Of a stretch of DNA of 64,000 bases, positions 1 through 64,000 are shown piece by piece. The position numbers were made by a program, and so were the translations under genes. Below the pieces are notes generated by a model that worked only from the letters and a program-made list of their open reading frames with translations, was not told where the DNA came from and searched no databases. The DNA comes from an uncultured Lachnospiraceae bacterium. GTDB lineage: Bacteria; Bacillota; Clostridia; Lachnospirales; Lachnospiraceae. Numbering within the stretch: position 1 is the stretch's first letter; each line of letters begins with the position of its first letter. The DNA lies in the NCBI GenBank assembly GCA_902789665.1, contig CADAOY010000004.1, positions 1 through 64,000 on the forward strand, given 5' to 3'.

Positions 1-2
1 GC

Positions 3-80
3 GGTAGGAGAACAAAACCAATCCACAGCATCTTTAACAGCATACCCGATACCTATAGAGAAGGTAAAGAATGGGTATGA
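3..80 (+). CDS. C-terminal end of an unidentified protein (partial)
   Basis: The window opens inside a reading frame that stays open from base 3 to a TGA at 78-80, about 25 residues. It stops 24 bases before the pepD start and just before the pepD ribosome binding site, as an upstream operon gene would. Another frame is open to 120 but would overlap pepD, so it is less likely. The residues are too few to name a family. Low confidence. Confidence 0.35.
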   Translation, partial: GRRTKPIHSIFNSIPDTYREGKEWV

Positions 81-104
81 CTATATAATACGAGGAGAAC
101 GAAT

Positions 105-1574
105 ATGGGCAATATATTAGATACTTTGGAACCAAAAGATGTATATAAGTTTTTTAGGGAGATCAGTGCCATTCCAAGACCAAGCTATCATACTGAGAAG
201 ATAAGTGAGTATCTGGAGCGCTTTGGCCTTGAAAGAGGGCTTTATACAAGAAGGGATGACTTGGGCAACGTTGTAATTAAAAAAGAGGCTTCTGAAGGCT
301 TTAAAGATAAAGAGACGGTTATTCTCCAGGGTCATATGGATATGGTGGCTGTAAAGACTCCTGACAGCGCTGTGGACCCATATAAGGATGGGCTGGACCT
401 GCAGGTTGAGGATGGATATCTCTATGCCAAAGGGACATCATTGGGAGCAGATGACGGTATAGCAGTGGCTTTCATGCTGGCGCTTTTGGATGGCGATTAT
501 GAACTTCCGAAACTGGAATGTATTTTTACAGTTGAGGAAGAAGTTGGCATGGATGGAGCACTTGGTCTTGATATGTCAGATATAGAAGGAAAGGAATTAA
601 TTAATATTGATTCAGAAGTAGAAGGAATTCTTACCCTGGGCTGCGCCGGTGGCATAAGACTTAATGGTAAGTTTAGAAGAGAGCGAACCGGTCCTAATAC
701 AGGAAAGGTATATTATATTGGAGTTCGCGGACTTAAAGGTGGTCATTCAGGAATGATGATACATCTTGGCAGAGCAAATTCAAATATTCTTATGGGCAGA
801 GTGCTTAAGAGTATTAAGGATGCAGGAATTGATTACAGACTTGTACATATAGAAGGTGGAGAGAAGGATAATGCCATTTCATTGTCAACAACTGCTTCAA
901 TATATGTGCCGGGTGTAGAATATGACTGGCTTCAGGCAAAGATTGAGAGTACCGTTAAGGAATGCGAACTTAAATTTATATCTGAATATACAGGAATTGA
1001 AGATGGTATTAAGATAGAGTTTTGCGCGCAGGATGAAGATGATATAACCTGTATGAGCAGGAAATCAACTGATATGGTTGTGGACTTTTTAAATACTACA
1101 CCTGATGGAGTAATTAAAATGTCGGATGATTTGCCGGATATGGTGGAGACATCACTAAATATAGGTACAATCGTTACGGAAGATGATTATGTTGTTACGG
1201 ATCAGCTTTTAAGAAGCAATGCGAAGGCAGGAAAGAAAGAGATTCTTGATGTGGTTTCAAAATGCATACAAGATGTTGGGGGTGAAGCGGTAGTATTCGG
1301 AGACTGCCCTAACTGGGAATATCGTAAAGATTCTCCACTTAGAGAGAAGATGGTGAGAATATTTAAGGAAGAATATGGATATGAGCCAAAGCTTGAAGTT
1401 GTGCATGCAGGCTTGGAATGCGGCATATTCTGCGATAAAAAGGAAGATTTGGACCCTGTATCAATAGGCCCTAATATTCTGGATATTCATACAGTAAAAG
1501 AGAAACTTGATATAGAATCCGTAAACAGAACATGGAAATATTTATTAAAAATACTACAAGATGTGGAAGGTTAA
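105..1574 (+). CDS. pepD: Aminoacyl-histidine dipeptidase (PepD, M20 family)
   Basis: Predicted cytosolic zinc dipeptidase of the M20 family, PepD/carnosinase-like branch, releasing amino acids from Xaa-His and other dipeptides. The 489 residues match the usual length of about 480-490. Metal-site motifs are visible in order: LQGHMDMV (about residues 76-83), GTSLGADDGIA (about 111-121) and the catalytic EEEVG run (about 144-148), followed by a lid domain with GLKGGHSG (about 210-217). The C-terminal VHAGLECG and GPNILDIHT motifs are typical of PepD. The start is supported by a GAGGAG ribosome binding site 6-7 bases upstream. It is followed by a 263-base intergenic region and so probably ends its transcript before nrdD. 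Confidence 0.93.
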   Translation: MGNILDTLEPKDVYKFFREISAIPRPSYHTEKISEYLERFGLERGLYTRRDDLGNVVIKKEASEGFKDKETVILQGHMDMVAVKTPDSAVDPYKDGLDLQVEDGYLYAKGTSLGADDGIAVAFMLALLDGDYELPKLECIFTVEEEVGMDGALGLDMSDIEGKELINIDSEVEGILTLGCAGGIRLNGKFRRERTGPNTGKVYYIGVRGLKGGHSGMMIHLGRANSNILMGRVLKSIKDAGIDYRLVHIEGGEKDNAISLSTTASIYVPGVEYDWLQAKIESTVKECELKFISEYTGIEDGIKIEFCAQDEDDITCMSRKSTDMVVDFLNTTPDGVIKMSDDLPDMVETSLNIGTIVTEDDYVVTDQLLRSNAKAGKKEILDVVSKCIQDVGGEAVVFGDCPNWEYRKDSPLREKMVRIFKEEYGYEPKLEVVHAGLECGIFCDKKEDLDPVSIGPNILDIHTVKEKLDIESVNRTWKYLLKILQDVEG

Positions 1575-1649
1575 AAAAATAACAAATGGCTCAAAATAGC
1601 ACTATTTCGGACTAGTCAACATAAAACATAGGAATAATTTTGGTGTAAA

Positions 1650-1665
1650 CCACAAGATATAGTGG
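1650..1665. promoter_or_regulatory. NrdR-box-like site, distal
   Basis: This 16-base site agrees with the NrdR consensus acaCwAtATaTwGtgt at about 13 of 16 positions and sits in a partial inverted repeat (AACCAC...GTGGTT). NrdR is the conserved repressor of ribonucleotide reductase genes. It lies 97 bases upstream of the second, near-identical copy and above the core promoter. The match was made by eye. Confidence 0.5.
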
Positions 1666-1705
1666 TTGGTTTTAAAAATTATTCAAATATATTGTATTTT
1701 TTCTG

Positions 1706-1734
1706 TTGACATCTATATGGGAATGTGGTAGTAT
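1706..1734 (+). promoter_or_regulatory. nrdD promoter
   Basis: A perfect -35 TTGACA (1706-1711) is followed after 17 bases by a -10 TAGTAT (1729-1734). Transcription would start near 1741, inside or next to the two proximal NrdR-box-like sites, a placement suited to repression. It leaves a leader of about 95 bases before the nrdD start. Confidence 0.7.
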
Positions 1735-1746
1735 AGCAATACACGA

Positions 1747-1794
1747 CCACAAGATATAGGGTTTTGAAATTTTGCAAAACACTATATTAAGCGT
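1747..1794. promoter_or_regulatory. Tandem NrdR-box-like sites at the nrdD transcription start
   Basis: Two 16-base sites, 1747-1762 and 1779-1794, each match the NrdR consensus at about 13 of 16 positions. Their starts are 32 bases apart, about three helical turns, which is the usual spacing of paired NrdR boxes. They cover the predicted transcription start and early leader of nrdD. The spacing, position and target gene together make this more convincing than either site alone. No nrdR gene is in the window. Confidence 0.62.
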
Positions 1795-1837
1795 AATAAA
1801 TATTAAGAAATAGTACTGTAATGGGAGGATTAAGAGA

Positions 1838-4222
1838 ATGTTTGCAGTTATTAAGAGAGACGGAGAAACAGTTGATTTTAACATTAGCAAGATCAGCAAT
1901 GCCATTATCAAGGCATTTGATGCTACATCTGTTAATTACACAGATGACATTGTTCAGCTTCTTGCATTAAGAGTTACAGCTGATTTCCAGGAAAAGGTTG
2001 AAGATGGCATGGTTCACGTGGAAGATATCCAGGACAGCGTTGAGAAAGTATTAGAGCAGGCCGGATATACAGAGACAGCCAAGGCATTCATCCTTTATCG
2101 TAAGCAGAGAGAGAAGATGAGAGCTATGAAGTCAACTATCCTTGATTATAAGGATGTTGTAAACAGCTACGTTAAGGTTGAAGACTGGAGAGTTAAAGAG
2201 AATTCAACTGTTACTTACTCTGTAGGTGGTTTGATTCTTAGTAACTCAGGTGCCGTAACTGCTAACTACTGGTTATCAGAAATCTACGATGAAGAAATCG
2301 CAGAGGCACACAGAAATGCAGATATTCATATTCATGACTTATCAATGCTTACCGGATACTGCGCAGGCTGGTCACTTAAGCAGCTTATTAAAGAAGGTTT
2401 AGGCGGAATCACAGGTAAGATTACATCAGCTCCTGCATCTCACCTTTCAGTTCTTTGCAACCAGATGGTTAACTTCCTTGGTATCATGCAGAACGAATGG
2501 GCAGGCGCTCAGGCATTCTCATCATTTGATACATATTTAGCTCCTTTCGTTAAAGTTGATAACTTATCATATGACGAAGTTAAGAAGAGCATTGAAAGCT
2601 TTATTTATGGTGTTAATACTCCATCCCGTTGGGGTACACAGGCTCCATTTACAAATATCACATTAGACTGGACAGTTCCTAACGACTTAGCTGAACTTCC
2701 TGCAATCGTTGGTGGTAAGGAAATGGATTTCTGCTACAAGGATTGTAAAGAAGAGATGGATATGGTTAACAGAGCATTCCTTGAGACAATGATCGATGGT
2801 GATGCAAACGGAAGAGGATTCCAGTATCCAATTCCTACATATTCAATTACCAGGGAATTTGACTGGAGTGATACACTTAATAACAGACTTCTCTTTGAGA
2901 TGACTGCTAAATATGGTACACCATACTTCTCAAATTACATCAACTCAGACATGCAGCCTTCAGATGTACGTTCAATGTGCTGCCGTCTCCGTCTTGATTT
3001 AAGAGAACTTCGTAAGAAAACAGGTGGTTTCTTCGGCTCAGGTGAGAGTACAGGTTCTGTAGGTGTTGTAACAATCAATATGCCAAGAATTGCATATCTT
3101 GCAACTGATGAAGCAGATTTCTTCAAGAGACTTGATCATATGATGGATATCTCAGCAAGAAGCTTAAAGATTAAGAGAGGCGTTATCTCAAGACTTCTTG
3201 AAGAAGGACTATATCCATATACAAAGAGATACTTGGGAGACTTCAGCAATCACTTCTCAACCATCGGTTTAATTGGTATGAACGAAGTTGGTCTTAATGC
3301 CAAGTGGCTTGGTGAAGACATGGCAAGCGAGAGGACTCAGGAATTCTCAAAGAAGGTTCTTAACCACATGAGAGACAGACTGGTTATTTACCAGGAGCAG
3401 TACGGTGACCTTTACAACTTAGAGGCAACTCCTGCTGAAAGTACAACATACAGATTTGCTAAGCATGACAGAAAGAGATATCCGGATATCAAGACAGCAG
3501 GTCATGAAGGAGATACACCATACTATACCAACTCATCACATCTTCCTGTAGATTATACAGTAGATATCTTTGATGCACTTGATATTCAGGATGAGTTACA
3601 GACATTATATACATCAGGTACAGTATTCCATGCATTCCTTGGTGAGAAGCTTCCGGACTGGAAGGCAGCAGCAAAGCTTGTTAAGACAATTGCTGAGAAT
3701 TACAGATTACCATACTATACAATGTCTCCTACATATTCAATCTGTAGAGAGCACGGATATATCTCAGGTGATCAGAGAACATGTCCTACATGTGGCGCTG
3801 TAACAGAAGTATACAGCCGTATCACAGGATACTACAGACCAATTCAGAACTGGAATGATGGTAAGACTCAGGAATATAACAACAGAACTGAGTATGAAAT
3901 CGATAAGTCACATCTTAAGGTTAACCAGGGCGCAAGATTATCAAATTATGAGAAAGATCCTGATGCATCCTGCTCAAAGTTAGCTGATGGCTTACATCTT
4001 TTCACAACAAAGACATGTCCAAACTGCAAGAAGGCTAAAGAGTTCTTAGAGGGCATTGAATATGATGTAATTGATGCTGAAGAGAATATGGAATTATCCA
4101 AGCAGCTTGGCATAATGAGTGCACCTACACTTGTGGTTGTTGACGGAGACAAGATGTCCACCATTATAAATGCTTCTAACATCAAGAAATATATAGATGA
4201 AAATATAAAAGCTATGGTATAA
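1838..4222 (+). CDS. nrdD: Class III anaerobic ribonucleoside-triphosphate reductase with fused C-terminal glutaredoxin-like domain
   Basis: Reduces ribonucleotides to deoxyribonucleotides under anoxia using a glycyl radical. The 794 residues hold an N-terminal ATP-cone (about 1-95), the catalytic barrel with a MCCRLRLDL segment, a zinc site built from C636-x2-H639 and C649-PT-C652, and the glycyl radical motif RITGYYRP with the radical glycine at about 664. A usual NrdD would end about 25-40 residues later. Here a linker leads into a glutaredoxin/NrdH-like domain (about 718-794) with a CPNC active site at 727-730 and the conserved SAPTLVV cis-proline segment. This suggests the enzyme takes electrons from its own redoxin rather than from formate. 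The start has GGGAGG upstream. The activase gene nrdG is not adjacent. Confidence 0.95.
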   Translation: MFAVIKRDGETVDFNISKISNAIIKAFDATSVNYTDDIVQLLALRVTADFQEKVEDGMVHVEDIQDSVEKVLEQAGYTETAKAFILYRKQREKMRAMKSTILDYKDVVNSYVKVEDWRVKENSTVTYSVGGLILSNSGAVTANYWLSEIYDEEIAEAHRNADIHIHDLSMLTGYCAGWSLKQLIKEGLGGITGKITSAPASHLSVLCNQMVNFLGIMQNEWAGAQAFSSFDTYLAPFVKVDNLSYDEVKKSIESFIYGVNTPSRWGTQAPFTNITLDWTVPNDLAELPAIVGGKEMDFCYKDCKEEMDMVNRAFLETMIDGDANGRGFQYPIPTYSITREFDWSDTLNNRLLFEMTAKYGTPYFSNYINSDMQPSDVRSMCCRLRLDLRELRKKTGGFFGSGESTGSVGVVTINMPRIAYLATDEADFFKRLDHMMDISARSLKIKRGVISRLLEEGLYPYTKRYLGDFSNHFSTIGLIGMNEVGLNAKWLGEDMASERTQEFSKKVLNHMRDRLVIYQEQYGDLYNLEATPAESTTYRFAKHDRKRYPDIKTAGHEGDTPYYTNSSHLPVDYTVDIFDALDIQDELQTLYTSGTVFHAFLGEKLPDWKAAAKLVKTIAENYRLPYYTMSPTYSICREHGYISGDQRTCPTCGAVTEVYSRITGYYRPIQNWNDGKTQEYNNRTEYEIDKSHLKVNQGARLSNYEKDPDASCSKLADGLHLFTTKTCPNCKKAKEFLEGIEYDVIDAEENMELSKQLGIMSAPTLVVVDGDKMSTIINASNIKKYIDENIKAMV

Positions 4223-4227
4223 TTAAG

Positions 4228-4262
4228 AGCGTCAGGCTACAATGGTCTGACGCTTTTCTTGT
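4228..4262 (+). terminator. Intrinsic terminator after nrdD
   Basis: An 8-bp stem (AGCGTCAG at 4228-4235 with CTGACGCT at 4247-4254), an 11-base loop and a T-rich tail follow the nrdD stop codon directly. Confidence 0.85.
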
Positions 4263-4311
4263 TTGCCATATTCAGGCAGAAGAAAAAATAAACCAGAAGG
4301 GAAATAATGAT

Positions 4312-5232
4312 ATGATTACTAAATTGTTAAATGAGATTCAAAAGAAGGATGCGCCTATTGTTGTGGGCTTAGATCCAATGGAGAAGTTTATTCCAACTTA
4401 CATCAAGAAGAAAGCTTATGATGAATATGGTCAGACTTTAAAAGGAATATCTGAAGCAATTTATGAATATAACAAAGGAATTGTTGATGCAGTATGTGAT
4501 CTTGTTCCTGCAGTAAAACCACAGATAGCAATGTATGAGCAGTTCGGTATTGAAGGACTTATGGCATATAAGAAGACAGTAGATTACTGTAAGTCAAAAG
4601 GCCTTATTGTAATTGGTGATGTTAAAAGAGGAGATATCGGTTCAACATCCCAGTCTTATGCAGTTGCTCATCTTGGCAAGGTTAAGGTAGGAGATGAACT
4701 TATTCCTGTATTTGATGAAGATATGGCAACAGTTAATCCATATCTTGGTACTGACGGTGTTAAGCCTTTCGTAGATGTATGTAAGGCTGAAGATAAAGGT
4801 ATCTTCGTACTTGTTAAAACATCCAATCCAAGCAGCGGTGAATTACAGGATAAGATCTGTGATGGAAAGCATGTATATGAACTTATGGCAGAATATGTTA
4901 ATAAGTGGGGAGAGGATGTAATGGAAGGCAATTACAGCAATGTTGGTGCTGTAGTTGGTGCAACCTATCCTGAAGTTGGTAAGGCATTAAGAGAGATTAT
5001 GCCTAAAGCTCTTATCCTGGTTCCGGGTTACGGTGCTCAGGGTGGTAAGGGTGCTGACCTTGTACATTTCTTCAACAAGGATGGTCTTGGTGCAATTATC
5101 AATTCTTCAAGAGGAATTATTGCAGCATATCAGTCAGAAGCATATGCTTCATATGGTGAAGAGAATTATGCTGATGCTTCAAGGGCAGCAGTTATTGCAA
5201 TGAAAGAAGATATTAAGTCAGCACTTAAATAG
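4312..5232 (+). CDS. pyrF: Orotidine 5'-phosphate decarboxylase, type 2
   Basis: Catalyses the last step of UMP synthesis, decarboxylation of orotidine monophosphate. At 306 residues it belongs to the longer type 2 branch rather than the 230-residue Bacillus type. The catalytic D-x-K-R-x-D-I pattern is visible as GDVKRGDIG at residues 102-110. The VPGYGAQGG and INSSRGI phosphate-binding segments lie near the C terminus. A GAAGGGA ribosome binding site precedes the ATG. It is 26 bases from pyrE, so the two final pyrimidine genes are co-transcribed. The other pyr genes are not in the window. Confidence 0.95.
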   Translation: MITKLLNEIQKKDAPIVVGLDPMEKFIPTYIKKKAYDEYGQTLKGISEAIYEYNKGIVDAVCDLVPAVKPQIAMYEQFGIEGLMAYKKTVDYCKSKGLIVIGDVKRGDIGSTSQSYAVAHLGKVKVGDELIPVFDEDMATVNPYLGTDGVKPFVDVCKAEDKGIFVLVKTSNPSSGELQDKICDGKHVYELMAEYVNKWGEDVMEGNYSNVGAVVGATYPEVGKALREIMPKALILVPGYGAQGGKGADLVHFFNKDGLGAIINSSRGIIAAYQSEAYASYGEENYADASRAAVIAMKEDIKSALK

Positions 5233-5258
5233 TCAGAGCTTATTAGGAGGAGAAAGAA

Positions 5259-5936
5259 ATGGAAAGTTATAAGCAGGAATTTATAGATTTTATGGTGGAA
5301 GCCAATGTGCTTAAGTTCGGGGATTTTACACTTAAGAGTGGAAGAAAGTCTCCATTCTTCATGAATGCAGGGGCTTATGTAACAGGATATCAGCTTAAGA
5401 AATTAGGTGAATATTATGCCAAGGCAATTCATGATGCATATGGCGATGACTGGGATATCTTATTCGGACCTGCATATAAGGGTATTCCACTTTCAGTAGC
5501 AACAACCATTGCATACAGCGAACTTTATGGCAAGGAAGTTAAATATTCTTCAAACCGTAAGGAAGTTAAGGATCATGGTGATGTGGGAATCCTTCTTGGT
5601 TCTAAGATGCAGGATGGCGACAGAGTTGTTATTATCGAAGATGTAACAACATCAGGTAAGTCAATTGAAGAGACATATCCAATTATCAAGGCTCAGGCTG
5701 ATGTGGAAGTTGTAGGTCTTATGGTAAGCCTTAACCGTATGGAGAAGGGACTTAATACAGACAAGACTGCACTTGATGAAATTGCAGAAACATATAATAT
5801 CAAGACAGGCGCCATCGTATCAATGGCTGAGGTATGCGAATATCTTTATAACAGAGAAGTTAATGGCAGAGTTGTAATTGATGATGAAATCAAGAAAGCA
5901 ATTGATGCATACTATGAGCAGTATGGTGCAAAATAA
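5259..5936 (+). CDS. pyrE: Orotate phosphoribosyltransferase
   Basis: Transfers ribose phosphate from PRPP to orotate to give OMP, the substrate of the preceding pyrF product. The PRPP-binding signature VVIIEDVTTSGKS is present around residues 125-137, and FGPAYKGIPL near residue 68 forms part of the orotate site. Length (225) is normal. The start has a strong AGGAGG about 8 bases upstream. It is followed after only 9 bases by a small membrane protein gene, extending the same transcript. Confidence 0.96.
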   Translation: MESYKQEFIDFMVEANVLKFGDFTLKSGRKSPFFMNAGAYVTGYQLKKLGEYYAKAIHDAYGDDWDILFGPAYKGIPLSVATTIAYSELYGKEVKYSSNRKEVKDHGDVGILLGSKMQDGDRVVIIEDVTTSGKSIEETYPIIKAQADVEVVGLMVSLNRMEKGLNTDKTALDEIAETYNIKTGAIVSMAEVCEYLYNREVNGRVVIDDEIKKAIDAYYEQYGAK

Positions 5937-5945
5937 GGATTATAA

Positions 5946-6281
5946 ATGGGCAGCAGATTTAATTTAAGCAAGAAGTACAAATTCACAGACAAGAAGATAG
6001 ACAATCTCAGTATTATGGGAATTGTCCTTGGAAGTATTTCCCTTCTTGCTTTAATTGCGGCTATTATCATAAGTTTTTTCAATGACGGTCAAGCCTTTAT
6101 CAGATTTGGCCTGACTGTTATTCTGGCGCTGATTTTTTCAATTGTGGGAGAGGTCCTCTCCATTATATCCAGATTACAGGCGGACAATTATTATATTCTT
6201 TCAAATACCGGAATAGTGATAAATACAGTGAATCTGTTTTTTATCATGTATATTGTCGGGCTTGGAATAATGAATTATTAA
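5946..6281 (+). CDS. Small multi-pass membrane protein of unknown function (DUF6142-like)
   Basis: A 111-residue protein with a short charged N terminus (about residues 1-22) and three to four hydrophobic segments, at about 24-45, 51-76 and 87-109. It resembles the small DUF6142 membrane proteins of Lachnospiraceae, but that assignment is from memory and tentative. No catalytic motif is seen. It sits 9 bases after pyrE, and its stop codon overlaps the ribosome binding site of the M29-type peptidase, so it is probably translated with that operon. No function is proposed. Confidence 0.7.
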   Translation: MGSRFNLSKKYKFTDKKIDNLSIMGIVLGSISLLALIAAIIISFFNDGQAFIRFGLTVILALIFSIVGEVLSIISRLQADNYYILSNTGIVINTVNLFFIMYIVGLGIMNY

Positions 6282-6290
6282 GGAGCATTG

Positions 6291-8339
6291 ATGGAAGAAA
6301 GATTAACACTTGCTTTAACAAGAATCAGGGAAATAGAGAATGAAGAGGGGGTGATGGCATATCAGCCCTTTTTTAAGGTTGTAAGTACATTCCTTTTGGA
6401 TTTATATGAGTTATATTCTCTTAATAAAGGCGCAGAGTCAGATGGCGTAATTACTGCACTTTGGAAAGAAGGGGATTACCAGGGAATTAATGATCTTCTT
6501 TATAAGGATGCGGTGCCGGAAGGATATGATAACAGTTTCTTAAATCCTGATTATGCCTATGGTGTATTAGGTTACGCAGGTCCTTATCTTTCTGCCATAT
6601 ATACAGAGATTAAGGCGGCGATTCCTGATGCATATGAAGGTTATCTTGAAGGAATTCTTATCAGGATGGAACTTATGCTGGAGGTTTATTCGTCCCTTTT
6701 GGTAGCAGATGGAGAAACTGAGGAAATAAACAGTATTAAGGAGATATTTTACTGGTATGTAAGTGATTATTATGATACTGAAATTCCAAGACTGATTAAG
6801 TCTCAGTTTGAGGTGGAGAATCTGGCTTTCAATATTGTTACAAAGGAAGATTTAAGCAATCCGTCATACCTTTATAAGTATGGTGAGAGAGTAACAATAA
6901 ATGAAATCAGGGTAAGTGAATTCTTATCATCACTTCCTGAAGAAGATATAGATAAAATGGCCGCAACCATAGTGAATGGTTACAGAGATGGTTTCATCCA
7001 GGCTGGAAAGGATCTGTCTAAAAAGAAATATGCCAATGTAAGATATCATATTGGTTTTGAAAGAGTAATAAAGGCGGTTGTTGATAAACTTTCAGAACTG
7101 GGCCTTGAGCCTGTTATGTACAGGGGAAGAAGGGATATCTTTGCTAAAAGAAATCTTAATCCTATAGGCTATGTGGGAGCCAATGAATTATTACAGTTTG
7201 ATTATGACCACAGAGAAGATATGGGTATGATTCTTGATGGTCATCTGGTAAACAGAAGAGTGGAATGTTTAAAGGCTGCCTATGAAGAAAACAGGGAAGC
7301 GGCTGCCTCATTCGCAGGCCCTATTGTGATTGAGACATTTGGTGAGCCTATTGTGGATTTGGTATCAAGAGAAAATGCCATTTCGCTTAATGAATCACAA
7401 AGAAAGAACAATGTGGATTTATCTTCACAGAATGCTGAGATTACTGCTAAGTACATTGACCCTGAGCAAAGAAGTTTCAGCATAATAGCTTTTCCGATGC
7501 CATCCATCTCTGAGAATTATGAAGAGATTTTTAAGGATACAATAAAGATTAATACTCTTGATGTTAACAAATATAGAAAAATTCAGCAGACAATAATTGA
7601 TGTTTTAGATAAACACTCGGTGGCTCACGTAGTAGGAAACAATGGAAATATAACAGACCTTTATGTGAAACTCTGGGAACTTAAGGACCCTGCAAAAGAA
7701 ACAAAATTTGAAAACTGCGTGGCTGATGTAAATATCCCTGTGGGTGAAGTCTTCACATCGCCTGTTTTAGAGGGAACACATGGAGTTCTTAATGTTAAGA
7801 AAGTATTCTTAAACGAGCAGGAATATAAGGACCTGACACTTGAAATTGAAGAAGGATATATTAAATCATATTCGTGCGCTAATTTCTCAGACCCTGCAGA
7901 GAACCGTAAATATATAGATGCGGGAATACTGTTCCATCATGAAACTCTGCCAATGGGAGAGTTTGCAATAGGAACCAATACAACAGCTTATGTTATGGCA
8001 AGAAAACATGATATTGAGAAATATATGCCTATTCTTATAGCAGAGAAGACAGGGCCGCATTTTGCATTTGGGGATACCTGTTATTCAAGAGAAGAAGAGG
8101 TCAGGGTATATAACCCGGATGGCAAGGAAATAGTGGCCAAGGAGAACAGCGCATCAGCACTCAGAAAGACAGATTCTTCCAAGGCGTATTTTAACTGTCA
8201 TACGGATATAACCATACCTTATGATGAACTTGGGCTACTTGAGGTAATAGATGAAAAAGGAGCCTCAGTAAAGATAATCGAGAATGGCCGTTTTGTCCTT
8301 GAAGGAACGGAGGAACTGAACGAGGCTTTTCTTGACTGA
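6291..8339 (+). CDS. M29-type metallo-aminopeptidase with long N-terminal extension
   Basis: The C-terminal part carries the M29 (AmpS/PepS) aminopeptidase metal site in order: GEVFTSPVLEG, LPMGEFAIG, GPHFAFGDTCY and HTDITIP. These supply the expected Glu, Glu, His, Tyr, His and Asp ligands. The protein is 682 residues, whereas usual M29 enzymes are about 410, so roughly 270-300 N-terminal residues are extra, mostly helical and without a signal peptide. A cytosolic role in peptide turnover is inferred. The ATG at 6291 is preferred over a TTG at 6288 because AGGAG lies 5 bases before it. The gene ends at the promoter of the next transcript. Confidence 0.82.
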   Translation: MEERLTLALTRIREIENEEGVMAYQPFFKVVSTFLLDLYELYSLNKGAESDGVITALWKEGDYQGINDLLYKDAVPEGYDNSFLNPDYAYGVLGYAGPYLSAIYTEIKAAIPDAYEGYLEGILIRMELMLEVYSSLLVADGETEEINSIKEIFYWYVSDYYDTEIPRLIKSQFEVENLAFNIVTKEDLSNPSYLYKYGERVTINEIRVSEFLSSLPEEDIDKMAATIVNGYRDGFIQAGKDLSKKKYANVRYHIGFERVIKAVVDKLSELGLEPVMYRGRRDIFAKRNLNPIGYVGANELLQFDYDHREDMGMILDGHLVNRRVECLKAAYEENREAAASFAGPIVIETFGEPIVDLVSRENAISLNESQRKNNVDLSSQNAEITAKYIDPEQRSFSIIAFPMPSISENYEEIFKDTIKINTLDVNKYRKIQQTIIDVLDKHSVAHVVGNNGNITDLYVKLWELKDPAKETKFENCVADVNIPVGEVFTSPVLEGTHGVLNVKKVFLNEQEYKDLTLEIEEGYIKSYSCANFSDPAENRKYIDAGILFHHETLPMGEFAIGTNTTAYVMARKHDIEKYMPILIAEKTGPHFAFGDTCYSREEEVRVYNPDGKEIVAKENSASALRKTDSSKAYFNCHTDITIPYDELGLLEVIDEKGASVKIIENGRFVLEGTEELNEAFLD

Positions 8340-8360
8340 AATAGGGTAAAATAGTATAAT
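8332..8360 (+). promoter_or_regulatory. Promoter of the lipoprotein-pur-clpC-radA run
   Basis: A -35 TTGACT (8332-8337) and a perfect -10 TATAAT (8355-8360) are 17 bases apart. The -35 overlaps the stop codon of the M29-type peptidase gene. The predicted start near 8367 gives a leader of about 63 bases. No purine riboswitch fold is apparent in that short leader. Confidence 0.72.
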
Positions 8361-8429
8361 TAAATAGGTTATGTGTGGAAATTTGGACTAATTTAAAAGG
8401 AGTAATTCGGCAAGCCCGGATTTGATGAT

Positions 8430-10082
8430 ATGAAAAAAGCTTTTTTAAAAACTCTTATATCTGTCAGCCTTGTGCTGACTCTGACTGCAGGTGGCTGTAA
8501 TATGCTGCATAATCCTGCTAATTCCAATAACAATCAGGGTAATGTTACTAATGATGGTAACAATACAGGAAATACAAATAATGAGGTTACTCAGTCTACC
8601 GACTGGGGCATTGACCAGTTTAATGTAGGTGGCAATGGCTCAAATGACAATCAGGATACTGATGTGGCTACGGGGGAATTTGAATTTATTCCTCTTGTGA
8701 CTGACTGGACTTATGATGGTGACTGGAATGACAATTATTCAGTTAGTTACAGTACATCATTCATAAATACAGATAATCTTGGTAAGTATTCTGCATTAAA
8801 GAGTGCAATGGAAAAGGTTGACGAAGACATTAATGGTGCAGCGTTGGATTCTTACAGGGATTATACTGATTTTGCCAAAGAGAATCTTGAATACATGAAC
8901 GAGGATGATTTCCTCAGCTGTTATTATTATTCAAATCTTACCAATTACAGATCTGATACTGTAATGGTTTCATTGATGGAAACAGTTGAAAGTTATGCAG
9001 GTGGCGCTCATCCTAATACATATTATGTATCACATAATGTGGATTCAAAGAGTGGAAAGACTCTCGAGATACAGGATGTAATTGCTGATAAAGAAGGATT
9101 CTATAATGCTGTTATTGATTCATTAAATAAGCAGTTCTCACAGGATGGAATCGGAACCGATGATTTATGGGAGAATTATGAGGAACTGATTCATAGTTCA
9201 ATTACTGATCCTGAATATGGATGCAATTTCGTAATGGATTATGATTCTATTTTAATGATTTATTCTCCATATGAACTTGCTGCATATGCGTTTGGCCCTG
9301 TATTTATCAGAGTAAGATATCAGGACTGTCCTGAAGTATTCAATAAAACATATACAACTTACAGCAAGGAAAACATAATCTACAATAATTATGACGGAAT
9401 GAATCTGTATATGGATTATGATAATGATGGCACAGAAGAAAATATCATGGTTAACATGCTTTATAACGATGATTACGGCGAATATGATAATCTGATTATA
9501 GAAACAGATACAGCCAAGTTCCAGGATGAAAACATATATGGATTTAGTTATGATGTTGCAGGAGCAAAGGTTGACGGCAGGTATTTTGTCATTGTTAAGA
9601 CCTCAGTAGAAAATGATTATACATGTACTTATATTTTCAGTGTTGAGAATGGTGTAATCAAACAGACTGATGAAGTATTCGGAAGCTTCAAATCATTTAC
9701 AAATCCGGACTGCTTCTTTGTAAATCAGAGACTTGATCTATTAAGTACATATGATGGTTTCAAGTTAAGTAAGATTAATTCAAATGGTAAGGTTGAATTT
9801 ATGGATGACTGTTATACTGCAACAAGTCATATTCAGCTTACAGCGCTTCGTGATATAAACGGATATGCAGTTGATTCAGTAGGCGCTCCGGATGGAGAGA
9901 GCAAGGTAATCCCTAAGGGAAGTACTGTTTTAATCGCAGGTACAGATGATGATACATATGTTGACTTACGTCTGGAAGATGGAAGTTATGTAAGAGTATA
10001 TGTTGATAATGATGACTGGCCGCAGAACATTGATGGCGTGGATATTCAGGAATTATTCGACGGCATTTTATTTGCCGGCTAA
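8430..10082 (+). CDS. Lipoprotein with DUF3298/RsiV-like domain
   Basis: A predicted membrane-anchored extracellular protein of 550 residues. The N terminus is a signal peptide ending in a lipobox-like TAGGC, with lipidated Cys at about residue 23, then a long Asn/Gly/Asp-rich linker. The middle (about 85-300) looks like the DUF4163/DUF3298 module found in RsiV-type proteins, with the GGAHPNTYY motif and the SPYELAAYAFG segment near its end. The C-terminal 200 residues contain an acidic DYDNDGTEEN calcium-like loop and an SH3-like end. No in-frame start exists upstream because a stop lies at 8403. The ribosome binding site is weak; the nearest AAAAGGAG is 27 bases away. It is the first gene of the run containing the pur genes, 17 bases before purE. 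Confidence 0.8.
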   Translation: MKKAFLKTLISVSLVLTLTAGGCNMLHNPANSNNNQGNVTNDGNNTGNTNNEVTQSTDWGIDQFNVGGNGSNDNQDTDVATGEFEFIPLVTDWTYDGDWNDNYSVSYSTSFINTDNLGKYSALKSAMEKVDEDINGAALDSYRDYTDFAKENLEYMNEDDFLSCYYYSNLTNYRSDTVMVSLMETVESYAGGAHPNTYYVSHNVDSKSGKTLEIQDVIADKEGFYNAVIDSLNKQFSQDGIGTDDLWENYEELIHSSITDPEYGCNFVMDYDSILMIYSPYELAAYAFGPVFIRVRYQDCPEVFNKTYTTYSKENIIYNNYDGMNLYMDYDNDGTEENIMVNMLYNDDYGEYDNLIIETDTAKFQDENIYGFSYDVAGAKVDGRYFVIVKTSVENDYTCTYIFSVENGVIKQTDEVFGSFKSFTNPDCFFVNQRLDLLSTYDGFKLSKINSNGKVEFMDDCYTATSHIQLTALRDINGYAVDSVGAPDGESKVIPKGSTVLIAGTDDDTYVDLRLEDGSYVRVYVDNDDWPQNIDGVDIQELFDGILFAG

Positions 10083-10099
10083 AATAGGAGGATATAAAG

Positions 10100-10633
10100 A
10101 TGCAGGTTAAAGCAGATAATGATGTTAAGCCGATAGTCGGCATTGTTATGGGAAGCGATTCAGATATGCCTATTATGGCTAAGGCAGCAGAGATTCTGGA
10201 TAAGTTCGATATTCCTTATGAAATGAATATTATTTCAGCTCACAGAGAGCCGGAAGTATTCTTTGAGTATGCTAGTAAAGCTGAAGAAAGAGGATATAAA
10301 GTAATCATTGCGGGCGCAGGAATGGCTGCGCATCTTCCGGGTATGTGCGCGGCGATTTTTCCAATGCCTGTTATTGGTATTCCAATGCATACACCATCAC
10401 TTGGTGGAAAAGATTCACTGTACAGCATTGTTCAGATGCCTTCAGGTATTCCGGTTGCAACTGTTGCAATTAACGGTGGTGCAAATGCAGGTATCTTAGC
10501 TGCTAAGATTCTTGCAACATCAAATCCTGAACTTCTTCAGAAGTTAAAAGATTATAAGGATGGTCTGGCTGCTGGCGTTATTGTGAAAGATGCCAAGCTT
10601 CAGGAAGTTGGATACGAGAATTATCAGAAATAA
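10100..10633 (+). CDS. purE: N5-carboxyaminoimidazole ribonucleotide mutase
   Basis: Converts N5-CAIR to CAIR in purine synthesis. The class I PurE signature GSDSDMP is at about residues 18-24, followed by ISAHREPE and the AGAGMAAHLPGM segment that lines the active site. Length is 177; about 12 extra residues precede the usual start, and the ATG has AGGAGG upstream. No purK follows, so either the partner is elsewhere or carboxylation is done differently. It starts the purE-purM-purN-purD block. Confidence 0.95.
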   Translation: MQVKADNDVKPIVGIVMGSDSDMPIMAKAAEILDKFDIPYEMNIISAHREPEVFFEYASKAEERGYKVIIAGAGMAAHLPGMCAAIFPMPVIGIPMHTPSLGGKDSLYSIVQMPSGIPVATVAINGGANAGILAAKILATSNPELLQKLKDYKDGLAAGVIVKDAKLQEVGYENYQK

Positions 10634-10660
10634 AATATAAAACATAAAGGAGAAACAACT

Positions 10661-11686
10661 ATGGATTACAAGTCAGCAGGGGTTGATATTGAAGCCGGTT
10701 ACAAATCTGTTGAATTAATGAAAGAGTCTGTAAAGAAGACTATGAGAGAGGAAGTTCTTGGTGGACTTGGCGGATTCTCAGGTGCTTTTTCATTAGCCAA
10801 AATTAAAAATTATGAGGAGCCGATTCTTCTTTCAGGAACTGATGGCTGTGGTACCAAAGTTAAACTGGCTTTCCTTATGGACAAGCATGACACAATCGGT
10901 ATTGATGCAGTTGCAATGTGCGTTAATGACGTGGCATGTGCAGGTGGTGAGCCGTTATTCTTCTTAGACTATATAGCATGCGGTAAGAATTATCCTGAAA
11001 AAATCGCAACAATCGTTAAGGGCGTTGCAGACGGATGTATTATGTCAGAGTGTGCTTTGGTTGGCGGCGAGACGGCAGAGCATCCGGGACTCATGCCGGA
11101 GGATGAATATGACCTTGCAGGTTTTTCAGTTGGTGTAGTTGAGAAGAAAGATTTAATCACAGGCGCTGACCTTGCAGATGGAGATGTACTTATCGGTATT
11201 GCTTCATCAGGTGTTCATTCAAATGGATTTTCACTGGTTCGTAAAGTATTCGAGATGACAAAAGAAAGTCTTGATACTTACTATGATGAACTTGGCAAAA
11301 CTTTAGGTGAAGCTTTAATTGAGCCAACAAGAATCTATGTTAAGGCTCTTAAGAATATTAAGAACTCAGGCGTTAAGGTTAAAGCCTGCTCACATATTAC
11401 AGGTGGCGGTTTCTATGAGAACGTTCCAAGAATGTTAATCGACGGTAAGAGAGCAGTTATTGAACTTAACAGTTTCGATGTTCCACCTATTTTTGATCTT
11501 ATTAAGAAGACCGGAAATATCGCTGATGAAATGATGTATAACACATTTAACTGTGGTCTTGGAATGGTACTTGCAGTTGACAAGGCTGATGTAGACAAGA
11601 CAGTTAAGGCAATCAACGAATCAGGCGAGAAGGCTTTCGTAGTTGGTAAAATCATTAACGGCGAAAAGGGCGTAGATTTAGTATAA
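10661..11686 (+). CDS. purM: Phosphoribosylformylglycinamidine cyclo-ligase (AIR synthetase)
   Basis: ATP-dependent ring closure of FGAM to AIR, the step before PurE. The 341 residues match the family. Visible signatures are [12 protein letters not shown] at the N terminus, [12 protein letters not shown] (about 60), the [19 protein letters not shown] segment (about 86-104), [11 protein letters not shown] (about 140) and the [13 protein letters not shown] region. The ribosome binding site AAAGGAG is 8 bases before the ATG. It lies 27 bases after purE and 10 bases before purN. Confidence 0.97.
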
Positions 11687-11696
11687 AGGTGATTAT

Positions 11697-12302
11697 ATGT
11701 TAAAGGTATGTGTATGTGTATCAGGCGGCGGCACCAATCTTCAGGCCATAATTGATGCAATTAAGGATGGCAAGATTACCAACGCAAAGATTGATACAGT
11801 AATTAGTAATAATGCTGATGCTTATGCCTTGGAGAGAGCAAAACAAAATGGAATTAATGCACTTTGTTTATCCCCTAAGTCATATGAAAACAGAGAAGCA
11901 TTTAATGATGCTTTCCTTGCAAAACTTAAGGAGATTAACCCGGACCTCATCGTTTTGGCAGGCTTCCTGGTTGTTATTCCTCCACAGGTTATAAGAGCAT
12001 TCAGAAACAGAATAATTAATATTCATCCATCCTTAATTCCTTCATTTTGCGGAACAGGATATTATGGACTTAAGGTGCATGAGGCTGCACTTGAACGCGG
12101 TGTCAAAATCACCGGCGCCACAGTTCATTTCGTGGATGAAGGCACTGATACAGGCCCAATCATTGCGCAGAAGGCTGTTGAAGTTAAAGAGGGTGATACA
12201 CCTAAGGAATTACAGCTTCGTGTTATGGAAGAAGCGGAGTGGGTTATTTTGCCAAAGGCTATTGATATGATAGCTAACGGATTAATAAGTATAGGAGAGT
12301 AG
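11697..12302 (+). CDS. purN: Phosphoribosylglycinamide formyltransferase
   Basis: Uses 10-formyltetrahydrofolate to formylate GAR. The 201-residue protein begins with the GGGTNLQAIIDA nucleotide-site motif. It carries the catalytic Asn-His pair in NIHPSLIPSF (about residue 103) and the catalytic Asp region HFVDEGTDTGPII (about 136-148). The ribosome binding site AAGGTGAT precedes the ATG. It is 10 bases after purM and 4 bases before purD, consistent with coupled translation. Confidence 0.96.
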   Translation: MLKVCVCVSGGGTNLQAIIDAIKDGKITNAKIDTVISNNADAYALERAKQNGINALCLSPKSYENREAFNDAFLAKLKEINPDLIVLAGFLVVIPPQVIRAFRNRIINIHPSLIPSFCGTGYYGLKVHEAALERGVKITGATVHFVDEGTDTGPIIAQKAVEVKEGDTPKELQLRVMEEAEWVILPKAIDMIANGLISIGE

Positions 12303-12306
12303 TAAA

Positions 12307-13578
12307 ATGAAGATTGCAGTTATAGGCAGTGGCGGAAGAGAACATGCAATATGTTATGCATTATCCAAAAGCCCTAAGGCTACTGAGATATACTGTCTTC
12401 CGGGTAATGCCGGAATCGGCAGAATCGCAAAGTGCGTTGATATTAAAGTAATGGATTTTGACAACATTGTTGATTTCTGTGTTAAGAATGCAATTGATCT
12501 TGCAATTGTAGCACCTGATGATCCTTTGGTTGCAGGTCTTGTAGACAGATTACAGGATGCAGGAATCAAGGCATTTGGTCCGGAAAAAAAGGCTGCCATT
12601 CTTGAAGGAAGCAAGGCTTTTTCAAAAGATTTAATGAAGAAATATGGTATTCCTACAGCTAAGTACGAGAACTTCACAGAACTTGATAAGGCTATTAAGT
12701 ACTTAGATAATGTTGATTATCCAATAGTTATCAAGGCTGATGGTCTTGCTCTTGGTAAGGGCGTTCTTATCTGCCAGAATTATGATGAGGCAGTAGATGC
12801 TCTGAAGAGCATGATGGAAGGCAAGAAGTTCGGTGATGCCGGAAATACTGTAGTTATTGAAGAGTTTATGACAGGAAGAGAAGTATCAGTATTATCTTTC
12901 TGTGATGGTAAGACAATCAAAGTATTATCTTCAGCTCAGGACCATAAGAGAGCAAAGGATAATGATGAAGGTCTTAATACAGGTGGTATGGGAACATTCT
13001 CACCAAGTCCTTTCTATACAGATGAAATTAATGAGTTCTGTATGGAGAAGATTTTTATGCCTACAGTTAAGGCAATGGAAACTGAAGGCAGAACATTCAA
13101 GGGTGTTATCTTCTTTGGTTTAATGATTACCAAGGATGGTCCTAAGGTACTTGAATATAATGCAAGATTCGGTGATCCTGAAGCACAGGTTGTACTTCCA
13201 CGAATGAAGAATGATATTGTGGATGTTATGCTTGCATGCATCGATGGAACACTTGATAAGATTGATATTGAATTTGAGGATAATGCAGCAGTATGCGTAA
13301 TCTTGGCATCTAACGGTTATCCGTTATCATATGAGAAGGGGTTTGAAATTAAGGGGCTTGAGAAGTTCGATGACAAGGAAGATTATTACTGCTTCCATGC
13401 AGGAACAGCTCTCAAAGATGGAGTTATAGTAACAAACGGCGGCAGAGTACTCGGGGTTACTGCCAAAGGAAACACATTAGTTGAAGCAAGAGCAAAAGCT
13501 TATGAAGCAACAAAGTGGGTTGATTTTGACAACAAGTATATGAGAAACGATATAGGTAATGCGATATTGTCAAAGTAA
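12307..13578 (+). CDS. purD: Phosphoribosylamine-glycine ligase
   Basis: ATP-grasp enzyme joining glycine to phosphoribosylamine to form GAR, the substrate of PurN. The 423 residues carry the N-terminal GSGGREHA motif (about 8-15), the IKADGLALGKGV ATP-binding segment (about 143-154), GGMGTFSPSPF and the metal-binding EYNARFGDPEAQ run (about 281-292). The start has GGAGAG upstream. It closes the biosynthetic part of the run; the next gene, 14 bases on, is an unrelated membrane protein. Confidence 0.97.
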   Translation: MKIAVIGSGGREHAICYALSKSPKATEIYCLPGNAGIGRIAKCVDIKVMDFDNIVDFCVKNAIDLAIVAPDDPLVAGLVDRLQDAGIKAFGPEKKAAILEGSKAFSKDLMKKYGIPTAKYENFTELDKAIKYLDNVDYPIVIKADGLALGKGVLICQNYDEAVDALKSMMEGKKFGDAGNTVVIEEFMTGREVSVLSFCDGKTIKVLSSAQDHKRAKDNDEGLNTGGMGTFSPSPFYTDEINEFCMEKIFMPTVKAMETEGRTFKGVIFFGLMITKDGPKVLEYNARFGDPEAQVVLPRMKNDIVDVMLACIDGTLDKIDIEFEDNAAVCVILASNGYPLSYEKGFEIKGLEKFDDKEDYYCFHAGTALKDGVIVTNGGRVLGVTAKGNTLVEARAKAYEATKWVDFDNKYMRNDIGNAILSK

Positions 13579-13592
13579 GGAGAACTCTTAAA

Positions 13593-15302
13593 ATGAGAAA
13601 ATTGGAATTGATGATGAAGTCAACATTAGCAGCTATTGGTGCCATTTTGGTGGCAGGACTTATGTCCATAAATGTACTGGCAGCAGGCGGTACAGTTAAT
13701 GCTTCTAATGTTAATGTAAGAAGTTCAGCAGATACTACATCTAATTCAGTAGCAGTGGTAAATACCAATGATGCTGTAACTATCATAACTGAAGTTACAG
13801 GTACTGATGGAAAGACATGGTATAATGTTACAACTGCCGGAGGTGTTACAGGTTTTATTCGTGCAGACCTGGTTACAAAGACTCAGGATGCTGCTGCGAC
13901 AACAACCACAACAACTACAACAACTCCTGCAACAACAGATAATAATGCAGCAGCTGCAACAACAAACAATGCTGCTACAACAACTACCAATAATGCAACA
14001 ACTACCACAACAACGACTCCTGCTACAACAGAGCCTAAGGTTCAGGTAACAGCAATTGATAATCAGACAGCATATATTGCTCCTGCAAGTGTTAATATTC
14101 GTAAGACACCATCAACAAACGGAGATATCGTTGCAAAAGCTCAGCAGAATTCAGTTATTACACTTACAGGTGAGACACAGTCTTCTGATAATTACAAATG
14201 GTATCAGGTATCTTTTGAAGCCAATGGTACAACAATGACAGGTTTCATCAGATCAGACCTTATTACATTTACTGCTCCTACAGTTAAACCTGAGCAGACA
14301 GAAATTACAGGTCAGCAGGGCGGACAGGAAGAAACAGAAGAAACACCAGAAACACCAGTTGAGGAACCTGTTGCAGAAGAACCTGTTGAAGAGCCTGTAG
14401 CAGAAGAGCCTGTTGAGGAGCCTGCTCCTACAACAAGTACAGGTATTTCATCATTACATGCAATTCAGCCTGGCGCTGCACCAAGCGTTATTCCAACAGG
14501 ATTTGAAGAAGTAGAAGTTAAGTTCGGTGATGATACAGTAACAGCTTATGCAAAGGGTGATTATTATCTTATTTATGCAGATAATGGTGATAATAATCCA
14601 ATGTGGTATATCTTCGATTACAGAACATCCAATTTCATTCAGTATGATGGTTTATTATCATCAGCTGATGTTAAGGGCGGCGGACTTCTTGGAGGAACAA
14701 CAAATATTATTATCCTTGCAGTTGCTGCAATAATCATTTTAGTTTTAGCCATCGTTGTTGTTTTACTTCTTCTTAGAAGAGGCAGAGGCGGAAATAATGA
14801 TGACTATGATGATTATGATACATATGACGATGATGATAAGTATACAAAGCCATCAACATCTGCAAAGAAGACAATCTATGCCAAGGATTCAGTAGAAGAC
14901 ATCTTAGATGATGATGACGATTTATATGATGATGATATTGTACCAAGCACATATGCTCCGGAACCAAAGCAGACATATGTAGAAGAAGAGACATATTCTG
15001 ATTCCTATTCAGATGATGAATATGAAGACGAAGAAGAGGAAGAAGAATATATCGAGAAGCCTAAGAAGGCAAAGAAAGAAAAAGTTAAGAAAGAAAAGCC
15101 TGCAAAGAAAGGCAAGAAGTCATTAGGTGCCAAGTTCCTTGATTACTTCACAGAAGTAGAAGAAGTGGATGACGGCGAAGATGATGAAGACGATGATGAT
15201 TACGAAGAGGAAGAATATGTAAAACCTGCCAGGAAGTCATCAGCTAAATCTTCATATATCCCGGATGACGATGAGGATGATATTAATTTCATTGATTTAT
15301 AA
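13593..15302 (+). CDS. Exported double-SH3b membrane protein with acidic cytoplasmic tail
   Basis: Predicted order: signal peptide (about 1-30), first bacterial SH3 domain (about 32-95, with ASNVNVRSSA), a Thr/Ala/Asn-rich linker, second SH3 domain (about 159-226, with ASVNIRKTP), a Pro/Glu/Val repeat (EEPVAEEPV), a globular segment with WYIFDYRTSNF, one transmembrane helix (about 370-393) and a tail of about 170 residues with long Asp/Glu runs broken by a Lys cluster (KKAKKEKVKKEK). SH3b domains commonly bind peptidoglycan or peptides, so the protein may tether the wall to something cytosolic. The function is not known. It sits 14 bases after purD and 23 before clpC. GGAGAA precedes the start. 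Confidence 0.8.
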   Translation: MRKLELMMKSTLAAIGAILVAGLMSINVLAAGGTVNASNVNVRSSADTTSNSVAVVNTNDAVTIITEVTGTDGKTWYNVTTAGGVTGFIRADLVTKTQDAAATTTTTTTTTPATTDNNAAAATTNNAATTTTNNATTTTTTTPATTEPKVQVTAIDNQTAYIAPASVNIRKTPSTNGDIVAKAQQNSVITLTGETQSSDNYKWYQVSFEANGTTMTGFIRSDLITFTAPTVKPEQTEITGQQGGQEETEETPETPVEEPVAEEPVEEPVAEEPVEEPAPTTSTGISSLHAIQPGAAPSVIPTGFEEVEVKFGDDTVTAYAKGDYYLIYADNGDNNPMWYIFDYRTSNFIQYDGLLSSADVKGGGLLGGTTNIIILAVAAIIILVLAIVVVLLLLRRGRGGNNDDYDDYDTYDDDDKYTKPSTSAKKTIYAKDSVEDILDDDDDLYDDDIVPSTYAPEPKQTYVEEETYSDSYSDDEYEDEEEEEEYIEKPKKAKKEKVKKEKPAKKGKKSLGAKFLDYFTEVEEVDDGEDDEDDDDYEEEEYVKPARKSSAKSSYIPDDDEDDINFIDL

Positions 15303-15325
15303 AATAAACCAACAGGGTGACCAAT

Positions 15326-17815
15326 ATGGAATATACGAAGATTTTGAATGAATCTTTTGACAGGGCAGCCGCATATTCCAGAAAGTGCAAACAGCAGTAC
15401 ATATATCCGGAGCATCTGTTCCTTGGTATTATTGACTGCGATGAAGTTCTGGAAGGTCTTGATTTAGTTGATACATTTGCCGGCAAAAGAGATCAGATAT
15501 TCAAGTTCATAAAAGAAAACTCAGACCCGGAAGGCAAACTGCCACCGAAAGGCAAAGAGAGAATATCTTCAGAATTAGACGCAGTTATGGAGAATTCTGA
15601 GGATATTGCAAGGCAGCTTGGAGTTCCAAAGGTAAACTGCGAGACCACTCTTCTTTCTATTGTTGAGAAGAAGAATGAGTGGGTGAATTTTGCCCTTGAG
15701 AAATCCGGTGTTAATGTTGAGATGCTTGTTCGCAAAATCCTTCGTAACATGGTTGCAAGCAATGCTGAAGCAAAGAAGGAATTCTTTGCAGGCAGAGTCG
15801 GTGCACCGGCCAGCAGAAAAGGAAGCCCTGACGGAAAGAGCGAGAAGGGCGAGAATATTCTTCATAAGTATTGCAAGGATTTAACCAAGGATGCATATGA
15901 AGGAAAACTTGATCCTGTATATGGCAGAGATGATGAGACTTTAAGAGTTATTCAGATATTAAGCAGAAGAAGAAAGAATAATCCTGTAATCCTGGGTGAG
16001 CCGGGTGTTGGTAAAACAGCAGTTGTAGAAGGTCTTGCACTTAGAATTGTACAGGGTAATGTTCCTTTCAATCTTGAGAATAAGAGAATTCTTTCACTTG
16101 ATTTGGCAGCAATGGTTGCCGGAACCACATATCGTGGACAGTTTGAGGAAAGAATCAAAAAGACAATAGAATATGTTGCACAAAGCGGCGATATTATTCT
16201 TTTCCTGGATGAACTTCATACCTTAATGGGTGCAGGTGCAGGCTCTGATGATAAATTAGATGCTGCAAATATTCTTAAACCGGCTCTTTCAAGAGGTGAG
16301 ATACAGCTTATTGGTGCTACAACCTTAAGTGAGTATCGTAAGTTTATTGAGAAGGACGGGGCTTTGGAGAGACGTTTTATGACTGTCAATCTTGAAGAGC
16401 CTACAGCTGAAGAAACAATCAAAATCATTAAGACTTTAGCTCCTAAATATGAGAGATTCCATAAGGTTGTAATTACTGATGAAGCAATTGAAAGCGCAGT
16501 AAGACTCAGTGGAAGATATATTAATGAGCGTAAGTTCCCGGATAAGGCCATTGATGTAATTGATGAAGCATGTTCACTGGTTCATCTTGCCAAGGTGCCT
16601 TATACCAAGACTAAAGAATATTATGATAAGCTTGATGAATTAGATCAGGGCATAGAAGATGCTATCTTTAGTGGCGATTATGCCAAGGCAGGTGCTCTTA
16701 AGAAAGAGATGGATAAGACCTATGATGGTCTGGTTGCTCTTGATAAGAAGTTTGAAAAGAACGATAAGAGTGTGGAGATTTTGCCAGCCCATATTGAAAA
16801 GGTAGTATCAACCTGGTGTAAGATTCCAATTTCAAAGCTTGTTGAAAAAGAGAGTGATAAACTTCTCAGACTTGAGAAGGAATTACATAAAAGAGTTGTT
16901 GGACAGGATAAGCCGATTGAAGCATTATCAAAGGCTATCAGAAGAGGTAAGACAGGTCTCGGCGATCCGAACAGACCTATTGGAAGTTTCTTATTCCTTG
17001 GCCCAACCGGTGTTGGTAAGACTGAATTATCCAAGGCCCTGGCAGAGGTTCTCTTTGGAGATGAGAAAGCTCTTATCAGATTTGATATGTCTGAATATAT
17101 GGAGCCTCATGCAGTTGCCAAGTTAATCGGTTCACCTCCGGGATATGTTGGTCACGATGAGGGCGGACAGCTTACAGACAGAATCAGAACCAATCCATAT
17201 TCAGTTGTTCTTTTTGATGAAGTGGAAAAAGGTCATCCTGATGTAATGAATATTCTTCTTCAGATTCTTGATGATGGACAGCTTACAGATTCAAAGGGCG
17301 TTAAGGTAAGCTTCAAGGATGCGGTAATTATTATGACATCCAATATCGGCGCTGCAAGAATAGTTGAACCAAAGCTCCTTGGTTTTGGTGCAGAGTCAAC
17401 ACCTGACAGCAACTATGAAAATATGAAGAGTAAGGTTATGGAAGAACTTAAAAAGACTTTCAGACCTGAATTCATCAACCGTATTGATGAAATATCCGTA
17501 TTTAAACAGCTTACAAGAAAGGAAATCGTCAGCATAGCAGGCTTACTGCTTAAGAAGGTTTCTGTAAGAGCCAAAGAAAATATGGAAATTAATATTACTT
17601 TCTCCCAGAAGTTAAAAGAGTTTATCGCAGATACATGCTCTGATGCCAAGATGGGTGCAAGACCTATCAGAAGAGGTATTCAGACTAATGTTGATGATGA
17701 ACTTTCTCAGGAATTCCTTTCGGGTCATATCAAGAGGGGGGATGATGTCTTGTGTACCGTAGAAAAGGAGAAGGTGATTTTTAAGGTTAAAAGCCTAAAA
17801 AAGAAGGAGGGATAG
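15326..17815 (+). CDS. clpC: ClpC-type AAA+ ATPase, Clp protease regulatory subunit
   Basis: Unfoldase that feeds substrates to ClpP. The 829 residues contain a Clp_N domain (about 1-140), first AAA+ module with Walker A GEPGVGKT at 224-231 and LFLDELHTL, a short middle domain (about 430-470), and second AAA+ module with Walker A GPTGVGKT at 559-566 and SNIGA sensor. The LLGFG loop after it fits the ClpP-docking LGF motif. The ATG at 15326 is preferred to a GTG at 15317 because AGGGTGA lies 5 bases before it. Unlike the Bacillus arrangement, no ctsR, mcsA or mcsB precedes it, but radA follows after one small gene. Confidence 0.93.
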
Positions 17816-17818
17816 GAA

Positions 17819-18229
17819 ATGGCTGTAGTTAAAGATTTAATCAAGGTTGAATCAGATGGTAGTCTTAGTTTCGGAGATTATACTTTGCAGGAGAAGGGGA
17901 AGCTTGAAGACTTCAAGTATAATGGTGATGTTTATTCCGTTAAGACTTATAAGCCAATGACTAAGTTTAAAAGAAATGACATGCTGGTTTATGAATCAGT
18001 TCCTGGAACCAGTGTAAATAATCTTGTAGAGGATGAAGAAAAACTGGAATTCTTAGTATCAGGTGAAGGTGATGCACAGATTACAGTTGGTCTTGAAGAG
18101 AATACAGAATATGATGTTAATATTGCAGGTACAGATTTAGGCAAGATGTCTACAAATATGTCAGGTAAGTTATCACTCAGCATTGATCTTCAGGGCAAGG
18201 GTGAAGTAAAGGTAGTAATTAAGAAATAA
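17819..18229 (+). CDS. Conserved-looking protein of unknown function between clpC and radA
   Basis: A 136-residue protein I cannot assign. It begins 3 bases after the clpC stop, with the GGAGGGATAGG ribosome binding site inside the clpC end, and stops 2 bases before radA, so the three are translated as a unit. It has no signal peptide or membrane helix. Predicted beta-rich content is high, with alternating hydrophobic residues (SLSFGDYTL, LSLSIDLQGKGEVKVVI) and many Asp/Glu/Lys. The position suggests a role tied to proteolysis or repair, but this is inference only. Confidence 0.75.
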   Translation: MAVVKDLIKVESDGSLSFGDYTLQEKGKLEDFKYNGDVYSVKTYKPMTKFKRNDMLVYESVPGTSVNNLVEDEEKLEFLVSGEGDAQITVGLEENTEYDVNIAGTDLGKMSTNMSGKLSLSIDLQGKGEVKVVIKK

Positions 18230-18231
18230 AT

Positions 18232-19602
18232 ATGGCAGCTGGTAAAAGTAAGACAGTTTTCTTTTGTAAGGAATGCGGGTATGAGTCTCCGAAATGGGTA
18301 GGACAGTGCCCGGGCTGCAAAGAGTGGAATACTATGGTGGAAGAAGTAGTTAGTAAAACCAAAACTGCTTCTTCCATTTCTATAGGGCTTCCTAAAGCAA
18401 AGGTAAGTACTCTTTCAGATATAGTAATTACAAAAGAAGATAAAATTTCAACTGATATAGAAGAACTCGACAGAGTGCTTGGTGGCGGTATCGTACCCGG
18501 TGCTCTTATTCTTGTGGGCGGTGACCCGGGTATAGGTAAGTCCACGCTTCTTCTTCAGATAAGCAGGCTTCTTAGCAATAAGGGGCAGGAAGTATTATAT
18601 ATATCCGGTGAGGAATCACAAAAACAGATTAAGTTAAGGGCTGAAAGAATCGGTGAATTCGGTGATAAGTGTAAGATATACTGTGAGACAGATCTTGATG
18701 CAATTCGTCAGACCATCACAAATGAAAAGCCGAATATCGTAATCATTGATTCAATTCAGACTATGTATGTAAGTGATATTTCCTCAGCGCCGGGTTCAGT
18801 ATCACAGGTAAGGGAAGCCACCGCAATACTTATGAGGCTTGCCAAGGAGCTTGGAATAGCCATCTGGATAGTTGGTCATGTTACCAAGGAAGGTACTGTG
18901 GCAGGACCAAGAGTATTGGAGCATATGGTGGATACAGTGCTTTATTTTGAAGGTGACAGGCATGCATCATACAGAGTGCTTCGCGGAGTGAAAAACAGAT
19001 TTGGTTCCACCAATGAAATCGGAGTATTCGAGATGCGTGAGCAGGGGCTTACACAGGTTGAGAATCCTTCAGAATATATGCTTAATGGAAGAATTGATAA
19101 TGCATCAGGAACCATTGTTTCCTGTGCTTTAGAAGGCTCAAGGCCACTTCTTATTGAGATACAGGCTCTTCTTACAAGAACCAATTTCGGTCTTCCAAGA
19201 AGACAGGCCCAGGGTACGGATTATAACAGAATTAATCTTTTGATGGCAGTGCTTGAAAAGAGAGTCGGACTTAATATGTCAGATCAGGATGCCTATGTTA
19301 ATATAACAGGCGGCATCAGAATTACAGAACCTGCAATCGACCTTGCAATAGTCTTAGCCATAACATCAAGCTTTCGTAATAAGCCGCTGGATACAGGCAT
19401 TGTTGCATTTGGCGAAGTTGGTTTGTCCGGAGAAATAAGAAGTATCAGTCAGATTGATAAGAGAGTGATGGAGGCCAAAAGGCTTGGTTTTACAACCTGT
19501 GTCGTGCCTTCTTCAAATAAATCATCACTTGAAAGCATAGATGGAATTAACATCATCTACGCAGGTTCGGTTGATGAAGCAATAAAAAATGTATTTAAGT
19601 AG
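18232..19602 (+). CDS. radA: DNA repair protein RadA (Sms)
   Basis: RecA-like ATPase that acts on branched DNA in recombination and repair. The 456 residues show an N-terminal zinc finger with paired Cys (CKECG and CPGCKEW), Walker A GGDPGIGKST (about 98-107), the RadA-specific KNRFGSTNE motif (about 255-263) and a C-terminal Lon-like domain (about 300-456). The start is just 2 bases after the preceding stop. In many Firmicutes clpC-radA is followed by disA; here a CPBP protease follows instead. Confidence 0.96.
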   Translation: MAAGKSKTVFFCKECGYESPKWVGQCPGCKEWNTMVEEVVSKTKTASSISIGLPKAKVSTLSDIVITKEDKISTDIEELDRVLGGGIVPGALILVGGDPGIGKSTLLLQISRLLSNKGQEVLYISGEESQKQIKLRAERIGEFGDKCKIYCETDLDAIRQTITNEKPNIVIIDSIQTMYVSDISSAPGSVSQVREATAILMRLAKELGIAIWIVGHVTKEGTVAGPRVLEHMVDTVLYFEGDRHASYRVLRGVKNRFGSTNEIGVFEMREQGLTQVENPSEYMLNGRIDNASGTIVSCALEGSRPLLIEIQALLTRTNFGLPRRQAQGTDYNRINLLMAVLEKRVGLNMSDQDAYVNITGGIRITEPAIDLAIVLAITSSFRNKPLDTGIVAFGEVGLSGEIRSISQIDKRVMEAKRLGFTTCVVPSSNKSSLESIDGINIIYAGSVDEAIKNVFK

Positions 19603-19613
19603 GAGGATTCAAA

Positions 19614-20432
19614 ATGGAAGGGAAAAAGAGAAAACACGTTATTACAGATAAGGTACCGGTTTTACTGGCTATAATTTATGGTATTGTAGTTCTTATAATA
19701 ACACAGATTGCAGCATTTATACCAACCTATATAACGAATATTTTTTTGCCTGTACAGGTAAGTTTTAATCCGATATTTGTTATCATATCGGCTGTAGTGG
19801 CATTGCTTATTTTTGTACTTTGGTATAAGCCGGAGTTCGCCGGATTTATTAAAACTTCGGAATACAAGTTAAATTTGTGGATTTTATTAATAGCATATGC
19901 GTTATACTTAGGAACATCATTTATTCAGATGGCCGTTGAACATTCATCGTTTAAGGTTACTCTGGTTGCCGTATGTACAGCCTTTGGAGCAGGTGTACTT
20001 GAGGAAGTTGCTTTTAGAGCCTATATGATTCCTATAATGATGAGAAAGAAGAAAGATATTGTGGCAGCAATTCTGGTATCATCCATTGTTTTTAGTCTGG
20101 TACATGGAGCTAATGCTTTATTTGGAGCCGATCCTCTTCGTACACTTCTTCAGGTTGCAGCAACTTTCTTCATTGGAATTGCCCTGGGAGCAATGTATCT
20201 GATGTCAGGAAATATACTTATTCCAATTGCAGTGCATTTTATTCATGATGTTATTGCTCTTAGTATTCAGGGAATAGCAACGGAAGATGGTATTGTTGAG
20301 GGTGGTTTAACTTTATCTTCTGTACTTTGGGATATACCGGCCCTTATAATTGGAGTTTTCGCACTTATTTATGTCCTTAAGAATAAAGAGGATATTATAA
20401 AACTGTGGGAGAAGAAGTGGACTCTCGAATAA
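19614..20432 (+). CDS. CPBP family intramembrane metalloprotease
   Basis: A 272-residue polytopic membrane protein with about eight hydrophobic helices. The CPBP (Abi/Rce1-like) active-site motifs are present: EEVAFR (about 127-132), FSLVHGAN with the second-site His, and HFIHDV near residue 204 with the third. Family members cleave prenylated or short membrane-bound peptides, or confer bacteriocin immunity; the substrate here is unknown. AGGAGG lies 6 bases before the ATG. It is the last gene of the run that begins at 8430. Confidence 0.9.
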   Translation: MEGKKRKHVITDKVPVLLAIIYGIVVLIITQIAAFIPTYITNIFLPVQVSFNPIFVIISAVVALLIFVLWYKPEFAGFIKTSEYKLNLWILLIAYALYLGTSFIQMAVEHSSFKVTLVAVCTAFGAGVLEEVAFRAYMIPIMMRKKKDIVAAILVSSIVFSLVHGANALFGADPLRTLLQVAATFFIGIALGAMYLMSGNILIPIAVHFIHDVIALSIQGIATEDGIVEGGLTLSSVLWDIPALIIGVFALIYVLKNKEDIIKLWEKKWTLE

Positions 20433-20445
20433 ATTATGTAAACAA

Positions 20446-20486
20446 GGTGGCAATAGGAAATGTCCTGTTGTCACCTATTGCATTTT
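20446..20486 (+). terminator. Hairpin after the CPBP gene with two alternative folds
   Basis: The segment at 20446-20457 can pair with 20464-20475 in a 12-bp stem (two G-U or G-T pairs), or its last 8 bases (GCAATAGG) can pair perfectly with CCTATTGC at 20474-20481, followed by ATTTT. Either could end the upstream transcript, although the T tract is short. The second arm overlaps the -35 of the tRNA-Trp promoter. Confidence 0.55.
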
Positions 20487-20506
20487 AAAAATCATTATGT
20501 TATAAT
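20478..20506 (+). promoter_or_regulatory. tRNA-Trp promoter
   Basis: TTGCAT (20478-20483), 17 bases, then TATAAT (20501-20506). The predicted transcription start is about 13 bases before the mature tRNA. Confidence 0.65.
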
Positions 20507-20525
20507 GGCACTTGTGTGTGGCCTT

Positions 20526-20596
20526 AGGGGAATCATACAATGGCAGTATGACGGTCTCCAAAACCGTTCATGGGGGTTCGAATCCCTCTTCCCCTG
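20526..20596 (+). tRNA. tRNA-Trp (anticodon CCA)
   Basis: A full cloverleaf can be drawn: acceptor AGGGGAA/TTCCCCT, D stem ATAC/GTAT, anticodon stem ACGGT/ACCGT around CTCCAAA, and a T arm with the TTCGAAT loop. The anticodon is CCA, reading UGG. Discriminator G is typical of tRNA-Trp. The 3' CCA is not encoded. Confidence 0.95.
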
Positions 20597-20599
20597 CTA

Positions 20600-20627
20600 A
20601 ACCTTATCAGAGATGATAAGGTTTTTC
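20600..20627 (+). terminator. Intrinsic terminator after tRNA-Trp
   Basis: A perfect stem, CCTTATCA at 20602-20609 with TGATAAGG at 20614-20621, a GAGA loop and a run of five T. Confidence 0.85.
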
Positions 20628-20663
20628 TTATGTATGAGGGAATTTAAGAATTGAGTAATTTTT

Positions 20664-22385
20664 ATGCAAGGATTTAGAAGATTAATATATATATTTTTTC
20701 TGTTCATATTTCTTTTTATGGTAGCGTTTATGCCGCTGAAAGTCAGAGCGACTGAAGGGATGGAGGCTACTTATAATCTTACATTTACCAAGACAGAACC
20801 GGATAATAAAACAGTAATTGAAGGCTCAGGCTATGTGCTTTATACGGATGAGGCCTGCAGGGTTAAGGCGCTTTATGCATCAGGGGCAGCAATGGATGAG
20901 TTCTTTACGGGAAATGATGGAAAAATCATTATCAACAACCTTAAGGAAGGCACCTATTATCTTAAGGAATCAACCACACCTTACGGATATGAGAGTGACA
21001 AAACTGTTTATAAGATAGAAGTATCCCCGCGCAAAATCAGTCTCCTGGACTCATCGACCAACTCAGCCTTAAAAGGCCTTAAGGGAGAGCCTATTGTTAA
21101 AGAGGTAAGTTTTAGCAATGTGGACTTTTTGGGAAACGGAATTGAAGGCGGGAGTTTTGCCATATATCCTGATAATAACTGCTTTAAGGCAATATCTGAG
21201 GTGAAAGCGGATTCAAAGGGAAATGTGACTTTCGAAGGAATTCGCTATGGAACATATTATTTAAGACAGACCAAGGCAGCAGCAGGATACAGGGCCTCAT
21301 GTAAACTTTATAAGGTGACAGTTTCGGAGGATGTGATTATTAATGACGGAAATGTGGATACAACCACGATTACGAACGATCAGACCTCTGACATTGTGCT
21401 TATTCTGGCAAGTGAAGAAGATAATACTGAGCTCATTAAGGGCGCCAAATTCGGCCTTTATACGGATCCGGACTGCACGGTAATGGTGGATACGGCCGTT
21501 TCCGATAATAACGGACAGATTATTTTTAATGATGTAACTTTAAGGGGAAGTCTGTATATCAGGCAGCTTGAAGTTGCAGATCCGATGGATAACGGCGGAA
21601 GAGCATACAGGATGTATGATAAAAGGATTTATACCGCAGTTATTGATGATCTTGGAAATGTGACTTTCCCAAACATTACCTATGAGGGTTTTGTATTCGA
21701 GGAATGCAGCGTTAATAAGATATTAAATGTTCCCGTAACAATTGTGTCGGTTGGCGCTCTGTGTAAATTCGAGGATGCAGGGGGGGAGACTTTATTAATT
21801 AATGATATTGGCAGGGAAGCTGAAAGCGTGATCTTCTCAATAAGCGCCATGCCGGGAACCGATACCCCTTCAGATAATAACAAACTGGTGGCATCATATG
21901 GAGCCACAGGACGCCTTGCAAGGGCAAATATGGACATAGATGTAACATTTATGCCTAATGATACAATATGGCGTTATAAGGTGGAAGAAGTGTCTTATCC
22001 GGTGGGATATGATGCGAGTGATGAAAGAATGGAATACTTAGTCAAAATCACCAAGGACGAAGAGGGCGAGATAACAGTTCGCTATGCCATAGACGGAAGC
22101 AAGTTTAAGTTATATAAGGACAGCACACAGATTGTATATACTCATACAAGAACTGAGGATTATGATTATCTTGTGGCGAAGGCTGAGGAAGAGGCAGCAG
22201 GTAACGAAAAAGCAGGAAGTGGCAGCCAGAGTATTAAGGAAACCGTGGTTAAGACAGAATATGTTCCTAACAGCGTTGTTGACAGTATTTATATTATTGT
22301 GCCGGCGGCTTTGCTGGTATTACTGATAATTCTTGCAGTATTCTTTGCAATTAAACAGTTTGGAGGCAAAAATATATCCCTCTAA
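20664..22385 (+). CDS. SpaA/Cna-B-fold surface protein with C-terminal membrane anchor
   Basis: A predicted exported protein of 573 residues: signal peptide (about 1-31, ending near VRATEG), three or more prealbumin-like (SpaA/Cna-B) repeats recognisable by the alternation of FALY-type and GTYYLKE/GTYYLRQ segments, then a less typical domain, and a single C-terminal helix (about 542-565) followed by a short positive tail. No LPXTG sorting signal is visible, so it probably stays in the membrane. SpaA-fold domains often carry isopeptide bonds between Lys and Asn; the candidate Glu and Lys residues were not traced. The ribosome binding site is weak. Function is likely adhesion or structural. Confidence 0.78.
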   Translation: MQGFRRLIYIFFLFIFLFMVAFMPLKVRATEGMEATYNLTFTKTEPDNKTVIEGSGYVLYTDEACRVKALYASGAAMDEFFTGNDGKIIINNLKEGTYYLKESTTPYGYESDKTVYKIEVSPRKISLLDSSTNSALKGLKGEPIVKEVSFSNVDFLGNGIEGGSFAIYPDNNCFKAISEVKADSKGNVTFEGIRYGTYYLRQTKAAAGYRASCKLYKVTVSEDVIINDGNVDTTTITNDQTSDIVLILASEEDNTELIKGAKFGLYTDPDCTVMVDTAVSDNNGQIIFNDVTLRGSLYIRQLEVADPMDNGGRAYRMYDKRIYTAVIDDLGNVTFPNITYEGFVFEECSVNKILNVPVTIVSVGALCKFEDAGGETLLINDIGREAESVIFSISAMPGTDTPSDNNKLVASYGATGRLARANMDIDVTFMPNDTIWRYKVEEVSYPVGYDASDERMEYLVKITKDEEGEITVRYAIDGSKFKLYKDSTQIVYTHTRTEDYDYLVAKAEEEAAGNEKAGSGSQSIKETVVKTEYVPNSVVDSIYIIVPAALLVLLIILAVFFAIKQFGGKNISL

Positions 22386-22685
22386 ATGATGCATAAGCCC
22401 GGATACTGTGTTATAATTTACTTTAGCAGGTTAAAATAGTAGCAGATTTTTTGGCAAAAAAAGGTCAAAAAATCAAATTTGGCTAATATTGTGTTAAAAT
22501 TAAGCAATATTATAGTAGATTTTTATTCGGATTAGCAATATAATTCTTATTGAAAGCTGAGGTGTGGCGCTCACACCTTAGTTATTCCGAAAGAATTCCC
22601 CTTTTACACAAAGCAAAATCCGAAGGCTTCCCCCTTCGGATTTTTGTTTTACAGAAGAGTTGCTCCGAATGTTGGAGAAAAACTT
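22386..22685 (+). promoter_or_regulatory. Structured 300-base leader before the hybrid kinase gene
   Basis: This gap holds three inverted repeats. The first is an A/T-rich pair, GATTTTTTG at 22445-22453 with CAAAAAATC at 22466-22474. The second is a 7-bp hairpin, AGGTGTG at 22560-22566 with CACACCT at 22572-22578. The third is a strong terminator-like hairpin at 22617-22642. A copy of the terminator 5' arm core (CCGAA at 22588-22592) lies between the last two and could compete for its 3' arm. It may be a short RNA or an attenuator for the kinase gene. I recognise no known riboswitch class. Confidence 0.4.
22617..22650 (+). terminator. Intrinsic terminator directly before the kinase gene
   Basis: A 10-bp stem (AATCCGAAGG at 22617-22626, CCTTCGGATT at 22633-22642), a six-base loop and a T-rich tail. 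The kinase start codon is only about 36 bases further on, so the hairpin may act on kinase expression as well as ending upstream transcription. Confidence 0.8.
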
Positions 22686-25547
22686 ATGACGTACTTTTAT
22701 GTGGTATTGATATTTCATATTATTATGGCATTTACCGCTTTTAGTATGTCTTTTTTTATTTTCTCGGACCATACTTCTTCTAACCACAAATTCCTTGGTA
22801 TGGCATGGCTTTCCTTATGCATCTCTCTTTTGGGACAGGTTTACAGTATTGCGTCGGCGGATTTTAAGGATACGATTTTCTCAAACAGGATAGAACTTAT
22901 AGGTCTGTTTTTCTTAAATATCTTTATGTTCCTCTTTATCATAAGAATGGTGGAAAGCAAAGTTTCCATTTGGATAATATATCTTATGGTATTACTGGAA
23001 TTTGCAGCTTTGATGTTCCTTTGTACAGGCGACAGGCATATTTTTTACTATGTTACTGTTGAGTTCACCAAGGTCAAAGGTTTCCCAAGATTACAGGTTA
23101 CATATGGTATAGTGGCTATTTTCATCAATGCATTTAACGGTATTTTATTTGCAGTCAATCTTTTATTAATTCTAATTGATTATTTCAAAAATCGCCGCAA
23201 CTATGGCAAGGAAATGCTCTATCTGTCGTATTCATATTTATTGTCATTTTTAGGCGTTATATATACCATGGCTTTGCAGGGCGGATTCCTGCCATATAAG
23301 CTGGATGTGGGATTTGATCCGCTCTATTTAATCGCATTTGCATCCCTGGGATTTTTCACCATGGTTGTTTTCAAATACAGAATATTCGATACGATTTCCA
23401 TAGCGAAAGAGGACGTTCTTAAAAACGTAAATGAAGGTCTTTTAATTATCGATATAGGTCACAGGCTTTTGTTTGTTAATGAAACAGCCCTTGAACTTTA
23501 TCCGTCACTTAAGGATAAGAAGGACAAGGAAGCCACCATTAATGAACTTTTCAGCAATAATAAGAAAACTATTACGAGAGGCGAAAACACCTACTATATT
23601 TCGGTTTTGCCTATTTATAACAAAAACAGAATCAAGGGTTACAATATCTGGATTTTTGATAAAACAGATGAGGCGCAGTCTACAGCCAAACTTCTTGAAC
23701 TTAAGGAAGCAGCGGAAGAAGCAAGTAAGGCTAAATCAGTCTTTCTTGCCAATGTATCCCATGAGGTAAGAACACCTATGAATGCCATTATGGGTACAGC
23801 TGAGCTGATGAAAAGAGAAGAGAACAGCCCGAGAAATAATAAGTACATTAATGACATAATTAGTGCCAGCAACAGCCTTTTGTCCATCATTGATGATATC
23901 CTTGATTTCTCAAAAATTGAAAAAGGCAAACTGGAGGTACATGAAGGTGATTACAGTTTAGGTCAGATAATCAAAGAGATGGCTTCCATTTTGGATGTAA
24001 GACTCGATGGCAAGGATGTTAGTCTTATAATAAATGTTGATGAGACGCTGCCTTCGTATTTTTACGGCGACGAAAGCCATGTAAGACGTATCATGGTTAA
24101 CCTTTTAAATAATGCAGAAAAATATACTTTATATGGCAAGATTACTCTTAATGTCGGTTGGAGCAAAGAAGAGGGAGATATAGCAGATATCAGGGTTTCT
24201 GTTGAAGATACGGGTATAGGTATCAGTAAAGATGATATGGAAAGACTTTTTGAAAGTTTTGAAAGAGCAGAAACTGCAAGAAAAAAGAATATCCAGGGCT
24301 TCGGTTTGGGCCTTGCCATAACAAAGGGACTTATAGAGAGCATGGACGGCGAAATCTCTGTTGAGAGTGAGGAAGGAGTAGGAAGTACATTCTCCTTTAA
24401 TATTAAGCAGAGAATCGTGGATTATACTCCGCTTGGCAAACTTGAAGATCTGAAAACCCAGGAAAGCAATGTGGATGATGAGACATTCATAGCTCCGCAG
24501 GCGAGGGTTTTGCTGGTGGATGATAACCAGGTTAACCTTAATGTTATCAAGTCATTGATTGATGTATATAAGATTCACTGCAGCACGGCAATCAGTGGCG
24601 AAGAAGCCCTTAAGAAAATGAACACCAGCCATTATGACCTGGTATTTATGGACCAGATGATGCCTGGTATGGACGGAATTGAAACCACAAGGCGCATCAG
24701 AGAAATGGCAGACCCTGCCAAGAACAGTATTCCTATTATAGCGCTCACAGCCAATGCGTTAGAGGGCGTTCGCGAAATGCTTCTTAAGAACGGTTTCCAG
24801 GATTATGTGGCCAAGCCTATGAGCATCAAGGTGCTTGAGAAGGTGCTTAAAAAATACATCCCTGCCGAATATATCATCTATGTAGACAGAGAGCATCCTG
24901 AAGAGATAGTGGGAAGAAGTATCGTGATTCCTGATGTGGATGTGGAAAAAGGTATAGAGAATTACGGCAACAGCCGAACCAGATATTTAAGCGTGCTGAA
25001 ATATATTTATGGGGACGGCGCCGGAGCAATGCGAAGAATGTCCAATTATATGAAGGATGAGGATTACAACATGCTTTCATATGAGGTTCATGCAATAAAA
25101 GGCCTTTCAGCAGGTATCGGTGCAGACAAGATAACGGAGGAAGCCAAAAACCTGGAGAGGGCATGCAAGGAAAAAGATGCGGATTTCATTCAAAAGAATT
25201 ATCCGTCATTTATTGAGAAATACGCCATGCTTCTTGCCAATGTTAAATATGTACTTAAGGATAATGATGTTACAGTTGGCGGTGAAGGCGAGGGTACGGA
25301 CGGAACCGGAGAACAGCTTAAACTGGGCGATCTTCGAATATATCTTAAGAAACTTAATGATGCGCTTGAGCTTCTTGAACAGCAGGAGGCAGCTGAGATT
25401 ATTAATGAACTTCTTAAAAAGAAGATGTCGGATGAACTTAGAAATGCGCTTAACAAGGTCCGCTCGGACATTGATGAATATGAATATGACAGCGCGAAAG
25501 AAAGATTAAGTCATATCAAAAAGATTAAAATCACCGACGAGGCATAA
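22686..25547 (+). CDS. Hybrid sensor histidine kinase: 7TM, PAS-like, HisKA, HATPase, receiver, HPt
   Basis: A 953-residue membrane sensor with a full phosphorelay in one chain. Seven N-terminal helices (about 1-230) resemble the His_kinase_7TM domain and are followed by a PAS-like region (about 245-345). The H box NVSHEVRTP has the phospho-His at 359, the ATPase has DTGIGIS and GLGLAI, the receiver has LLVDDN and phospho-Asp 656 in FMDQMMPG, and the HPt domain has His 802 in EVHAIKGLSAG. The ATG at 22686 has GGAG 8 bases upstream; a TTG at 22644 would lie in the terminator T tract. No output regulator is adjacent. Ligand unknown. Confidence 0.92.
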   Translation: MTYFYVVLIFHIIMAFTAFSMSFFIFSDHTSSNHKFLGMAWLSLCISLLGQVYSIASADFKDTIFSNRIELIGLFFLNIFMFLFIIRMVESKVSIWIIYLMVLLEFAALMFLCTGDRHIFYYVTVEFTKVKGFPRLQVTYGIVAIFINAFNGILFAVNLLLILIDYFKNRRNYGKEMLYLSYSYLLSFLGVIYTMALQGGFLPYKLDVGFDPLYLIAFASLGFFTMVVFKYRIFDTISIAKEDVLKNVNEGLLIIDIGHRLLFVNETALELYPSLKDKKDKEATINELFSNNKKTITRGENTYYISVLPIYNKNRIKGYNIWIFDKTDEAQSTAKLLELKEAAEEASKAKSVFLANVSHEVRTPMNAIMGTAELMKREENSPRNNKYINDIISASNSLLSIIDDILDFSKIEKGKLEVHEGDYSLGQIIKEMASILDVRLDGKDVSLIINVDETLPSYFYGDESHVRRIMVNLLNNAEKYTLYGKITLNVGWSKEEGDIADIRVSVEDTGIGISKDDMERLFESFERAETARKKNIQGFGLGLAITKGLIESMDGEISVESEEGVGSTFSFNIKQRIVDYTPLGKLEDLKTQESNVDDETFIAPQARVLLVDDNQVNLNVIKSLIDVYKIHCSTAISGEEALKKMNTSHYDLVFMDQMMPGMDGIETTRRIREMADPAKNSIPIIALTANALEGVREMLLKNGFQDYVAKPMSIKVLEKVLKKYIPAEYIIYVDREHPEEIVGRSIVIPDVDVEKGIENYGNSRTRYLSVLKYIYGDGAGAMRRMSNYMKDEDYNMLSYEVHAIKGLSAGIGADKITEEAKNLERACKEKDADFIQKNYPSFIEKYAMLLANVKYVLKDNDVTVGGEGEGTDGTGEQLKLGDLRIYLKKLNDALELLEQQEAAEIINELLKKKMSDELRNALNKVRSDIDEYEYDSAKERLSHIKKIKITDEA

Positions 25548-25589
25548 TGTGATATAATCATAATAACAAACTTAAGTGGGGGTGGGACT

Positions 25590-26060
25590 ATGCTTGAGAA
25601 TGAACAGTTAAGTACAGAACAGATACTGGAGAAATATCGTGATGATGCAGCGCTGCTTATGAAATATGTGCCATATCTTAAAAAGAAACTTGGTGAATAT
25701 AAGCCGCAGCTTCATAAAGTTGAAGGAGAGGATAACAGGAATATTATGATTCCTATCTTCGACAGCACCCTTCTTCAAATGGCAGAAGAGGTGGGGAACC
25801 TTCAGTTTATGAATGAGAATTATGCTTATGTCTATAAGAAATACAGAATGACAGACAGCAATGATGAGCTCTATCAGATTAACAAGGCAGGAATCCAGAA
25901 TATGGATCTTCTGTGGGGCATCCTCTCTAAATATATCCTTAAAGGAAGAGTGAAAGGGCTTATCTGGCAGGAAGGCGTGGCAAACGGAGTTATGCTTGCA
26001 GCCATTCAGAAGATGAATGATATAATCCTTTTCTGGACGAAGGAAGATAAGACTTTGTAA
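25590..26060 (+). CDS. Protein of unknown function
   Basis: A 156-residue soluble, largely helical protein with no recognised motif. It begins with a Glu/Leu/Lys-rich segment (about 1-40) and ends with two hydrophobic helices (about 108-150). A GTGGGGGTGGG purine-rich stretch precedes the ATG, and TATAAT at 25553-25558 may be its own -10. It lies 42 bases after the hybrid kinase and converges with the NYN gene 10 bases away. The position suggests a link to the kinase, but nothing in the sequence proves it. Confidence 0.65.
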   Translation: MLENEQLSTEQILEKYRDDAALLMKYVPYLKKKLGEYKPQLHKVEGEDNRNIMIPIFDSTLLQMAEEVGNLQFMNENYAYVYKKYRMTDSNDELYQINKAGIQNMDLLWGILSKYILKGRVKGLIWQEGVANGVMLAAIQKMNDIILFWTKEDKTL

Positions 26061-26070
26061 GATAATTTTT

Positions 26071-27117
26071 TTACGCTTTTTTGGATGACTGTCTTATTCT
26101 CTTTGGAGAGGTATTGGTATTGTTTCTTGAAGCAATCTTTCTGCCATTAACTGTAGGCTTCTTGGCTTCAAGCACAGCCTTCATTGCCTTCTCATCCACA
26201 ACTGTTACAGTACGTCCAAATGGGCTGACTGAGAGGGTATCGAAATCAGAAAGCAGCTTGGAGAACTTGTTGTAGCCATAATTGGTTACATCAAATGTCG
26301 GGTCCATAGCCAGGAGTTTCTGATTAAGAAGACCTGTATTCATTGTATATTTGTCTGCAGTAGAGAGAATGGTAAGAATCTCTTTCTCCACAAGGTCAGT
26401 GGATATTCCATTATCTGTAAGATAAGCAGTAACCGCATTATCTTTATTAACCAGATTGATGGACTTAAACTGCTGCAGGAACTTGGAAAACTTGGTATAT
26501 CCATAGTTTCTTGTATCAAATGCAGGATCAAGTTTGGTAAGCTTTGAACCTAACTCACCGATATCCATGGAGTTGGACTCATTGCCGTTCTCGATAATGA
26601 TACGCTTAACGTATGACTCGATAACAGGAAGTGGAGTAACGCCTTCCGCATTCTCATTCTTATCCGAGCCGTCATTAATTGAATCGTCTGATAAGATATC
26701 AAGGAAAAAGAATCTTTCGCATGAGATTCTAAATGGCTCCGGTGTCTTTCTTTCGCCCATTCCGATTACCATCATGCCTGATTCCCTCAATCTGCTTGCC
26801 AGTCTTGTAAAATCACTGTCGCTTGTAGCTAAGCAAAAACCATCAACCGAGCCTGAATAAAGGATATCCATGGCATCAATTATCATGGCTGAGTCTGTGG
26901 AATTCTTGCCCTGAGTATAATTATACTGCTGCATTGGATTGATTGAATTCTCCAAAATGGCATCCTTCCAGCCTCTGTTGGTTGGCTTGGTCATGTCGCC
27001 ATAAACTCTTTTATATGTGACTTTACCGTATTTGGTAAGCTCTTCGAGTATTGTTTTGGTATATTTTGCTGAGATATTGTCTGCATCAATGAGCAGAGCA
27101 AACTTTTTTTCTTCCAT
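26071..27117 (-). CDS. NYN-domain nuclease-like protein with two OST-HTH/LOTUS domains
   Basis: A 348-residue cytosolic protein. The N-terminal NYN/PIN-like domain (about 1-140) keeps the acidic residues expected for the metal site: LLIDADN, the GKNSTDSAMIIDAMD segment and CLATSDSDF. Two tandem LOTUS (OST-HTH) domains follow, recognisable from repeated FDxxNYGYxKFSK motifs (one in each), giving an RNA-binding half. The family resembles the NYN-LOTUS proteins related to eukaryotic Limkain b1/MARF1. RNA cleavage or binding is inferred. The start at 27117 is chosen because AAGGAG lies 8 bases upstream; an in-frame ATG 33 bases earlier lacks a site. It is divergent from purL. Confidence 0.88.
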   Translation of the reverse strand: MEEKKFALLIDADNISAKYTKTILEELTKYGKVTYKRVYGDMTKPTNRGWKDAILENSINPMQQYNYTQGKNSTDSAMIIDAMDILYSGSVDGFCLATSDSDFTRLASRLRESGMMVIGMGERKTPEPFRISCERFFFLDILSDDSINDGSDKNENAEGVTPLPVIESYVKRIIIENGNESNSMDIGELGSKLTKLDPAFDTRNYGYTKFSKFLQQFKSINLVNKDNAVTAYLTDNGISTDLVEKEILTILSTADKYTMNTGLLNQKLLAMDPTFDVTNYGYNKFSKLLSDFDTLSVSPFGRTVTVVDEKAMKAVLEAKKPTVNGRKIASRNNTNTSPKRIRQSSKKA

Positions 27118-27210
27118 TTTGCTTCTCCTTATGAAGATATAAGTGGTCAAACCCTTGAAAAACGGGGCTTTGGCACCATTCTTATAAATTATAACACACT
27201 TATTTCATCA

Positions 27211-27239
27211 TTGAAAAGATAATAAATAAAAGTTATAAT
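27211..27239 (+). promoter_or_regulatory. purL promoter
   Basis: TTGAAA (27211-27216), 17 bases, TATAAT (27234-27239). The leader to purL is only about 25-30 bases, too short for a purine riboswitch. On the opposite strand TATAAT at 27188-27193 could serve the NYN gene, with a poor -35. Confidence 0.7.
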
Positions 27240-27272
27240 TAATGCAGTATGTTAAAAGTAAAGGAGCCTGTC

Positions 27273-30200
27273 ATGGGAAACGTAAAACGTATCTATGTTG
27301 AGAAAAAAGAAGATTATGCAGTTAAGGCCAAAGAAGTCTTAAGAGACTTAAGAAGTTATTTAGGTCTTAAGAATGTTGAGAAGGTAAGAGTCTTCATCAG
27401 ATATGATGTTGAGAATCTTGCTGAGGATGTTTTTGAGGAAAGTTTATGTAAGGTTTTCTCAGAACCACCTGTTGATGATTTATATAAAGAAACACTGGAT
27501 GCACCTGCCAATGCCAGACTGTTTTCAGTAGAATATCTGCCGGGACAGTATGACCAGAGAGCCGACAGTGCTGTTCAGTGTGTACAGTTCTTAAGCCCAT
27601 CAGCAAAGCCTGTAATTAAGACTGCAGTTACATATATGATAATTGGTGAGATTTCAGATGAAGAATTCGACAAGATTAAGGCTTACTGCATTAACCCTGT
27701 TGATTCAAGAGAATCAGGAACCAAGAAACCTGACACACTTATTACAAAGTTCGATGTACCGGAAGATGTTAAGATCCTTGATGGGTTTAATAGTATGCCG
27801 GAGGCGGATTTTAGAGCATTGTATGATAGCATGGGACTTGCCATGACATATAAGGATTTCTTATTCATAAGAGAGCATTATTCCAAGAATGAACACAGAG
27901 ATCCATCCTTTACGGAAATCAAAGTTTTAGATACATACTGGTCTGACCACTGCCGTCATACCACATTCTCTACAGAACTTAAGAATATTACTATCGATGA
28001 AGGTTTATATCATGATCTTTTCGAGGAGACATATGAAGATTATCTTAAGACAAGAGAAAAAGTTTACGGCGAGAAGATAGATTCAAAGCATGTTTGTCTT
28101 ATGGATATTGCTTTAATGGCAATGAAGAAGATTAAGAAGGACGGGCTTTTGGAGGATATGGAGAAGTCTGATGAAATCAATGCCTGCTCCATAGTTGTTC
28201 CTATCGATGTTAAATATGAAGATGGTAAGACAGTTACTGAAGAGTGGTTAATCAACTTTAAGAATGAGACACATAACCACCCTACAGAGATTGAGCCTTT
28301 CGGTGGCGCGGCTACATGTCTTGGCGGTGCTATCAGAGATCCACTTTCAGGAAGAACCTATGTATATCAGGCAATGAGAGTTACAGGTGCTGCAGATCCT
28401 ACAGTTCCTGCAGACAAGACTTTAGAAGGTAAGTTATCACAGAAGAGACTTGTCAGAGGCGCTGCAGCAGGTTATTCATCATATGGTAACCAGATTGGTC
28501 TTGCAACAGGCTTCGTAAGAGAAATCTATCATCCTGATTATGTGGCTAAGAGAATGGAAATCGGTGCTGTTATGGGTGCTGCTCCTCGTAGAGCAGTAAT
28601 CAGAGAGACATCTGATCCTGGTGATGTAATCGTACTTCTTGGTGGACGTACAGGTAGAGACGGTTGCGGTGGTGCAACCGGTTCTTCAAAGGTTCATACA
28701 GTATCTTCAATTGAAACCTGCGGTGCTGAGGTTCAAAAGGGTAATCCTCCTACAGAGCGTAAGATTCAAAGATTATTCAGAAGAGAAGAAGTTAGTAAGT
28801 TAATAAAGAAATGTAACGACTTTGGTGCCGGCGGTGTATCCGTTGCAATCGGTGAGCTGGCAGCAGGTCTTAGAGTTAATCTTGATCTTGTTCCTAAAAA
28901 GTACGAAGGTCTTGATGGAACAGAATTATCAATTTCCGAATCTCAGGAGAGAATGGCAGTTGTACTTGATCCAAAGGATGTAGATGAATTCTTAGGATAT
29001 GCTGCTGAAGAAAACTTAGAGGCAGTTAAGGTTGCTGAAGTAACTGAAGATCCAAGACTTGTACTTGTATGGCGTGGTAAGGAAATCGTTAATATTGCAA
29101 GAAGTTTCCTTGATACCAACGGTGCTCATCAGGAGACTGATGTAAGACTTGAGATGCCATCAAAGGACAGCTACCTTAATGAGTTTGCAACTCCTGAAGT
29201 TGATGCTGCTCTTAAGGCAGGAGATATCAAGAAGGCAGTTATTGAATCAGTATCAGACCTTAATACATGTTCACAAAAAGGTCTTGTTGAAATGTTTGAC
29301 TCATCCATCGGCGCAGGCTCAGTAGTAATGCCTTATGGTGGTAAATATCAGATGACACCTGTTCAGACCATGATTGCCAAGGTTCCTGTTCAAAAAGGTA
29401 CTTCTGATGCAGTTACAATGATGAGTTACGGTTTCGATCCATATATTTCATCATGGAGTCCATATCATGGCGCTGCTTATGCTGTTATTGAATCAATGTC
29501 CAAAATCGTGGCCGCAGGTGGTGATTATAAGAAGATCAGATTTACATTCCAGGAATACTTTAGAAGAATGACAGAAGAGGCAACAAGATGGAGCCAGCCT
29601 TTTGCAGCACTTCTTGGTGCATATTCAGCACAGATGGCATTTAAACTTCCATCAATCGGTGGTAAGGATTCCATGAGCGGTACATTCCAGGATATTGATG
29701 TACCTCCAACACTTTGCTCTTTTGCTGTAGATGTAGCTAAAGTTTCAAATGTAATTACAGATGAACTTAAGGCAGCAGGTAATAAACTTGTTATCTTCAA
29801 AGTAGCAAGAGATAAGAATTTAATGCCTGATTATGAAGCACTTAAGAAGATGTATGATAATGTTTCATCTCTTATGAAAGATGGCAAAGTATTAAGTGCT
29901 TACGTAGTTGATTCATATGGTATTGTACCGGCACTTGCCAAGATGGCAATGGGTAACGGGCTTGGATTTAAGACAGAAGCAGGCATTGATGCTAAGGCGT
30001 TATTTGCCAATGAAATCGGCAGCATCATCTTAGAGGTTAAACCTGAAAATGTGGTTGTAACCACAAATGCAGGAGCAGAACTTATTGGTGAAGTTACAGA
30101 TAAAGATGTAGTAATTGGTGATGTTACTGTATCAAGTGATGATGTAAGAAAGGCTTATGTAGAAAAACTTGACAGAATATTCCCATCAAGAGTTACTGAA

Positions 30201-31067
30201 GATTATACAAAGATTGATGAGCCTTTATATGAAACTAAAGAAATCTATGTATGCAAGAATAAAGTGGCTAAGCCAAGAGTATTTATTCCGGTATTCCCTG
30301 GTACCAACTGTGAATATGATTCAGGTAATGCATTCACAAGAGCAGGTGCTGAGGTAGAAACAATAGTATTTAAGAATATGTCTGAAGAGGACATCAAGGA
30401 TTCCATCAATGCATATGCCAAGGCTATTAAGAATGCACAGATTATCATGTTCCCTGGCGGATTCTCAGCCGGTGATGAACCAGATGGTAGTGCCAAGTTC
30501 TTTGCAACAGCATTCCAGAATGAAATCATTAAAGAGGCTGTTATGGACCTCCTTAATAACAGAGACGGTCTTGCACTTGGTATCTGTAACGGTTTCCAGG
30601 CTCTCATTAAGTTGGGTCTTGTTCCTTGGGGTGAGATAGTAGGACAGAAAGAAGATTCACCTACACTTACATTTAATACAATCAACAGACACATCTCCAA
30701 GATGGCTTATACAAAGGTAGTATCCAACAAGTCTCCATGGCTTCAGGGTGCTGAGGTTGGTAAGGTATATACATCACCTGCATCTCATGGTGAAGGCAGA
30801 TTCGTAGCACCTAAGGAAACAATCGAAAAACTCTTCAAGAATGGCCAGGTTGCTACACAGTATTCAGACTTTGAAGGTAATGTATCAATGGATGAAGAGT
30901 GGAACATCAATGGTTCTTATGCATCAATTGAAGGTATTACATCACCTGATGGCAGGGTACTTGGTAAGATGGCTCACGCAGAGCGTCGTGGTGATGGAGT
31001 AGCTATCAATATCTATGGTGAGCAGGATCTGAAGATATTTGAATCTGGTGTTAAGTACTTTAAATAA
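27273..31067 (+). CDS. purL: Phosphoribosylformylglycinamidine synthase, single-chain form
   Basis: Converts FGAR and glutamine to FGAM, the substrate of PurM. The 1264 residues fuse the synthetase with a C-terminal glutamine amidotransferase, unlike the separate PurL/PurQ/PurS of Bacillus. Visible are SDHCRHTTFST (about 225), KNETHNHPTEIEP (about 330), GGRTGRDGCGGATGSS, the second PurM-like half with GGKDSMSGT, and the class I GATase with nucleophile Cys 1105 in GICNGFQ and the His/Glu pair in SHGEGRF. The ATG at 27273 has AAGGAG 6 bases before it; the ATG at 27249 does not. It is transcribed alone, 13.7 kb from the other pur genes. Confidence 0.96.
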   Translation: MGNVKRIYVEKKEDYAVKAKEVLRDLRSYLGLKNVEKVRVFIRYDVENLAEDVFEESLCKVFSEPPVDDLYKETLDAPANARLFSVEYLPGQYDQRADSAVQCVQFLSPSAKPVIKTAVTYMIIGEISDEEFDKIKAYCINPVDSRESGTKKPDTLITKFDVPEDVKILDGFNSMPEADFRALYDSMGLAMTYKDFLFIREHYSKNEHRDPSFTEIKVLDTYWSDHCRHTTFSTELKNITIDEGLYHDLFEETYEDYLKTREKVYGEKIDSKHVCLMDIALMAMKKIKKDGLLEDMEKSDEINACSIVVPIDVKYEDGKTVTEEWLINFKNETHNHPTEIEPFGGAATCLGGAIRDPLSGRTYVYQAMRVTGAADPTVPADKTLEGKLSQKRLVRGAAAGYSSYGNQIGLATGFVREIYHPDYVAKRMEIGAVMGAAPRRAVIRETSDPGDVIVLLGGRTGRDGCGGATGSSKVHTVSSIETCGAEVQKGNPPTERKIQRLFRREEVSKLIKKCNDFGAGGVSVAIGELAAGLRVNLDLVPKKYEGLDGTELSISESQERMAVVLDPKDVDEFLGYAAEENLEAVKVAEVTEDPRLVLVWRGKEIVNIARSFLDTNGAHQETDVRLEMPSKDSYLNEFATPEVDAALKAGDIKKAVIESVSDLNTCSQKGLVEMFDSSIGAGSVVMPYGGKYQMTPVQTMIAKVPVQKGTSDAVTMMSYGFDPYISSWSPYHGAAYAVIESMSKIVAAGGDYKKIRFTFQEYFRRMTEEATRWSQPFAALLGAYSAQMAFKLPSIGGKDSMSGTFQDIDVPPTLCSFAVDVAKVSNVITDELKAAGNKLVIFKVARDKNLMPDYEALKKMYDNVSSLMKDGKVLSAYVVDSYGIVPALAKMAMGNGLGFKTEAGIDAKALFANEIGSIILEVKPENVVVTTNAGAELIGEVTDKDVVIGDVTVSSDDVRKAYVEKLDRIFPSRVTEDYTKIDEPLYETKEIYVCKNKVAKPRVFIPVFPGTNCEYDSGNAFTRAGAEVETIVFKNMSEEDIKDSINAYAKAIKNAQIIMFPGGFSAGDEPDGSAKFFATAFQNEIIKEAVMDLLNNRDGLALGICNGFQALIKLGLVPWGEIVGQKEDSPTLTFNTINRHISKMAYTKVVSNKSPWLQGAEVGKVYTSPASHGEGRFVAPKETIEKLFKNGQVATQYSDFEGNVSMDEEWNINGSYASIEGITSPDGRVLGKMAHAERRGDGVAINIYGEQDLKIFESGVKYFK

Positions 31068-31098
31068 TACTGTAATAGAAAATGGTTTAGAAATAATA

Positions 31099-31137
31099 AA
31101 GCGACATGTATTTGGTGGTTACATGTCGCTTTTTTTA
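31099..31137 (+). terminator. Intrinsic terminator after purL
   Basis: A perfect 12-bp stem (AAGCGACATGTA at 31099-31110, TACATGTCGCTT at 31120-31131) with a 9-base loop and a run of seven T. Confidence 0.92.
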
Positions 31138-31317
31138 TGAAAAAAAGTGGTAAACAGACAAAAAAATGCCTTGTTCGTGCAAAACAGTGGCTTTTTCTAT
31201 AGGTATAAGTTATAATAAAAACTAGGGGAATTGTACAGTTTTGTAAAAATTAGAGCATTTATAAAAGTACACTTTTAGAATTGTTGAGTTTTTTAGAAAG
31301 GTAATAAGGGTGTGGTT
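31138..31317 (+). promoter_or_regulatory. Upstream region of the giant surface protein gene
   Basis: This AT-rich 180-base stretch has a TATAAT at 31211-31216 but only a poor -35, so the promoter call is tentative. The leader would be about 95 bases. AAGGG at 31306-31310 serves the ATG at 31318. No hairpin of note was seen. Confidence 0.4.
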
Positions 31318-31782
31318 ATGGAAAATATTAAAAGAATCCTTATGAAGAACAGACATCAGGGCATGAGAGTTCTTGCCTTTACTTTGTCTGTTCTTTTATT
31401 ATTCGGAACTGTCAGTGCTCCGCTTAGAACCTATGCTGAGGCTGGTATGAATCAGAATGCACAGGCTGAGGCTGAGATAGTTCCTGAAGAAACTGTGGAT
31501 GAGGCACAGGTTGATGCTCAGGCTGAGATTCAGGAAGAGGCTTCGGAGACTGATACTACTGAAAATGAGGCGTTAGTTGATGAACTTGCAGGAGATAATT
31601 CTGGTGAGGAAGTCGCTGAAGAATCTTTAGACGAGACTGATGAGGCGCTTTCAGAAGCAGTAACTGAAGAAGTTATAGAAGAAAATGCTGAAGAAGTTTT
31701 GGAGACAACTGATGAAGCTGCTGTAGAGGAGACTTCTGAAGATGCAGGTTCTGAAGAGACAGATTCTGAGGGGGGCAGTTGA
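31318..31782 (+). CDS. Giant surface protein, 5' fragment (signal peptide and acidic region), ended by a frameshift
   Basis: The first 154 residues of a very large exported protein. A signal peptide (about 1-36: positive MKNRHQ region, a hydrophobic VLAFTLSVLLLFG core, cleavage near TYAEAG) is followed by a Glu/Ala/Thr-rich acidic stretch. The frame closes at a TGA (31780-31782) just after a run of six G (31770-31775). Removing one G joins this frame exactly to the 3' part in the same acidic composition, giving 2477 residues. The ATG at 31318 with AAGGG 7 bases upstream is preferred to the GTG at 31312. Whether the break is mutation, phase variation, recoding or sequencing error cannot be told here. 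Confidence 0.85.
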   Translation: MENIKRILMKNRHQGMRVLAFTLSVLLLFGTVSAPLRTYAEAGMNQNAQAEAEIVPEETVDEAQVDAQAEIQEEASETDTTENEALVDELAGDNSGEEVAEESLDETDEALSEAVTEEVIEENAEEVLETTDEAAVEETSEDAGSEETDSEGGS

Positions 31783-34700
31783 GGAACTTCCGGAACTCAC
31801 ACCTAATGCAGGCGTTGAAGCTGTAGTTGCAGAAGAGATAGTTGTTGATGATTCTGATATTGAAGCATTAGAAGAAGATGAAGAAACTGATGAAGAAATA
31901 AGTGAAGAACCATTCTACGAAGTACAGGTTGTAGATGGCATTGCAGTATCTGTATCTGCAGACCCTGGCGTGTTCCCTGAAGGAGCAAGTCTTTTCGTTC
32001 GCGCCGTTGATCCATCAGAAATCGCACCCGCTGAAGAATCAATAGAAGAAGAAAGAGATGATAACGTTAAAGTTGCATCTTCATATACATTTGATATTAA
32101 GGTTTTTGATGCTGAAGGAAATGAGATTCAGCCTGATACAAGCAAGGGTAAAGTATGTGTATCCTTTGCAATGGCTGAAGCAGATAATGCCAATCTTTCA
32201 GCTGATATATATCATATTGATGATGAGTTAAATGTAGATAAACTTGATACCGAAACAGTTACAGACAGTGACAACCCTGTTGTTGTGGCAGAGACTGAAG
32301 GTTTCTCATACTACCAGGTAGAATTCACATATGGTGAAATGCAGTATGTTCTTCCTGGCGACAGTGAAGTGCCTCTTCAGGAGATTCTTGATTATTTGGG
32401 AATCTCAGGAAATGTAACAAACGCATATGGAAGTAATGATTCACTCTTCTCAGCAGAGAACAGAGATGGTGAGTGGTATGTCATCGCCCATCAGGCATTT
32501 AAATCCAATGAGTGGCTTAAGGTTACTCTTGATGGGGTTGAGATGGATGTTGAGATTGTGGTGACGGATGCATCTGGTGATGGAAAATCATATACTATAG
32601 CAGGAGGAGGCATTACACTTGATGATGGTACAACTGTCCCGTATCCTCTTTTGTTAAACACAGATGATGAACTTAGTTTTTCTTTAGGCCCTATGGGGGA
32701 CCTATATAGATATGCGTTATATTTAGATAATAGTTCAACACACAAACACTATTTTGAAAATAACCAACAAAATCAAAGAATTAATGATTTATTTGGCAAG
32801 AAAGTTGTGTTGAATTTTATCAACACTGATCAGTCTCTTAAAGAAGTTAATTTATATTTTTTAACATCATTAACTGTGACTTTGGACAGGAATGGTGGTA
32901 CAGGTGGTTCGGATCCATCATGGGCAACAAAAGGGGATTATTTGCCAACTATTCAAGTTCCAACACAATCAGGTTATAGTTTTCTTGGATATTACGACGA
33001 CGCAACCGCGGGAACTCAGTATTATAAAGCTGATGGAACTTGTGCTAAAGTGTGGGATAAAGATGTAGATACTACGCTCTATGCTCATTGGACAGCAAAT
33101 ACATATGAAGTTACTTTTGATAAGCGAAGTGGTTCGGGAGGCTCTAATAGTGTAACAGCTACATATGATAGTGATATGCCAGAAGCTACTATGCCGACAC
33201 GAACTGGTTATACTTTTGCTGGATATTGGGATGCCGCAAGTGGTGGAACACAGTATTATAAAGCTGACGGAAGCAGCGCTAGAACATGGAATAAAGCTTT
33301 AAACACTACATTATATGCTCATTGGACAGGAAATAAGTATACTGTTACATTAAATAGTCAAAATGGAACAGGAGGTTCAACTAGCGTAGAGGCAACCTAC
33401 GGAAGTGCAATGCCTTCGATGACAAAACCAACAAGAACAGGTTATACGTTTGGAGGATATTATACTGAGACAAATGGTGGTGGAACACAGTATTATAATG
33501 AAAATGGTGCTAGTGTAAGAAATTGGGATAAGACAGCCGATACAATACTCTATGCAAAGTGGACAATAAATACCTATGAAGTAAAATTTAACGGTAATGG
33601 TTCTACAAGTGGAACCATGACAAACCAGAGTTTTACTTATGGTACAGCTCAAAATCTGACAGCTAATGCTTTCGTTAGACAATATACAGTTACATATAAT
33701 TATAATGGTGCAACCGGAGGAGCATCATCTGCAAGTGCAGACGCTGTTGCTGCATTTAATGGATGGGCGACAAGTGAGACTGGAAATAAAGAGTATGACG
33801 ATCAACAGAGTGTAAATAATCTTACAACTACAAACGGCGGCACTGTTAATCTATATGCTAAATGGACAAACGGCAGTGTCACACTTCCGACACCTACTAA
33901 AACAGGATATACATTTGGAGGATGGTATTCAGATTCTGACCTTAATACACAGGTAGGTAACGGAGGGGGATCTTATACACCTACTGAACCGCTAAATCTT
34001 TATGCTAAGTGGACTGCTAATAAATATACTGTCACACTGAATCAAAATTATGATGGTGGTGGAAGCGAGGAGGTAGAGGCTACATACGATAGCGCTATGC
34101 CGGCTGCCACAATGCCAACACGTGAGGGATATGTATTTTGTGGATATTGGGATACTAATGCACAAACTGGTGGAACACAGTATTACAACGCAGATGGTAC
34201 AAGTGCAAGTACCTGGAATAAGACTGAAGACACTATGCTGTATGCAAGATGGAAATTGCAGGCTGCAGTAACAACAGCGCCTACTGCTAAAACTCTTACA
34301 TATACAAGTTACGATCAGGAACTTGTAACTGCTGGTCAGGTAAATAATACAAGTTTATGTAAGATTCAGTATAAAATTGGAACAGAGGGACAATGGTTAG
34401 ATGTTATACCTAAAGGTGTGCTTGCGGGTAATTATGAGGTATATTATAAAGCAACAACCATTGATGCAGACCGATGTGTAGACAGTGTAGTATATGGACC
34501 TGTTGATAATGTAAAAATTGCTAAGGCACCTCTTACAGTTACGCCTGATTCAGGAATAACAAAACAGTTTGGAGATGTGGATCCGACATTTACATATTCT
34601 GTTACTGGGCTTCTTGGAACAGATACAGTAGCTGTACTTAGCGGCGCATTATCAAGAACACCGATAGGAACCACTGATGATGAAAAAGTTGGAGAATATG

Positions 34701-37700
34701 AGATAGTTATTGGTACTTTAGCAGCAGATAATTATAACATTACTGTTAGATCTGGTGTTAAATTCAAAATTGTTAAGAAGGTACCACCTTCAACCAACGC
34801 TGCTGAACTTCCGGCTGATATGAAGCCAACTGCTAAGGATTTACCATATACTGCAGGACCATTGAATCTTGTGGCAGCACCAACTGTAAGCGAACACTCC
34901 CTTGATGGTTATAGAGTACTTTATAGTACTGATGGTGAAACATGGAGTACAACTATTCCAACTGGAACAGCAGATGGACATTATAAGGTTTATGTTAAAT
35001 ATGAAGCTGACAGTAACCATGAAGATATAACTGGCATACTTGAGTATGAAATGAATATCACAGTTGCTGCAACTGTAGATGGTGTCAGATATGGAACAAT
35101 AGCAGAAGCAATAGATGTATGGAATAATAATGGTGGCACATTAGTGCTTCAGGAGAATTCTGTCATAACTTCTACAGCAAATCTTAATGAAAATCGAGAC
35201 AGAGTTCTTGACTTAAATGGATATACACTTGAATCAAGTAATTCCAACGATCCAGCCATCAATATTACAGAAGGAAGCCTTACAATAACTGATTCCAGAG
35301 AAGGAGGAAAGATTGATTCTGCTGGAATGGGAATCTACGCAGGCAGTAATTCAACTGTTAATATTTCAGATGGAACAATTAGTTCAAATGGTGATACAAT
35401 ACAAGCCTATGGAAATGTCAATGTATCAGGTGGAGAGATTGTTTCATTACATTCTGATGCAATTAGAGCCAGTAGTACACCTAGTGGTACTTCAACTGTT
35501 AATATAACAGGTGGAAAGATTAATTCCGAGACTTCAAATGGTATTTTCATAGTAAATAATGCTAATGTATCTATTTCGGGTGGTACGGTTTCTGGAGAAG
35601 GACATGCAGTTCAGGTAAATACGGTAAACGGTTCTGTAGAAATTATTGGTAATGCCAATATAGGTGAAACCGGAGTTTATTTAGGTGGAAACAGTAAAAT
35701 TGATGTTACAAATGGAGTAACATCAAATGGTCCTATAAAAGTAGAAATGGCTAATCCGGGTTCATTTACGACAACCCAGAATGAAAGCGCATATCAGGCT
35801 ACCACTGATGGATATTTGGATATGGTCGGGGATTTTGCAGTAGTTAATAATGGTAAAGAATTGACTATTGCAAATGGTCAGGCTGCAATGATTGATTCCA
35901 ATCCTTATGGTGATCTTGCTGTGACTGCAGTGGTTTTAGATGAAAATGGAAATGAAAAGGAAATTCAAATTCCACTCAGCCCTGCAAATATAGAATTCTT
36001 ATTGCCTGGTCTTGCAGCAAATGATGTTGTATATACACCTGCAGAAGGTGATAAGCCGGCAACATTTGTTATTAAAAGTGGTGATGAGAACGATAGTTTT
36101 GAAATTCCTAAAGGTTTAACACTTGTTATTCCGGCAGGTATGGAAGTGACTATTGGAAAGGATGTTACATTAAATAACAATGGTAATATTGTTAATAATG
36201 GATTACTGATCAATGATGGCACCATACAAGGTAACGGTAGTATAACAAATGACGGAACCGGTGGCGATGATGGTATATTATGTAATAATGGAAAAATAAC
36301 CGGTAATGTAAGCATTACTAATACTAACCTTGGTGGTATTGAGAATGAAGGTGAAATAAGTATTCCAGAAATAATAAATAATGGAGAAGATTCAGGAATA
36401 ATTAATCGTGAAAAAGGTTCTATTACAAGTGATATTACCGGTGATGGCATAATTATAAATATAGGTATTATTACAGGTGATTTAACCATTTTGGATAATG
36501 GAAATTTAGATAATCTTGGTCAAATCAACGGCGATATATCAAGTGACGGTGAAATTATTAACACTGGTAAAATCACCGGCGATGTTACAAGTAGTGGTAG
36601 TGTTTATAACACCGGTGAACTAACTGGCGATGTATCAAATCTTGAGGAAGGAATAATATATAACTACAATGGAGCTTCCATATCAGGTAACGTTAATAAT
36701 GAAGGCGAGTTTCATAATAAAGGTGATATTTCCGGAGATATAGTAAATAGTGGCGATTTTGAAAATAATGCCACCTATGATGAAGAAGATGAAAGCAAGA
36801 ATAAAATAGGTACCATATCCGGTAATATTACAAATAATGGAAACTTCTTAAATGAAGGCGAAATATCCGGTGATATTATAAATACCGATGGTGGTGAGAT
36901 AGATAATGAGGGCGAAATAAGCGGCGATATCAATAATGATGGTGCATTCGATAATAATGGTACTTTATCAGGTAATATAAGTAACTCAGGTGAATTAATC
37001 AATGACGGAAATATAACCGGAGATAACGATATCTCTAACAGCGGTAACATGATTAATAATGGCACCATTGATACAACCGGAATAATAACTAACCATCCGG
37101 AAGGAGTATTAGAGAATGGTGAAGATGCAGTAATAACCAATGATATTGATAATCATGGTACATTTAATAATGACGGAACTGCATCAGGCGATATTGTTAA
37201 CAGCGGTGAAGTTAACAATACAGGAGATATCTCAGGAGACATTGTTAATCAGAGTGAAGGTGAACTGAATAACGCAGGCACTGTATCAGGAAATATTGAT
37301 AATAGGGGTGTTGTTAATAATGATGAAGAAGGCGTTATATCAGGAGCAATCAAAAATGAAAATGGTGCAAATGTAAACAATAATGCAGGCGCAACCATTT
37401 CAGGAGATATCACTAATGAAGGCGGTACTGTAAAGAATGATTCAGAAGGGACCATATCAGGTTCTATTGATAATAATGGTTACCTGATTAATAAGGGTGG
37501 TAAGGTAACAGGTGATGTTACTACAGGTAAGAATGGTGTTACTATTACCGTACCAAAGGATTCAAAGAGTGACGTAAGCATATCTGAAGACGGAAAGATA
37601 ACAATTCCGGCAGGAAGTACAATTACTACAGTTGATGAAAATGGTAAAACAAATACTATTACTATTCCTAAGGATGCATCAGGCAGTGATGTAACTTATA

Positions 37701-38752
37701 CATTTGATGAGTCAGATCTTAAGCAGATTACGCAGGCTAAAGATGGTACAACAGAAGTTCCGGCTGGAACAATAATTACCAAGGACGGAGTTGAGACTGT
37801 ACTGGAATTTGGTGGTGTTATCGATGCTAAAGGTCAGGTCACACCAAATGCAGATCCTAACGCTCCACAGTCATCAGGTGATGGCTCAGGAAGCTCAGAT
37901 GGCAGCAATGCAGCAGGAGATGCAGCAAATACAGGTAAGAAACCAGGTTCTAACACAAATGGTAAGAAACCTGCAAATACTACAGAAACTGATGATAAAG
38001 AAAATCAGAATGCTGATGATAAAGAATTAGCTGATGAAGAAGAGACAGACGAAGATGAAGATGATGCTGAAACTTCAGAAGGTCTTACAGATGAGATTAC
38101 ATCAGGCTCTGCAAGAGAAGATAAGTATGGTTCAGGTAATGTAAGAATTGAGGTTGAAAGCGTTAATGAAGATGGAAGCGTATCAACTTTAACAGGAACA
38201 TTACATGGAAGCACAGAAAGCATCCTTAAGGCCTGCTTAACAAAAGAAGAATTAGAAAGAGTTAAGGCAGGAGAGAGCGTAGTAGTTAAGCTTGTTGTAA
38301 TGCCTCTTGAAGATAAGGTTCCTGATAGTGATAAGAAGGAAATCGAGGCTTCACTGGATAGCGCAGCTAATGCACCTCTTGCAATTGGTAAGTTTATCGA
38401 TTTAACAGTAATGAAGAAGATAGGTGATGGTGACTGGGAGAAGGTTACTGATCTTAATGAAGAACTTGAAATCACCATTGAAATCGATAAAGAACTTCAG
38501 GCAGATGGAAGAGTATTCTACGTACTCAGATATCATGATGGTGAGGTAACAACTCTTGAAGATCAGGATAACAATCCTGAAACAATAACAATCAAGACCA
38601 AGTTATTCTCAACATATGCAATAGCCTTTATTGCAGACTCAAATGCAGTTAAGCATGGCTTCCCATGGTGGATTCTCATCTTACTGTTGATACTCATAAT
38701 AATCGCATCTGCAGTAACAGGTACAATAATCTACATTAAGAACAGAAAGTAG
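31742..38752 (+). CDS. Giant surface protein, 3' main part: InlB-type repeats, MBG-like domain, beta-solenoid repeats, C-terminal anchor
   Basis: The main frame (2336 residues from its first ATG; the native frame probably enters at the G run near 31771). In order: an acidic region; a beta-rich domain (to about 32860); InlB B-like repeats with the GYTFxGYY/LYAHWT pattern (32875-34255, five or more copies); an MBG-like domain (34515-34780); a beta-helix-like stretch rich in GGxIxS (35080-35700); about 25 repeats of 16 residues (36160-37510); a low-complexity Gly/Asn/Asp/Glu linker; a ZU5-like C-terminal domain (about 38100-38620); and one membrane helix with a KNRK tail. No LPXTG motif is seen. 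A GAGGAG 10 bases before 31742 could allow internal initiation, but the product would lack a signal peptide. Adhesion is inferred. Confidence 0.85.
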   Translation: MQVLKRQILRGAVEELPELTPNAGVEAVVAEEIVVDDSDIEALEEDEETDEEISEEPFYEVQVVDGIAVSVSADPGVFPEGASLFVRAVDPSEIAPAEESIEEERDDNVKVASSYTFDIKVFDAEGNEIQPDTSKGKVCVSFAMAEADNANLSADIYHIDDELNVDKLDTETVTDSDNPVVVAETEGFSYYQVEFTYGEMQYVLPGDSEVPLQEILDYLGISGNVTNAYGSNDSLFSAENRDGEWYVIAHQAFKSNEWLKVTLDGVEMDVEIVVTDASGDGKSYTIAGGGITLDDGTTVPYPLLLNTDDELSFSLGPMGDLYRYALYLDNSSTHKHYFENNQQNQRINDLFGKKVVLNFINTDQSLKEVNLYFLTSLTVTLDRNGGTGGSDPSWATKGDYLPTIQVPTQSGYSFLGYYDDATAGTQYYKADGTCAKVWDKDVDTTLYAHWTANTYEVTFDKRSGSGGSNSVTATYDSDMPEATMPTRTGYTFAGYWDAASGGTQYYKADGSSARTWNKALNTTLYAHWTGNKYTVTLNSQNGTGGSTSVEATYGSAMPSMTKPTRTGYTFGGYYTETNGGGTQYYNENGASVRNWDKTADTILYAKWTINTYEVKFNGNGSTSGTMTNQSFTYGTAQNLTANAFVRQYTVTYNYNGATGGASSASADAVAAFNGWATSETGNKEYDDQQSVNNLTTTNGGTVNLYAKWTNGSVTLPTPTKTGYTFGGWYSDSDLNTQVGNGGGSYTPTEPLNLYAKWTANKYTVTLNQNYDGGGSEEVEATYDSAMPAATMPTREGYVFCGYWDTNAQTGGTQYYNADGTSASTWNKTEDTMLYARWKLQAAVTTAPTAKTLTYTSYDQELVTAGQVNNTSLCKIQYKIGTEGQWLDVIPKGVLAGNYEVYYKATTIDADRCVDSVVYGPVDNVKIAKAPLTVTPDSGITKQFGDVDPTFTYSVTGLLGTDTVAVLSGALSRTPIGTTDDEKVGEYEIVIGTLAADNYNITVRSGVKFKIVKKVPPSTNAAELPADMKPTAKDLPYTAGPLNLVAAPTVSEHSLDGYRVLYSTDGETWSTTIPTGTADGHYKVYVKYEADSNHEDITGILEYEMNITVAATVDGVRYGTIAEAIDVWNNNGGTLVLQENSVITSTANLNENRDRVLDLNGYTLESSNSNDPAINITEGSLTITDSREGGKIDSAGMGIYAGSNSTVNISDGTISSNGDTIQAYGNVNVSGGEIVSLHSDAIRASSTPSGTSTVNITGGKINSETSNGIFIVNNANVSISGGTVSGEGHAVQVNTVNGSVEIIGNANIGETGVYLGGNSKIDVTNGVTSNGPIKVEMANPGSFTTTQNESAYQATTDGYLDMVGDFAVVNNGKELTIANGQAAMIDSNPYGDLAVTAVVLDENGNEKEIQIPLSPANIEFLLPGLAANDVVYTPAEGDKPATFVIKSGDENDSFEIPKGLTLVIPAGMEVTIGKDVTLNNNGNIVNNGLLINDGTIQGNGSITNDGTGGDDGILCNNGKITGNVSITNTNLGGIENEGEISIPEIINNGEDSGIINREKGSITSDITGDGIIINIGIITGDLTILDNGNLDNLGQINGDISSDGEIINTGKITGDVTSSGSVYNTGELTGDVSNLEEGIIYNYNGASISGNVNNEGEFHNKGDISGDIVNSGDFENNATYDEEDESKNKIGTISGNITNNGNFLNEGEISGDIINTDGGEIDNEGEISGDINNDGAFDNNGTLSGNISNSGELINDGNITGDNDISNSGNMINNGTIDTTGIITNHPEGVLENGEDAVITNDIDNHGTFNNDGTASGDIVNSGEVNNTGDISGDIVNQSEGELNNAGTVSGNIDNRGVVNNDEEGVISGAIKNENGANVNNNAGATISGDITNEGGTVKNDSEGTISGSIDNNGYLINKGGKVTGDVTTGKNGVTITVPKDSKSDVSISEDGKITIPAGSTITTVDENGKTNTITIPKDASGSDVTYTFDESDLKQITQAKDGTTEVPAGTIITKDGVETVLEFGGVIDAKGQVTPNADPNAPQSSGDGSGSSDGSNAAGDAANTGKKPGSNTNGKKPANTTETDDKENQNADDKELADEEETDEDEDDAETSEGLTDEITSGSAREDKYGSGNVRIEVESVNEDGSVSTLTGTLHGSTESILKACLTKEELERVKAGESVVVKLVVMPLEDKVPDSDKKEIEASLDSAANAPLAIGKFIDLTVMKKIGDGDWEKVTDLNEELEITIEIDKELQADGRVFYVLRYHDGEVTTLEDQDNNPETITIKTKLFSTYAIAFIADSNAVKHGFPWWILILLLILIIIASAVTGTIIYIKNRK
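36160..37510 (+). repeat. Tandem 16-residue coding repeat (ISGDI/NNG type)
   Basis: Within the giant surface protein, a unit of about 16 residues with the pattern I-x-N-x-G-x-hydrophobic-x-N-x-G-x-I-S-G-D/N recurs about 25 times, with a few longer inserts. Examples of the core are NNGNFLNEGEISGD and NSGEVNNTGDISGD. The DNA copies are diverged, so the repeat is old and held by protein selection rather than fresh expansion. The spacing and regular hydrophobic positions fit a beta-solenoid stalk. Confidence 0.85.
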
Positions 38753-38816
38753 ATTATATGAGCTAAGGTAAAGCTTAGCATAACAAAACAAAATAAAAGT
38801 AAATAATACTAAACTC

Positions 38817-38852
38817 AAAGCACCACCGGTGAATACATCGGTGGTGCTTTCT
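38817..38852. terminator. Bidirectional terminator between convergent genes
   Basis: A perfect 12-bp stem, AAAGCACCACCG (38817-38828) with CGGTGGTGCTTT (38839-38850), lies between the surface protein gene and the minus-strand transglutaminase gene. It is flanked by A-rich sequence on one side and T on the other, so it can serve both strands. Confidence 0.85.
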
Positions 38853-38922
38853 GTATGACATATATTAATACAAGTTTTCTTTAATACTAATGAGATATTA
38901 CCTCATTGAATAGCTTATTATC

Positions 38923-41586
38923 TTACAACGCTTTCTTAATCACTTTAAGCAACTTCACATATTCATTGAATTCTTCCTTCGTAAGTGAAGCGCCTGAATA
39001 TAAAGCCTGTTTGGTTAAAAGAATGAATCTGTCTATCTGCTCTGAAGACATATTTGAAGCCTTCTTGTAATTATCTTTTCTTACTCTATCCAAAGCTTCC
39101 TTAACGTCATCCTCAGATGGCGCTTTAGGAAGAATTTTTGAAAGAGCCGAGCGCTGCAACAGGTTATTATAAAGGTTATAAACAACCGGTTTGTATTTAC
39201 CTTTGGATATGAGAATTCTACGGTAAATAACCGGGCTGAGTATCATATAAGCGATGATTAAGCCGATTATAACAATAATCCAGGTTACAGTCTTGCGAAC
39301 TTTGGTTTTGTTGATATTAAGGATGCTTAAGGCTTCGCTTAAACGGCCTTCGTTGTTACCAGGATCTTCTCCTAATGTACCTGTAAGTTCAGAGCCTGTA
39401 TTAACGTTAAAATTAACTGTGAACAGGCTGCCAAGAAGGTCTGCAAGGTTACCGCCTGATTCTGTGTTAATGTCATTCTCATAAGATGGAGGAGTGAATT
39501 CAAAAGGCACGAAGCCGTAGCCCTCCATATAAACCTCAACCCAGGCATGAGCATAGGCATCAGTAACATTAAGGGTGATGACACCTCTGTCGTCCAAAAG
39601 GGAAGTTCCCTGATACCACTCATCCGGATCTTCGCTTGTAAGGGCACCGTTCTCAGCCATCAAAGAGGTTGGAATTACATAGCCTTCAACGTATCTTGCA
39701 GGAATGCCTTTTTCTCTTAACATCATTGCAGCTGACGTGGCGAAATGAGCACAGAAACCGCGGCGATTTCCATTTAAGAAATGATCAATATAATCTTCAT
39801 TAAATGGAGTATTACCAGGGGCCTTGGTATATTCAAAATCCCTGACGAACTCTGAATAAATCATGTTGCAGACATCAAGCCTGTACTCATTGATTTCATT
39901 TAATTCTTCATATGATATTTCGCCATCATCCGTAAGACCGTCAATGGAAGAATCCACATCTGCAGGATTGGATGGGAAAATATAATCTGACATGTAATTA
40001 TAGATGAAATCTTCAATGTAGGATTTTTCATTTTCCCTGATACGAAGAGCCATGTCATCCACATATTCAGCATACATCAAAGACTCTTCATTAGTGGACT
40101 GTCTTAAGTAGCTTACTATATAATCTTTGGATGCAAAATTATTAATCTGTCCGTAATTATCAATTAATTTAATATTATAAACCAAAGGATTGTAATTAAC
40201 TTCTGTACTTCCGCCAAGCGGGAACGGCTGAACTGTATCAACCGAAGTATCAGGGAAGGTCAAAACTTCGGAATCATAGGTATAATAAGGTCTTAATAAC
40301 TGCGTAGGCGATATGTCGATATTCTGAAGCACGGCCTTGGCAGTAGCACCCTGATTGATTCGATGATCAGACTCGTATTTAACTAATTCTCCCGTGGTAG
40401 TAATGAAGTCCACGATTCTTTCTTCACCGTCTACAGTTTCATATTTTGGAGACTGCTCGGACCATTTGTCAGTAAGATATTCATTACCTATGAATCCCGG
40501 AAGATATAAGGAATCATTATTAAATGGCATAAACGTAATTGTAAAATCATTGTTGTAATCATTACGAATAGATGCCACGCCGCCAAGACGACCACTACTC
40601 ATACCACCTGTGGCTTCATAGCGGTTGAAGAGACCGGTGAAGCCGTTCTGGACGTAGATTTTGACAGGTTCATCCAAAAAGTCATGGAACTTTTTGGAAT
40701 GAATTGAGCTGCCATCAAATGAGTAGAATGCAAAAGCTACCACGCTAAGCACGGTACCGATTAAAACGGAAAGCAGCATGATATAAACAATTCCAAGAAC
40801 GTTGGCCTGGTAGGAGAATGATGGTTTCTTGCCAAAGCGTACCTTAATAAATTCAGGTGTCCTTCTTCCCTTAACCTGCATTCGCATATGACCTGTAAGC
40901 TGAAGAAGGCCGACTGCCACATAGCAGGCAATAAGAATGACAAAATAAATCGGCTTTGGCATTATATCCACAAATAATGCAATTTCGATTAAAGGCCAGG
41001 TTACAAGCATACTTTCAAGCATATTCATATAACCTGATATGGTTACGTTGAGCAGAATAGAAATGAAAATCGCTACGAAAACCAGAGTAATGGTGATTGT
41101 ATAATATCTGTTTTCTATAAGCTCCTGACCTTCACGAAGAGAGGACAGTGCGAAATAATCTGAATATTTCTCATAAACAATGTTGATGATGGCCTGGAAA
41201 CCTGAGTTTACAACAATATAATTACGAACCAGTTCTATAAGGAAAGTAATGAACATCAGGATATATCCTGTATAGAAGATGATTTTGTTGAAGTATAAAA
41301 GCGCTATAAACTGCGAGAAAAGGAATGATGCAACAAACACAATTCCGTGATTATAAGGCAGTTCAAAACAGTAGGCAAAAGCAGTGACTGTCGTATAAGA
41401 CAAAGCCCAGATAAGAAGACCCTTAAGGACGCAGATTAAGAAACGGTTAAGAGGGCTGTATTTGTTAGCCTTATCCTTAGCCTTTATTTTGTCTAAGTAA
41501 ACCGCTTTGTTATCCTTCTTTATAACGGCTTTCACTTTGCCAAAAGAGGATTGTATGAAATTGGTATTTGTATTGCCACCTGCCAT
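38923..41586 (-). CDS. Transglutaminase-domain membrane protein (TgpA-like)
   Basis: An 887-residue membrane protein. Several helices lie in the first 300 residues, then a large extracytoplasmic part with a transglutaminase-like core: Cys 612 in GFCAHFA, His 680 in AHAWVEV and an acidic residue near 695 in PFEFTP form the expected catalytic triad. A further helix (about 760-785) precedes a cytoplasmic tail of about 100 residues. Its ATG shares a base with the stop codon of the DUF58 gene (TAATG), indicating coupled translation. With DUF58 and MoxR it makes a common three-gene set; the substrate is unknown, and protein crosslinking or proteolysis at the envelope is inferred. Confidence 0.9.
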   Translation of the reverse strand: MAGGNTNTNFIQSSFGKVKAVIKKDNKAVYLDKIKAKDKANKYSPLNRFLICVLKGLLIWALSYTTVTAFAYCFELPYNHGIVFVASFLFSQFIALLYFNKIIFYTGYILMFITFLIELVRNYIVVNSGFQAIINIVYEKYSDYFALSSLREGQELIENRYYTITITLVFVAIFISILLNVTISGYMNMLESMLVTWPLIEIALFVDIMPKPIYFVILIACYVAVGLLQLTGHMRMQVKGRRTPEFIKVRFGKKPSFSYQANVLGIVYIMLLSVLIGTVLSVVAFAFYSFDGSSIHSKKFHDFLDEPVKIYVQNGFTGLFNRYEATGGMSSGRLGGVASIRNDYNNDFTITFMPFNNDSLYLPGFIGNEYLTDKWSEQSPKYETVDGEERIVDFITTTGELVKYESDHRINQGATAKAVLQNIDISPTQLLRPYYTYDSEVLTFPDTSVDTVQPFPLGGSTEVNYNPLVYNIKLIDNYGQINNFASKDYIVSYLRQSTNEESLMYAEYVDDMALRIRENEKSYIEDFIYNYMSDYIFPSNPADVDSSIDGLTDDGEISYEELNEINEYRLDVCNMIYSEFVRDFEYTKAPGNTPFNEDYIDHFLNGNRRGFCAHFATSAAMMLREKGIPARYVEGYVIPTSLMAENGALTSEDPDEWYQGTSLLDDRGVITLNVTDAYAHAWVEVYMEGYGFVPFEFTPPSYENDINTESGGNLADLLGSLFTVNFNVNTGSELTGTLGEDPGNNEGRLSEALSILNINKTKVRKTVTWIIVIIGLIIAYMILSPVIYRRILISKGKYKPVVYNLYNNLLQRSALSKILPKAPSEDDVKEALDRVRKDNYKKASNMSSEQIDRFILLTKQALYSGASLTKEEFNEYVKLLKVIKKAL

Positions 41587-42761
41587 TATACAATCTCCCT
41601 TTCGATTAATTCATATTCATCTCCGTCAATAAAACAAACCACGCTGACGCCTGATGAGGCATTAAGAAATGCATCTTTGATGTTGATTTTACTTGCTTCT
41701 TCCCTGTTAAGCGGAAGAGCATATATTGAATAAAAAGCCTTCATTATATCGTCTTCATTCATGACGGTGATTTCGTCAATGTCCAGTGTGAGTGGATTAA
41801 GAATCGATATAAGGAAACGCTGATTCTCGCTGTTTAAAGTTTTGGAAATCTCATAAAGAGTCTTTAAAGTCAGGAAGAAATGCTCATTATTTTTTGGCAT
41901 CTTTGTATCTTCAAGTACCGTATTAGGAAGAAGAGTAACTGCCACAGCTGAGGTATGGGACATCTCTTTAACGAAGAGGTCGTCCATTTTGGCAGAGAGC
42001 TTCCAGTGAATTCTCTGAAGTCTGTCGCCAGGCTGGTATTCCCTTATTTCCTTAACTTCACCGGAAACGCTGCCTAAGTTATTATTCTCTTCAACTTCAT
42101 CAGCGCCGTCGAAAACAGCGACATTAGGAAAGTCTTCTTTATGACCTGCAATAGGAAGAACAGGAACTGTTATAAGATCCTGTTCAAAAAGCAGTGTCGA
42201 AAGCACACCTATATTGTTATAGATTGTGATATCGGAGATTCTTACCATTCCAAGGGAATTAACCTTAATTGGAATCTCAATCTCAGCAGTATGCTTCTGA
42301 ATACAAGGGATATAGACGCTGAAGGAATCAGAGCCTTCGAAGAATCCGTTGGAAATAGTCATCTTAGCCTTGTAGTTAAAATAAGGAAAGATGGTATTGT
42401 TTTTGATATTAAGATTAAGTTTTACAACGCAGTTCTTGAATTCATTATTGTAGGCGTAGATTGAGTCAGGAGCAATTAATGTAACCTGACTTTTGTGCGC
42501 TTTTTTGCTGTATGCAAAAAGGAAAAAATATCCGAGAGCAACAAGTGCCCAGCATATAAGTAAGAAAAATGAATTTTTGAAAGTTAATATTACAATTACT
42601 GTAACCACAATCAGCGCAAAGAATAACAAAACGAAATTAAGAACAAAGGCCGCAACAGGACTTCTGTCGAAAAATCGTCTTAAGAATTTAGGCATTGGAA
42701 TATCCGGATTGATGGATGTTGCCTCTAACATATTAAGTTGTTCTTTGCTTGTATATGTCAT
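41586..42761 (-). CDS. DUF58 domain membrane-associated protein
   Basis: A 391-residue protein with two adjacent helices near residues 35-80 and a beta-rich middle. It carries the DUF58 signature REYQPGDRLQRIHWKLSAK (about 238-256), followed by a VWA-like half containing VAVTLLPNT. It lies 4 bases downstream of moxR and overlaps the start of the transglutaminase gene by one base. DUF58 proteins regularly accompany MoxR ATPases and are thought to be their membrane partners; the molecular role is unproven. Confidence 0.9.
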   Translation of the reverse strand: MTYTSKEQLNMLEATSINPDIPMPKFLRRFFDRSPVAAFVLNFVLLFFALIVVTVIVILTFKNSFFLLICWALVALGYFFLFAYSKKAHKSQVTLIAPDSIYAYNNEFKNCVVKLNLNIKNNTIFPYFNYKAKMTISNGFFEGSDSFSVYIPCIQKHTAEIEIPIKVNSLGMVRISDITIYNNIGVLSTLLFEQDLITVPVLPIAGHKEDFPNVAVFDGADEVEENNNLGSVSGEVKEIREYQPGDRLQRIHWKLSAKMDDLFVKEMSHTSAVAVTLLPNTVLEDTKMPKNNEHFFLTLKTLYEISKTLNSENQRFLISILNPLTLDIDEITVMNEDDIMKAFYSIYALPLNREEASKINIKDAFLNASSGVSVVCFIDGDEYELIEREIV

Positions 42762-42765
42762 GGAT

Positions 42766-43692
42766 TTATGCTTTTATTCTTGGCATTGGAACTGAGGCTA
42801 ATGTGTCACTAAGAGCGCTTCTGACTGAAGTGCCCTGGGATTTCATGGTATTACTTAAAATGACTCTGTGGTTGGCAACAGGATAGAAGACTGCCTTAAC
42901 ATCGTCAGGAGTAATATAATTCCTGCCTTCTATAAAAGCATTGGCTTTGGCCATTTTGTGAAGGGCGATACTGCCTCTTGGAGATAAGCCTAAAGTATAA
43001 TCAACTCTGGTTGCTTCTGTAAGTGAAATAATATATTCATACATTTCTTCTGAAGTGAAGACTTTCTCAACTTCTTCTTTATAACGTAATAAATCCTCTT
43101 TTGTAAGAGCACTTTCCATCTGATCGATAATCTGATGTGAATCGCCGCGGAGGATATTTTTGCTGCTTTCGTGATCAGGATAACCCATGGTAAGTCTGAC
43201 CATGAATCTGTCGAGCTGTGATTCAGGAAGCTTCTGTGTTCCTGATGAACCGATAGGATTCTGGGTAGCAATAACGAAGAAAGGCTTAGGCATAGGACGT
43301 GTAACGCCATCAACTGTGGCTCTTCCTTCTTCCATAACTTCAAGAAGTGCTGACTGAGTCTTAGGAGATGTTCTGTTAATCTCGTCTGCAAGGAAAAGAT
43401 TGGTGTAGATTACACCTTCTTTGAAAGTAAATTCACCGGTATTCTTGTCATACATGGTGAAACCAAGAATGTCACTTGGCAGAACATCAGGTGTAAACTG
43501 AATACGCTTATAGTCCATGTTAAGAACTTTGGCAAGGGCAGTAACCAGTGTGGTCTTGCCTACACCCGGAATGTCTTCAAGAAGGATATGTCCTCCTGCG
43601 AAGATAGTACAAAGTACTGTATTAATTACATCATCTTTGCCATGAATGGCTGTTGCTATAAGCTGTTTTGCTTTACTGATATCCTGATTCAT
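42766..43692 (-). CDS. MoxR family AAA+ ATPase
   Basis: A 308-residue cytosolic chaperone-like ATPase. Walker A is GVGKTTLV (about 46-53), Walker B is LFLADEINR (about 96-104), and the sensor region has ATQNPIGSSGTQ. MoxR proteins remodel or insert cofactors into VWA-domain partners, here probably the DUF58 product next to it. The start at 43692 is chosen because GGGAG lies 7-8 bases upstream; the ATG 39 bases earlier has no site. It is the first gene of the minus-strand operon and is divergent from the GGDEF-EAL gene. Confidence 0.93.
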   Translation of the reverse strand: MNQDISKAKQLIATAIHGKDDVINTVLCTIFAGGHILLEDIPGVGKTTLVTALAKVLNMDYKRIQFTPDVLPSDILGFTMYDKNTGEFTFKEGVIYTNLFLADEINRTSPKTQSALLEVMEEGRATVDGVTRPMPKPFFVIATQNPIGSSGTQKLPESQLDRFMVRLTMGYPDHESSKNILRGDSHQIIDQMESALTKEDLLRYKEEVEKVFTSEEMYEYIISLTEATRVDYTLGLSPRGSIALHKMAKANAFIEGRNYITPDDVKAVFYPVANHRVILSNTMKSQGTSVRSALSDTLASVPMPRIKA

Positions 43693-43740
43693 GAGTTTCT
43701 CCCAAATACTATATTTTTGTGCGTAAACCACAACAAAATA

Positions 43741-43805
43741 ATTATATCATTTATATATAGTTCAAAACAAGCATTATTGAATATGACAGGGGCTTATGGT
43801 ATAAT
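43741..43805. promoter_or_regulatory. Divergent promoters between moxR and the GGDEF-EAL gene
   Basis: On the plus strand TTGAAT (43777-43782), 17 bases and TATAAT (43800-43805) face the GGDEF-EAL gene. On the minus strand TATAAT (complement of 43741-43746) with TTGTTT 18 bases further back faces moxR. The two promoters share the same short region. Confidence 0.6.
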
Positions 43806-43867
43806 GTGAATTATTATAGGGATATTATGTAAATTAGAAAAATAAGTGAAAGGAGGGGGCAGAAAAA

Positions 43868-46129
43868 ATGGATAATTCTTTAGACAAAAAAGTTGTCAGA
43901 AAACTGCTTATTGCTGCAGGCGTTGTTCTTTTTATCTGTGTTCTTTTCACTTTTATTCACGTCAATGATGTACGTATGTATTACTATAATTTAATTCAGC
44001 AGGAACTGAGTGCTCATCTGGCAGTTGCATCCACCACAATTAATAATAAGGCTGAAGAAATGAAAGACGTGGTCACATCCGTTTCCGGAGAGATTACGGA
44101 GAATAACAGCGGCAAGGAAGCGGTGGAGATTATTAAGAAATATAGTGAAGAATATCAGGATATAAATATCAGATATGTTACTTCAGATGGCGACATGTAT
44201 GATGCTGAGGGAATTCATACAGATAAGAGCCTTTATGAAGAAATCAGTGGTTATAATGCAAGTTCATACAGCGCCGGATATTATTCAAACTGTTATAAAA
44301 AAGGCGAAAACAGTGCATATATAAGAGGTGTATACCGTTTTAGAATTGGTGATGAAAAGGTATATAACTATATCGTTGCGGACAGCAACATAGATGATGT
44401 ATTTAATGATGCAGAATTTTCTGTTTTAAGAGACCTGTCATATGTATGTATCATTACAAGAGAGGGTGAGATGGTTAAGGCATCAGGTAATCTGACACGT
44501 GATTATCCTAATGAGCATAATGTTTTTGAACTTATTAAAGAAAGTGTCAAAGATGCGCCTTATCAGGCACAAAAAATTGATTCCTTCAGAAATAAATATG
44601 TTTCAGAAAGATTATCAGAGATTACCCTTAATGATAATAATGGTGAGAAAATATATCTCAGCATTGAAGAAGTTGTTAAAACCAACAGCATGTATATTGT
44701 GGCGTTTTACAAGGACAGTTATGTGGATGCCAGGGTAAATAATATTGTTGTCAGAAGCATGTTATTCTGCCTGGTTATAATTGTGGTTTTAACCACATAT
44801 ATAATTATTATCTGGGCAAGAAGCACAAAGGTTAGAAACGTAATGGATTCCCTGGCTTACAGAGATGATGTTACAGGCGGATATAATTATAATTATTTCA
44901 GAAGAAATGCTCCACTTATTATCCAGGATAATTCAGAAGAGCACTATGTTATCTGCAGATATGATATTCATAATTTCAGATATATAAATGAAGCATATGG
45001 TCATAAAAAAGCAGATGAGATTCTTAAGGCCTGCATATCTGAGTTTAACAAAATCTTCTCCAAGGAAAGAGAACTCTGTGTTCGTATTAACTCTGACCAG
45101 TTTCTGGCTTTGATGATTAATGATATTGAATTTGCAGAGAAGAACCAGAAATACAGCAAGGGCGTTGTGGACGCAGCTGTAGATCAGGGTGTAAAGTATC
45201 CTGTAAGATTCAAGATGGGTATTTATCAGGTTAGAAAAGAAGACCGTGACATAGATATCATGATTGACCATGCCAACGTTGCAAGAAAGAATCTTAAGGG
45301 TGATGAGAAGGTACTTGAGAAGACTTATTCAGACAGCATTATTGTTGAGATGAAGAAAGTCGACTTTATTGAATCTGAAATGAGAAAGGCTCTGGCTTCA
45401 GGAGAATTCAAGGTATTCCTTCAGCCTAAGTGGGATATAGTTAATAATCATGTAATTGGTGCAGAAGCCCTTATCAGATGGGTAAGGTCTGATGGTTCAA
45501 TGGTTTATCCTTCAGATTTTATTTCAGTTTTTGAAAGAAACGGTTTTATAGAGAATATTGATTTCTATATGCTTGATAAAGTATGTGAACTAATTAGCAG
45601 GTTAGAGAGTGATCCTCTTCATTTCAATGTATATCCGGTATCTGTTAACCAGTCCAGAATACTGATTAACAACCCGGATTATATCAGTAATGTTGAGAAG
45701 GTTGTTGATAAATACAGCATAGATGTCAGCAAGATTGAAGTCGAGATTACTGAAACGGTATTCTTCGATGAAAAGGTTAAAATGCTTGAGGTATGTAAGA
45801 ATCTTAAGGCGCTTAATTTTAAACTTGATATGGATGATTTTGGTTCAGGTTATTCATCCCTTAGTATTCTTAAAGACATACCTTTCGATATACTTAAAAT
45901 CGATCAGGAATTCTTCTCGGAAGCACAGACTTCAGCTAAGACCAAGGTTATCATGTCCAAGATTCTGGAGATGGCAGAAGGCCTTAGAGTAGATGTTATC
46001 TGTGAAGGCGTTGAAACCGAGGAACAGGTTAAAACTCTTAAAGACCTGGGATGTAAGTTTGTACAGGGATATTATTATGGCAAGCCTATGCCAATGGAAG
46101 AATTCGTAGAGAAGTATTGTGTGAAATAA
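43868..46129 (+). CDS. Membrane GGDEF-EAL protein with degenerate GGDEF and intact EAL
   Basis: A 753-residue cyclic-di-GMP protein. Helix 1 (about 13-33) and helix 2 (about 297-318) enclose an extracellular sensor of about 260 residues of Cache-like size. The GGDEF domain (about 325-480) has RINSDQF at 406-412 where GGDEF should be, so it is unlikely to make c-di-GMP. The EAL domain keeps EAL at 533-535 (EALIRW), SVNQS, the ITE Glu, DDFGSG at 656-661, the LKID Lys and EGVET at 713-717, so phosphodiesterase activity is expected. AAGGAGGGGG gives a strong ribosome binding site. The downstream queH begins right at its stop. Confidence 0.93.
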   Translation: MDNSLDKKVVRKLLIAAGVVLFICVLFTFIHVNDVRMYYYNLIQQELSAHLAVASTTINNKAEEMKDVVTSVSGEITENNSGKEAVEIIKKYSEEYQDINIRYVTSDGDMYDAEGIHTDKSLYEEISGYNASSYSAGYYSNCYKKGENSAYIRGVYRFRIGDEKVYNYIVADSNIDDVFNDAEFSVLRDLSYVCIITREGEMVKASGNLTRDYPNEHNVFELIKESVKDAPYQAQKIDSFRNKYVSERLSEITLNDNNGEKIYLSIEEVVKTNSMYIVAFYKDSYVDARVNNIVVRSMLFCLVIIVVLTTYIIIIWARSTKVRNVMDSLAYRDDVTGGYNYNYFRRNAPLIIQDNSEEHYVICRYDIHNFRYINEAYGHKKADEILKACISEFNKIFSKERELCVRINSDQFLALMINDIEFAEKNQKYSKGVVDAAVDQGVKYPVRFKMGIYQVRKEDRDIDIMIDHANVARKNLKGDEKVLEKTYSDSIIVEMKKVDFIESEMRKALASGEFKVFLQPKWDIVNNHVIGAEALIRWVRSDGSMVYPSDFISVFERNGFIENIDFYMLDKVCELISRLESDPLHFNVYPVSVNQSRILINNPDYISNVEKVVDKYSIDVSKIEVEITETVFFDEKVKMLEVCKNLKALNFKLDMDDFGSGYSSLSILKDIPFDILKIDQEFFSEAQTSAKTKVIMSKILEMAEGLRVDVICEGVETEEQVKTLKDLGCKFVQGYYYGKPMPMEEFVEKYCVK

Positions 46130-46780
46130 ATGCAGGAAAGCTATTACGATATATTTGAAAGACAATTAAAGAATCTTGGAGATAATAATCATATATTGCT
46201 TCACAGTTGCTGTGCGCCCTGCTCATCCCACTGCCTGACGGTACTCAGGGAATATGCAAGGGTTACAGTCTTTTATTACAATCCCAACATAACTTTACAG
46301 GAAGAATATAATAAAAGAAAAGAAGAAGAGATAAGATTGATTGGCGTTCTTAATAAAGAAGGCTTTGGGTTCTCTATTGATTATGTGGAAGCAGATTACG
46401 AGCCGGGGATTTTTCTTGAGATTTGTAAAGGGCATGAGATGGATAAGGAAAGAGGAGAGAGATGTACTCTTTGCTACCGTTTAAGGCTTGAAAAAACGGC
46501 GAAGAAGGCGCTGGAAATGGGAACTGATATGTTCGCGACAACACTGACGCTCAGCCCTTTGAAGGATACGAAGAGGCTTAATGAGATTGGGCTTAGTCTT
46601 CAGGAAGAATATGGTGTGCCGTATCTGGTTACGGATTTTAAGAAAAAAGACGGGTATAAGCACAGCATAGAACTTTCGGCAAAATATGGTTTATACAGGC
46701 AGGATTACTGCGGATGCGTTTTCTCAAAAAGAGACAGGGAGATTGAGAAGAAACTTAAGGAAGAAAATTCTAAGGAATAA
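46130..46780 (+). CDS. queH: Epoxyqueuosine reductase QueH
   Basis: Catalyses the last step of queuosine synthesis in tRNA in place of QueG. The 216 residues carry the QueH (DUF208) Cys pattern: SCCAPCSSHC near the N terminus (about 25-34), ERCTLCYRLRLE in the middle (about 108-119) and DYCGCVFSKR near the end, which supply the iron-sulfur and catalytic cysteines. The ATG follows the preceding stop codon with no gap, so translation is coupled to the GGDEF-EAL gene, although no functional tie is evident. No other que genes are in the window. Confidence 0.92.
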   Translation: MQESYYDIFERQLKNLGDNNHILLHSCCAPCSSHCLTVLREYARVTVFYYNPNITLQEEYNKRKEEEIRLIGVLNKEGFGFSIDYVEADYEPGIFLEICKGHEMDKERGERCTLCYRLRLEKTAKKALEMGTDMFATTLTLSPLKDTKRLNEIGLSLQEEYGVPYLVTDFKKKDGYKHSIELSAKYGLYRQDYCGCVFSKRDREIEKKLKEENSKE

Positions 46781-46833
46781 AATTTTTGGGAAGAGATTCG
46801 GAAAAAATTACCAGGAAGTAAGGAGTATATAAA

Positions 46834-48600
46834 GTGGAGAAGTTTATTGATCTTTTAAGTAAAGAGGTAGCAGATGCCTTCGAGAAGGCGGGCTATGATG
46901 CAAATCTTGGAAAGGTAAATGTTTCAAACCGTCCTGACCTTGCGGAATATCAGTGTAATGGTGCAATGGCAGCAGCCAAGGTGTATCATAAGGCTCCGAT
47001 TATGGTGGCAAATGATGTTGTGGAAGTGCTTAAGGATTCTTCAATGTTTGCCAAGGTTGAAGCTGTTAATCCGGGATTTATCAATCTTGATGTAAGCCCT
47101 TCAGCTTTAAAGGATTATATTTTGAGAATGGCTGCAGACGAGAAGTTTGGCCTTGATGCACATGACGGTTCAAAGACAGTTATTATCGATTACGGCGGAC
47201 CGAATGTTGCCAAGCCGCTTCATGTTGGACATCTTCGTTCAGCCGTTATAGGTGAGAGTATAAAGAGAATCTACCGTTATATGGGAGATAAGGTTATAGG
47301 TGATATCCATCTTGGAGACTGGGGTCTTCAGATGGGACTTATTATTGCCGAACTTCAGGTAAGACAGCCTGAGCTTGTTTATTTTGATGAGAACTATGAA
47401 GGTGAGTATCCTTCTGAGGCGCCTTTTACAATTTCGGATCTTGAGGAAATCTATCCTTTTGCATCAGGTAAGTCCAAAGAGGATGAGGCTTTCAAGGCGG
47501 CAGCAATGGAAGCAACTTTCAAACTTCAGTCGGGAGTTCGCGGTTACAGGGCACTTTGGAATCATATCATTAATGTTTCCGTTACTGACCTTAAGAGAAA
47601 TTACAATAATCTTAATGTTGAATTTGATTTATGGAATGGTGAGTCAACAGTGCATGAAGTTATTCCGGGTATGGTTTCATATCTTAAGGATAACGGATAT
47701 GCGCATCTTGATCAGGGGGCTTTGGTTGTTGATGTCAAAGAAGAGACTGATACCAAGGAGATTCCTCCTTGCATGATTCTTAAGTCAGACGGCGCGTCAC
47801 TCTACAACACAACAGACCTTGCAACTATCATGGAGAGAATGAGACTCTACAATCCTGCTGAGATTATTTATGTTGTTGATAAGAGACAGGATCTCTATTT
47901 CGAGCAGGTATTCAGATGCGCCAGAAAGACAAAACTTGTTAATGAGAATACATCCCTTAAGTTCCTTGGATTTGGTACAGTTAATGGTAAAGACGGCCAT
48001 GCGTTCAAGACAAGGGATGGCGGCGTCTTAAGACTTGAATATCTTATCAATGAGATTAATGACAAGATGCTTGAGAAGATTCTTTCCGGTCGTGAGATGA
48101 GTAAGGAAGAGGCTGAGGCAATTTCAAAGGTTGTTGCCCTTTCAGCTCTTAAGTATGGCGACCTGTCCAATCAGGCTTCCAAGAATTACATCTTTGATAT
48201 TGATAAGTTCATATCATTCGAAGGTGATACAGGCCCATATCTTCTTTATACAGTTGTCAGAATCAAGTCAATTCTTGCCAAGGCTAAAGAAGAAGGACTT
48301 GAGGCAGATACAAAGAATATCATAGAGCCAACAGATGCAAGTTCCAAGAATCTTCTTAAGACATTACTTACATTCAACTCAGTGGTTGAGAATGCATATG
48401 ATGAACTTGCACCGCACAAAATCTGCGCATACCTTTATGATATGGCTAATGCTTTCAACAGTTTCTATCATGAGAATAATATTATGAAGCAGGAAGATCC
48501 GGCTATTAAGGCAAGCTTCCTTGGAATGCTTAAACTTACACTGGAAATGGCAAATGCATCAATGGATATGCTGGGATTCAGTGCACCGGAGAAAATGTAA
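46834..48600 (+). CDS. argS: Arginyl-tRNA synthetase
   Basis: Class I synthetase charging tRNA-Arg. The 588 residues are of normal length, with an N-terminal additional domain (about 1-105), the HIGH-like HVGH in PLHVGHLRSAV (about 126-136), and a C-terminal anticodon-binding DALR-type domain (about 470-588). As in many ArgRS, no standard KMSKS is seen. The start is a GTG with AGGAG about 10 bases upstream. It may be co-transcribed with queH, 53 bases before it, and with the large membrane protein 43 bases after. Confidence 0.96.
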   Translation: MEKFIDLLSKEVADAFEKAGYDANLGKVNVSNRPDLAEYQCNGAMAAAKVYHKAPIMVANDVVEVLKDSSMFAKVEAVNPGFINLDVSPSALKDYILRMAADEKFGLDAHDGSKTVIIDYGGPNVAKPLHVGHLRSAVIGESIKRIYRYMGDKVIGDIHLGDWGLQMGLIIAELQVRQPELVYFDENYEGEYPSEAPFTISDLEEIYPFASGKSKEDEAFKAAAMEATFKLQSGVRGYRALWNHIINVSVTDLKRNYNNLNVEFDLWNGESTVHEVIPGMVSYLKDNGYAHLDQGALVVDVKEETDTKEIPPCMILKSDGASLYNTTDLATIMERMRLYNPAEIIYVVDKRQDLYFEQVFRCARKTKLVNENTSLKFLGFGTVNGKDGHAFKTRDGGVLRLEYLINEINDKMLEKILSGREMSKEEAEAISKVVALSALKYGDLSNQASKNYIFDIDKFISFEGDTGPYLLYTVVRIKSILAKAKEEGLEADTKNIIEPTDASSKNLLKTLLTFNSVVENAYDELAPHKICAYLYDMANAFNSFYHENNIMKQEDPAIKASFLGMLKLTLEMANASMDMLGFSAPEKM

Positions 48601-48643
48601 AATTTTTGAATTAGATTAGATTAATCGAGGTTTAAGGGGAACG

Positions 48644-51600
48644 ATGGATAATTCTAAGTTACAGATTCAGGAAATAGAAAGACGAATTCGCGCAGAGAGA
48701 GAACAACTTGATAAAGTAATCGAGAGTCTTGGCTCCGGTGATGAAATAGAGAAGAATAAACTTGAATTTCTTAAAAGCGAGCTTGATTATATCAATAATC
48801 AGTATAAGTTAGTCAGCGAGGCTTCAGAGAAGAAGGCTAAAGAGCGCATGCAGGCTATGTCTATTGCAAATGATAAGTTTGCGACGCAGAAGGATAAGAC
48901 TGTGAAAGCGTGGTCAAGGGCAGAGGAAGAGGGGAAGGAAGTGCAGGAGGCTCCACAGCCAGTACGTTCTGCGCAGACAGTACAGCCGGCTCCACAGATG
49001 GCTCGTCCGGTTCAGGCACCGCAGCAAGCGCCACAGGTGGCTCGTCCGGCTCAGACAGTACAAGCGGCTCCACAGGCCCAGAGAACTGTTAAGAGCGCGC
49101 CAGTGCGTCCGGTTCAGGGCCCGCAGCCAGCACCTCAAAAAGTGGTTCAAACCACAAATCAGCCTAAACCTCTTCCAGAGTTTACGGTTGAAGAACCAAT
49201 CGAAATCAAACAAATCAAAACCAAGGATGCAGGCAAAAAAACATCTGTGGAAAACAGAATCGGTCTTATGGTCATGCCTATTCTTGCCGCATCTTTAATA
49301 TTCATAAGTCTCATATTATTTGCCAACGCTCTTCCGGAGATTATCGGCGACATCATCAAACAATCTACCATGGTGGTAGCAGGTTTCTCCTTTATGGGAG
49401 CAGGATTGTGGCTTTCTCTTAAGAAGAAGGGCGGGGCTTTTGGACAAATTCTTACTGCAATAGGTGCGGGAGAACTGTTTATTACTGCGGTTCTGATGCG
49501 CTTTGCGTTTAAGTCAATTAACGACCTTGTGCTGTTTATTCTTTTATTCATATGGTCGATTCTGATTATTCCATTTAAGAAATATGCCAATGTTTTGGTT
49601 CATACCATAGGTGAACTGGGTATACTTTTTGCGGTTGTTTTTGGAACAATTTATTGTATAGCCCAGGGCAATCACAGTGGAATTATTGTGGTATTTGCCT
49701 TCTTCTTTATGAGCATGCTGCTATATTATCTGCTGTTCAGGATAAAGGGCAGTGTCTGGAATTTCGCGATATTCCACTCTTTTAACATATGTAAAATTCT
49801 GGTAATTCTTTTCACGGTATCCTTTGCTTTCGGAAACAGTATGCTCACTAACTCAGTGCTCTTTGTACTGTGCACACTGGTTGGAATTGGATTATATGTG
49901 GATGTGCTCGTATCTGACAAGGCAAATGTTCAAAAAATATTCCGTGGAAGAGACATATTCTGCGCTGTAGTCAGCGGTTTCTATGCTGTTTCAGCATTTT
50001 TTTCATCTGCTATGACAGTTTTCGATCTGCAGGCATTCTTCATATGCGGTGGAAGGATTGCAAGCGCTGATCGCCTTAAGGAAATAGCTTCTCAAATTTG
50101 GGATGAAAGATGGCTCATGTTTAGCGTGGCTTCACTTATTGTGCTTTGCATGCTTCTTGCAAGCGAGTTCGTGCTTAAGAGTACATTTGCTAAATTTTTC
50201 TCGGAAGGTATCGTGGCGGTGATTTTGCTGGGTGGCTTACTTATGAGTCATGATACTTTTAAGTTTGGCTACATCCTTGTATTTCTTATTTTTACTGCGC
50301 TTGGATATATCAGAAAGAATCATCTGCTTAAAATTACGGCGCTGCTTTCTTATGTGATTTATGCATTTATTTTTAACGAGAATATACTGGCGATTTTGGT
50401 GGGCGTTCTGGGTGCGCTGATTACACTGCTTCTTTTGTATGCAGTCAGGAATCAGTATTTTACCTCATACAAAATCACCGTCTATTTCGCCATTGTCACC
50501 TATATCATCACCAGGTCTTATGCCACATATCAGCCGACGTGGGACTGGGGTGCAGGATTCACGGCTTCGGTGGTAGCTTTAAGTCTTCTTAATGTGATGG
50601 TGATGTTTACGCCGCTTTCAAAGGACAAAGAGAAGAAATACGACCTTATTATAATTCCTGAGATAATGGCTGTATTTACCACAGTGACAGCTATGTGGAC
50701 TGCTTTTGGAATTAAGGTTGCGGGCGGAAGCACCGGGTATATTGCTTTACTGACTTCCTTTGTACTTGTGCTGCTTACGCTGTTCAGAGGCTTTACCGGC
50801 AGGCGAATTATATGTAAGATTAATCCGATTATTGCGCTTTCAATTGGAATGATTACACTTATTCCATTTAAGTATTCGGCGCTCTGGTTTGGTGCTGTTA
50901 TTATAATTGCGGCGCTGGTTCTTCTTTATGTTAAGGATGAGTGGTATTCCAGTATTTACAAGATTTTATTGTATCTGCTGGCGCTGGGATTTACCTTTGT
51001 TTGTACAGGTTATTTCTTCAAAACTTTCGTGCTAGAGAACTTCCTTAATCCAATTAATGTAGTGGCTGTACTTATTACCGTAATTACAGCAGCATTCAAG
51101 TTTACAGAGCTTAGGATAGACAGAAGAGATGACATGAATGATATGAGGGTTCCGACTCTTGTGATAAATGTTATGGTTGCTTTCATAGCTTCACTATTTA
51201 TGAAGGGATCCGAGAATCTTGGTGATTATCTGCTGGCTTTATGTATTATTGCAATAGTTGCTGAATGGATATTGAGCGGATTTTTAAGTGGATTTGCTGC
51301 AGAGATTACTACGGCGATAGTATTTATGTTTTTCTTTGTATTCAGGAGCGCAACTTTCGGCGCTGCAGGATATATGATTTTTGCATACGCCGTCTCGATA
51401 CTTATTCTGTTTATGACTTACTTTAAAAAAGACGCCTACAGACTTTCAACCAAGGCCTGCGTTTATGCACTTATGATGGTAAACGCTGTGGTTTGCCCAA
51501 TCCTTTATTATTCAAAGAGTGGCGGAGGAGATTACGACGTATATCTGATAATTAACTTTGTGCTGCTTTGTGTATTTAATGCACTTTTCAGATACTCACC

Positions 51601-52132
51601 GCTATGCTATAATCCGGAAACTGAAGAAAAAGATATGCGTGTCACTACAATAATCGTAGACAATGCGCTTGTTTTTCTTGGAATTATAGCGACAGCTATC
51701 ATACAGACATCCATCGACATTATTCCGGGTATGCTCACCATTCTTCTTGTAATACTTGGAACGCTCTGGATATGGACTGAGGATGAAGATGAAGGATGGG
51801 TTGTTACATTGAGATACGGAGCGGTAGTGGAATACGTTTTCGTTCCATTCTTCTTATGCTACGCAATGTCAGCGCCTGTTTATATGTCGAGTATCGTTGG
51901 AATTATCCTTTCGGTCGGATGTATTGTGCTTGGATTTGTAACAAAGATGAAGGGCGTCAGAATCTACGGCCTCATCGTATCAATGATAATGGTATTTAAA
52001 CTTGCCCTTGTTGATTTCGAAAAATCATCGCTTCTGGCTTACGCATTAAGTTTCTTCGTGGCCGGCATAGCATGCCTTGTGATTAGTATGCTGTATTATT
52101 TTGTTAATGCGGCGGTGAAGAAAATGGAGTAG
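48644..52132 (+). CDS. Very large polytopic membrane protein (DUF2339-like) with coiled-coil and Pro/Gln/Ala linker
   Basis: An 1162-residue protein. Residues about 1-85 are charged and likely coiled-coil; about 100-185 form a Pro/Gln/Ala-rich linker with repeats of the APQxARPxQ kind; from about 205 to the end there are some 30 hydrophobic helices with short loops. This layout is that of DUF2339 proteins, which are of unknown function. No catalytic motif was found. GGGGAACG precedes the ATG. Its stop codon lies within the 15-base sequence (52131-52145) that recurs at 52830 and is complementary to the tRNA-Met 3' end. Confidence 0.8.
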   Translation: MDNSKLQIQEIERRIRAEREQLDKVIESLGSGDEIEKNKLEFLKSELDYINNQYKLVSEASEKKAKERMQAMSIANDKFATQKDKTVKAWSRAEEEGKEVQEAPQPVRSAQTVQPAPQMARPVQAPQQAPQVARPAQTVQAAPQAQRTVKSAPVRPVQGPQPAPQKVVQTTNQPKPLPEFTVEEPIEIKQIKTKDAGKKTSVENRIGLMVMPILAASLIFISLILFANALPEIIGDIIKQSTMVVAGFSFMGAGLWLSLKKKGGAFGQILTAIGAGELFITAVLMRFAFKSINDLVLFILLFIWSILIIPFKKYANVLVHTIGELGILFAVVFGTIYCIAQGNHSGIIVVFAFFFMSMLLYYLLFRIKGSVWNFAIFHSFNICKILVILFTVSFAFGNSMLTNSVLFVLCTLVGIGLYVDVLVSDKANVQKIFRGRDIFCAVVSGFYAVSAFFSSAMTVFDLQAFFICGGRIASADRLKEIASQIWDERWLMFSVASLIVLCMLLASEFVLKSTFAKFFSEGIVAVILLGGLLMSHDTFKFGYILVFLIFTALGYIRKNHLLKITALLSYVIYAFIFNENILAILVGVLGALITLLLLYAVRNQYFTSYKITVYFAIVTYIITRSYATYQPTWDWGAGFTASVVALSLLNVMVMFTPLSKDKEKKYDLIIIPEIMAVFTTVTAMWTAFGIKVAGGSTGYIALLTSFVLVLLTLFRGFTGRRIICKINPIIALSIGMITLIPFKYSALWFGAVIIIAALVLLYVKDEWYSSIYKILLYLLALGFTFVCTGYFFKTFVLENFLNPINVVAVLITVITAAFKFTELRIDRRDDMNDMRVPTLVINVMVAFIASLFMKGSENLGDYLLALCIIAIVAEWILSGFLSGFAAEITTAIVFMFFFVFRSATFGAAGYMIFAYAVSILILFMTYFKKDAYRLSTKACVYALMMVNAVVCPILYYSKSGGGDYDVYLIINFVLLCVFNALFRYSPLCYNPETEEKDMRVTTIIVDNALVFLGIIATAIIQTSIDIIPGMLTILLVILGTLWIWTEDEDEGWVVTLRYGAVVEYVFVPFFLCYAMSAPVYMSSIVGIILSVGCIVLGFVTKMKGVRIYGLIVSMIMVFKLALVDFEKSSLLAYALSFFVAGIACLVISMLYYFVNAAVKKME

Positions 52133-52156
52133 CGAGAGGGGGATTAAAACTTTCTA

Positions 52157-52185
52157 TTGACAGAAACTTTAAATTCAGTTATATT
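52157..52185 (+). promoter_or_regulatory. Promoter of the tRNA-Val/tRNA-Met transcript
   Basis: A perfect TTGACA (52157-52162), 17 bases, TATATT (52180-52185). Transcription would start near 52192, about 19 bases before tRNA-Val. Confidence 0.82.
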
Positions 52186-52210
52186 ATTAAGGCAGTTGTT
52201 TTTTAGATGC

Positions 52211-52283
52211 GGGATCTTAGCTCAGCTGGGAGAGCATCTGCCTTACAAGCAGGGGGTCACAGGTTCGAGCCCTGTAGGTCCCA
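52211..52283 (+). tRNA. tRNA-Val (anticodon UAC)
   Basis: A complete cloverleaf: acceptor GGGATCT/AGGTCCC (one G-U), D stem GCTC/GAGC, anticodon stem TCTGC/GCAGG around CTTACAA, and T arm ACAGG-TTCGAGC-CCTGT. The anticodon TAC reads valine codons. The discriminator is A. CCA is not encoded. Confidence 0.95.
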
Positions 52284-52308
52284 TCTAATTACTAACTTAA
52301 TAATATAT

Positions 52309-52382
52309 GGCGAGATAGCTCAGTTGGCTAGAGCACACGGTTCATACCCGTGGTGTCGAGGGTTCGAATCCCCCTCTCGCTA
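52309..52382 (+). tRNA. tRNA-Met, elongator (anticodon CAU)
   Basis: Acceptor GGCGAGA/TCTCGCT (first pair G-U), D stem GCTC/GAGC, anticodon stem CACGG/CCGTG around TTCATAC. The anticodon stem lacks the three G-C pairs of the initiator, so this is the elongator form; the loop TTCATAC argues against tRNA-Ile(CAU). The T stem is GAGGG/CCCCC, which leaves an A-C mismatch at the second pair. CCA is not encoded. It is 25 bases after tRNA-Val on the same transcript. Confidence 0.93.
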
Positions 52383-52423
52383 CGACAGAAAAAAGAATCC
52401 AGATGGATTCTTTTTTTTGTCGT
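52382..52423 (+). terminator. Intrinsic terminator after tRNA-Met
   Basis: A 19-bp near-perfect stem, 52382-52400 with 52405-52423, an AGAT loop and eight T inside the 3' arm. The 5' arm includes the tRNA discriminator base and the ACAG found at the base of the next two hairpins. Confidence 0.85.
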
Positions 52424-52452
52424 CTTGAAGATGCAGGATTCGGTTCGAATCG

Positions 52453-52561
52453 TAAGACACCACGGGTGTGGTGTCGAGGGGCGAGCACGCCCCAGTGGGG
52501 CGTTGTTTGCGAGTGGACCGAGTCGAAGACGAGACCGAATCCCCCTCTCGCATATAAACAG
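52453..52561 (+). repeat. tRNA-Met-related tandem module, copy 1
   Basis: A 109-base unit repeated at 52617 with two substitutions. It starts with a perfect 8-bp hairpin (GACACCAC/GTGGTGTC, GGGT loop, 52456-52475). It then has two mutually exclusive hairpins using CGCCCC at 52488-52493 with GGGGCG on either side. It ends in a segment closed by TGCGAG/CTCGCA (52508-52513, 52547-52552) that contains CGAATCCCCCTCTCGC, identical to the tRNA-Met T-loop to acceptor end. The GTGGTGTCGAGGG near the start also matches the tRNA. The inserted middle is not tRNA-like. A short structured RNA is a fair guess; function unknown. Confidence 0.75.
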
Positions 52562-52589
52562 AAGGTCCCATTTGGGACCTTTCTGTTTT
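52557..52589 (+). terminator. Terminator-like hairpin after module copy 1
   Basis: GGTCCCA (52564-52570) pairs with TGGGACC (52573-52579), extended outward through a one-base bulge to ACAG/CTGT and followed by four T. Its inner stem differs from that after copy 2 while the ACAG/CTGT base is shared. Confidence 0.75.
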
Positions 52590-52616
52590 ATCTTTTGTGA
52601 GAGTGTTCCTAAAGAA

Positions 52617-52725
52617 TAAGACACCACGGGTGTGGTGTCGAGGGGCGAGCACGCCCCAGTGGGGCGTTGTTTGCGAGTGGACCGAGTCGAAGACGAGACC
52701 GAATCCCTCTCTCGCATACAAACAG
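52617..52725 (+). repeat. tRNA-Met-related tandem module, copy 2
   Basis: 107 of 109 bases are the same as copy 1, 164 bases further on. The two differences are C to T in the acceptor-like end (52708) and T to C just after it. Sequence before and after the unit is not conserved between copies, so selection, gene conversion or recent duplication has kept just this block alike. Confidence 0.75.
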
Positions 52726-52756
52726 GGCGGCCCCCATTGGGGGGCTGTCCTGTTTT
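52722..52756 (+). terminator. Terminator-like hairpin after module copy 2
   Basis: A 14-bp stem (52722-52735 with 52740-52753, two G-U pairs), an ATTG loop and four T. It has the same place and ACAG base as the hairpin after copy 1 but a different, compensated stem. Confidence 0.78.
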
Positions 52757-52908
52757 ATCAGATGTGAGAGTCAACTTTATGAAAAATGAATCCATGGTGT
52801 TACGTCTTGTGGCCCTCACGCGGCGTAGCAGCGAGAGGGGGATTCCAATCTTTATTTACTACAATATAATAATTGGTTATAATGTAATTTATTGAGAAGG
52901 AAGTACTG
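52757..52908 (+). promoter_or_regulatory. Region before the DUF6020-like gene, with promoter and inverted tRNA-end fragment
   Basis: GCGAGAGGGGGATTC at 52831-52845 is the exact reverse complement of 52366-52380 in tRNA-Met. Downstream a likely promoter, TTTACT (52855-52860), 17 bases, TATAAT (52878-52883), serves the membrane protein gene at 52909. Confidence 0.6.
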
Positions 52909-54618
52909 ATGAAGACTAAAGAAAAGAAGAATATAAATAAATTATATGACGCCATTCCAATTATTATCCTTGGTATCATTTTTATCTTTTTTACTCAGGT
53001 AACACACAAACTTACAACAGATGGTAATCTAATCTGGTCGGTAGGTTATGTATTAAAAACAGGAGTTATTTCTCTTTTTGGCGGTGTGGCACTTGGTGAT
53101 GTTCTTTATGAGCTACAAGATTTTCTTAAAGAGAAGATATCATTTAAAGAAGGTACCACGAAAAATGCCATAAAGATGTTTTTTATATCGGCGGTAGTAC
53201 TTACAATTGTTTTTACTGTCTATTTTCTTGCATTTTATCCCGGAATTCTGGCCTATGATTCATATGCCCAAATTGGACAGATTATGGAGAATGGCTATAG
53301 CGACCATCATCCTTTAATTAATACATTATTTATTAAACTTGCATTTTTTATTTCTAATTCTATTAAAGCAGAACCTAATACAGGGGCTGCAATCTATATT
53401 TGTGCCCAGGGTTTATTAATTAACTTGGTGTTTTCATATGGAATTGCTCTTTGCGCCAAAAGAATGGGAAATCTTTATTCCATTATTATTCTTGCGTTGT
53501 TAGCTATTTTCCCTTTTAACTGGTTTATGGCCATCAGTATGACAAAGGATGTTCCTTTTTCAGCATTCTTTTTGCTTTTTGTTCTGGCAATTTCAGAGTT
53601 TTTTAAATTAGATATAAAAGATAAATCATCATATCTTACTTTATGCCTTATTGGTTTAGGTGCTTTAGGGTGTGTGCTTAACAGAAATAATGGTGTATAT
53701 GCTTTGGCATTTGCGGTTTTGGTTTCAGTGATTTGGACTGTTGGATACCTGATATATAAAAAAGTAAAAAAGGAATCAGGCATCAATCTGGTAAAAAAAT
53801 ATGCATACCTGATTGCTGTTGTGATGGCTGCCATCATTATAGGAATTGCTACTACAAAAATTGCATTTGTAAAACTTAATGCAATACAGGGCGACAGGCG
53901 GGAAATGTTAAGCGTACCTATTCAGCAATTGTCCAGAACGTATATGTATCATGGAGGAAGCGGCATATATTCAGAAGACGATGATTCTCTAGATGAAGAA
54001 TCCAGGCAGGTAATAAGTGAATTTATATTAAATGACGGAGTATTGCTGTACGACCCGTACATATCTGATCCTGTAAAGAGAAATACAAACACCTGGTATG
54101 TTGTTAACAGAACAGATAAATTTGCATCTACATATATCAGACTATTTTGTAAATATCCAGGGGATTATATCAATGCTTTTCTTAGTTTGAATGCAGGATT
54201 CATTGATTTTATGGATGAGACACATGCTCATATCAACGAGAGAGAGGGAGAGTATGGTCTTGGATATGTGCAAACCAAGTGGGAAGAAATATCCCTGACA
54301 GAAAGAGGATTCTGCAAAGATAGCCACATCAGCCTTTTGTGGAAGTTACTGGATAAGTGGACTAATGATAATGGTTATTTGGCAATTCCTGTTTTGAAGT
54401 ATATTTTTATGCCGGGTATTTATTTATGGATTTATATATTTATGACTGTTTTGGGAATAAAATACAAAAGAAAAACAGCGGTTATGGCGTTGGCTTTTGT
54501 TGCAGGCTATTATCTTACCATGTTTTTTGGTCCATGTGTTCAGTTAAGATATGTTTTTCCGGTTATGATAACAGTGCCTTTTATGGCTTTATACTGGGAT
54601 AAAAAGCCTTTGTTGTAA
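52909..54618 (+). CDS. Polytopic membrane protein, DUF6020-like
   Basis: A 569-residue protein with about a dozen membrane helices. The segment YPGILAYDSYAQ...DHHPLINTLF (about 105-135), a NWFMAISMTKDVPFSA motif near 205 and LNRNNGVYAL near 262 resemble DUF6020 proteins, which look like membrane-embedded glycosyltransferases (GT-C fold). The Asp in the first loop could be catalytic by analogy. A large extracytoplasmic loop lies at about 330-480. It stands alone with its own promoter and an AAGGAAG site. Substrate unknown. Confidence 0.78.
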   Translation: MKTKEKKNINKLYDAIPIIILGIIFIFFTQVTHKLTTDGNLIWSVGYVLKTGVISLFGGVALGDVLYELQDFLKEKISFKEGTTKNAIKMFFISAVVLTIVFTVYFLAFYPGILAYDSYAQIGQIMENGYSDHHPLINTLFIKLAFFISNSIKAEPNTGAAIYICAQGLLINLVFSYGIALCAKRMGNLYSIIILALLAIFPFNWFMAISMTKDVPFSAFFLLFVLAISEFFKLDIKDKSSYLTLCLIGLGALGCVLNRNNGVYALAFAVLVSVIWTVGYLIYKKVKKESGINLVKKYAYLIAVVMAAIIIGIATTKIAFVKLNAIQGDRREMLSVPIQQLSRTYMYHGGSGIYSEDDDSLDEESRQVISEFILNDGVLLYDPYISDPVKRNTNTWYVVNRTDKFASTYIRLFCKYPGDYINAFLSLNAGFIDFMDETHAHINEREGEYGLGYVQTKWEEISLTERGFCKDSHISLLWKLLDKWTNDNGYLAIPVLKYIFMPGIYLWIYIFMTVLGIKYKRKTAVMALAFVAGYYLTMFFGPCVQLRYVFPVMITVPFMALYWDKKPLL

Positions 54619-54642
54619 CAAATGTGCTTTTTATGGTATATT
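54613..54642 (+). promoter_or_regulatory. ispF promoter
   Basis: TTGTAA (54613-54618), 18 bases, TATATT (54637-54642). The -35 overlaps the stop codon of the preceding gene. Confidence 0.55.
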
Positions 54643-54683
54643 TAAAGTTGCGTGTGAATAGTTAATTAAGTGAGGATATATGT

Positions 54684-55220
54684 ATGAGAATAGGTATGGG
54701 ATATGATGTTCATAAGCTTGCTGAGGGCAGGAAGATGATAATTGGGGGAGTTGAGATCCCTTATGAGAAGGGTCTTTTGGGACATTCGGATGCGGATGTT
54801 CTGCTTCATGCAATATCTGATGCGCTGTTAGGTGCTGCGGCTCTTGGTGATATTGGAAAGCATTTTCCTGATACAGATGAAAAATATAAGGGTGCTGATT
54901 CTCTTATGCTTTTAAAAGAAGTAGGAGAGATGCTTAATGAAAAGAATTATTATATCTGTAATATTGATGCAACGATAATTGCGCAGGCTCCGAAGATGAG
55001 ACCTTATATTGATGAGATGCGTAAGAATATTGCGGATGTATTAAATATTGATATTGATATGGTTAATGTGAAGGCAACTACTGAAGAGGGGCTTGGTTTT
55101 ACAGGAGCGAAAGAAGGAATCAGCTCACAGGCTGTGGCACTTATTACATCTCCTTCAGAGATGTCTTTTAATCCATATCAGCAAAGCGGCTGCGCGGGCT
55201 GCCCTGGCAGACAGCAGTAA
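54684..55220 (+). CDS. ispF: 2-C-methyl-D-erythritol 2,4-cyclodiphosphate synthase with short Cys-containing tail
   Basis: MEP-pathway enzyme of isoprenoid synthesis. It has the metal-binding D-x-H of [12 protein letters not shown] (about 4-15), [12 protein letters not shown] with the second His (about 33-44), [14 protein letters not shown] (about 59-72) and the [16 protein letters not shown]-terminal motif. The family norm is about 157 residues; here 178, with a tail ending [11 protein letters not shown]. The tail is encoded in DNA that grades into a GC-rich repeat just downstream, so it may be read-through into a non-coding repeat. AGTGAGGA precedes the ATG. Confidence 0.95.
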
Positions 55221-55259
55221 GAGCGGGACACAGGGGCGCGGCGATAAGAGAAACCTGTG

Positions 55260-55321
55260 GCAAGATGCATTTTACCCCGTCCCTGGTGGCAGCAAGATGC
55301 ATTTTACCCCGTCCCAGGTGG
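55260..55321 (+). repeat. Two direct copies of a 32-base repeat
   Basis: The unit GCAAGATGCATTTTACCCCG plus about 12 more bases occurs at 55260 and again at 55292 with one difference in the first 30 bases. It fills the gap between ispF and the GNAT gene and is more GC-rich than the surroundings. It resembles the short interspersed repeats spread by REP-type elements in some Firmicutes, but only two copies are here and I cannot check others. Confidence 0.7.
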
Positions 55322-55337
55322 CACAAAGGAGTGAGAA

Positions 55338-56384
55338 ATGGAAATAAATATGGTGGTGGAAGCAGATAATCTGGTGCTTTCACTAAAAGAAGGCAAGGAA
55401 GTTATAAGCGTTATGTATATAAATCTTAAAATGCTTAATAACGGACTTGGACTTACAGAACTTAAAAATATATATACCAAGAAGGACTACAGACGTCAGG
55501 GGCTGATGGAGAGACTAATGAAGGAAACTTTTGAGGTTATCCAGGAAGAGAGACAGCCACTTACCGTAATGGTTCCTAATGACGAGAAGATTTTTAAGAA
55601 ATATGGTTTTAATTATATTTCTGATAAGGAATACTGTGATATCAATTCTCACAGGATGTCTCCGAAGTTATTGGAGGAAGCGGCTGTTGCGGACGGGGAT
55701 TTTACGCTGCTGGTTAAGGACAGAGGAACGCTGAACGTGCATACCGTTAAGGAGAAGCATTACGGCAGGGTAACAAGGTGGCTGAATAAGTATCTTGATG
55801 AGAAGAGTCCGCTGCATGCGACGGTGTCCGAGGAGAAGATAAAGAGCATTAAGCTTGATTTAAATGCGCAGGACGGAAGCCTTTTTATGATGGAATATAA
55901 CGGGCTCATTAAGGGAGTATTTGATTATATTCCGGGGCGTGAGAAGGGCAAGGTCACCAGGTGTTATATCGAGGATGAGATAAACGACTGGGATATCTTT
56001 ATTGATAAGTATTCCGAAAAATACATGAGCGCAAGGGTTATCGATGCGGCGAAGGCAATGACGATGCTGACAAGCACCGAGACTTTTGTCAGAACCATAA
56101 GGATTAAGGATAATCTGCTTCCGGAGAATAACGGAGTTTACATGCTTCATACATCACCGGAGGGCGGTCAGGTTCACGCGGTGCCGATTGAGCCGATGCA
56201 GAATTCTTACGGCGAGGGAATTGCGGCAGAGTGCGAGATTGATATTGATTATCTGGCGCCATTTATAATGGGATATATTACTGCTGAAGACTGTATCAAG
56301 GTATATGTAAAGTCAAAGGAAGCAGAAGTTTACGAGTCCTGGAATAAATTACTTAAGCCGGGAAATGTTATTATTAATATATAG
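55338..56384 (+). CDS. GNAT acetyltransferase, Eis-like with SCP2-type C-terminal domain
   Basis: A 348-residue protein. The N-terminal GNAT domain (about 1-130) has the acetyl-CoA loop KDYRRQGLMERLM (about 49-61). A second, degenerate GNAT-like portion (about 140-230) and a C-terminal sterol-carrier-like domain (about 250-345) give the Eis-like layout. Substrate is unknown. AAAGGAG is 7 bases before the ATG, inside the sequence just after the 32-base repeats. It is 21 bases from cysS. Codon use is somewhat richer in G and C than upstream genes. Confidence 0.82.
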   Translation: MEINMVVEADNLVLSLKEGKEVISVMYINLKMLNNGLGLTELKNIYTKKDYRRQGLMERLMKETFEVIQEERQPLTVMVPNDEKIFKKYGFNYISDKEYCDINSHRMSPKLLEEAAVADGDFTLLVKDRGTLNVHTVKEKHYGRVTRWLNKYLDEKSPLHATVSEEKIKSIKLDLNAQDGSLFMMEYNGLIKGVFDYIPGREKGKVTRCYIEDEINDWDIFIDKYSEKYMSARVIDAAKAMTMLTSTETFVRTIRIKDNLLPENNGVYMLHTSPEGGQVHAVPIEPMQNSYGEGIAAECEIDIDYLAPFIMGYITAEDCIKVYVKSKEAEVYESWNKLLKPGNVIINI

Positions 56385-56405
56385 GGCATGGGAGGCCTAA
56401 AAGAT

Positions 56406-57815
56406 ATGAGAATTTACAATACTCTTACAAAGACAAAAGAAGAATTTGTACCAATCGAGGAAGGCAAGGTACGTATGTATGTGTGCGGACCTACAGTATA
56501 TAACTTAATTCACATTGGTAACGCAAGACCGATGATTGTTTTTGATACGGTTCGTCGTTATATGGAATATAAGGGATATGAAGTTAATTACGTATCCAAC
56601 TTCACAGACGTTGATGACAAAATCATCAAGGCCGCAAACGAAGAGGGCGTTGATGCGTCAGTAATTTCAGAGCGTTATATCGAGGAATGCAAGAAGGATA
56701 TGAAGGCTCTTAATGTGCGTCCTGCAACCACACATCCAAAGGCAACTGAGGAAATCGGCGGCATGCTTGAGATGATTGGCACACTTATGAATAAGAATTA
56801 TGCTTATAAGGCTGAGGACGGTACAGTTTATTACCGCACCAGGTCTTTTAAGGAATATGGCAAGTTATCACATAAGAATCTTGATGATCTTCAGGGTGGT
56901 AACAGATCACTCCTCGTAACAGGTGAGGATCAGAAGGAAGATCCGCTTGATTTCGTATTATGGAAGCCTAAGAAAGAAGGGGAGCCATACTGGGAGTCAC
57001 CATGGTGTCAGGGAAGACCGGGATGGCATATTGAGTGCTCAGTCATGAGTAAGAAATATCTTGGTGAGGAGATTGATATTCACGCAGGCGGCGAGGACCT
57101 TGTATTCCCACATCACGAGAATGAGATTGCTCAGTCAGAGGCTGCAAATGGCAAAACCTTCGCCAGATACTGGATGCATAATGCATTCCTTAATATAGAC
57201 AACAAGAAGATGAGCAAGTCTCTTGGCAACTTCTTCACAGTAAGAGACATTGCTGCCAAATATGATTTACAGGTGCTCAGATTCTTAATGCTTTCAGCAC
57301 ATTACCGTTCACAGCTTAATTTCAGTGCCGACCTTATGGCAGCAGCCAAGAATTCATTAGAGAGAATTCTTACAGCATATGAAAGAATTGCTGAACTTTA
57401 CGAGAAGGCTGAAGATAAGGGACTTAGCGCTGATGAGGTCAGCCTCAATACAGAAATTAAGGGATATGTTGCCAAGTATGAAGAGGCAATGGACGATGAC
57501 TTCAACACATCTGATGCAATTTCAGTAATGTTCGAACTGGTAAAATCCGCCAACTCAAACCTTGATGAAAACTCAGGCAAGGAAATCGTAGGAATCTACA
57601 AATCTACACTTGAGACAATGGCTGATATCCTTGGTATTATCTTGGTTCAGGAAAAGGGCGACCTTGACAGTGAGGTTGAGGCTCTTATTGCTGAGAGGCA
57701 GGAAGCCAGAGCAAACAAGGATTTTGCAAAAGCTGATGAGATTAGAGATAAGCTTACAGCCATGGGTATCGTGCTTAAGGATACAAGAGAAGGCGTTAAG
57801 TGGAGCAGAGCATAA
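56406..57815 (+). CDS. cysS: Cysteinyl-tRNA synthetase
   Basis: Class I synthetase charging tRNA-Cys. The 469 residues begin MRIYNTLT as usual for the family. They contain CGPTVYN with the zinc Cys (about 28-34), the HIGH-like HIGN just after, the second zinc ligands around WHIECSVM, and KMSKS in KKMSKSLGNF (about 265-274). The ATG at 56406, with GGAGG upstream, is chosen over the ATG at 56388. It heads a cysS-mrnC-rlmB-sigH block like that in Bacillus. Confidence 0.97.
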   Translation: MRIYNTLTKTKEEFVPIEEGKVRMYVCGPTVYNLIHIGNARPMIVFDTVRRYMEYKGYEVNYVSNFTDVDDKIIKAANEEGVDASVISERYIEECKKDMKALNVRPATTHPKATEEIGGMLEMIGTLMNKNYAYKAEDGTVYYRTRSFKEYGKLSHKNLDDLQGGNRSLLVTGEDQKEDPLDFVLWKPKKEGEPYWESPWCQGRPGWHIECSVMSKKYLGEEIDIHAGGEDLVFPHHENEIAQSEAANGKTFARYWMHNAFLNIDNKKMSKSLGNFFTVRDIAAKYDLQVLRFLMLSAHYRSQLNFSADLMAAAKNSLERILTAYERIAELYEKAEDKGLSADEVSLNTEIKGYVAKYEEAMDDDFNTSDAISVMFELVKSANSNLDENSGKEIVGIYKSTLETMADILGIILVQEKGDLDSEVEALIAERQEARANKDFAKADEIRDKLTAMGIVLKDTREGVKWSRA

Positions 57816-57826
57816 AAGGAGACAAT

Positions 57827-58255
57827 TTGTCAGAAGATTTTTTAAGTATCATAAAAAAAGAATTTGAGCTTGAAGGGGTGGATTTAAGACTATATTCGCC
57901 CCTTAGTCTTGCTTTCCTGGGAGACTGCGTATATGACCTGGTTATAAGGAGCCTCCTGGTGGTTCCCGGAAAAAGGAAGGTCGAGAGTCTTCATAAAGAG
58001 AAGAGCCGTATGGTTAATGCAACGGCGCAGGCTCAGTATATAAAGAAACTTAAGGATGTCCTCACGGATGAGGAGATGGAGATTTTTAAAACGGGCAGGA
58101 ATACCAAGGTGCATTCCAAAGCCAAGAATGCGGGCATCGGCGATTATCACAACGCCACCGGATATGAAGCCCTTCTGGGATATTTGTATCTTAAGGGCGA
58201 GAATGAGAGAATCGTGGAACTTGTGAAGTTATCCATGGAAGATGAAGAAAGGTAA
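57827..58255 (+). CDS. mrnC: Mini-ribonuclease 3
   Basis: RNase III-like enzyme without a double-stranded RNA-binding domain, used in 23S rRNA maturation. The RNase III core signature is seen as FLGDCVYDLVIR, with a second acidic cluster in TGYEALLGYLYL. A TTG start at 57827 is preferred, as AAAAGGAG lies 5 bases upstream; this gives 142 residues. A GTG at 57800 would overlap cysS by 16 bases and has a poor site. It is 3 bases before rlmB. Confidence 0.9.
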   Translation: MSEDFLSIIKKEFELEGVDLRLYSPLSLAFLGDCVYDLVIRSLLVVPGKRKVESLHKEKSRMVNATAQAQYIKKLKDVLTDEEMEIFKTGRNTKVHSKAKNAGIGDYHNATGYEALLGYLYLKGENERIVELVKLSMEDEER

Positions 58256-58258
58256 AAA

Positions 58259-59002
58259 ATGGGATACAGAGAAGAGATAATTGAAGGAAGAAATGTGGTG
58301 CTTGAGGCGCTTAAGTCCGGAAGACCGGTGGACAAAATCTTCGTCGAGGACGGCTGTCAGGACGGCCCGATTCTTACAATCAAAAGAGAGGCAAAGAAAA
58401 GAGACGCCATCATTAAATATGTAAGTAAGGAAAGACTCGACCAGCTTTCAGAGACCAAGAAGCACCAGGGCGTTATTGCTTATATTGCGGCTTACGAATA
58501 CAGCGAAGTAGAAGATATAATGGCTCTTGCGAAAGAAAAGGGCGAGGATCCTTTTATCATCTTACTTGATAATATCGAAGATCCCCACAATCTTGGAGCG
58601 ATTATCAGAACTGCGCATCAGGCAGGGGCTCACGGCGTAATTATTCCGAAGAACAGGGCAGTTGGACTTACAAGCACAGTTGCAAGAACTTCAGCCGGAG
58701 CGCTTAATTATATTCCTGTTGCAAGAGTTACAAATCTTAGTCAGACAATTGATAAACTTAAGAAAGAAGGCCTCTGGTTTGTATCTGCGGATATGGACGG
58801 CGATGTGATGTATAAAACAAATCTCACAGGACCTATCGGTCTTGTAATCGGCAGCGAGGGCGAGGGCGTATCAAGACTTGTGAAAGAGCACTGCGACATC
58901 AATGCACGCATCCCGATGAAGGGACAGATTGATTCTCTCAATGCTTCAGTGGCAGCAGGCGTGCTGATGTATGAGATTGTGAGACAAAGGGAATTTAAAT
59001 AG
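58259..59002 (+). CDS. rlmB: 23S rRNA 2'-O-ribose methyltransferase, RlmB/TrmH type
   Basis: SPOUT methyltransferase of 247 residues. The N-terminal substrate-binding domain begins EEIIEGRNVVLEAL. The three family motifs follow: LDNIEDPHNLGAIIRTA (about 103-119), GLVIGSEGEGVS (about 200-211) and DSLNASVAAGV (about 227-237). It lies 3 bases after mrnC and 9 before the sigma factor, matching the conserved gene block. Confidence 0.93.
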   Translation: MGYREEIIEGRNVVLEALKSGRPVDKIFVEDGCQDGPILTIKREAKKRDAIIKYVSKERLDQLSETKKHQGVIAYIAAYEYSEVEDIMALAKEKGEDPFIILLDNIEDPHNLGAIIRTAHQAGAHGVIIPKNRAVGLTSTVARTSAGALNYIPVARVTNLSQTIDKLKKEGLWFVSADMDGDVMYKTNLTGPIGLVIGSEGEGVSRLVKEHCDINARIPMKGQIDSLNASVAAGVLMYEIVRQREFK

Positions 59003-59011
59003 GGGAAAAAT

Positions 59012-59632
59012 ATGAATTCAAAGTATGATAATTATTCAGATGAAGAACTCATTGAAATGTATAATGAGGGCGATGCTGAAATCGCGGATTATCTCCTTAG
59101 CAAACATAAAAAAATCGTTGGAATGATTTCTTCCAAAATGACCGTCTTAAGTCTCGACCCAGACGATGTCATTCAGGAAGGAATGATAGGTTTATATAAG
59201 GCAATTGTGAATTATAAGCCGGACAAAAATGCCAAGTTCACGACTTTTGCCAATTTGTGTGTTACGAGAAATATTCTGACGGGGATTTATAAATCGGGTA
59301 ATAAGAAGAATATTCCTCTTCAGAATTATATTTCACTTTTTGAGACAACTACAGACAGCGAGGGCAACACGGGCTTAAGCATCGAGGAGGTGCATCCTTC
59401 TGATGAGGCGGACCCTGAGAGAATTGCCCTTAATAATGAGAAATACAAAGAACTGACTGATTATATTGAGGAGAATCTTACGGATCTTGAGAAGAAGGTT
59501 GTGGATCTTCGCGTTGCTGAAACAGATGTCAGCGAGATCCCTGCCATACTTGGAATCAGTGATAAGTCGGCAGATAATGCTTATCAGAGAGCCAAGAAAA
59601 AAATCTCCGCCTTTCTTTTGGTGAGAGACTGA
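59012..59632 (+). CDS. sigH: SigH-like sigma-70 family factor
   Basis: A 206-residue sigma factor. Region 2 has DDVIQEGMIGLYKAI and FTTFANLCVTRNI, close to Bacillus SigH, and region 4 is at about 155-205. The position after cysS-mrnC-rlmB supports orthology with sigH. In Bacillus a yacP/rae1 gene lies before sigH; it is missing here. Its end overlaps the -35 of the tRNA-Thr promoter. The role in this organism (stationary phase, competence or sporulation-type genes) is not shown. Confidence 0.88.
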   Translation: MNSKYDNYSDEELIEMYNEGDAEIADYLLSKHKKIVGMISSKMTVLSLDPDDVIQEGMIGLYKAIVNYKPDKNAKFTTFANLCVTRNILTGIYKSGNKKNIPLQNYISLFETTTDSEGNTGLSIEEVHPSDEADPERIALNNEKYKELTDYIEENLTDLEKKVVDLRVAETDVSEIPAILGISDKSADNAYQRAKKKISAFLLVRD

Positions 59633-59638
59633 AATGGT

Positions 59639-59667
59639 TTGACAATAAGGTCTTCCTATGCTAATAT
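59639..59667 (+). promoter_or_regulatory. tRNA-Thr promoter
   Basis: A perfect TTGACA (59639-59644), 17 bases, TAATAT (59662-59667). It starts 7 bases after the sigH stop codon. Confidence 0.82.
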
Positions 59668-59686
59668 ATCAAGGTTGACAAAACAA

Positions 59687-59759
59687 GCTGCTATAGCTCA
59701 GTAGGTAGAGCGTCGCATTGGTAGTGCGGAGGTCACGGGTCCGATTCCCGTTAGCAGCT
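59687..59759 (+). tRNA. tRNA-Thr (anticodon GGU)
   Basis: Acceptor GCTGCTA/TAGCAGC, D stem GCTC/GAGC, anticodon stem TCGCA/TGCGG around TTGGTAG, T arm ACGGG-TCCGATT-CCCGT. The anticodon GGT reads ACC and ACU. The T loop begins TCC rather than the usual TTC. CCA is not encoded. Confidence 0.94.
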
Positions 59760-59769
59760 TTCTATTATG

Positions 59770-59793
59770 ACCTGCGTTAAACGCAGGTTTTTT
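59770..59793 (+). terminator. Intrinsic terminator after tRNA-Thr
   Basis: A perfect 8-bp stem, ACCTGCGT (59770-59777) with ACGCAGGT (59781-59788), a TAA loop and six T. Confidence 0.9.
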
Positions 59794-59860
59794 GTGCAAG
59801 TAGGGCCCCTACTCGATTTTTGTGAAGGGTGCTATTTATTAAATATTTATAAAATTGTAT

Positions 59861-59889
59861 TTGAAATATATGTACCGTTATGGTACTAT
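59861..59889 (+). promoter_or_regulatory. Promoter of the zinc-ribbon protein gene
   Basis: TTGAAA (59861-59866), 17 bases, TACTAT (59884-59889). A 45-base leader with a GGGAGGA site leads to the ATG at 59941. Confidence 0.65.
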
Positions 59890-59940
59890 GTAAGAGACGT
59901 GTATTTTAGCATTTTAATTCGTTAAAGGGAGGAATATTAA

Positions 59941-61233
59941 ATGATTTGTAAAAGTTGTGGCACTGAAATACCAGATGGTTCCCTTTTCTGTACTAACTGT
60001 GGTACAAAGGTTGAACCAGAAGTAGCTCCAGCTCCTGCTCCAGCACCTGCTCCTGCACCAGCTCCAGCTCCAGAACCAACTCCAGCTCCAGCACAGGATT
60101 ACGGTTACAATCCTAATCCGGCTCCAGCACAGGACTATGGATACAATCCAAATCCTAATCCAGCTCCAAACTATGGATATAATCCAAATCCGGCTCCAAC
60201 ATATGAGCAGGGCACTTATTCTTATACTAATACAGCAGCTATGGGAGCAGCACCTGTGGCTAAGGCTAAGGGACCTGCAATTGCAGCTTTAGTATTTGGT
60301 ATTCTGGCACTTATCTGTTGCCCATTATCAGGACTTTTTGGATTAATCGGTCTTATTCTTGCAATTGTTGCTCTTGCTAAGAAGACAAGCAAGAAGGGTA
60401 TGGCTATCACAGGTTTGATTCTTTCAATCCTTGGTGCTATTATCGGAACAATCGTTTCTTTATTATTTATTATTCCACTTGTTGCAGGTATTATTGAAAC
60501 AGGTGCTTCTATTAATGAAGTATTAGAGAATCCTGATTACTACATTAATGGTGATTACGATTATGATTATGATAATGGTTATGATTATGATTATGATTTT
60601 GACTATGACTATGATTATAACTACAACAGCTCAAACAGCGGTACTGTAGATACATATGCTACTGCTGCAAGCATTGAAGATTCATACTATGGAACAAGCG
60701 AACTTGTTGCTGTTTCAGGTGCTGATGAACTTATCGATTACCTTGAAGAGTTATACGGCAGAAGCTTATCTGAATCAGAGAAGGCAGGTATCAGAGGCGA
60801 TAATGACTTAAATGTTACAGACAGCAACTGTCAACTTGAAATCTACTACGATGATTCTTATGCATATGCTGATGGTGACTGGTGGTTCAACATTAACATG
60901 GGTGACTACTTTGGTGAACAGGCTTGGGATTCATGGGATGTTCTTACATATGATGAATTCAGAAATTCAGAATATACTAATGGCTTCATTATTCCTTCAA
61001 ACGGTTCTTTCTCATTAGATGTTACTGAAGAAGATCCAATGGGCGAGTATGCTGCTCAGGTATTCGAAACATCTGAAGAAGGAAATGGTATCTACGGAAT
61101 TAAGTTCTCAGGTACTGTTTACGACAATGGTGACGGAACAAAGACAATCGATGGTACATTCGAAATCATGTTTATGTATGGCGATATGACTGAGCCATAT
61201 GTTCAGACACATACATATACAGTTACTGACTAA
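59941..61233 (+). CDS. Zinc-ribbon membrane protein with DUF4190-like helices and Tyr-Asp repeat
   Basis: A 430-residue protein. The N-terminal zinc ribbon has C3-x2-C6 and C17-x2-C20. A Pro/Ala run and repeats of the QDYGYNPNP type follow (about 30-95), then two or three close membrane helices (about 115-190) as in DUF4190. An Asn/Tyr/Asp low-complexity segment (YDYDYDN type, about 200-222) leads to a C-terminal domain (about 235-430) rich in Asp, Trp and Tyr with no recognised motif. The zinc ribbon would be cytosolic and the last domain probably outside. Function unknown; it stands as a single-gene unit between two terminators. Confidence 0.8.
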   Translation: MICKSCGTEIPDGSLFCTNCGTKVEPEVAPAPAPAPAPAPAPAPEPTPAPAQDYGYNPNPAPAQDYGYNPNPNPAPNYGYNPNPAPTYEQGTYSYTNTAAMGAAPVAKAKGPAIAALVFGILALICCPLSGLFGLIGLILAIVALAKKTSKKGMAITGLILSILGAIIGTIVSLLFIIPLVAGIIETGASINEVLENPDYYINGDYDYDYDNGYDYDYDFDYDYDYNYNSSNSGTVDTYATAASIEDSYYGTSELVAVSGADELIDYLEELYGRSLSESEKAGIRGDNDLNVTDSNCQLEIYYDDSYAYADGDWWFNINMGDYFGEQAWDSWDVLTYDEFRNSEYTNGFIIPSNGSFSLDVTEEDPMGEYAAQVFETSEEGNGIYGIKFSGTVYDNGDGTKTIDGTFEIMFMYGDMTEPYVQTHTYTVTD

Positions 61234-61256
61234 TATTAAACCGAAAGGTTGTGATG

Positions 61257-61290
61257 AGGACGCTCTTGAAAAGGGGGCGTCCTTTTTTTT
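61257..61290 (+). terminator. Intrinsic terminator after the zinc-ribbon gene
   Basis: AGGACGCTC (61257-61265) pairs with GGGCGTCCT (61275-61283) with one G-U, followed by eight T. A downstream ATG at 61294 abuts the T tract. Confidence 0.85.
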
Positions 61291-61314
61291 ATAATGGAGG
61301 GGGAGGGCCTCATT

Positions 61315-62250
61315 ATGAACACTGTAAATAAAAATGCGACAAAAGAGGCGAGGGAACTGCTGGATTATCTGTACAGCGTAGCAGGTAAGCAGATAATTAC
61401 GGGGCAGCACACGCAGACGATTCCGATGGAAGAAGCGGAACATATATATAAGGTGACCGGGCATAAGCCGATGTTAAGGGGCTTTGAACTTCTTAGTTAT
61501 TCTCAGAATATTAATTATGATGATATGACGCCTGAATGCCTTACCGAGATTGTGGAAAACAGAGGAACTGTTGATACTGCGATAGAGTGGTATAAAGAGA
61601 CTAAAGGAATAGTGGCTCTTTGCTTTCACTGGTATTCACCAATAGGTGGAAGAGATAAGAGTTTCTATCAGAAGAATACAGACTTTGATGCTTCCAAAAT
61701 CCTGATGGTCGTCAGTGATGAAAGAAAGGCATTCTATCACGATATGGATGCGCTCGCGGAGATTCTGGGGAGATTTCAGGATGAACGAATTCCGGTGCTC
61801 TGGAGACCATTTCATGAAGCAGACGGCGACTGGTTCTGGTGGGGTGCCAGAGGCGATGAAGTTGGAAGAGAATTATATAAGCTGATGTTTGATTATTACG
61901 TGAATGTAAAACACATTGATAATCTTATATGGGTATGGAATTCTCCGGCTAAGGCAGGCTTCCCGGGAGATGAATACTTAGATGTAATATCAAGGGATGT
62001 TTATATAGATAAAGGCGCCCTTACAGATTACAAAAAAGAATATGATGAATTAATGGCTAATACAGGCTCTAAGAAGGTTGCAGCCCTGGCAGAGGTTGGC
62101 AATGTGCCTGATATTAAGAAATTAAAAGAAAGTAAGGTGCCATGGGCTTATTACATGACCTGGTCCAAGGAATTCTGCCTTACTGAAGAATATTCCACCA
62201 ATGAAACACTTAAAGCCATGTATGACAGTGATTATTCAATAAAGATGTAA
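61315..62250 (+). CDS. Glycoside hydrolase family 26 (beta-mannanase-like), no signal peptide
   Basis: A 311-residue glycosidase. The GH26 pattern is visible: ITGQHTQ near the N terminus, CFHWYSP (about 104-110), the acid/base Glu168 in RPFHEADGDWFWW, VWNSP (about 210), and a candidate nucleophile Glu260 in LAEVGN. Family members cleave beta-mannans, or other beta-linked glycans. No signal peptide or binding module is present, so the enzyme looks cytosolic and may act on imported oligosaccharides. The ATG at 61315 is chosen as GGGAGGG lies 7 bases upstream; the ATG at 61294 has no site. No sugar transporter is next to it. Confidence 0.88.
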   Translation: MNTVNKNATKEARELLDYLYSVAGKQIITGQHTQTIPMEEAEHIYKVTGHKPMLRGFELLSYSQNINYDDMTPECLTEIVENRGTVDTAIEWYKETKGIVALCFHWYSPIGGRDKSFYQKNTDFDASKILMVVSDERKAFYHDMDALAEILGRFQDERIPVLWRPFHEADGDWFWWGARGDEVGRELYKLMFDYYVNVKHIDNLIWVWNSPAKAGFPGDEYLDVISRDVYIDKGALTDYKKEYDELMANTGSKKVAALAEVGNVPDIKKLKESKVPWAYYMTWSKEFCLTEEYSTNETLKAMYDSDYSIKM

Positions 62251-62306
62251 GTGATTACAAATAAAGCAAATGCACGCAAAATGAGCCGGCGGGGGCCTTA
62301 AGATTT

Positions 62307-62326
62307 GAGCCCTCAATGGCTCTTTT
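62307..62326 (+). terminator. Weak terminator after the GH26 gene
   Basis: GAGCC (62307-62311) pairs with GGCTC (62318-62322) followed by four T. The 133-base gap also contains TATAAT at 62346-62351, a possible -10 for the next gene. Confidence 0.5.
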
Positions 62327-62383
62327 ATTTATATACAAAATGTGGTATAATTTCCCTAAGTATGTGTATAGAAGGATGGGTGT

Positions 62384-62995
62384 ATGAAAAAGAGCACACT
62401 TAATTCCATAATGATAGGCGTAATTATAACTTTGGTTATTGCCATAAGTATTGTTTCCATTAAACTTGCTTTCAGAACTGAGGAGGATATTGCCGAGCCT
62501 GAAGAGGAAGAAGTAGTTGAAGAGGAAGTAGTTGAAGAAGTGGTGGAAGAAGAACCGGAAGTTGTAATTGTGCAAAGAGCAGTTATCAATGCAGACAATA
62601 TCAATGTTCGTTCAGGTCCTGGTACCGATTACGAAAGACTTGGTTCTGCATATAAGGGTAATGACTTCGAACTTGCTGATGGTGGAGTCGCTGTACCTGA
62701 ATCACATCCTGAAACAGAGGAAGGTGAAGGCGGAGAAGGTGAAAATGAAACCACACCTGAGCAGGGAGATAATGAGGAGGCTGCATCCTGGACCAAGATC
62801 ATTTACTATGGTCAGACAGCATATGTTTATTCACAGTATGTGGACATTACTGATATGATGCTTAATCCTGAAGGCGAGTATGAGATTTACGTTGGTGAAG
62901 ATACATCAGGACTTGCTGAGGATATTGAATATATGACTCCGAACAAGAGTGAAGAAGAAAACGAAGAGAATTCTGAAGTTCAGAGTGAAGAATAA
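62384..62995 (+). CDS. Membrane-anchored SH3b protein
   Basis: A 203-residue protein with one N-terminal helix (about 8-28, likely a signal anchor) and an acidic Glu/Val linker (EEVVEEEVVEE). A bacterial SH3 domain (about 66-150) carries the INVRSGPGTDY motif and the closing AYVYSQYVDI, interrupted by a Glu/Gly-rich insertion (about 103-130). The C terminus is acidic. It lies 12 bases before the penicillin-binding protein gene, so a role in wall synthesis or localisation is plausible. GAAGGATGGG precedes the ATG. Confidence 0.82.
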   Translation: MKKSTLNSIMIGVIITLVIAISIVSIKLAFRTEEDIAEPEEEEVVEEEVVEEVVEEEPEVVIVQRAVINADNINVRSGPGTDYERLGSAYKGNDFELADGGVAVPESHPETEEGEGGEGENETTPEQGDNEEAASWTKIIYYGQTAYVYSQYVDITDMMLNPEGEYEIYVGEDTSGLAEDIEYMTPNKSEEENEENSEVQSEE

Positions 62996-63007
62996 GAGGC
63001 GAAAAGA

Positions 63008-64000
63008 ATGAATTATACCAGAAAAGGTGTAAGGAAAAAACAACAGATACTTAATTCGAAGAAGATTAAGTTTACCAAGATGATTAAGGTAACACTGCTT
63101 AAGGTGGTACTTATTGTAATCATAGCTTTCGGCACATTGGGAATATCCATGGGAGTCGGGGCTTTTAACGGTATTCTTAGTTCGGCTCCGGATATTACAA
63201 CACTGGACGTTGTACCTGAAGGTTATGCTACAACCGTTTACGACAGCGAAGGTCATGAGATTACAAAACTTGTAGCAGAGAATTCTAACAGAAGCTACGT
63301 TACAATGGATAAGATTCCGCAGGACCTGGCTGATGCTTTTGTTGCAATCGAGGATGAAAGATTCTATGAGCATAACGGTGTTGATATTAAGGGTATTATC
63401 AGAGCAGGTTATGCTACAGTAAGTTCCGGTTTTTCAAGAAAAGAGGGTGCTTCAACAATTACACAGCAGCTTCTTAAGAATAACGTTTTTGAGGACTGGG
63501 TTAATGAGTCAAATACAATGGCTCAGATTAAGAGAAAAGTTCAGGAACAGTACCTTGCACTTCAGCTTGAGAAGGAACTCAGCAAGGAAGAAATCCTTGA
63601 ATTATACATGAATACAATTAACTTAGGTCAGAATACTTTAGGTGTACAGACTGCGTCAATGCGTTATTTTAATAAGCCTGTATATCAGCTGACTTTATCT
63701 GAGTGCGCGGTTATTGCAAGTATTACTCAGAATCCTTATAAGTATAATCCGATTTCGCATCCTGAAGAAAATGCAAAAAGAAGAGAGAAATGTCTTAACA
63801 AGATGCTTGAACTTGGTTTCATTACTCAGGAAGAGCATGACGCTGCAATGGCAGATGATGTTTATTCAAGAATTCTTGATGCCAATGAAGTAATTGAAAC
63901 TGATACAGTTAACTCATATTTTGTTGACGAACTTATTGAGCAGGTTGTTGAAGATCTGCAGACTGAGTGTGGTTACAGTTCAACTCAGGCTTATGGTCTT
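63008..64000 (+). CDS. Class A penicillin-binding protein, 5' part (cut by window end)
   Basis: The first 331 residues of a bifunctional peptidoglycan synthase; the frame is open to the last base. After a short basic cytosolic tail and one helix (about 30-52) comes the GT51 glycosyltransferase domain with catalytic Glu115 in the EDERFYEHNG motif, the GASTITQQLLKN segment (about 153-164), KRKVQEQYLALQLEK and the LYMNTINLGQ motif (about 199-208). The transpeptidase domain lies beyond the window. Translation is probably coupled to the SH3b gene 12 bases upstream. Confidence 0.93.
   Translation, partial: MNYTRKGVRKKQQILNSKKIKFTKMIKVTLLKVVLIVIIAFGTLGISMGVGAFNGILSSAPDITTLDVVPEGYATTVYDSEGHEITKLVAENSNRSYVTMDKIPQDLADAFVAIEDERFYEHNGVDIKGIIRAGYATVSSGFSRKEGASTITQQLLKNNVFEDWVNESNTMAQIKRKVQEQYLALQLEKELSKEEILELYMNTINLGQNTLGVQTASMRYFNKPVYQLTLSECAVIASITQNPYKYNPISHPEENAKRREKCLNKMLELGFITQEEHDAAMADDVYSRILDANEVIETDTVNSYFVDELIEQVVEDLQTECGYSSTQAYGL

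Follow-up and report, generated by a model that had tools for sequence, protein, structure and literature searches.

Two modules behind a tRNA-Met gene of an uncultured Lachnospiraceae bacterium are probably partial tRNA copies interrupted by a very small, gene-less mobile DNA element

What are the two near-identical modules that follow a tRNA-Met gene in the window, by which we mean the whole 64,000-nucleotide stretch of DNA that was analysed? The original prediction took them for a small structured RNA derived from the tRNA gene, perhaps a tRNA mimic or decoy. Our analysis leads to another answer. It is probable that the modules are partial copies of tRNA-Met interrupted by a gene-less mobile DNA element, roughly 52-55 nucleotides (nt) long. 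Judged from sequence comparison, the best reading of this element is non-autonomous mobile DNA resembling REPs or MITEs.

The repeat search in the window recovered the modules at 52453-52561 and 52617-52725. They are 109 nt each, 98% identical and have a spacing of 164, so that the predicted pair of near-identical 109-base copies was borne out. Each module runs from a tRNA-Met-derived hairpin through GAGGG and 55 other bases to a T-loop/acceptor half and a terminator-like hairpin (Table 1). It had also been proposed that the flanks derive from the adjacent tRNA, and this is the case: GTGGTGTCGAGGG occurs in tRNA-Met at 52350 and in the module copies at 52468 and 52632, and CGAATCCCCCTCTCGC occurs in tRNA-Met at 52365, in copy 1 at 52536 and, with one change, in copy 2 at 52700. 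A partial copy would thus consist of the variable region and the T-stem 5' strand, followed by the T-loop/acceptor 3' half with the terminator-like hairpin, and the element would interrupt it between T-stem and T-loop, insertion at the tRNA-linked copies being putative. The TGCGAG/CTCGCA pairing, thought to close the module like an acceptor stem, is present in the window but absent from three other loci (L009, L012 and L014), where GCGCC or GCGC is found. Of two GC hairpins described as competing inside the module, CGCCCC-AGT-GGGGCG alone matches a conserved covarying stem. Folding z-scores against shuffles were -3.0 to -6.4 for four stretches of the module region. No + strand promoter-like site between 52383 and 52453 was among those listed by the pattern scan. 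No Rfam family matched the modules at gathering score, and sub-threshold matches were weak.

Table 1. Features of the tRNA-Met locus and its two modules in the window.
Feature	Position	Strand	Basis
tRNA-Val(TAC)	52211..52283	+	ARAGORN; Rfam
tRNA-Met(CAT), intact, source of the flanking fragments	52309..52383	+	ARAGORN; Rfam; repeat search
Inverted repeat with A/T runs 3' of tRNA-Met; terminator-like by eye, absent from the pattern-scan list	52382..52423		Repeat search
Copy 1: 8-bp hairpin GACACCAC-GGGT-GTGGTGTC, a tRNA-Met segment and its own reverse complement	52456..52475	+	Repeats; folding
Copy 1: GAGGG, T-stem 5' strand of the partial tRNA-Met copy	52476..52480	+	Repeats
Copy 1: twin-hairpin mobile element (putative insert), GCGAGC...GACGAGAC, 55 nt; T-loop TT missing	52481..52535	+	Sequence comparison
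Copy 1: tRNA-Met T-loop/T-stem/acceptor 3' half (CGAATCCCCCTCTCGC)	52536..52551	+	Repeats
Copy 1: terminator-like hairpin	52556..52588	+	Folding; pattern scan
Copy 2: tRNA-derived hairpin	52620..52639	+	Repeats; folding
Copy 2: twin-hairpin mobile element (putative insert), 55 nt	52645..52699	+	Sequence comparison
Copy 2: tRNA-Met 3' half, one change	52700..52715	+	Repeats
Copy 2: terminator-like hairpin; absent from the pattern-scan list	52720..52755	+	Folding
Inverted tRNA-Met 3'-end copy at the stop codon of the upstream ORF	52129..52150	-	Repeats
Inverted tRNA-Met 3'-end copy 3' of the modules	52825..52848	-	Repeats

On each side of the tRNA and module region lies one of the two inverted tRNA-Met 3'-end copies. 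In another genome (G003, locus L009, from about 1590 on), the sequence 3' of the module looks, by eye, like the terminal part of the window's upstream ORF in reverse complement. Thus, the region appears inverted between the tRNA-Met 3'-end copies.

The 55 bases in the middle of each module had been described as unrelated. They are indeed unlike tRNA, but they belong to a dispersed element, carried by at least 169 of the 397 genomes that were sampled from this large gut family. Searching the bacterium's own genome at the DNA level revealed two further related stretches at E<1e-5, one of them 3' of tRNA-Leu(CAG). In the genus, more related stretches lie 3' of tRNA-Met, tRNA-Gly and tRNA-Leu, and similar modules adjoin tRNA genes in other genomes, as had been anticipated. 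Between isotypes only the middle part is common, and it lies on the opposite strand behind Leu and Gly. The family count comes from model R1, built from ten element middles, eight of them near tRNAs, at E<=1e-3. By this model several genomes hold at least 13 copies each, and the complete genome G220 holds at least 13, of which 11 have an identical score. Model R2, built from 103 matches, found the element in 23 of 291 sampled class genomes, 16 of them outside the family (three of those with E above 1e-4), and, at E<=1e-4, in 7 of 299 sampled phylum genomes. Three of these seven lie outside the class, and two of the three have E-values near 1e-5. In named genomes, the exact pattern gave 46 matches in 45 stretches, and the carriers were Lachnospiraceae bacteria, Butyrivibrio, Roseburia porci, Herbinix, Candidatus Merdinaster equi and uncultured Clostridia. 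Among the Butyrivibrio carriers are sp. AC2005, WCD3002 and LC3010. A distant-mode search of phages and plasmids gave no element match at E<=1e-5. We compared loci after leaving out the five weakest of the 103 matches and dropping one element without a readable end. The 143 element ends comprised 126 distinct ones, of which five lacked the CCnnnGG anchor; the other 121 gave 112 distinct elements. In the literature within our reach, to which most subscription journals did not belong, and in the accessible part of PMC3733652, no description of the element was found.

Other features were seen near some copies. A larger repeat of about 200-250 nt carries the element, by eye, in G220 (L050-L062) and G348 (L048 and L067), and its copies are cut at varied points and have internal deletions in palindromes. 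The elements at L068 and L128 adjoin, also by eye, plasmid-mobilisation-like (MobA/MobC-like) genes. Two IMG/VR viral contigs (L285 and L286) hold a shorter exact right-end pattern of the element.

The element has a definite right end. When 93 distinct matches were aligned on the model end, A, G and A were found in 92, 93 and 93 of them, followed by C in 68; beyond this end the information falls to 0.22 bit and then stays at 0.05-0.30 bit. Comparison of filled and empty sites revealed that the left junction is purine-GG and that 2-3 target bases are replaced. In repeats of G695, the filled sites read AAAGGG-element-GGGGACC and the empty ones AAAGGG-AG-GGGGACC (nine empty and four filled loci printed), and in G476 a filled and an empty repeat copy with identical flanks lie 159 bp apart. 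Protein genes show the same arrangement. A YaiI/YqxD gene is broken by the element in G423 (AAAAGG-element-ATATGCG), and its homologue in G710 reads AAAAGG-TGC-ATATACC. In G222 the element lies in frame in an anti-sigma-like ORF, for which G715 has AAAGG-ATA-TCAGAATG. Pfam named the YaiI/YqxD gene and not the anti-sigma-like ORF. Because these homologues share only 67-74% identity, the replaced bases can be told with less certainty here than in G695 and G476. By comparison with G715, the element is in frame in L117; the frame is broken in L033. Since empty homologues exist, the filled sites would represent gains rather than losses of the element.

Structured RNA genes and other repeats also hold the element. 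Two yjdF (azaaromatic) riboswitches (L109 and L028) carry it in a loop, where an insert of 55-56 nt stands in place of 4 nt in the family model, and they still score above the gathering threshold; the gene behind the L109 riboswitch copy is DUF2992. In four copies of Clostridiales-1 RNA (RF01699; L063, L064, L065 and L111, three of them from one genome) the element sits in the last hairpin. This RNA family was not among the Rfam matches of the window modules. One element is nested in the apical loop of another in G009 (L141, by eye). Not every site lost bases: a tRNA-Met copy in G011 (L147) reads GAGAGGG-element-TTCGAATCC with nothing lost, and the window copy lost TT. We also observed an abundant palindromic repeat of another Clostridia family (f21), CTCCCTTGTGTAAAGGGAG...GAGGGATTG (L257, L260, L262, L263 and L266-L270 in G695; L220/L240 in G476; L222-L225 in G442), which hosts some of the insertions. 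At another locus (L187, 5386) the element overlaps a tRNA-Arg(GCG) called by ARAGORN, apparently at the variable-loop position.

The element consists of a 6-bp stem, an 8-bp stem that closes a 3-nt loop, a bulge of 4 nt at the 3' side, a mini-hairpin that has a GNA or GNNA loop with G.A oppositions beside it, and the end ...AGAC. Compensatory changes in hairpins had been expected, and the stems do covary among distinct elements. Across 112 distinct elements, with the two anchored pairs excluded, 648 of the 672 cells in the 8-bp stem are Watson-Crick, and the pairs alternate between GC, CG, TA and AT, with all four types at several positions. The 6-bp stem is 82% Watson-Crick when the bulge is 4, against 6-42% at nine other offsets. 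When ten sequences, two of them identical, were analysed by RNAalifold, five pairs showed double changes. A GNA/GNNA loop closed by two or more pairs is possible in the tail of 108 of the 110 elements, and the second pair of this mini-hairpin is GC in 83, AT in 12, CG in 9 and TA in 4. In DNA, loops of the GNA and GNNA type are very stable when a C-G pair closes them. An alternative CCG-nnn-CGG pairing is possible in 71 of the 110 elements; the energy model preferred it for the element of L050, and for that of L024 it returned neither this pairing nor the proposed mini-hairpin. One element variant holds CCGAGCCGG, which we take to resemble the 8-17 DNAzyme core.

Is this fold kept as DNA or as RNA? 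Folded as DNA, both strands of three elements were similar in energy. We anchored the elements on CCnnnGG, took as in register the 96 of 112 in which four or more of the 6 outer pairs form, and counted 13 G.T and 6 A.C in 1152 stem cells (1.1% and 0.5%). Acceptor stems of tRNAs from the fetched loci, for which the trim with the most Watson-Crick pairs was chosen and 2 of 110 tRNAs were dropped, had 51 G.T and 0 A.C in 756 cells (6.7% and 0). The two differ by Fisher tests at 2e-4 for the G.T:A.C ratio and 4e-11 for the G.T share, against a control that favours G.T because ARAGORN tolerates it. Taken alone, 13 G.T and 6 A.C are compatible with 1:1 (p=0.17) as well as with a mild preference for G.T. 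The count over unregistered stems was 21 G.T and 27 A.C in 1568 cells, with 872 of 896 cells Watson-Crick when anchor-fixed pairs are included. We take the rarity of G.T pairs as moderate evidence, by comparison of sequences, that the fold may be kept as DNA rather than RNA.

The linkage to tRNA genes is partial and isotype-specific. Of the distinct elements, 50 out of 112 have a tRNA within 400 nt (46 lie downstream of it, 4 upstream), a fraction that is biased because eight of the ten elements behind R1 were near tRNAs and the loci are mostly best R1 matches; for the other 62, the fetched locus either has no tRNA or has it at a distance beyond 400 nt. In named genomes, 19 of the 46 pattern matches are within 400 nt of a tRNA on either side. 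In the window, the 400 nt downstream of tRNAs make up 2% of the bases. The downstream elements follow Gly (25), Leu (9), Met (8), Pro (3) and Gln (1), on the strand opposite to the tRNA for Gly, Leu and the one Gln case and on the same strand for Met and Pro. The element interrupts partial copies of the very tRNA that it follows, and the called tRNA remains intact. For the 46 downstream elements (the four upstream of a tRNA were left out), the acceptor-side 10-mer flank matched the own tRNA at 9/10 or better in 38; with other isotypes, 2.7% of the 1214 comparisons reached this level. The 5'-side flank was less telling, at 8/10 or better in 36 of 46 and, for other isotypes, in 24%. Tandem units are present in the window and at L025, L029, L037, L103, L110, L127 and L131, and the terminator-like hairpin is also duplicated at L029, L103, L127, L143 and L147. 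In the genus, 23 tRNA-Met genes were readable, and a unit follows 8 of them.

Two further observations concern these units. Beside a module in G016 (L015, about 1640-1680) lies a lone tRNA-Met 3' end with no called tRNA, which resembles an attachment-site scar. In tRNA-Gly(GCC) units (L034, L038, L103, L122 and L131), a 5' hairpin is common across genera, and its stem shows paired changes, GAGTCC/GGACTC and GAGCCC/GGGCTC, around a similar loop.

Which enzyme might move such an element? The IS200-type Y1 transposase is the natural candidate because it acts on single-stranded hairpins. In the 397 genomes, both Y1 (PF01797) and the element occur in 92, the element only in 77, Y1 only in 127 and neither in 101 (p=0.84). 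None of the 30 fetched Y1 loci has the element within 1.5 kb, and the right-end motif is also absent there. A RAYT/IS200 helper is therefore unsupported. When 654 neighbouring ORFs were clustered, no protein cluster was common to more than 6 of 81 element loci, and the largest one (6 loci) looks by eye like an ABC-type ATP-binding protein.

We propose that the element moves as folded single-stranded DNA. A protein supplied in trans would cut and join it, reading both hairpins, by analogy with what has been proposed for REP/IS200-type transposition. Simple IS200-type insertion does not predict the replacement of 2-3 bases. Copies behind tRNA genes would persist because the tRNA itself stays intact. 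The tRNA half-copies would come from duplication of a unit made up of the element, the tRNA 3' half and the terminator, possibly by the same enzyme acting at two GGG sites, and such duplication may also have produced the tandem copies. Several points count against the proposal. Neither the Y1 comparison nor the ORF clustering at 81 loci yielded a transposase linked to the element, the tRNA-Met copy in G011 lost nothing, and the proposal does not account for the tRNA-derived 5' hairpin. Furthermore, behind none of these 23 tRNA-Met genes is there a partial tRNA copy with an intact T-arm and no element, which leaves insertion at the tRNA-linked copies putative.

The module might instead be a small structured RNA that arose from a tRNA gene, a mimic, decoy or attenuator, with the element as a conserved domain of it. 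Strong folding, the compensatory changes and the terminator-like hairpins behind each copy would fit this, as would the facts that modules follow the isotype of their own tRNA and that more than one isotype has a tRNA-like 5' hairpin, several in all. However, the middle is antisense behind Gly and Leu tRNAs and sense behind Met and Pro, and the same element is dispersed in protein genes, riboswitches, Clostridiales-1 RNA and other repeats. Its stems have few G.T pairs, empty-site counterparts exist, and neither the promoter scan nor Rfam at gathering score offered support in the window. Orientation, dispersal, empty sites and the scarcity of G.T pairs led us to discard a tRNA-mimic RNA as the main reading, and we consider it unlikely that the module is a structured RNA. 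Spread of the element through an RNA intermediate, a reverse-transcribed hairpin RNA, is a slightly different idea, which the available text of PMC4478555 discusses for a 42-nt mobile palindrome, one of the mitochondrial GC clusters. Insertion into hairpins of RNA genes is in keeping with it, but G.T pairs are few and nothing that we saw requires RNA, which makes this route quite improbable.

The mobile DNA reading includes, as a special case, a REP-type repeat moved by an IS200-like RAYT/TnpA-REP transposase. Small multicopy palindromes with an unpaired end tag that can fold as single strands are comparable to the REPs in the accessible parts of PMC3733652 and PMC8266576. The element, however, lacks a GTAG or CGTC end tag, shows no association with Y1 and replaces 2-3 target bases, so this special case is doubtful. 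Finally, the copies could be passengers of tRNA-targeting integrative elements, that is, attachment-site scars. The duplicated tRNA 3' halves and the lone 3' end in G016 recall such scars. Against this, most distinct elements (62 of 112) are distant from a tRNA or have none in the locus, and insertions at purine-GG occur in unrelated genes and repeats; for the element itself, the empty sites in non-tRNA contexts largely refute this explanation, which we regard as very improbable.

How does the element compare with known systems? E. coli rtT repeats are tandem, lie behind tyrT and carry the 3' end of that tRNA. In the modules, unlike in rtT, the interior of the repeat is a dispersed element and several isotypes are involved, and Rfam gave no rtT match. 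REPs are palindromes tagged by GTAG or CGTC and include Rickettsia palindromic elements, and the CGTC class has no known transposase, according to the available part of PMC3733652. With these the element shares short dispersed palindromes, one unpaired end tag, intergenic as well as intragenic positions and species-specific stems, as far as the same partial text describes them. It differs from them in its two unequal hairpins, AGAC end, size of 52-55 nt, replacement of 2-3 target bases and linkage to tRNA 3' halves (PMC3733652, available text). In that text Clostrid- or Firmicutes does not occur. As in RAYT-mobilised REPs, the repeat is multicopy and palindromic with a covarying stem; its end is AGA followed by C in place of GTAG or CGTC, and Y1 genes are not associated with it. 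Like Rickettsia palindromic elements, it can lie in frame within protein genes, and the CGTC tag of RPE-4 and RPE-6, which are named in the accessible part of PMC3733652, is absent from it.

Prokaryotic MITEs, as the available part of PMC10969869 presents them, are likewise non-autonomous, multicopy and able to insert in frame in ORFs. Unlike MITEs in that text, the element has no terminal inverted repeats, since its purine-GG plus stem and its AGAC end are not inverted copies of each other, and no target-site duplication, since filled and empty pairs show 2-3 bases replaced. Because the REP tests for tag and transposase and the MITE tests for inverted repeats and target duplication fail, we class the element as gene-less palindromic mobile DNA that belongs to neither group. 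Yeast mitochondrial GC clusters, in the accessible text of PMC4478555, are gene-less, GC-rich mobile palindromes of about 40 nt with unit mergers and an unsettled mechanism, all of which is similar. Unlike these clusters and double-hairpin elements, our element is bacterial, has no AG or ACT end direct repeats, has covarying stems with a fixed bulge and forms tRNA-linked units.

Lacking an Rfam match at gathering score in the window, the element will be mistaken for new RNAs, gene parts or riboswitch variants. With its defined ends and clean empty sites, it allows a direct test of how gene-less palindromes, such as transposase-less REPs and mitochondrial GC clusters, spread. We tentatively raise the possibility that it represents a class of very small (52-55 nt) bacterial mobile DNA with two unequal hairpins, the second being the mini-hairpin, which would move single-stranded by an unrecognised enzyme, insert after purine-GG with exchange of 2-3 bases and colonise structured RNA genes. 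Behind tRNA genes it would travel together with a replacement 3' half and terminator of the same isotype, and could in this way enter T-arms without destroying the tRNA gene. In summary, as far as the available texts of the cited sources go, the nearest bacterial kin in kind are REPs and Rickettsia palindromic elements, and the nearest in style are the GC clusters of yeast mitochondria.
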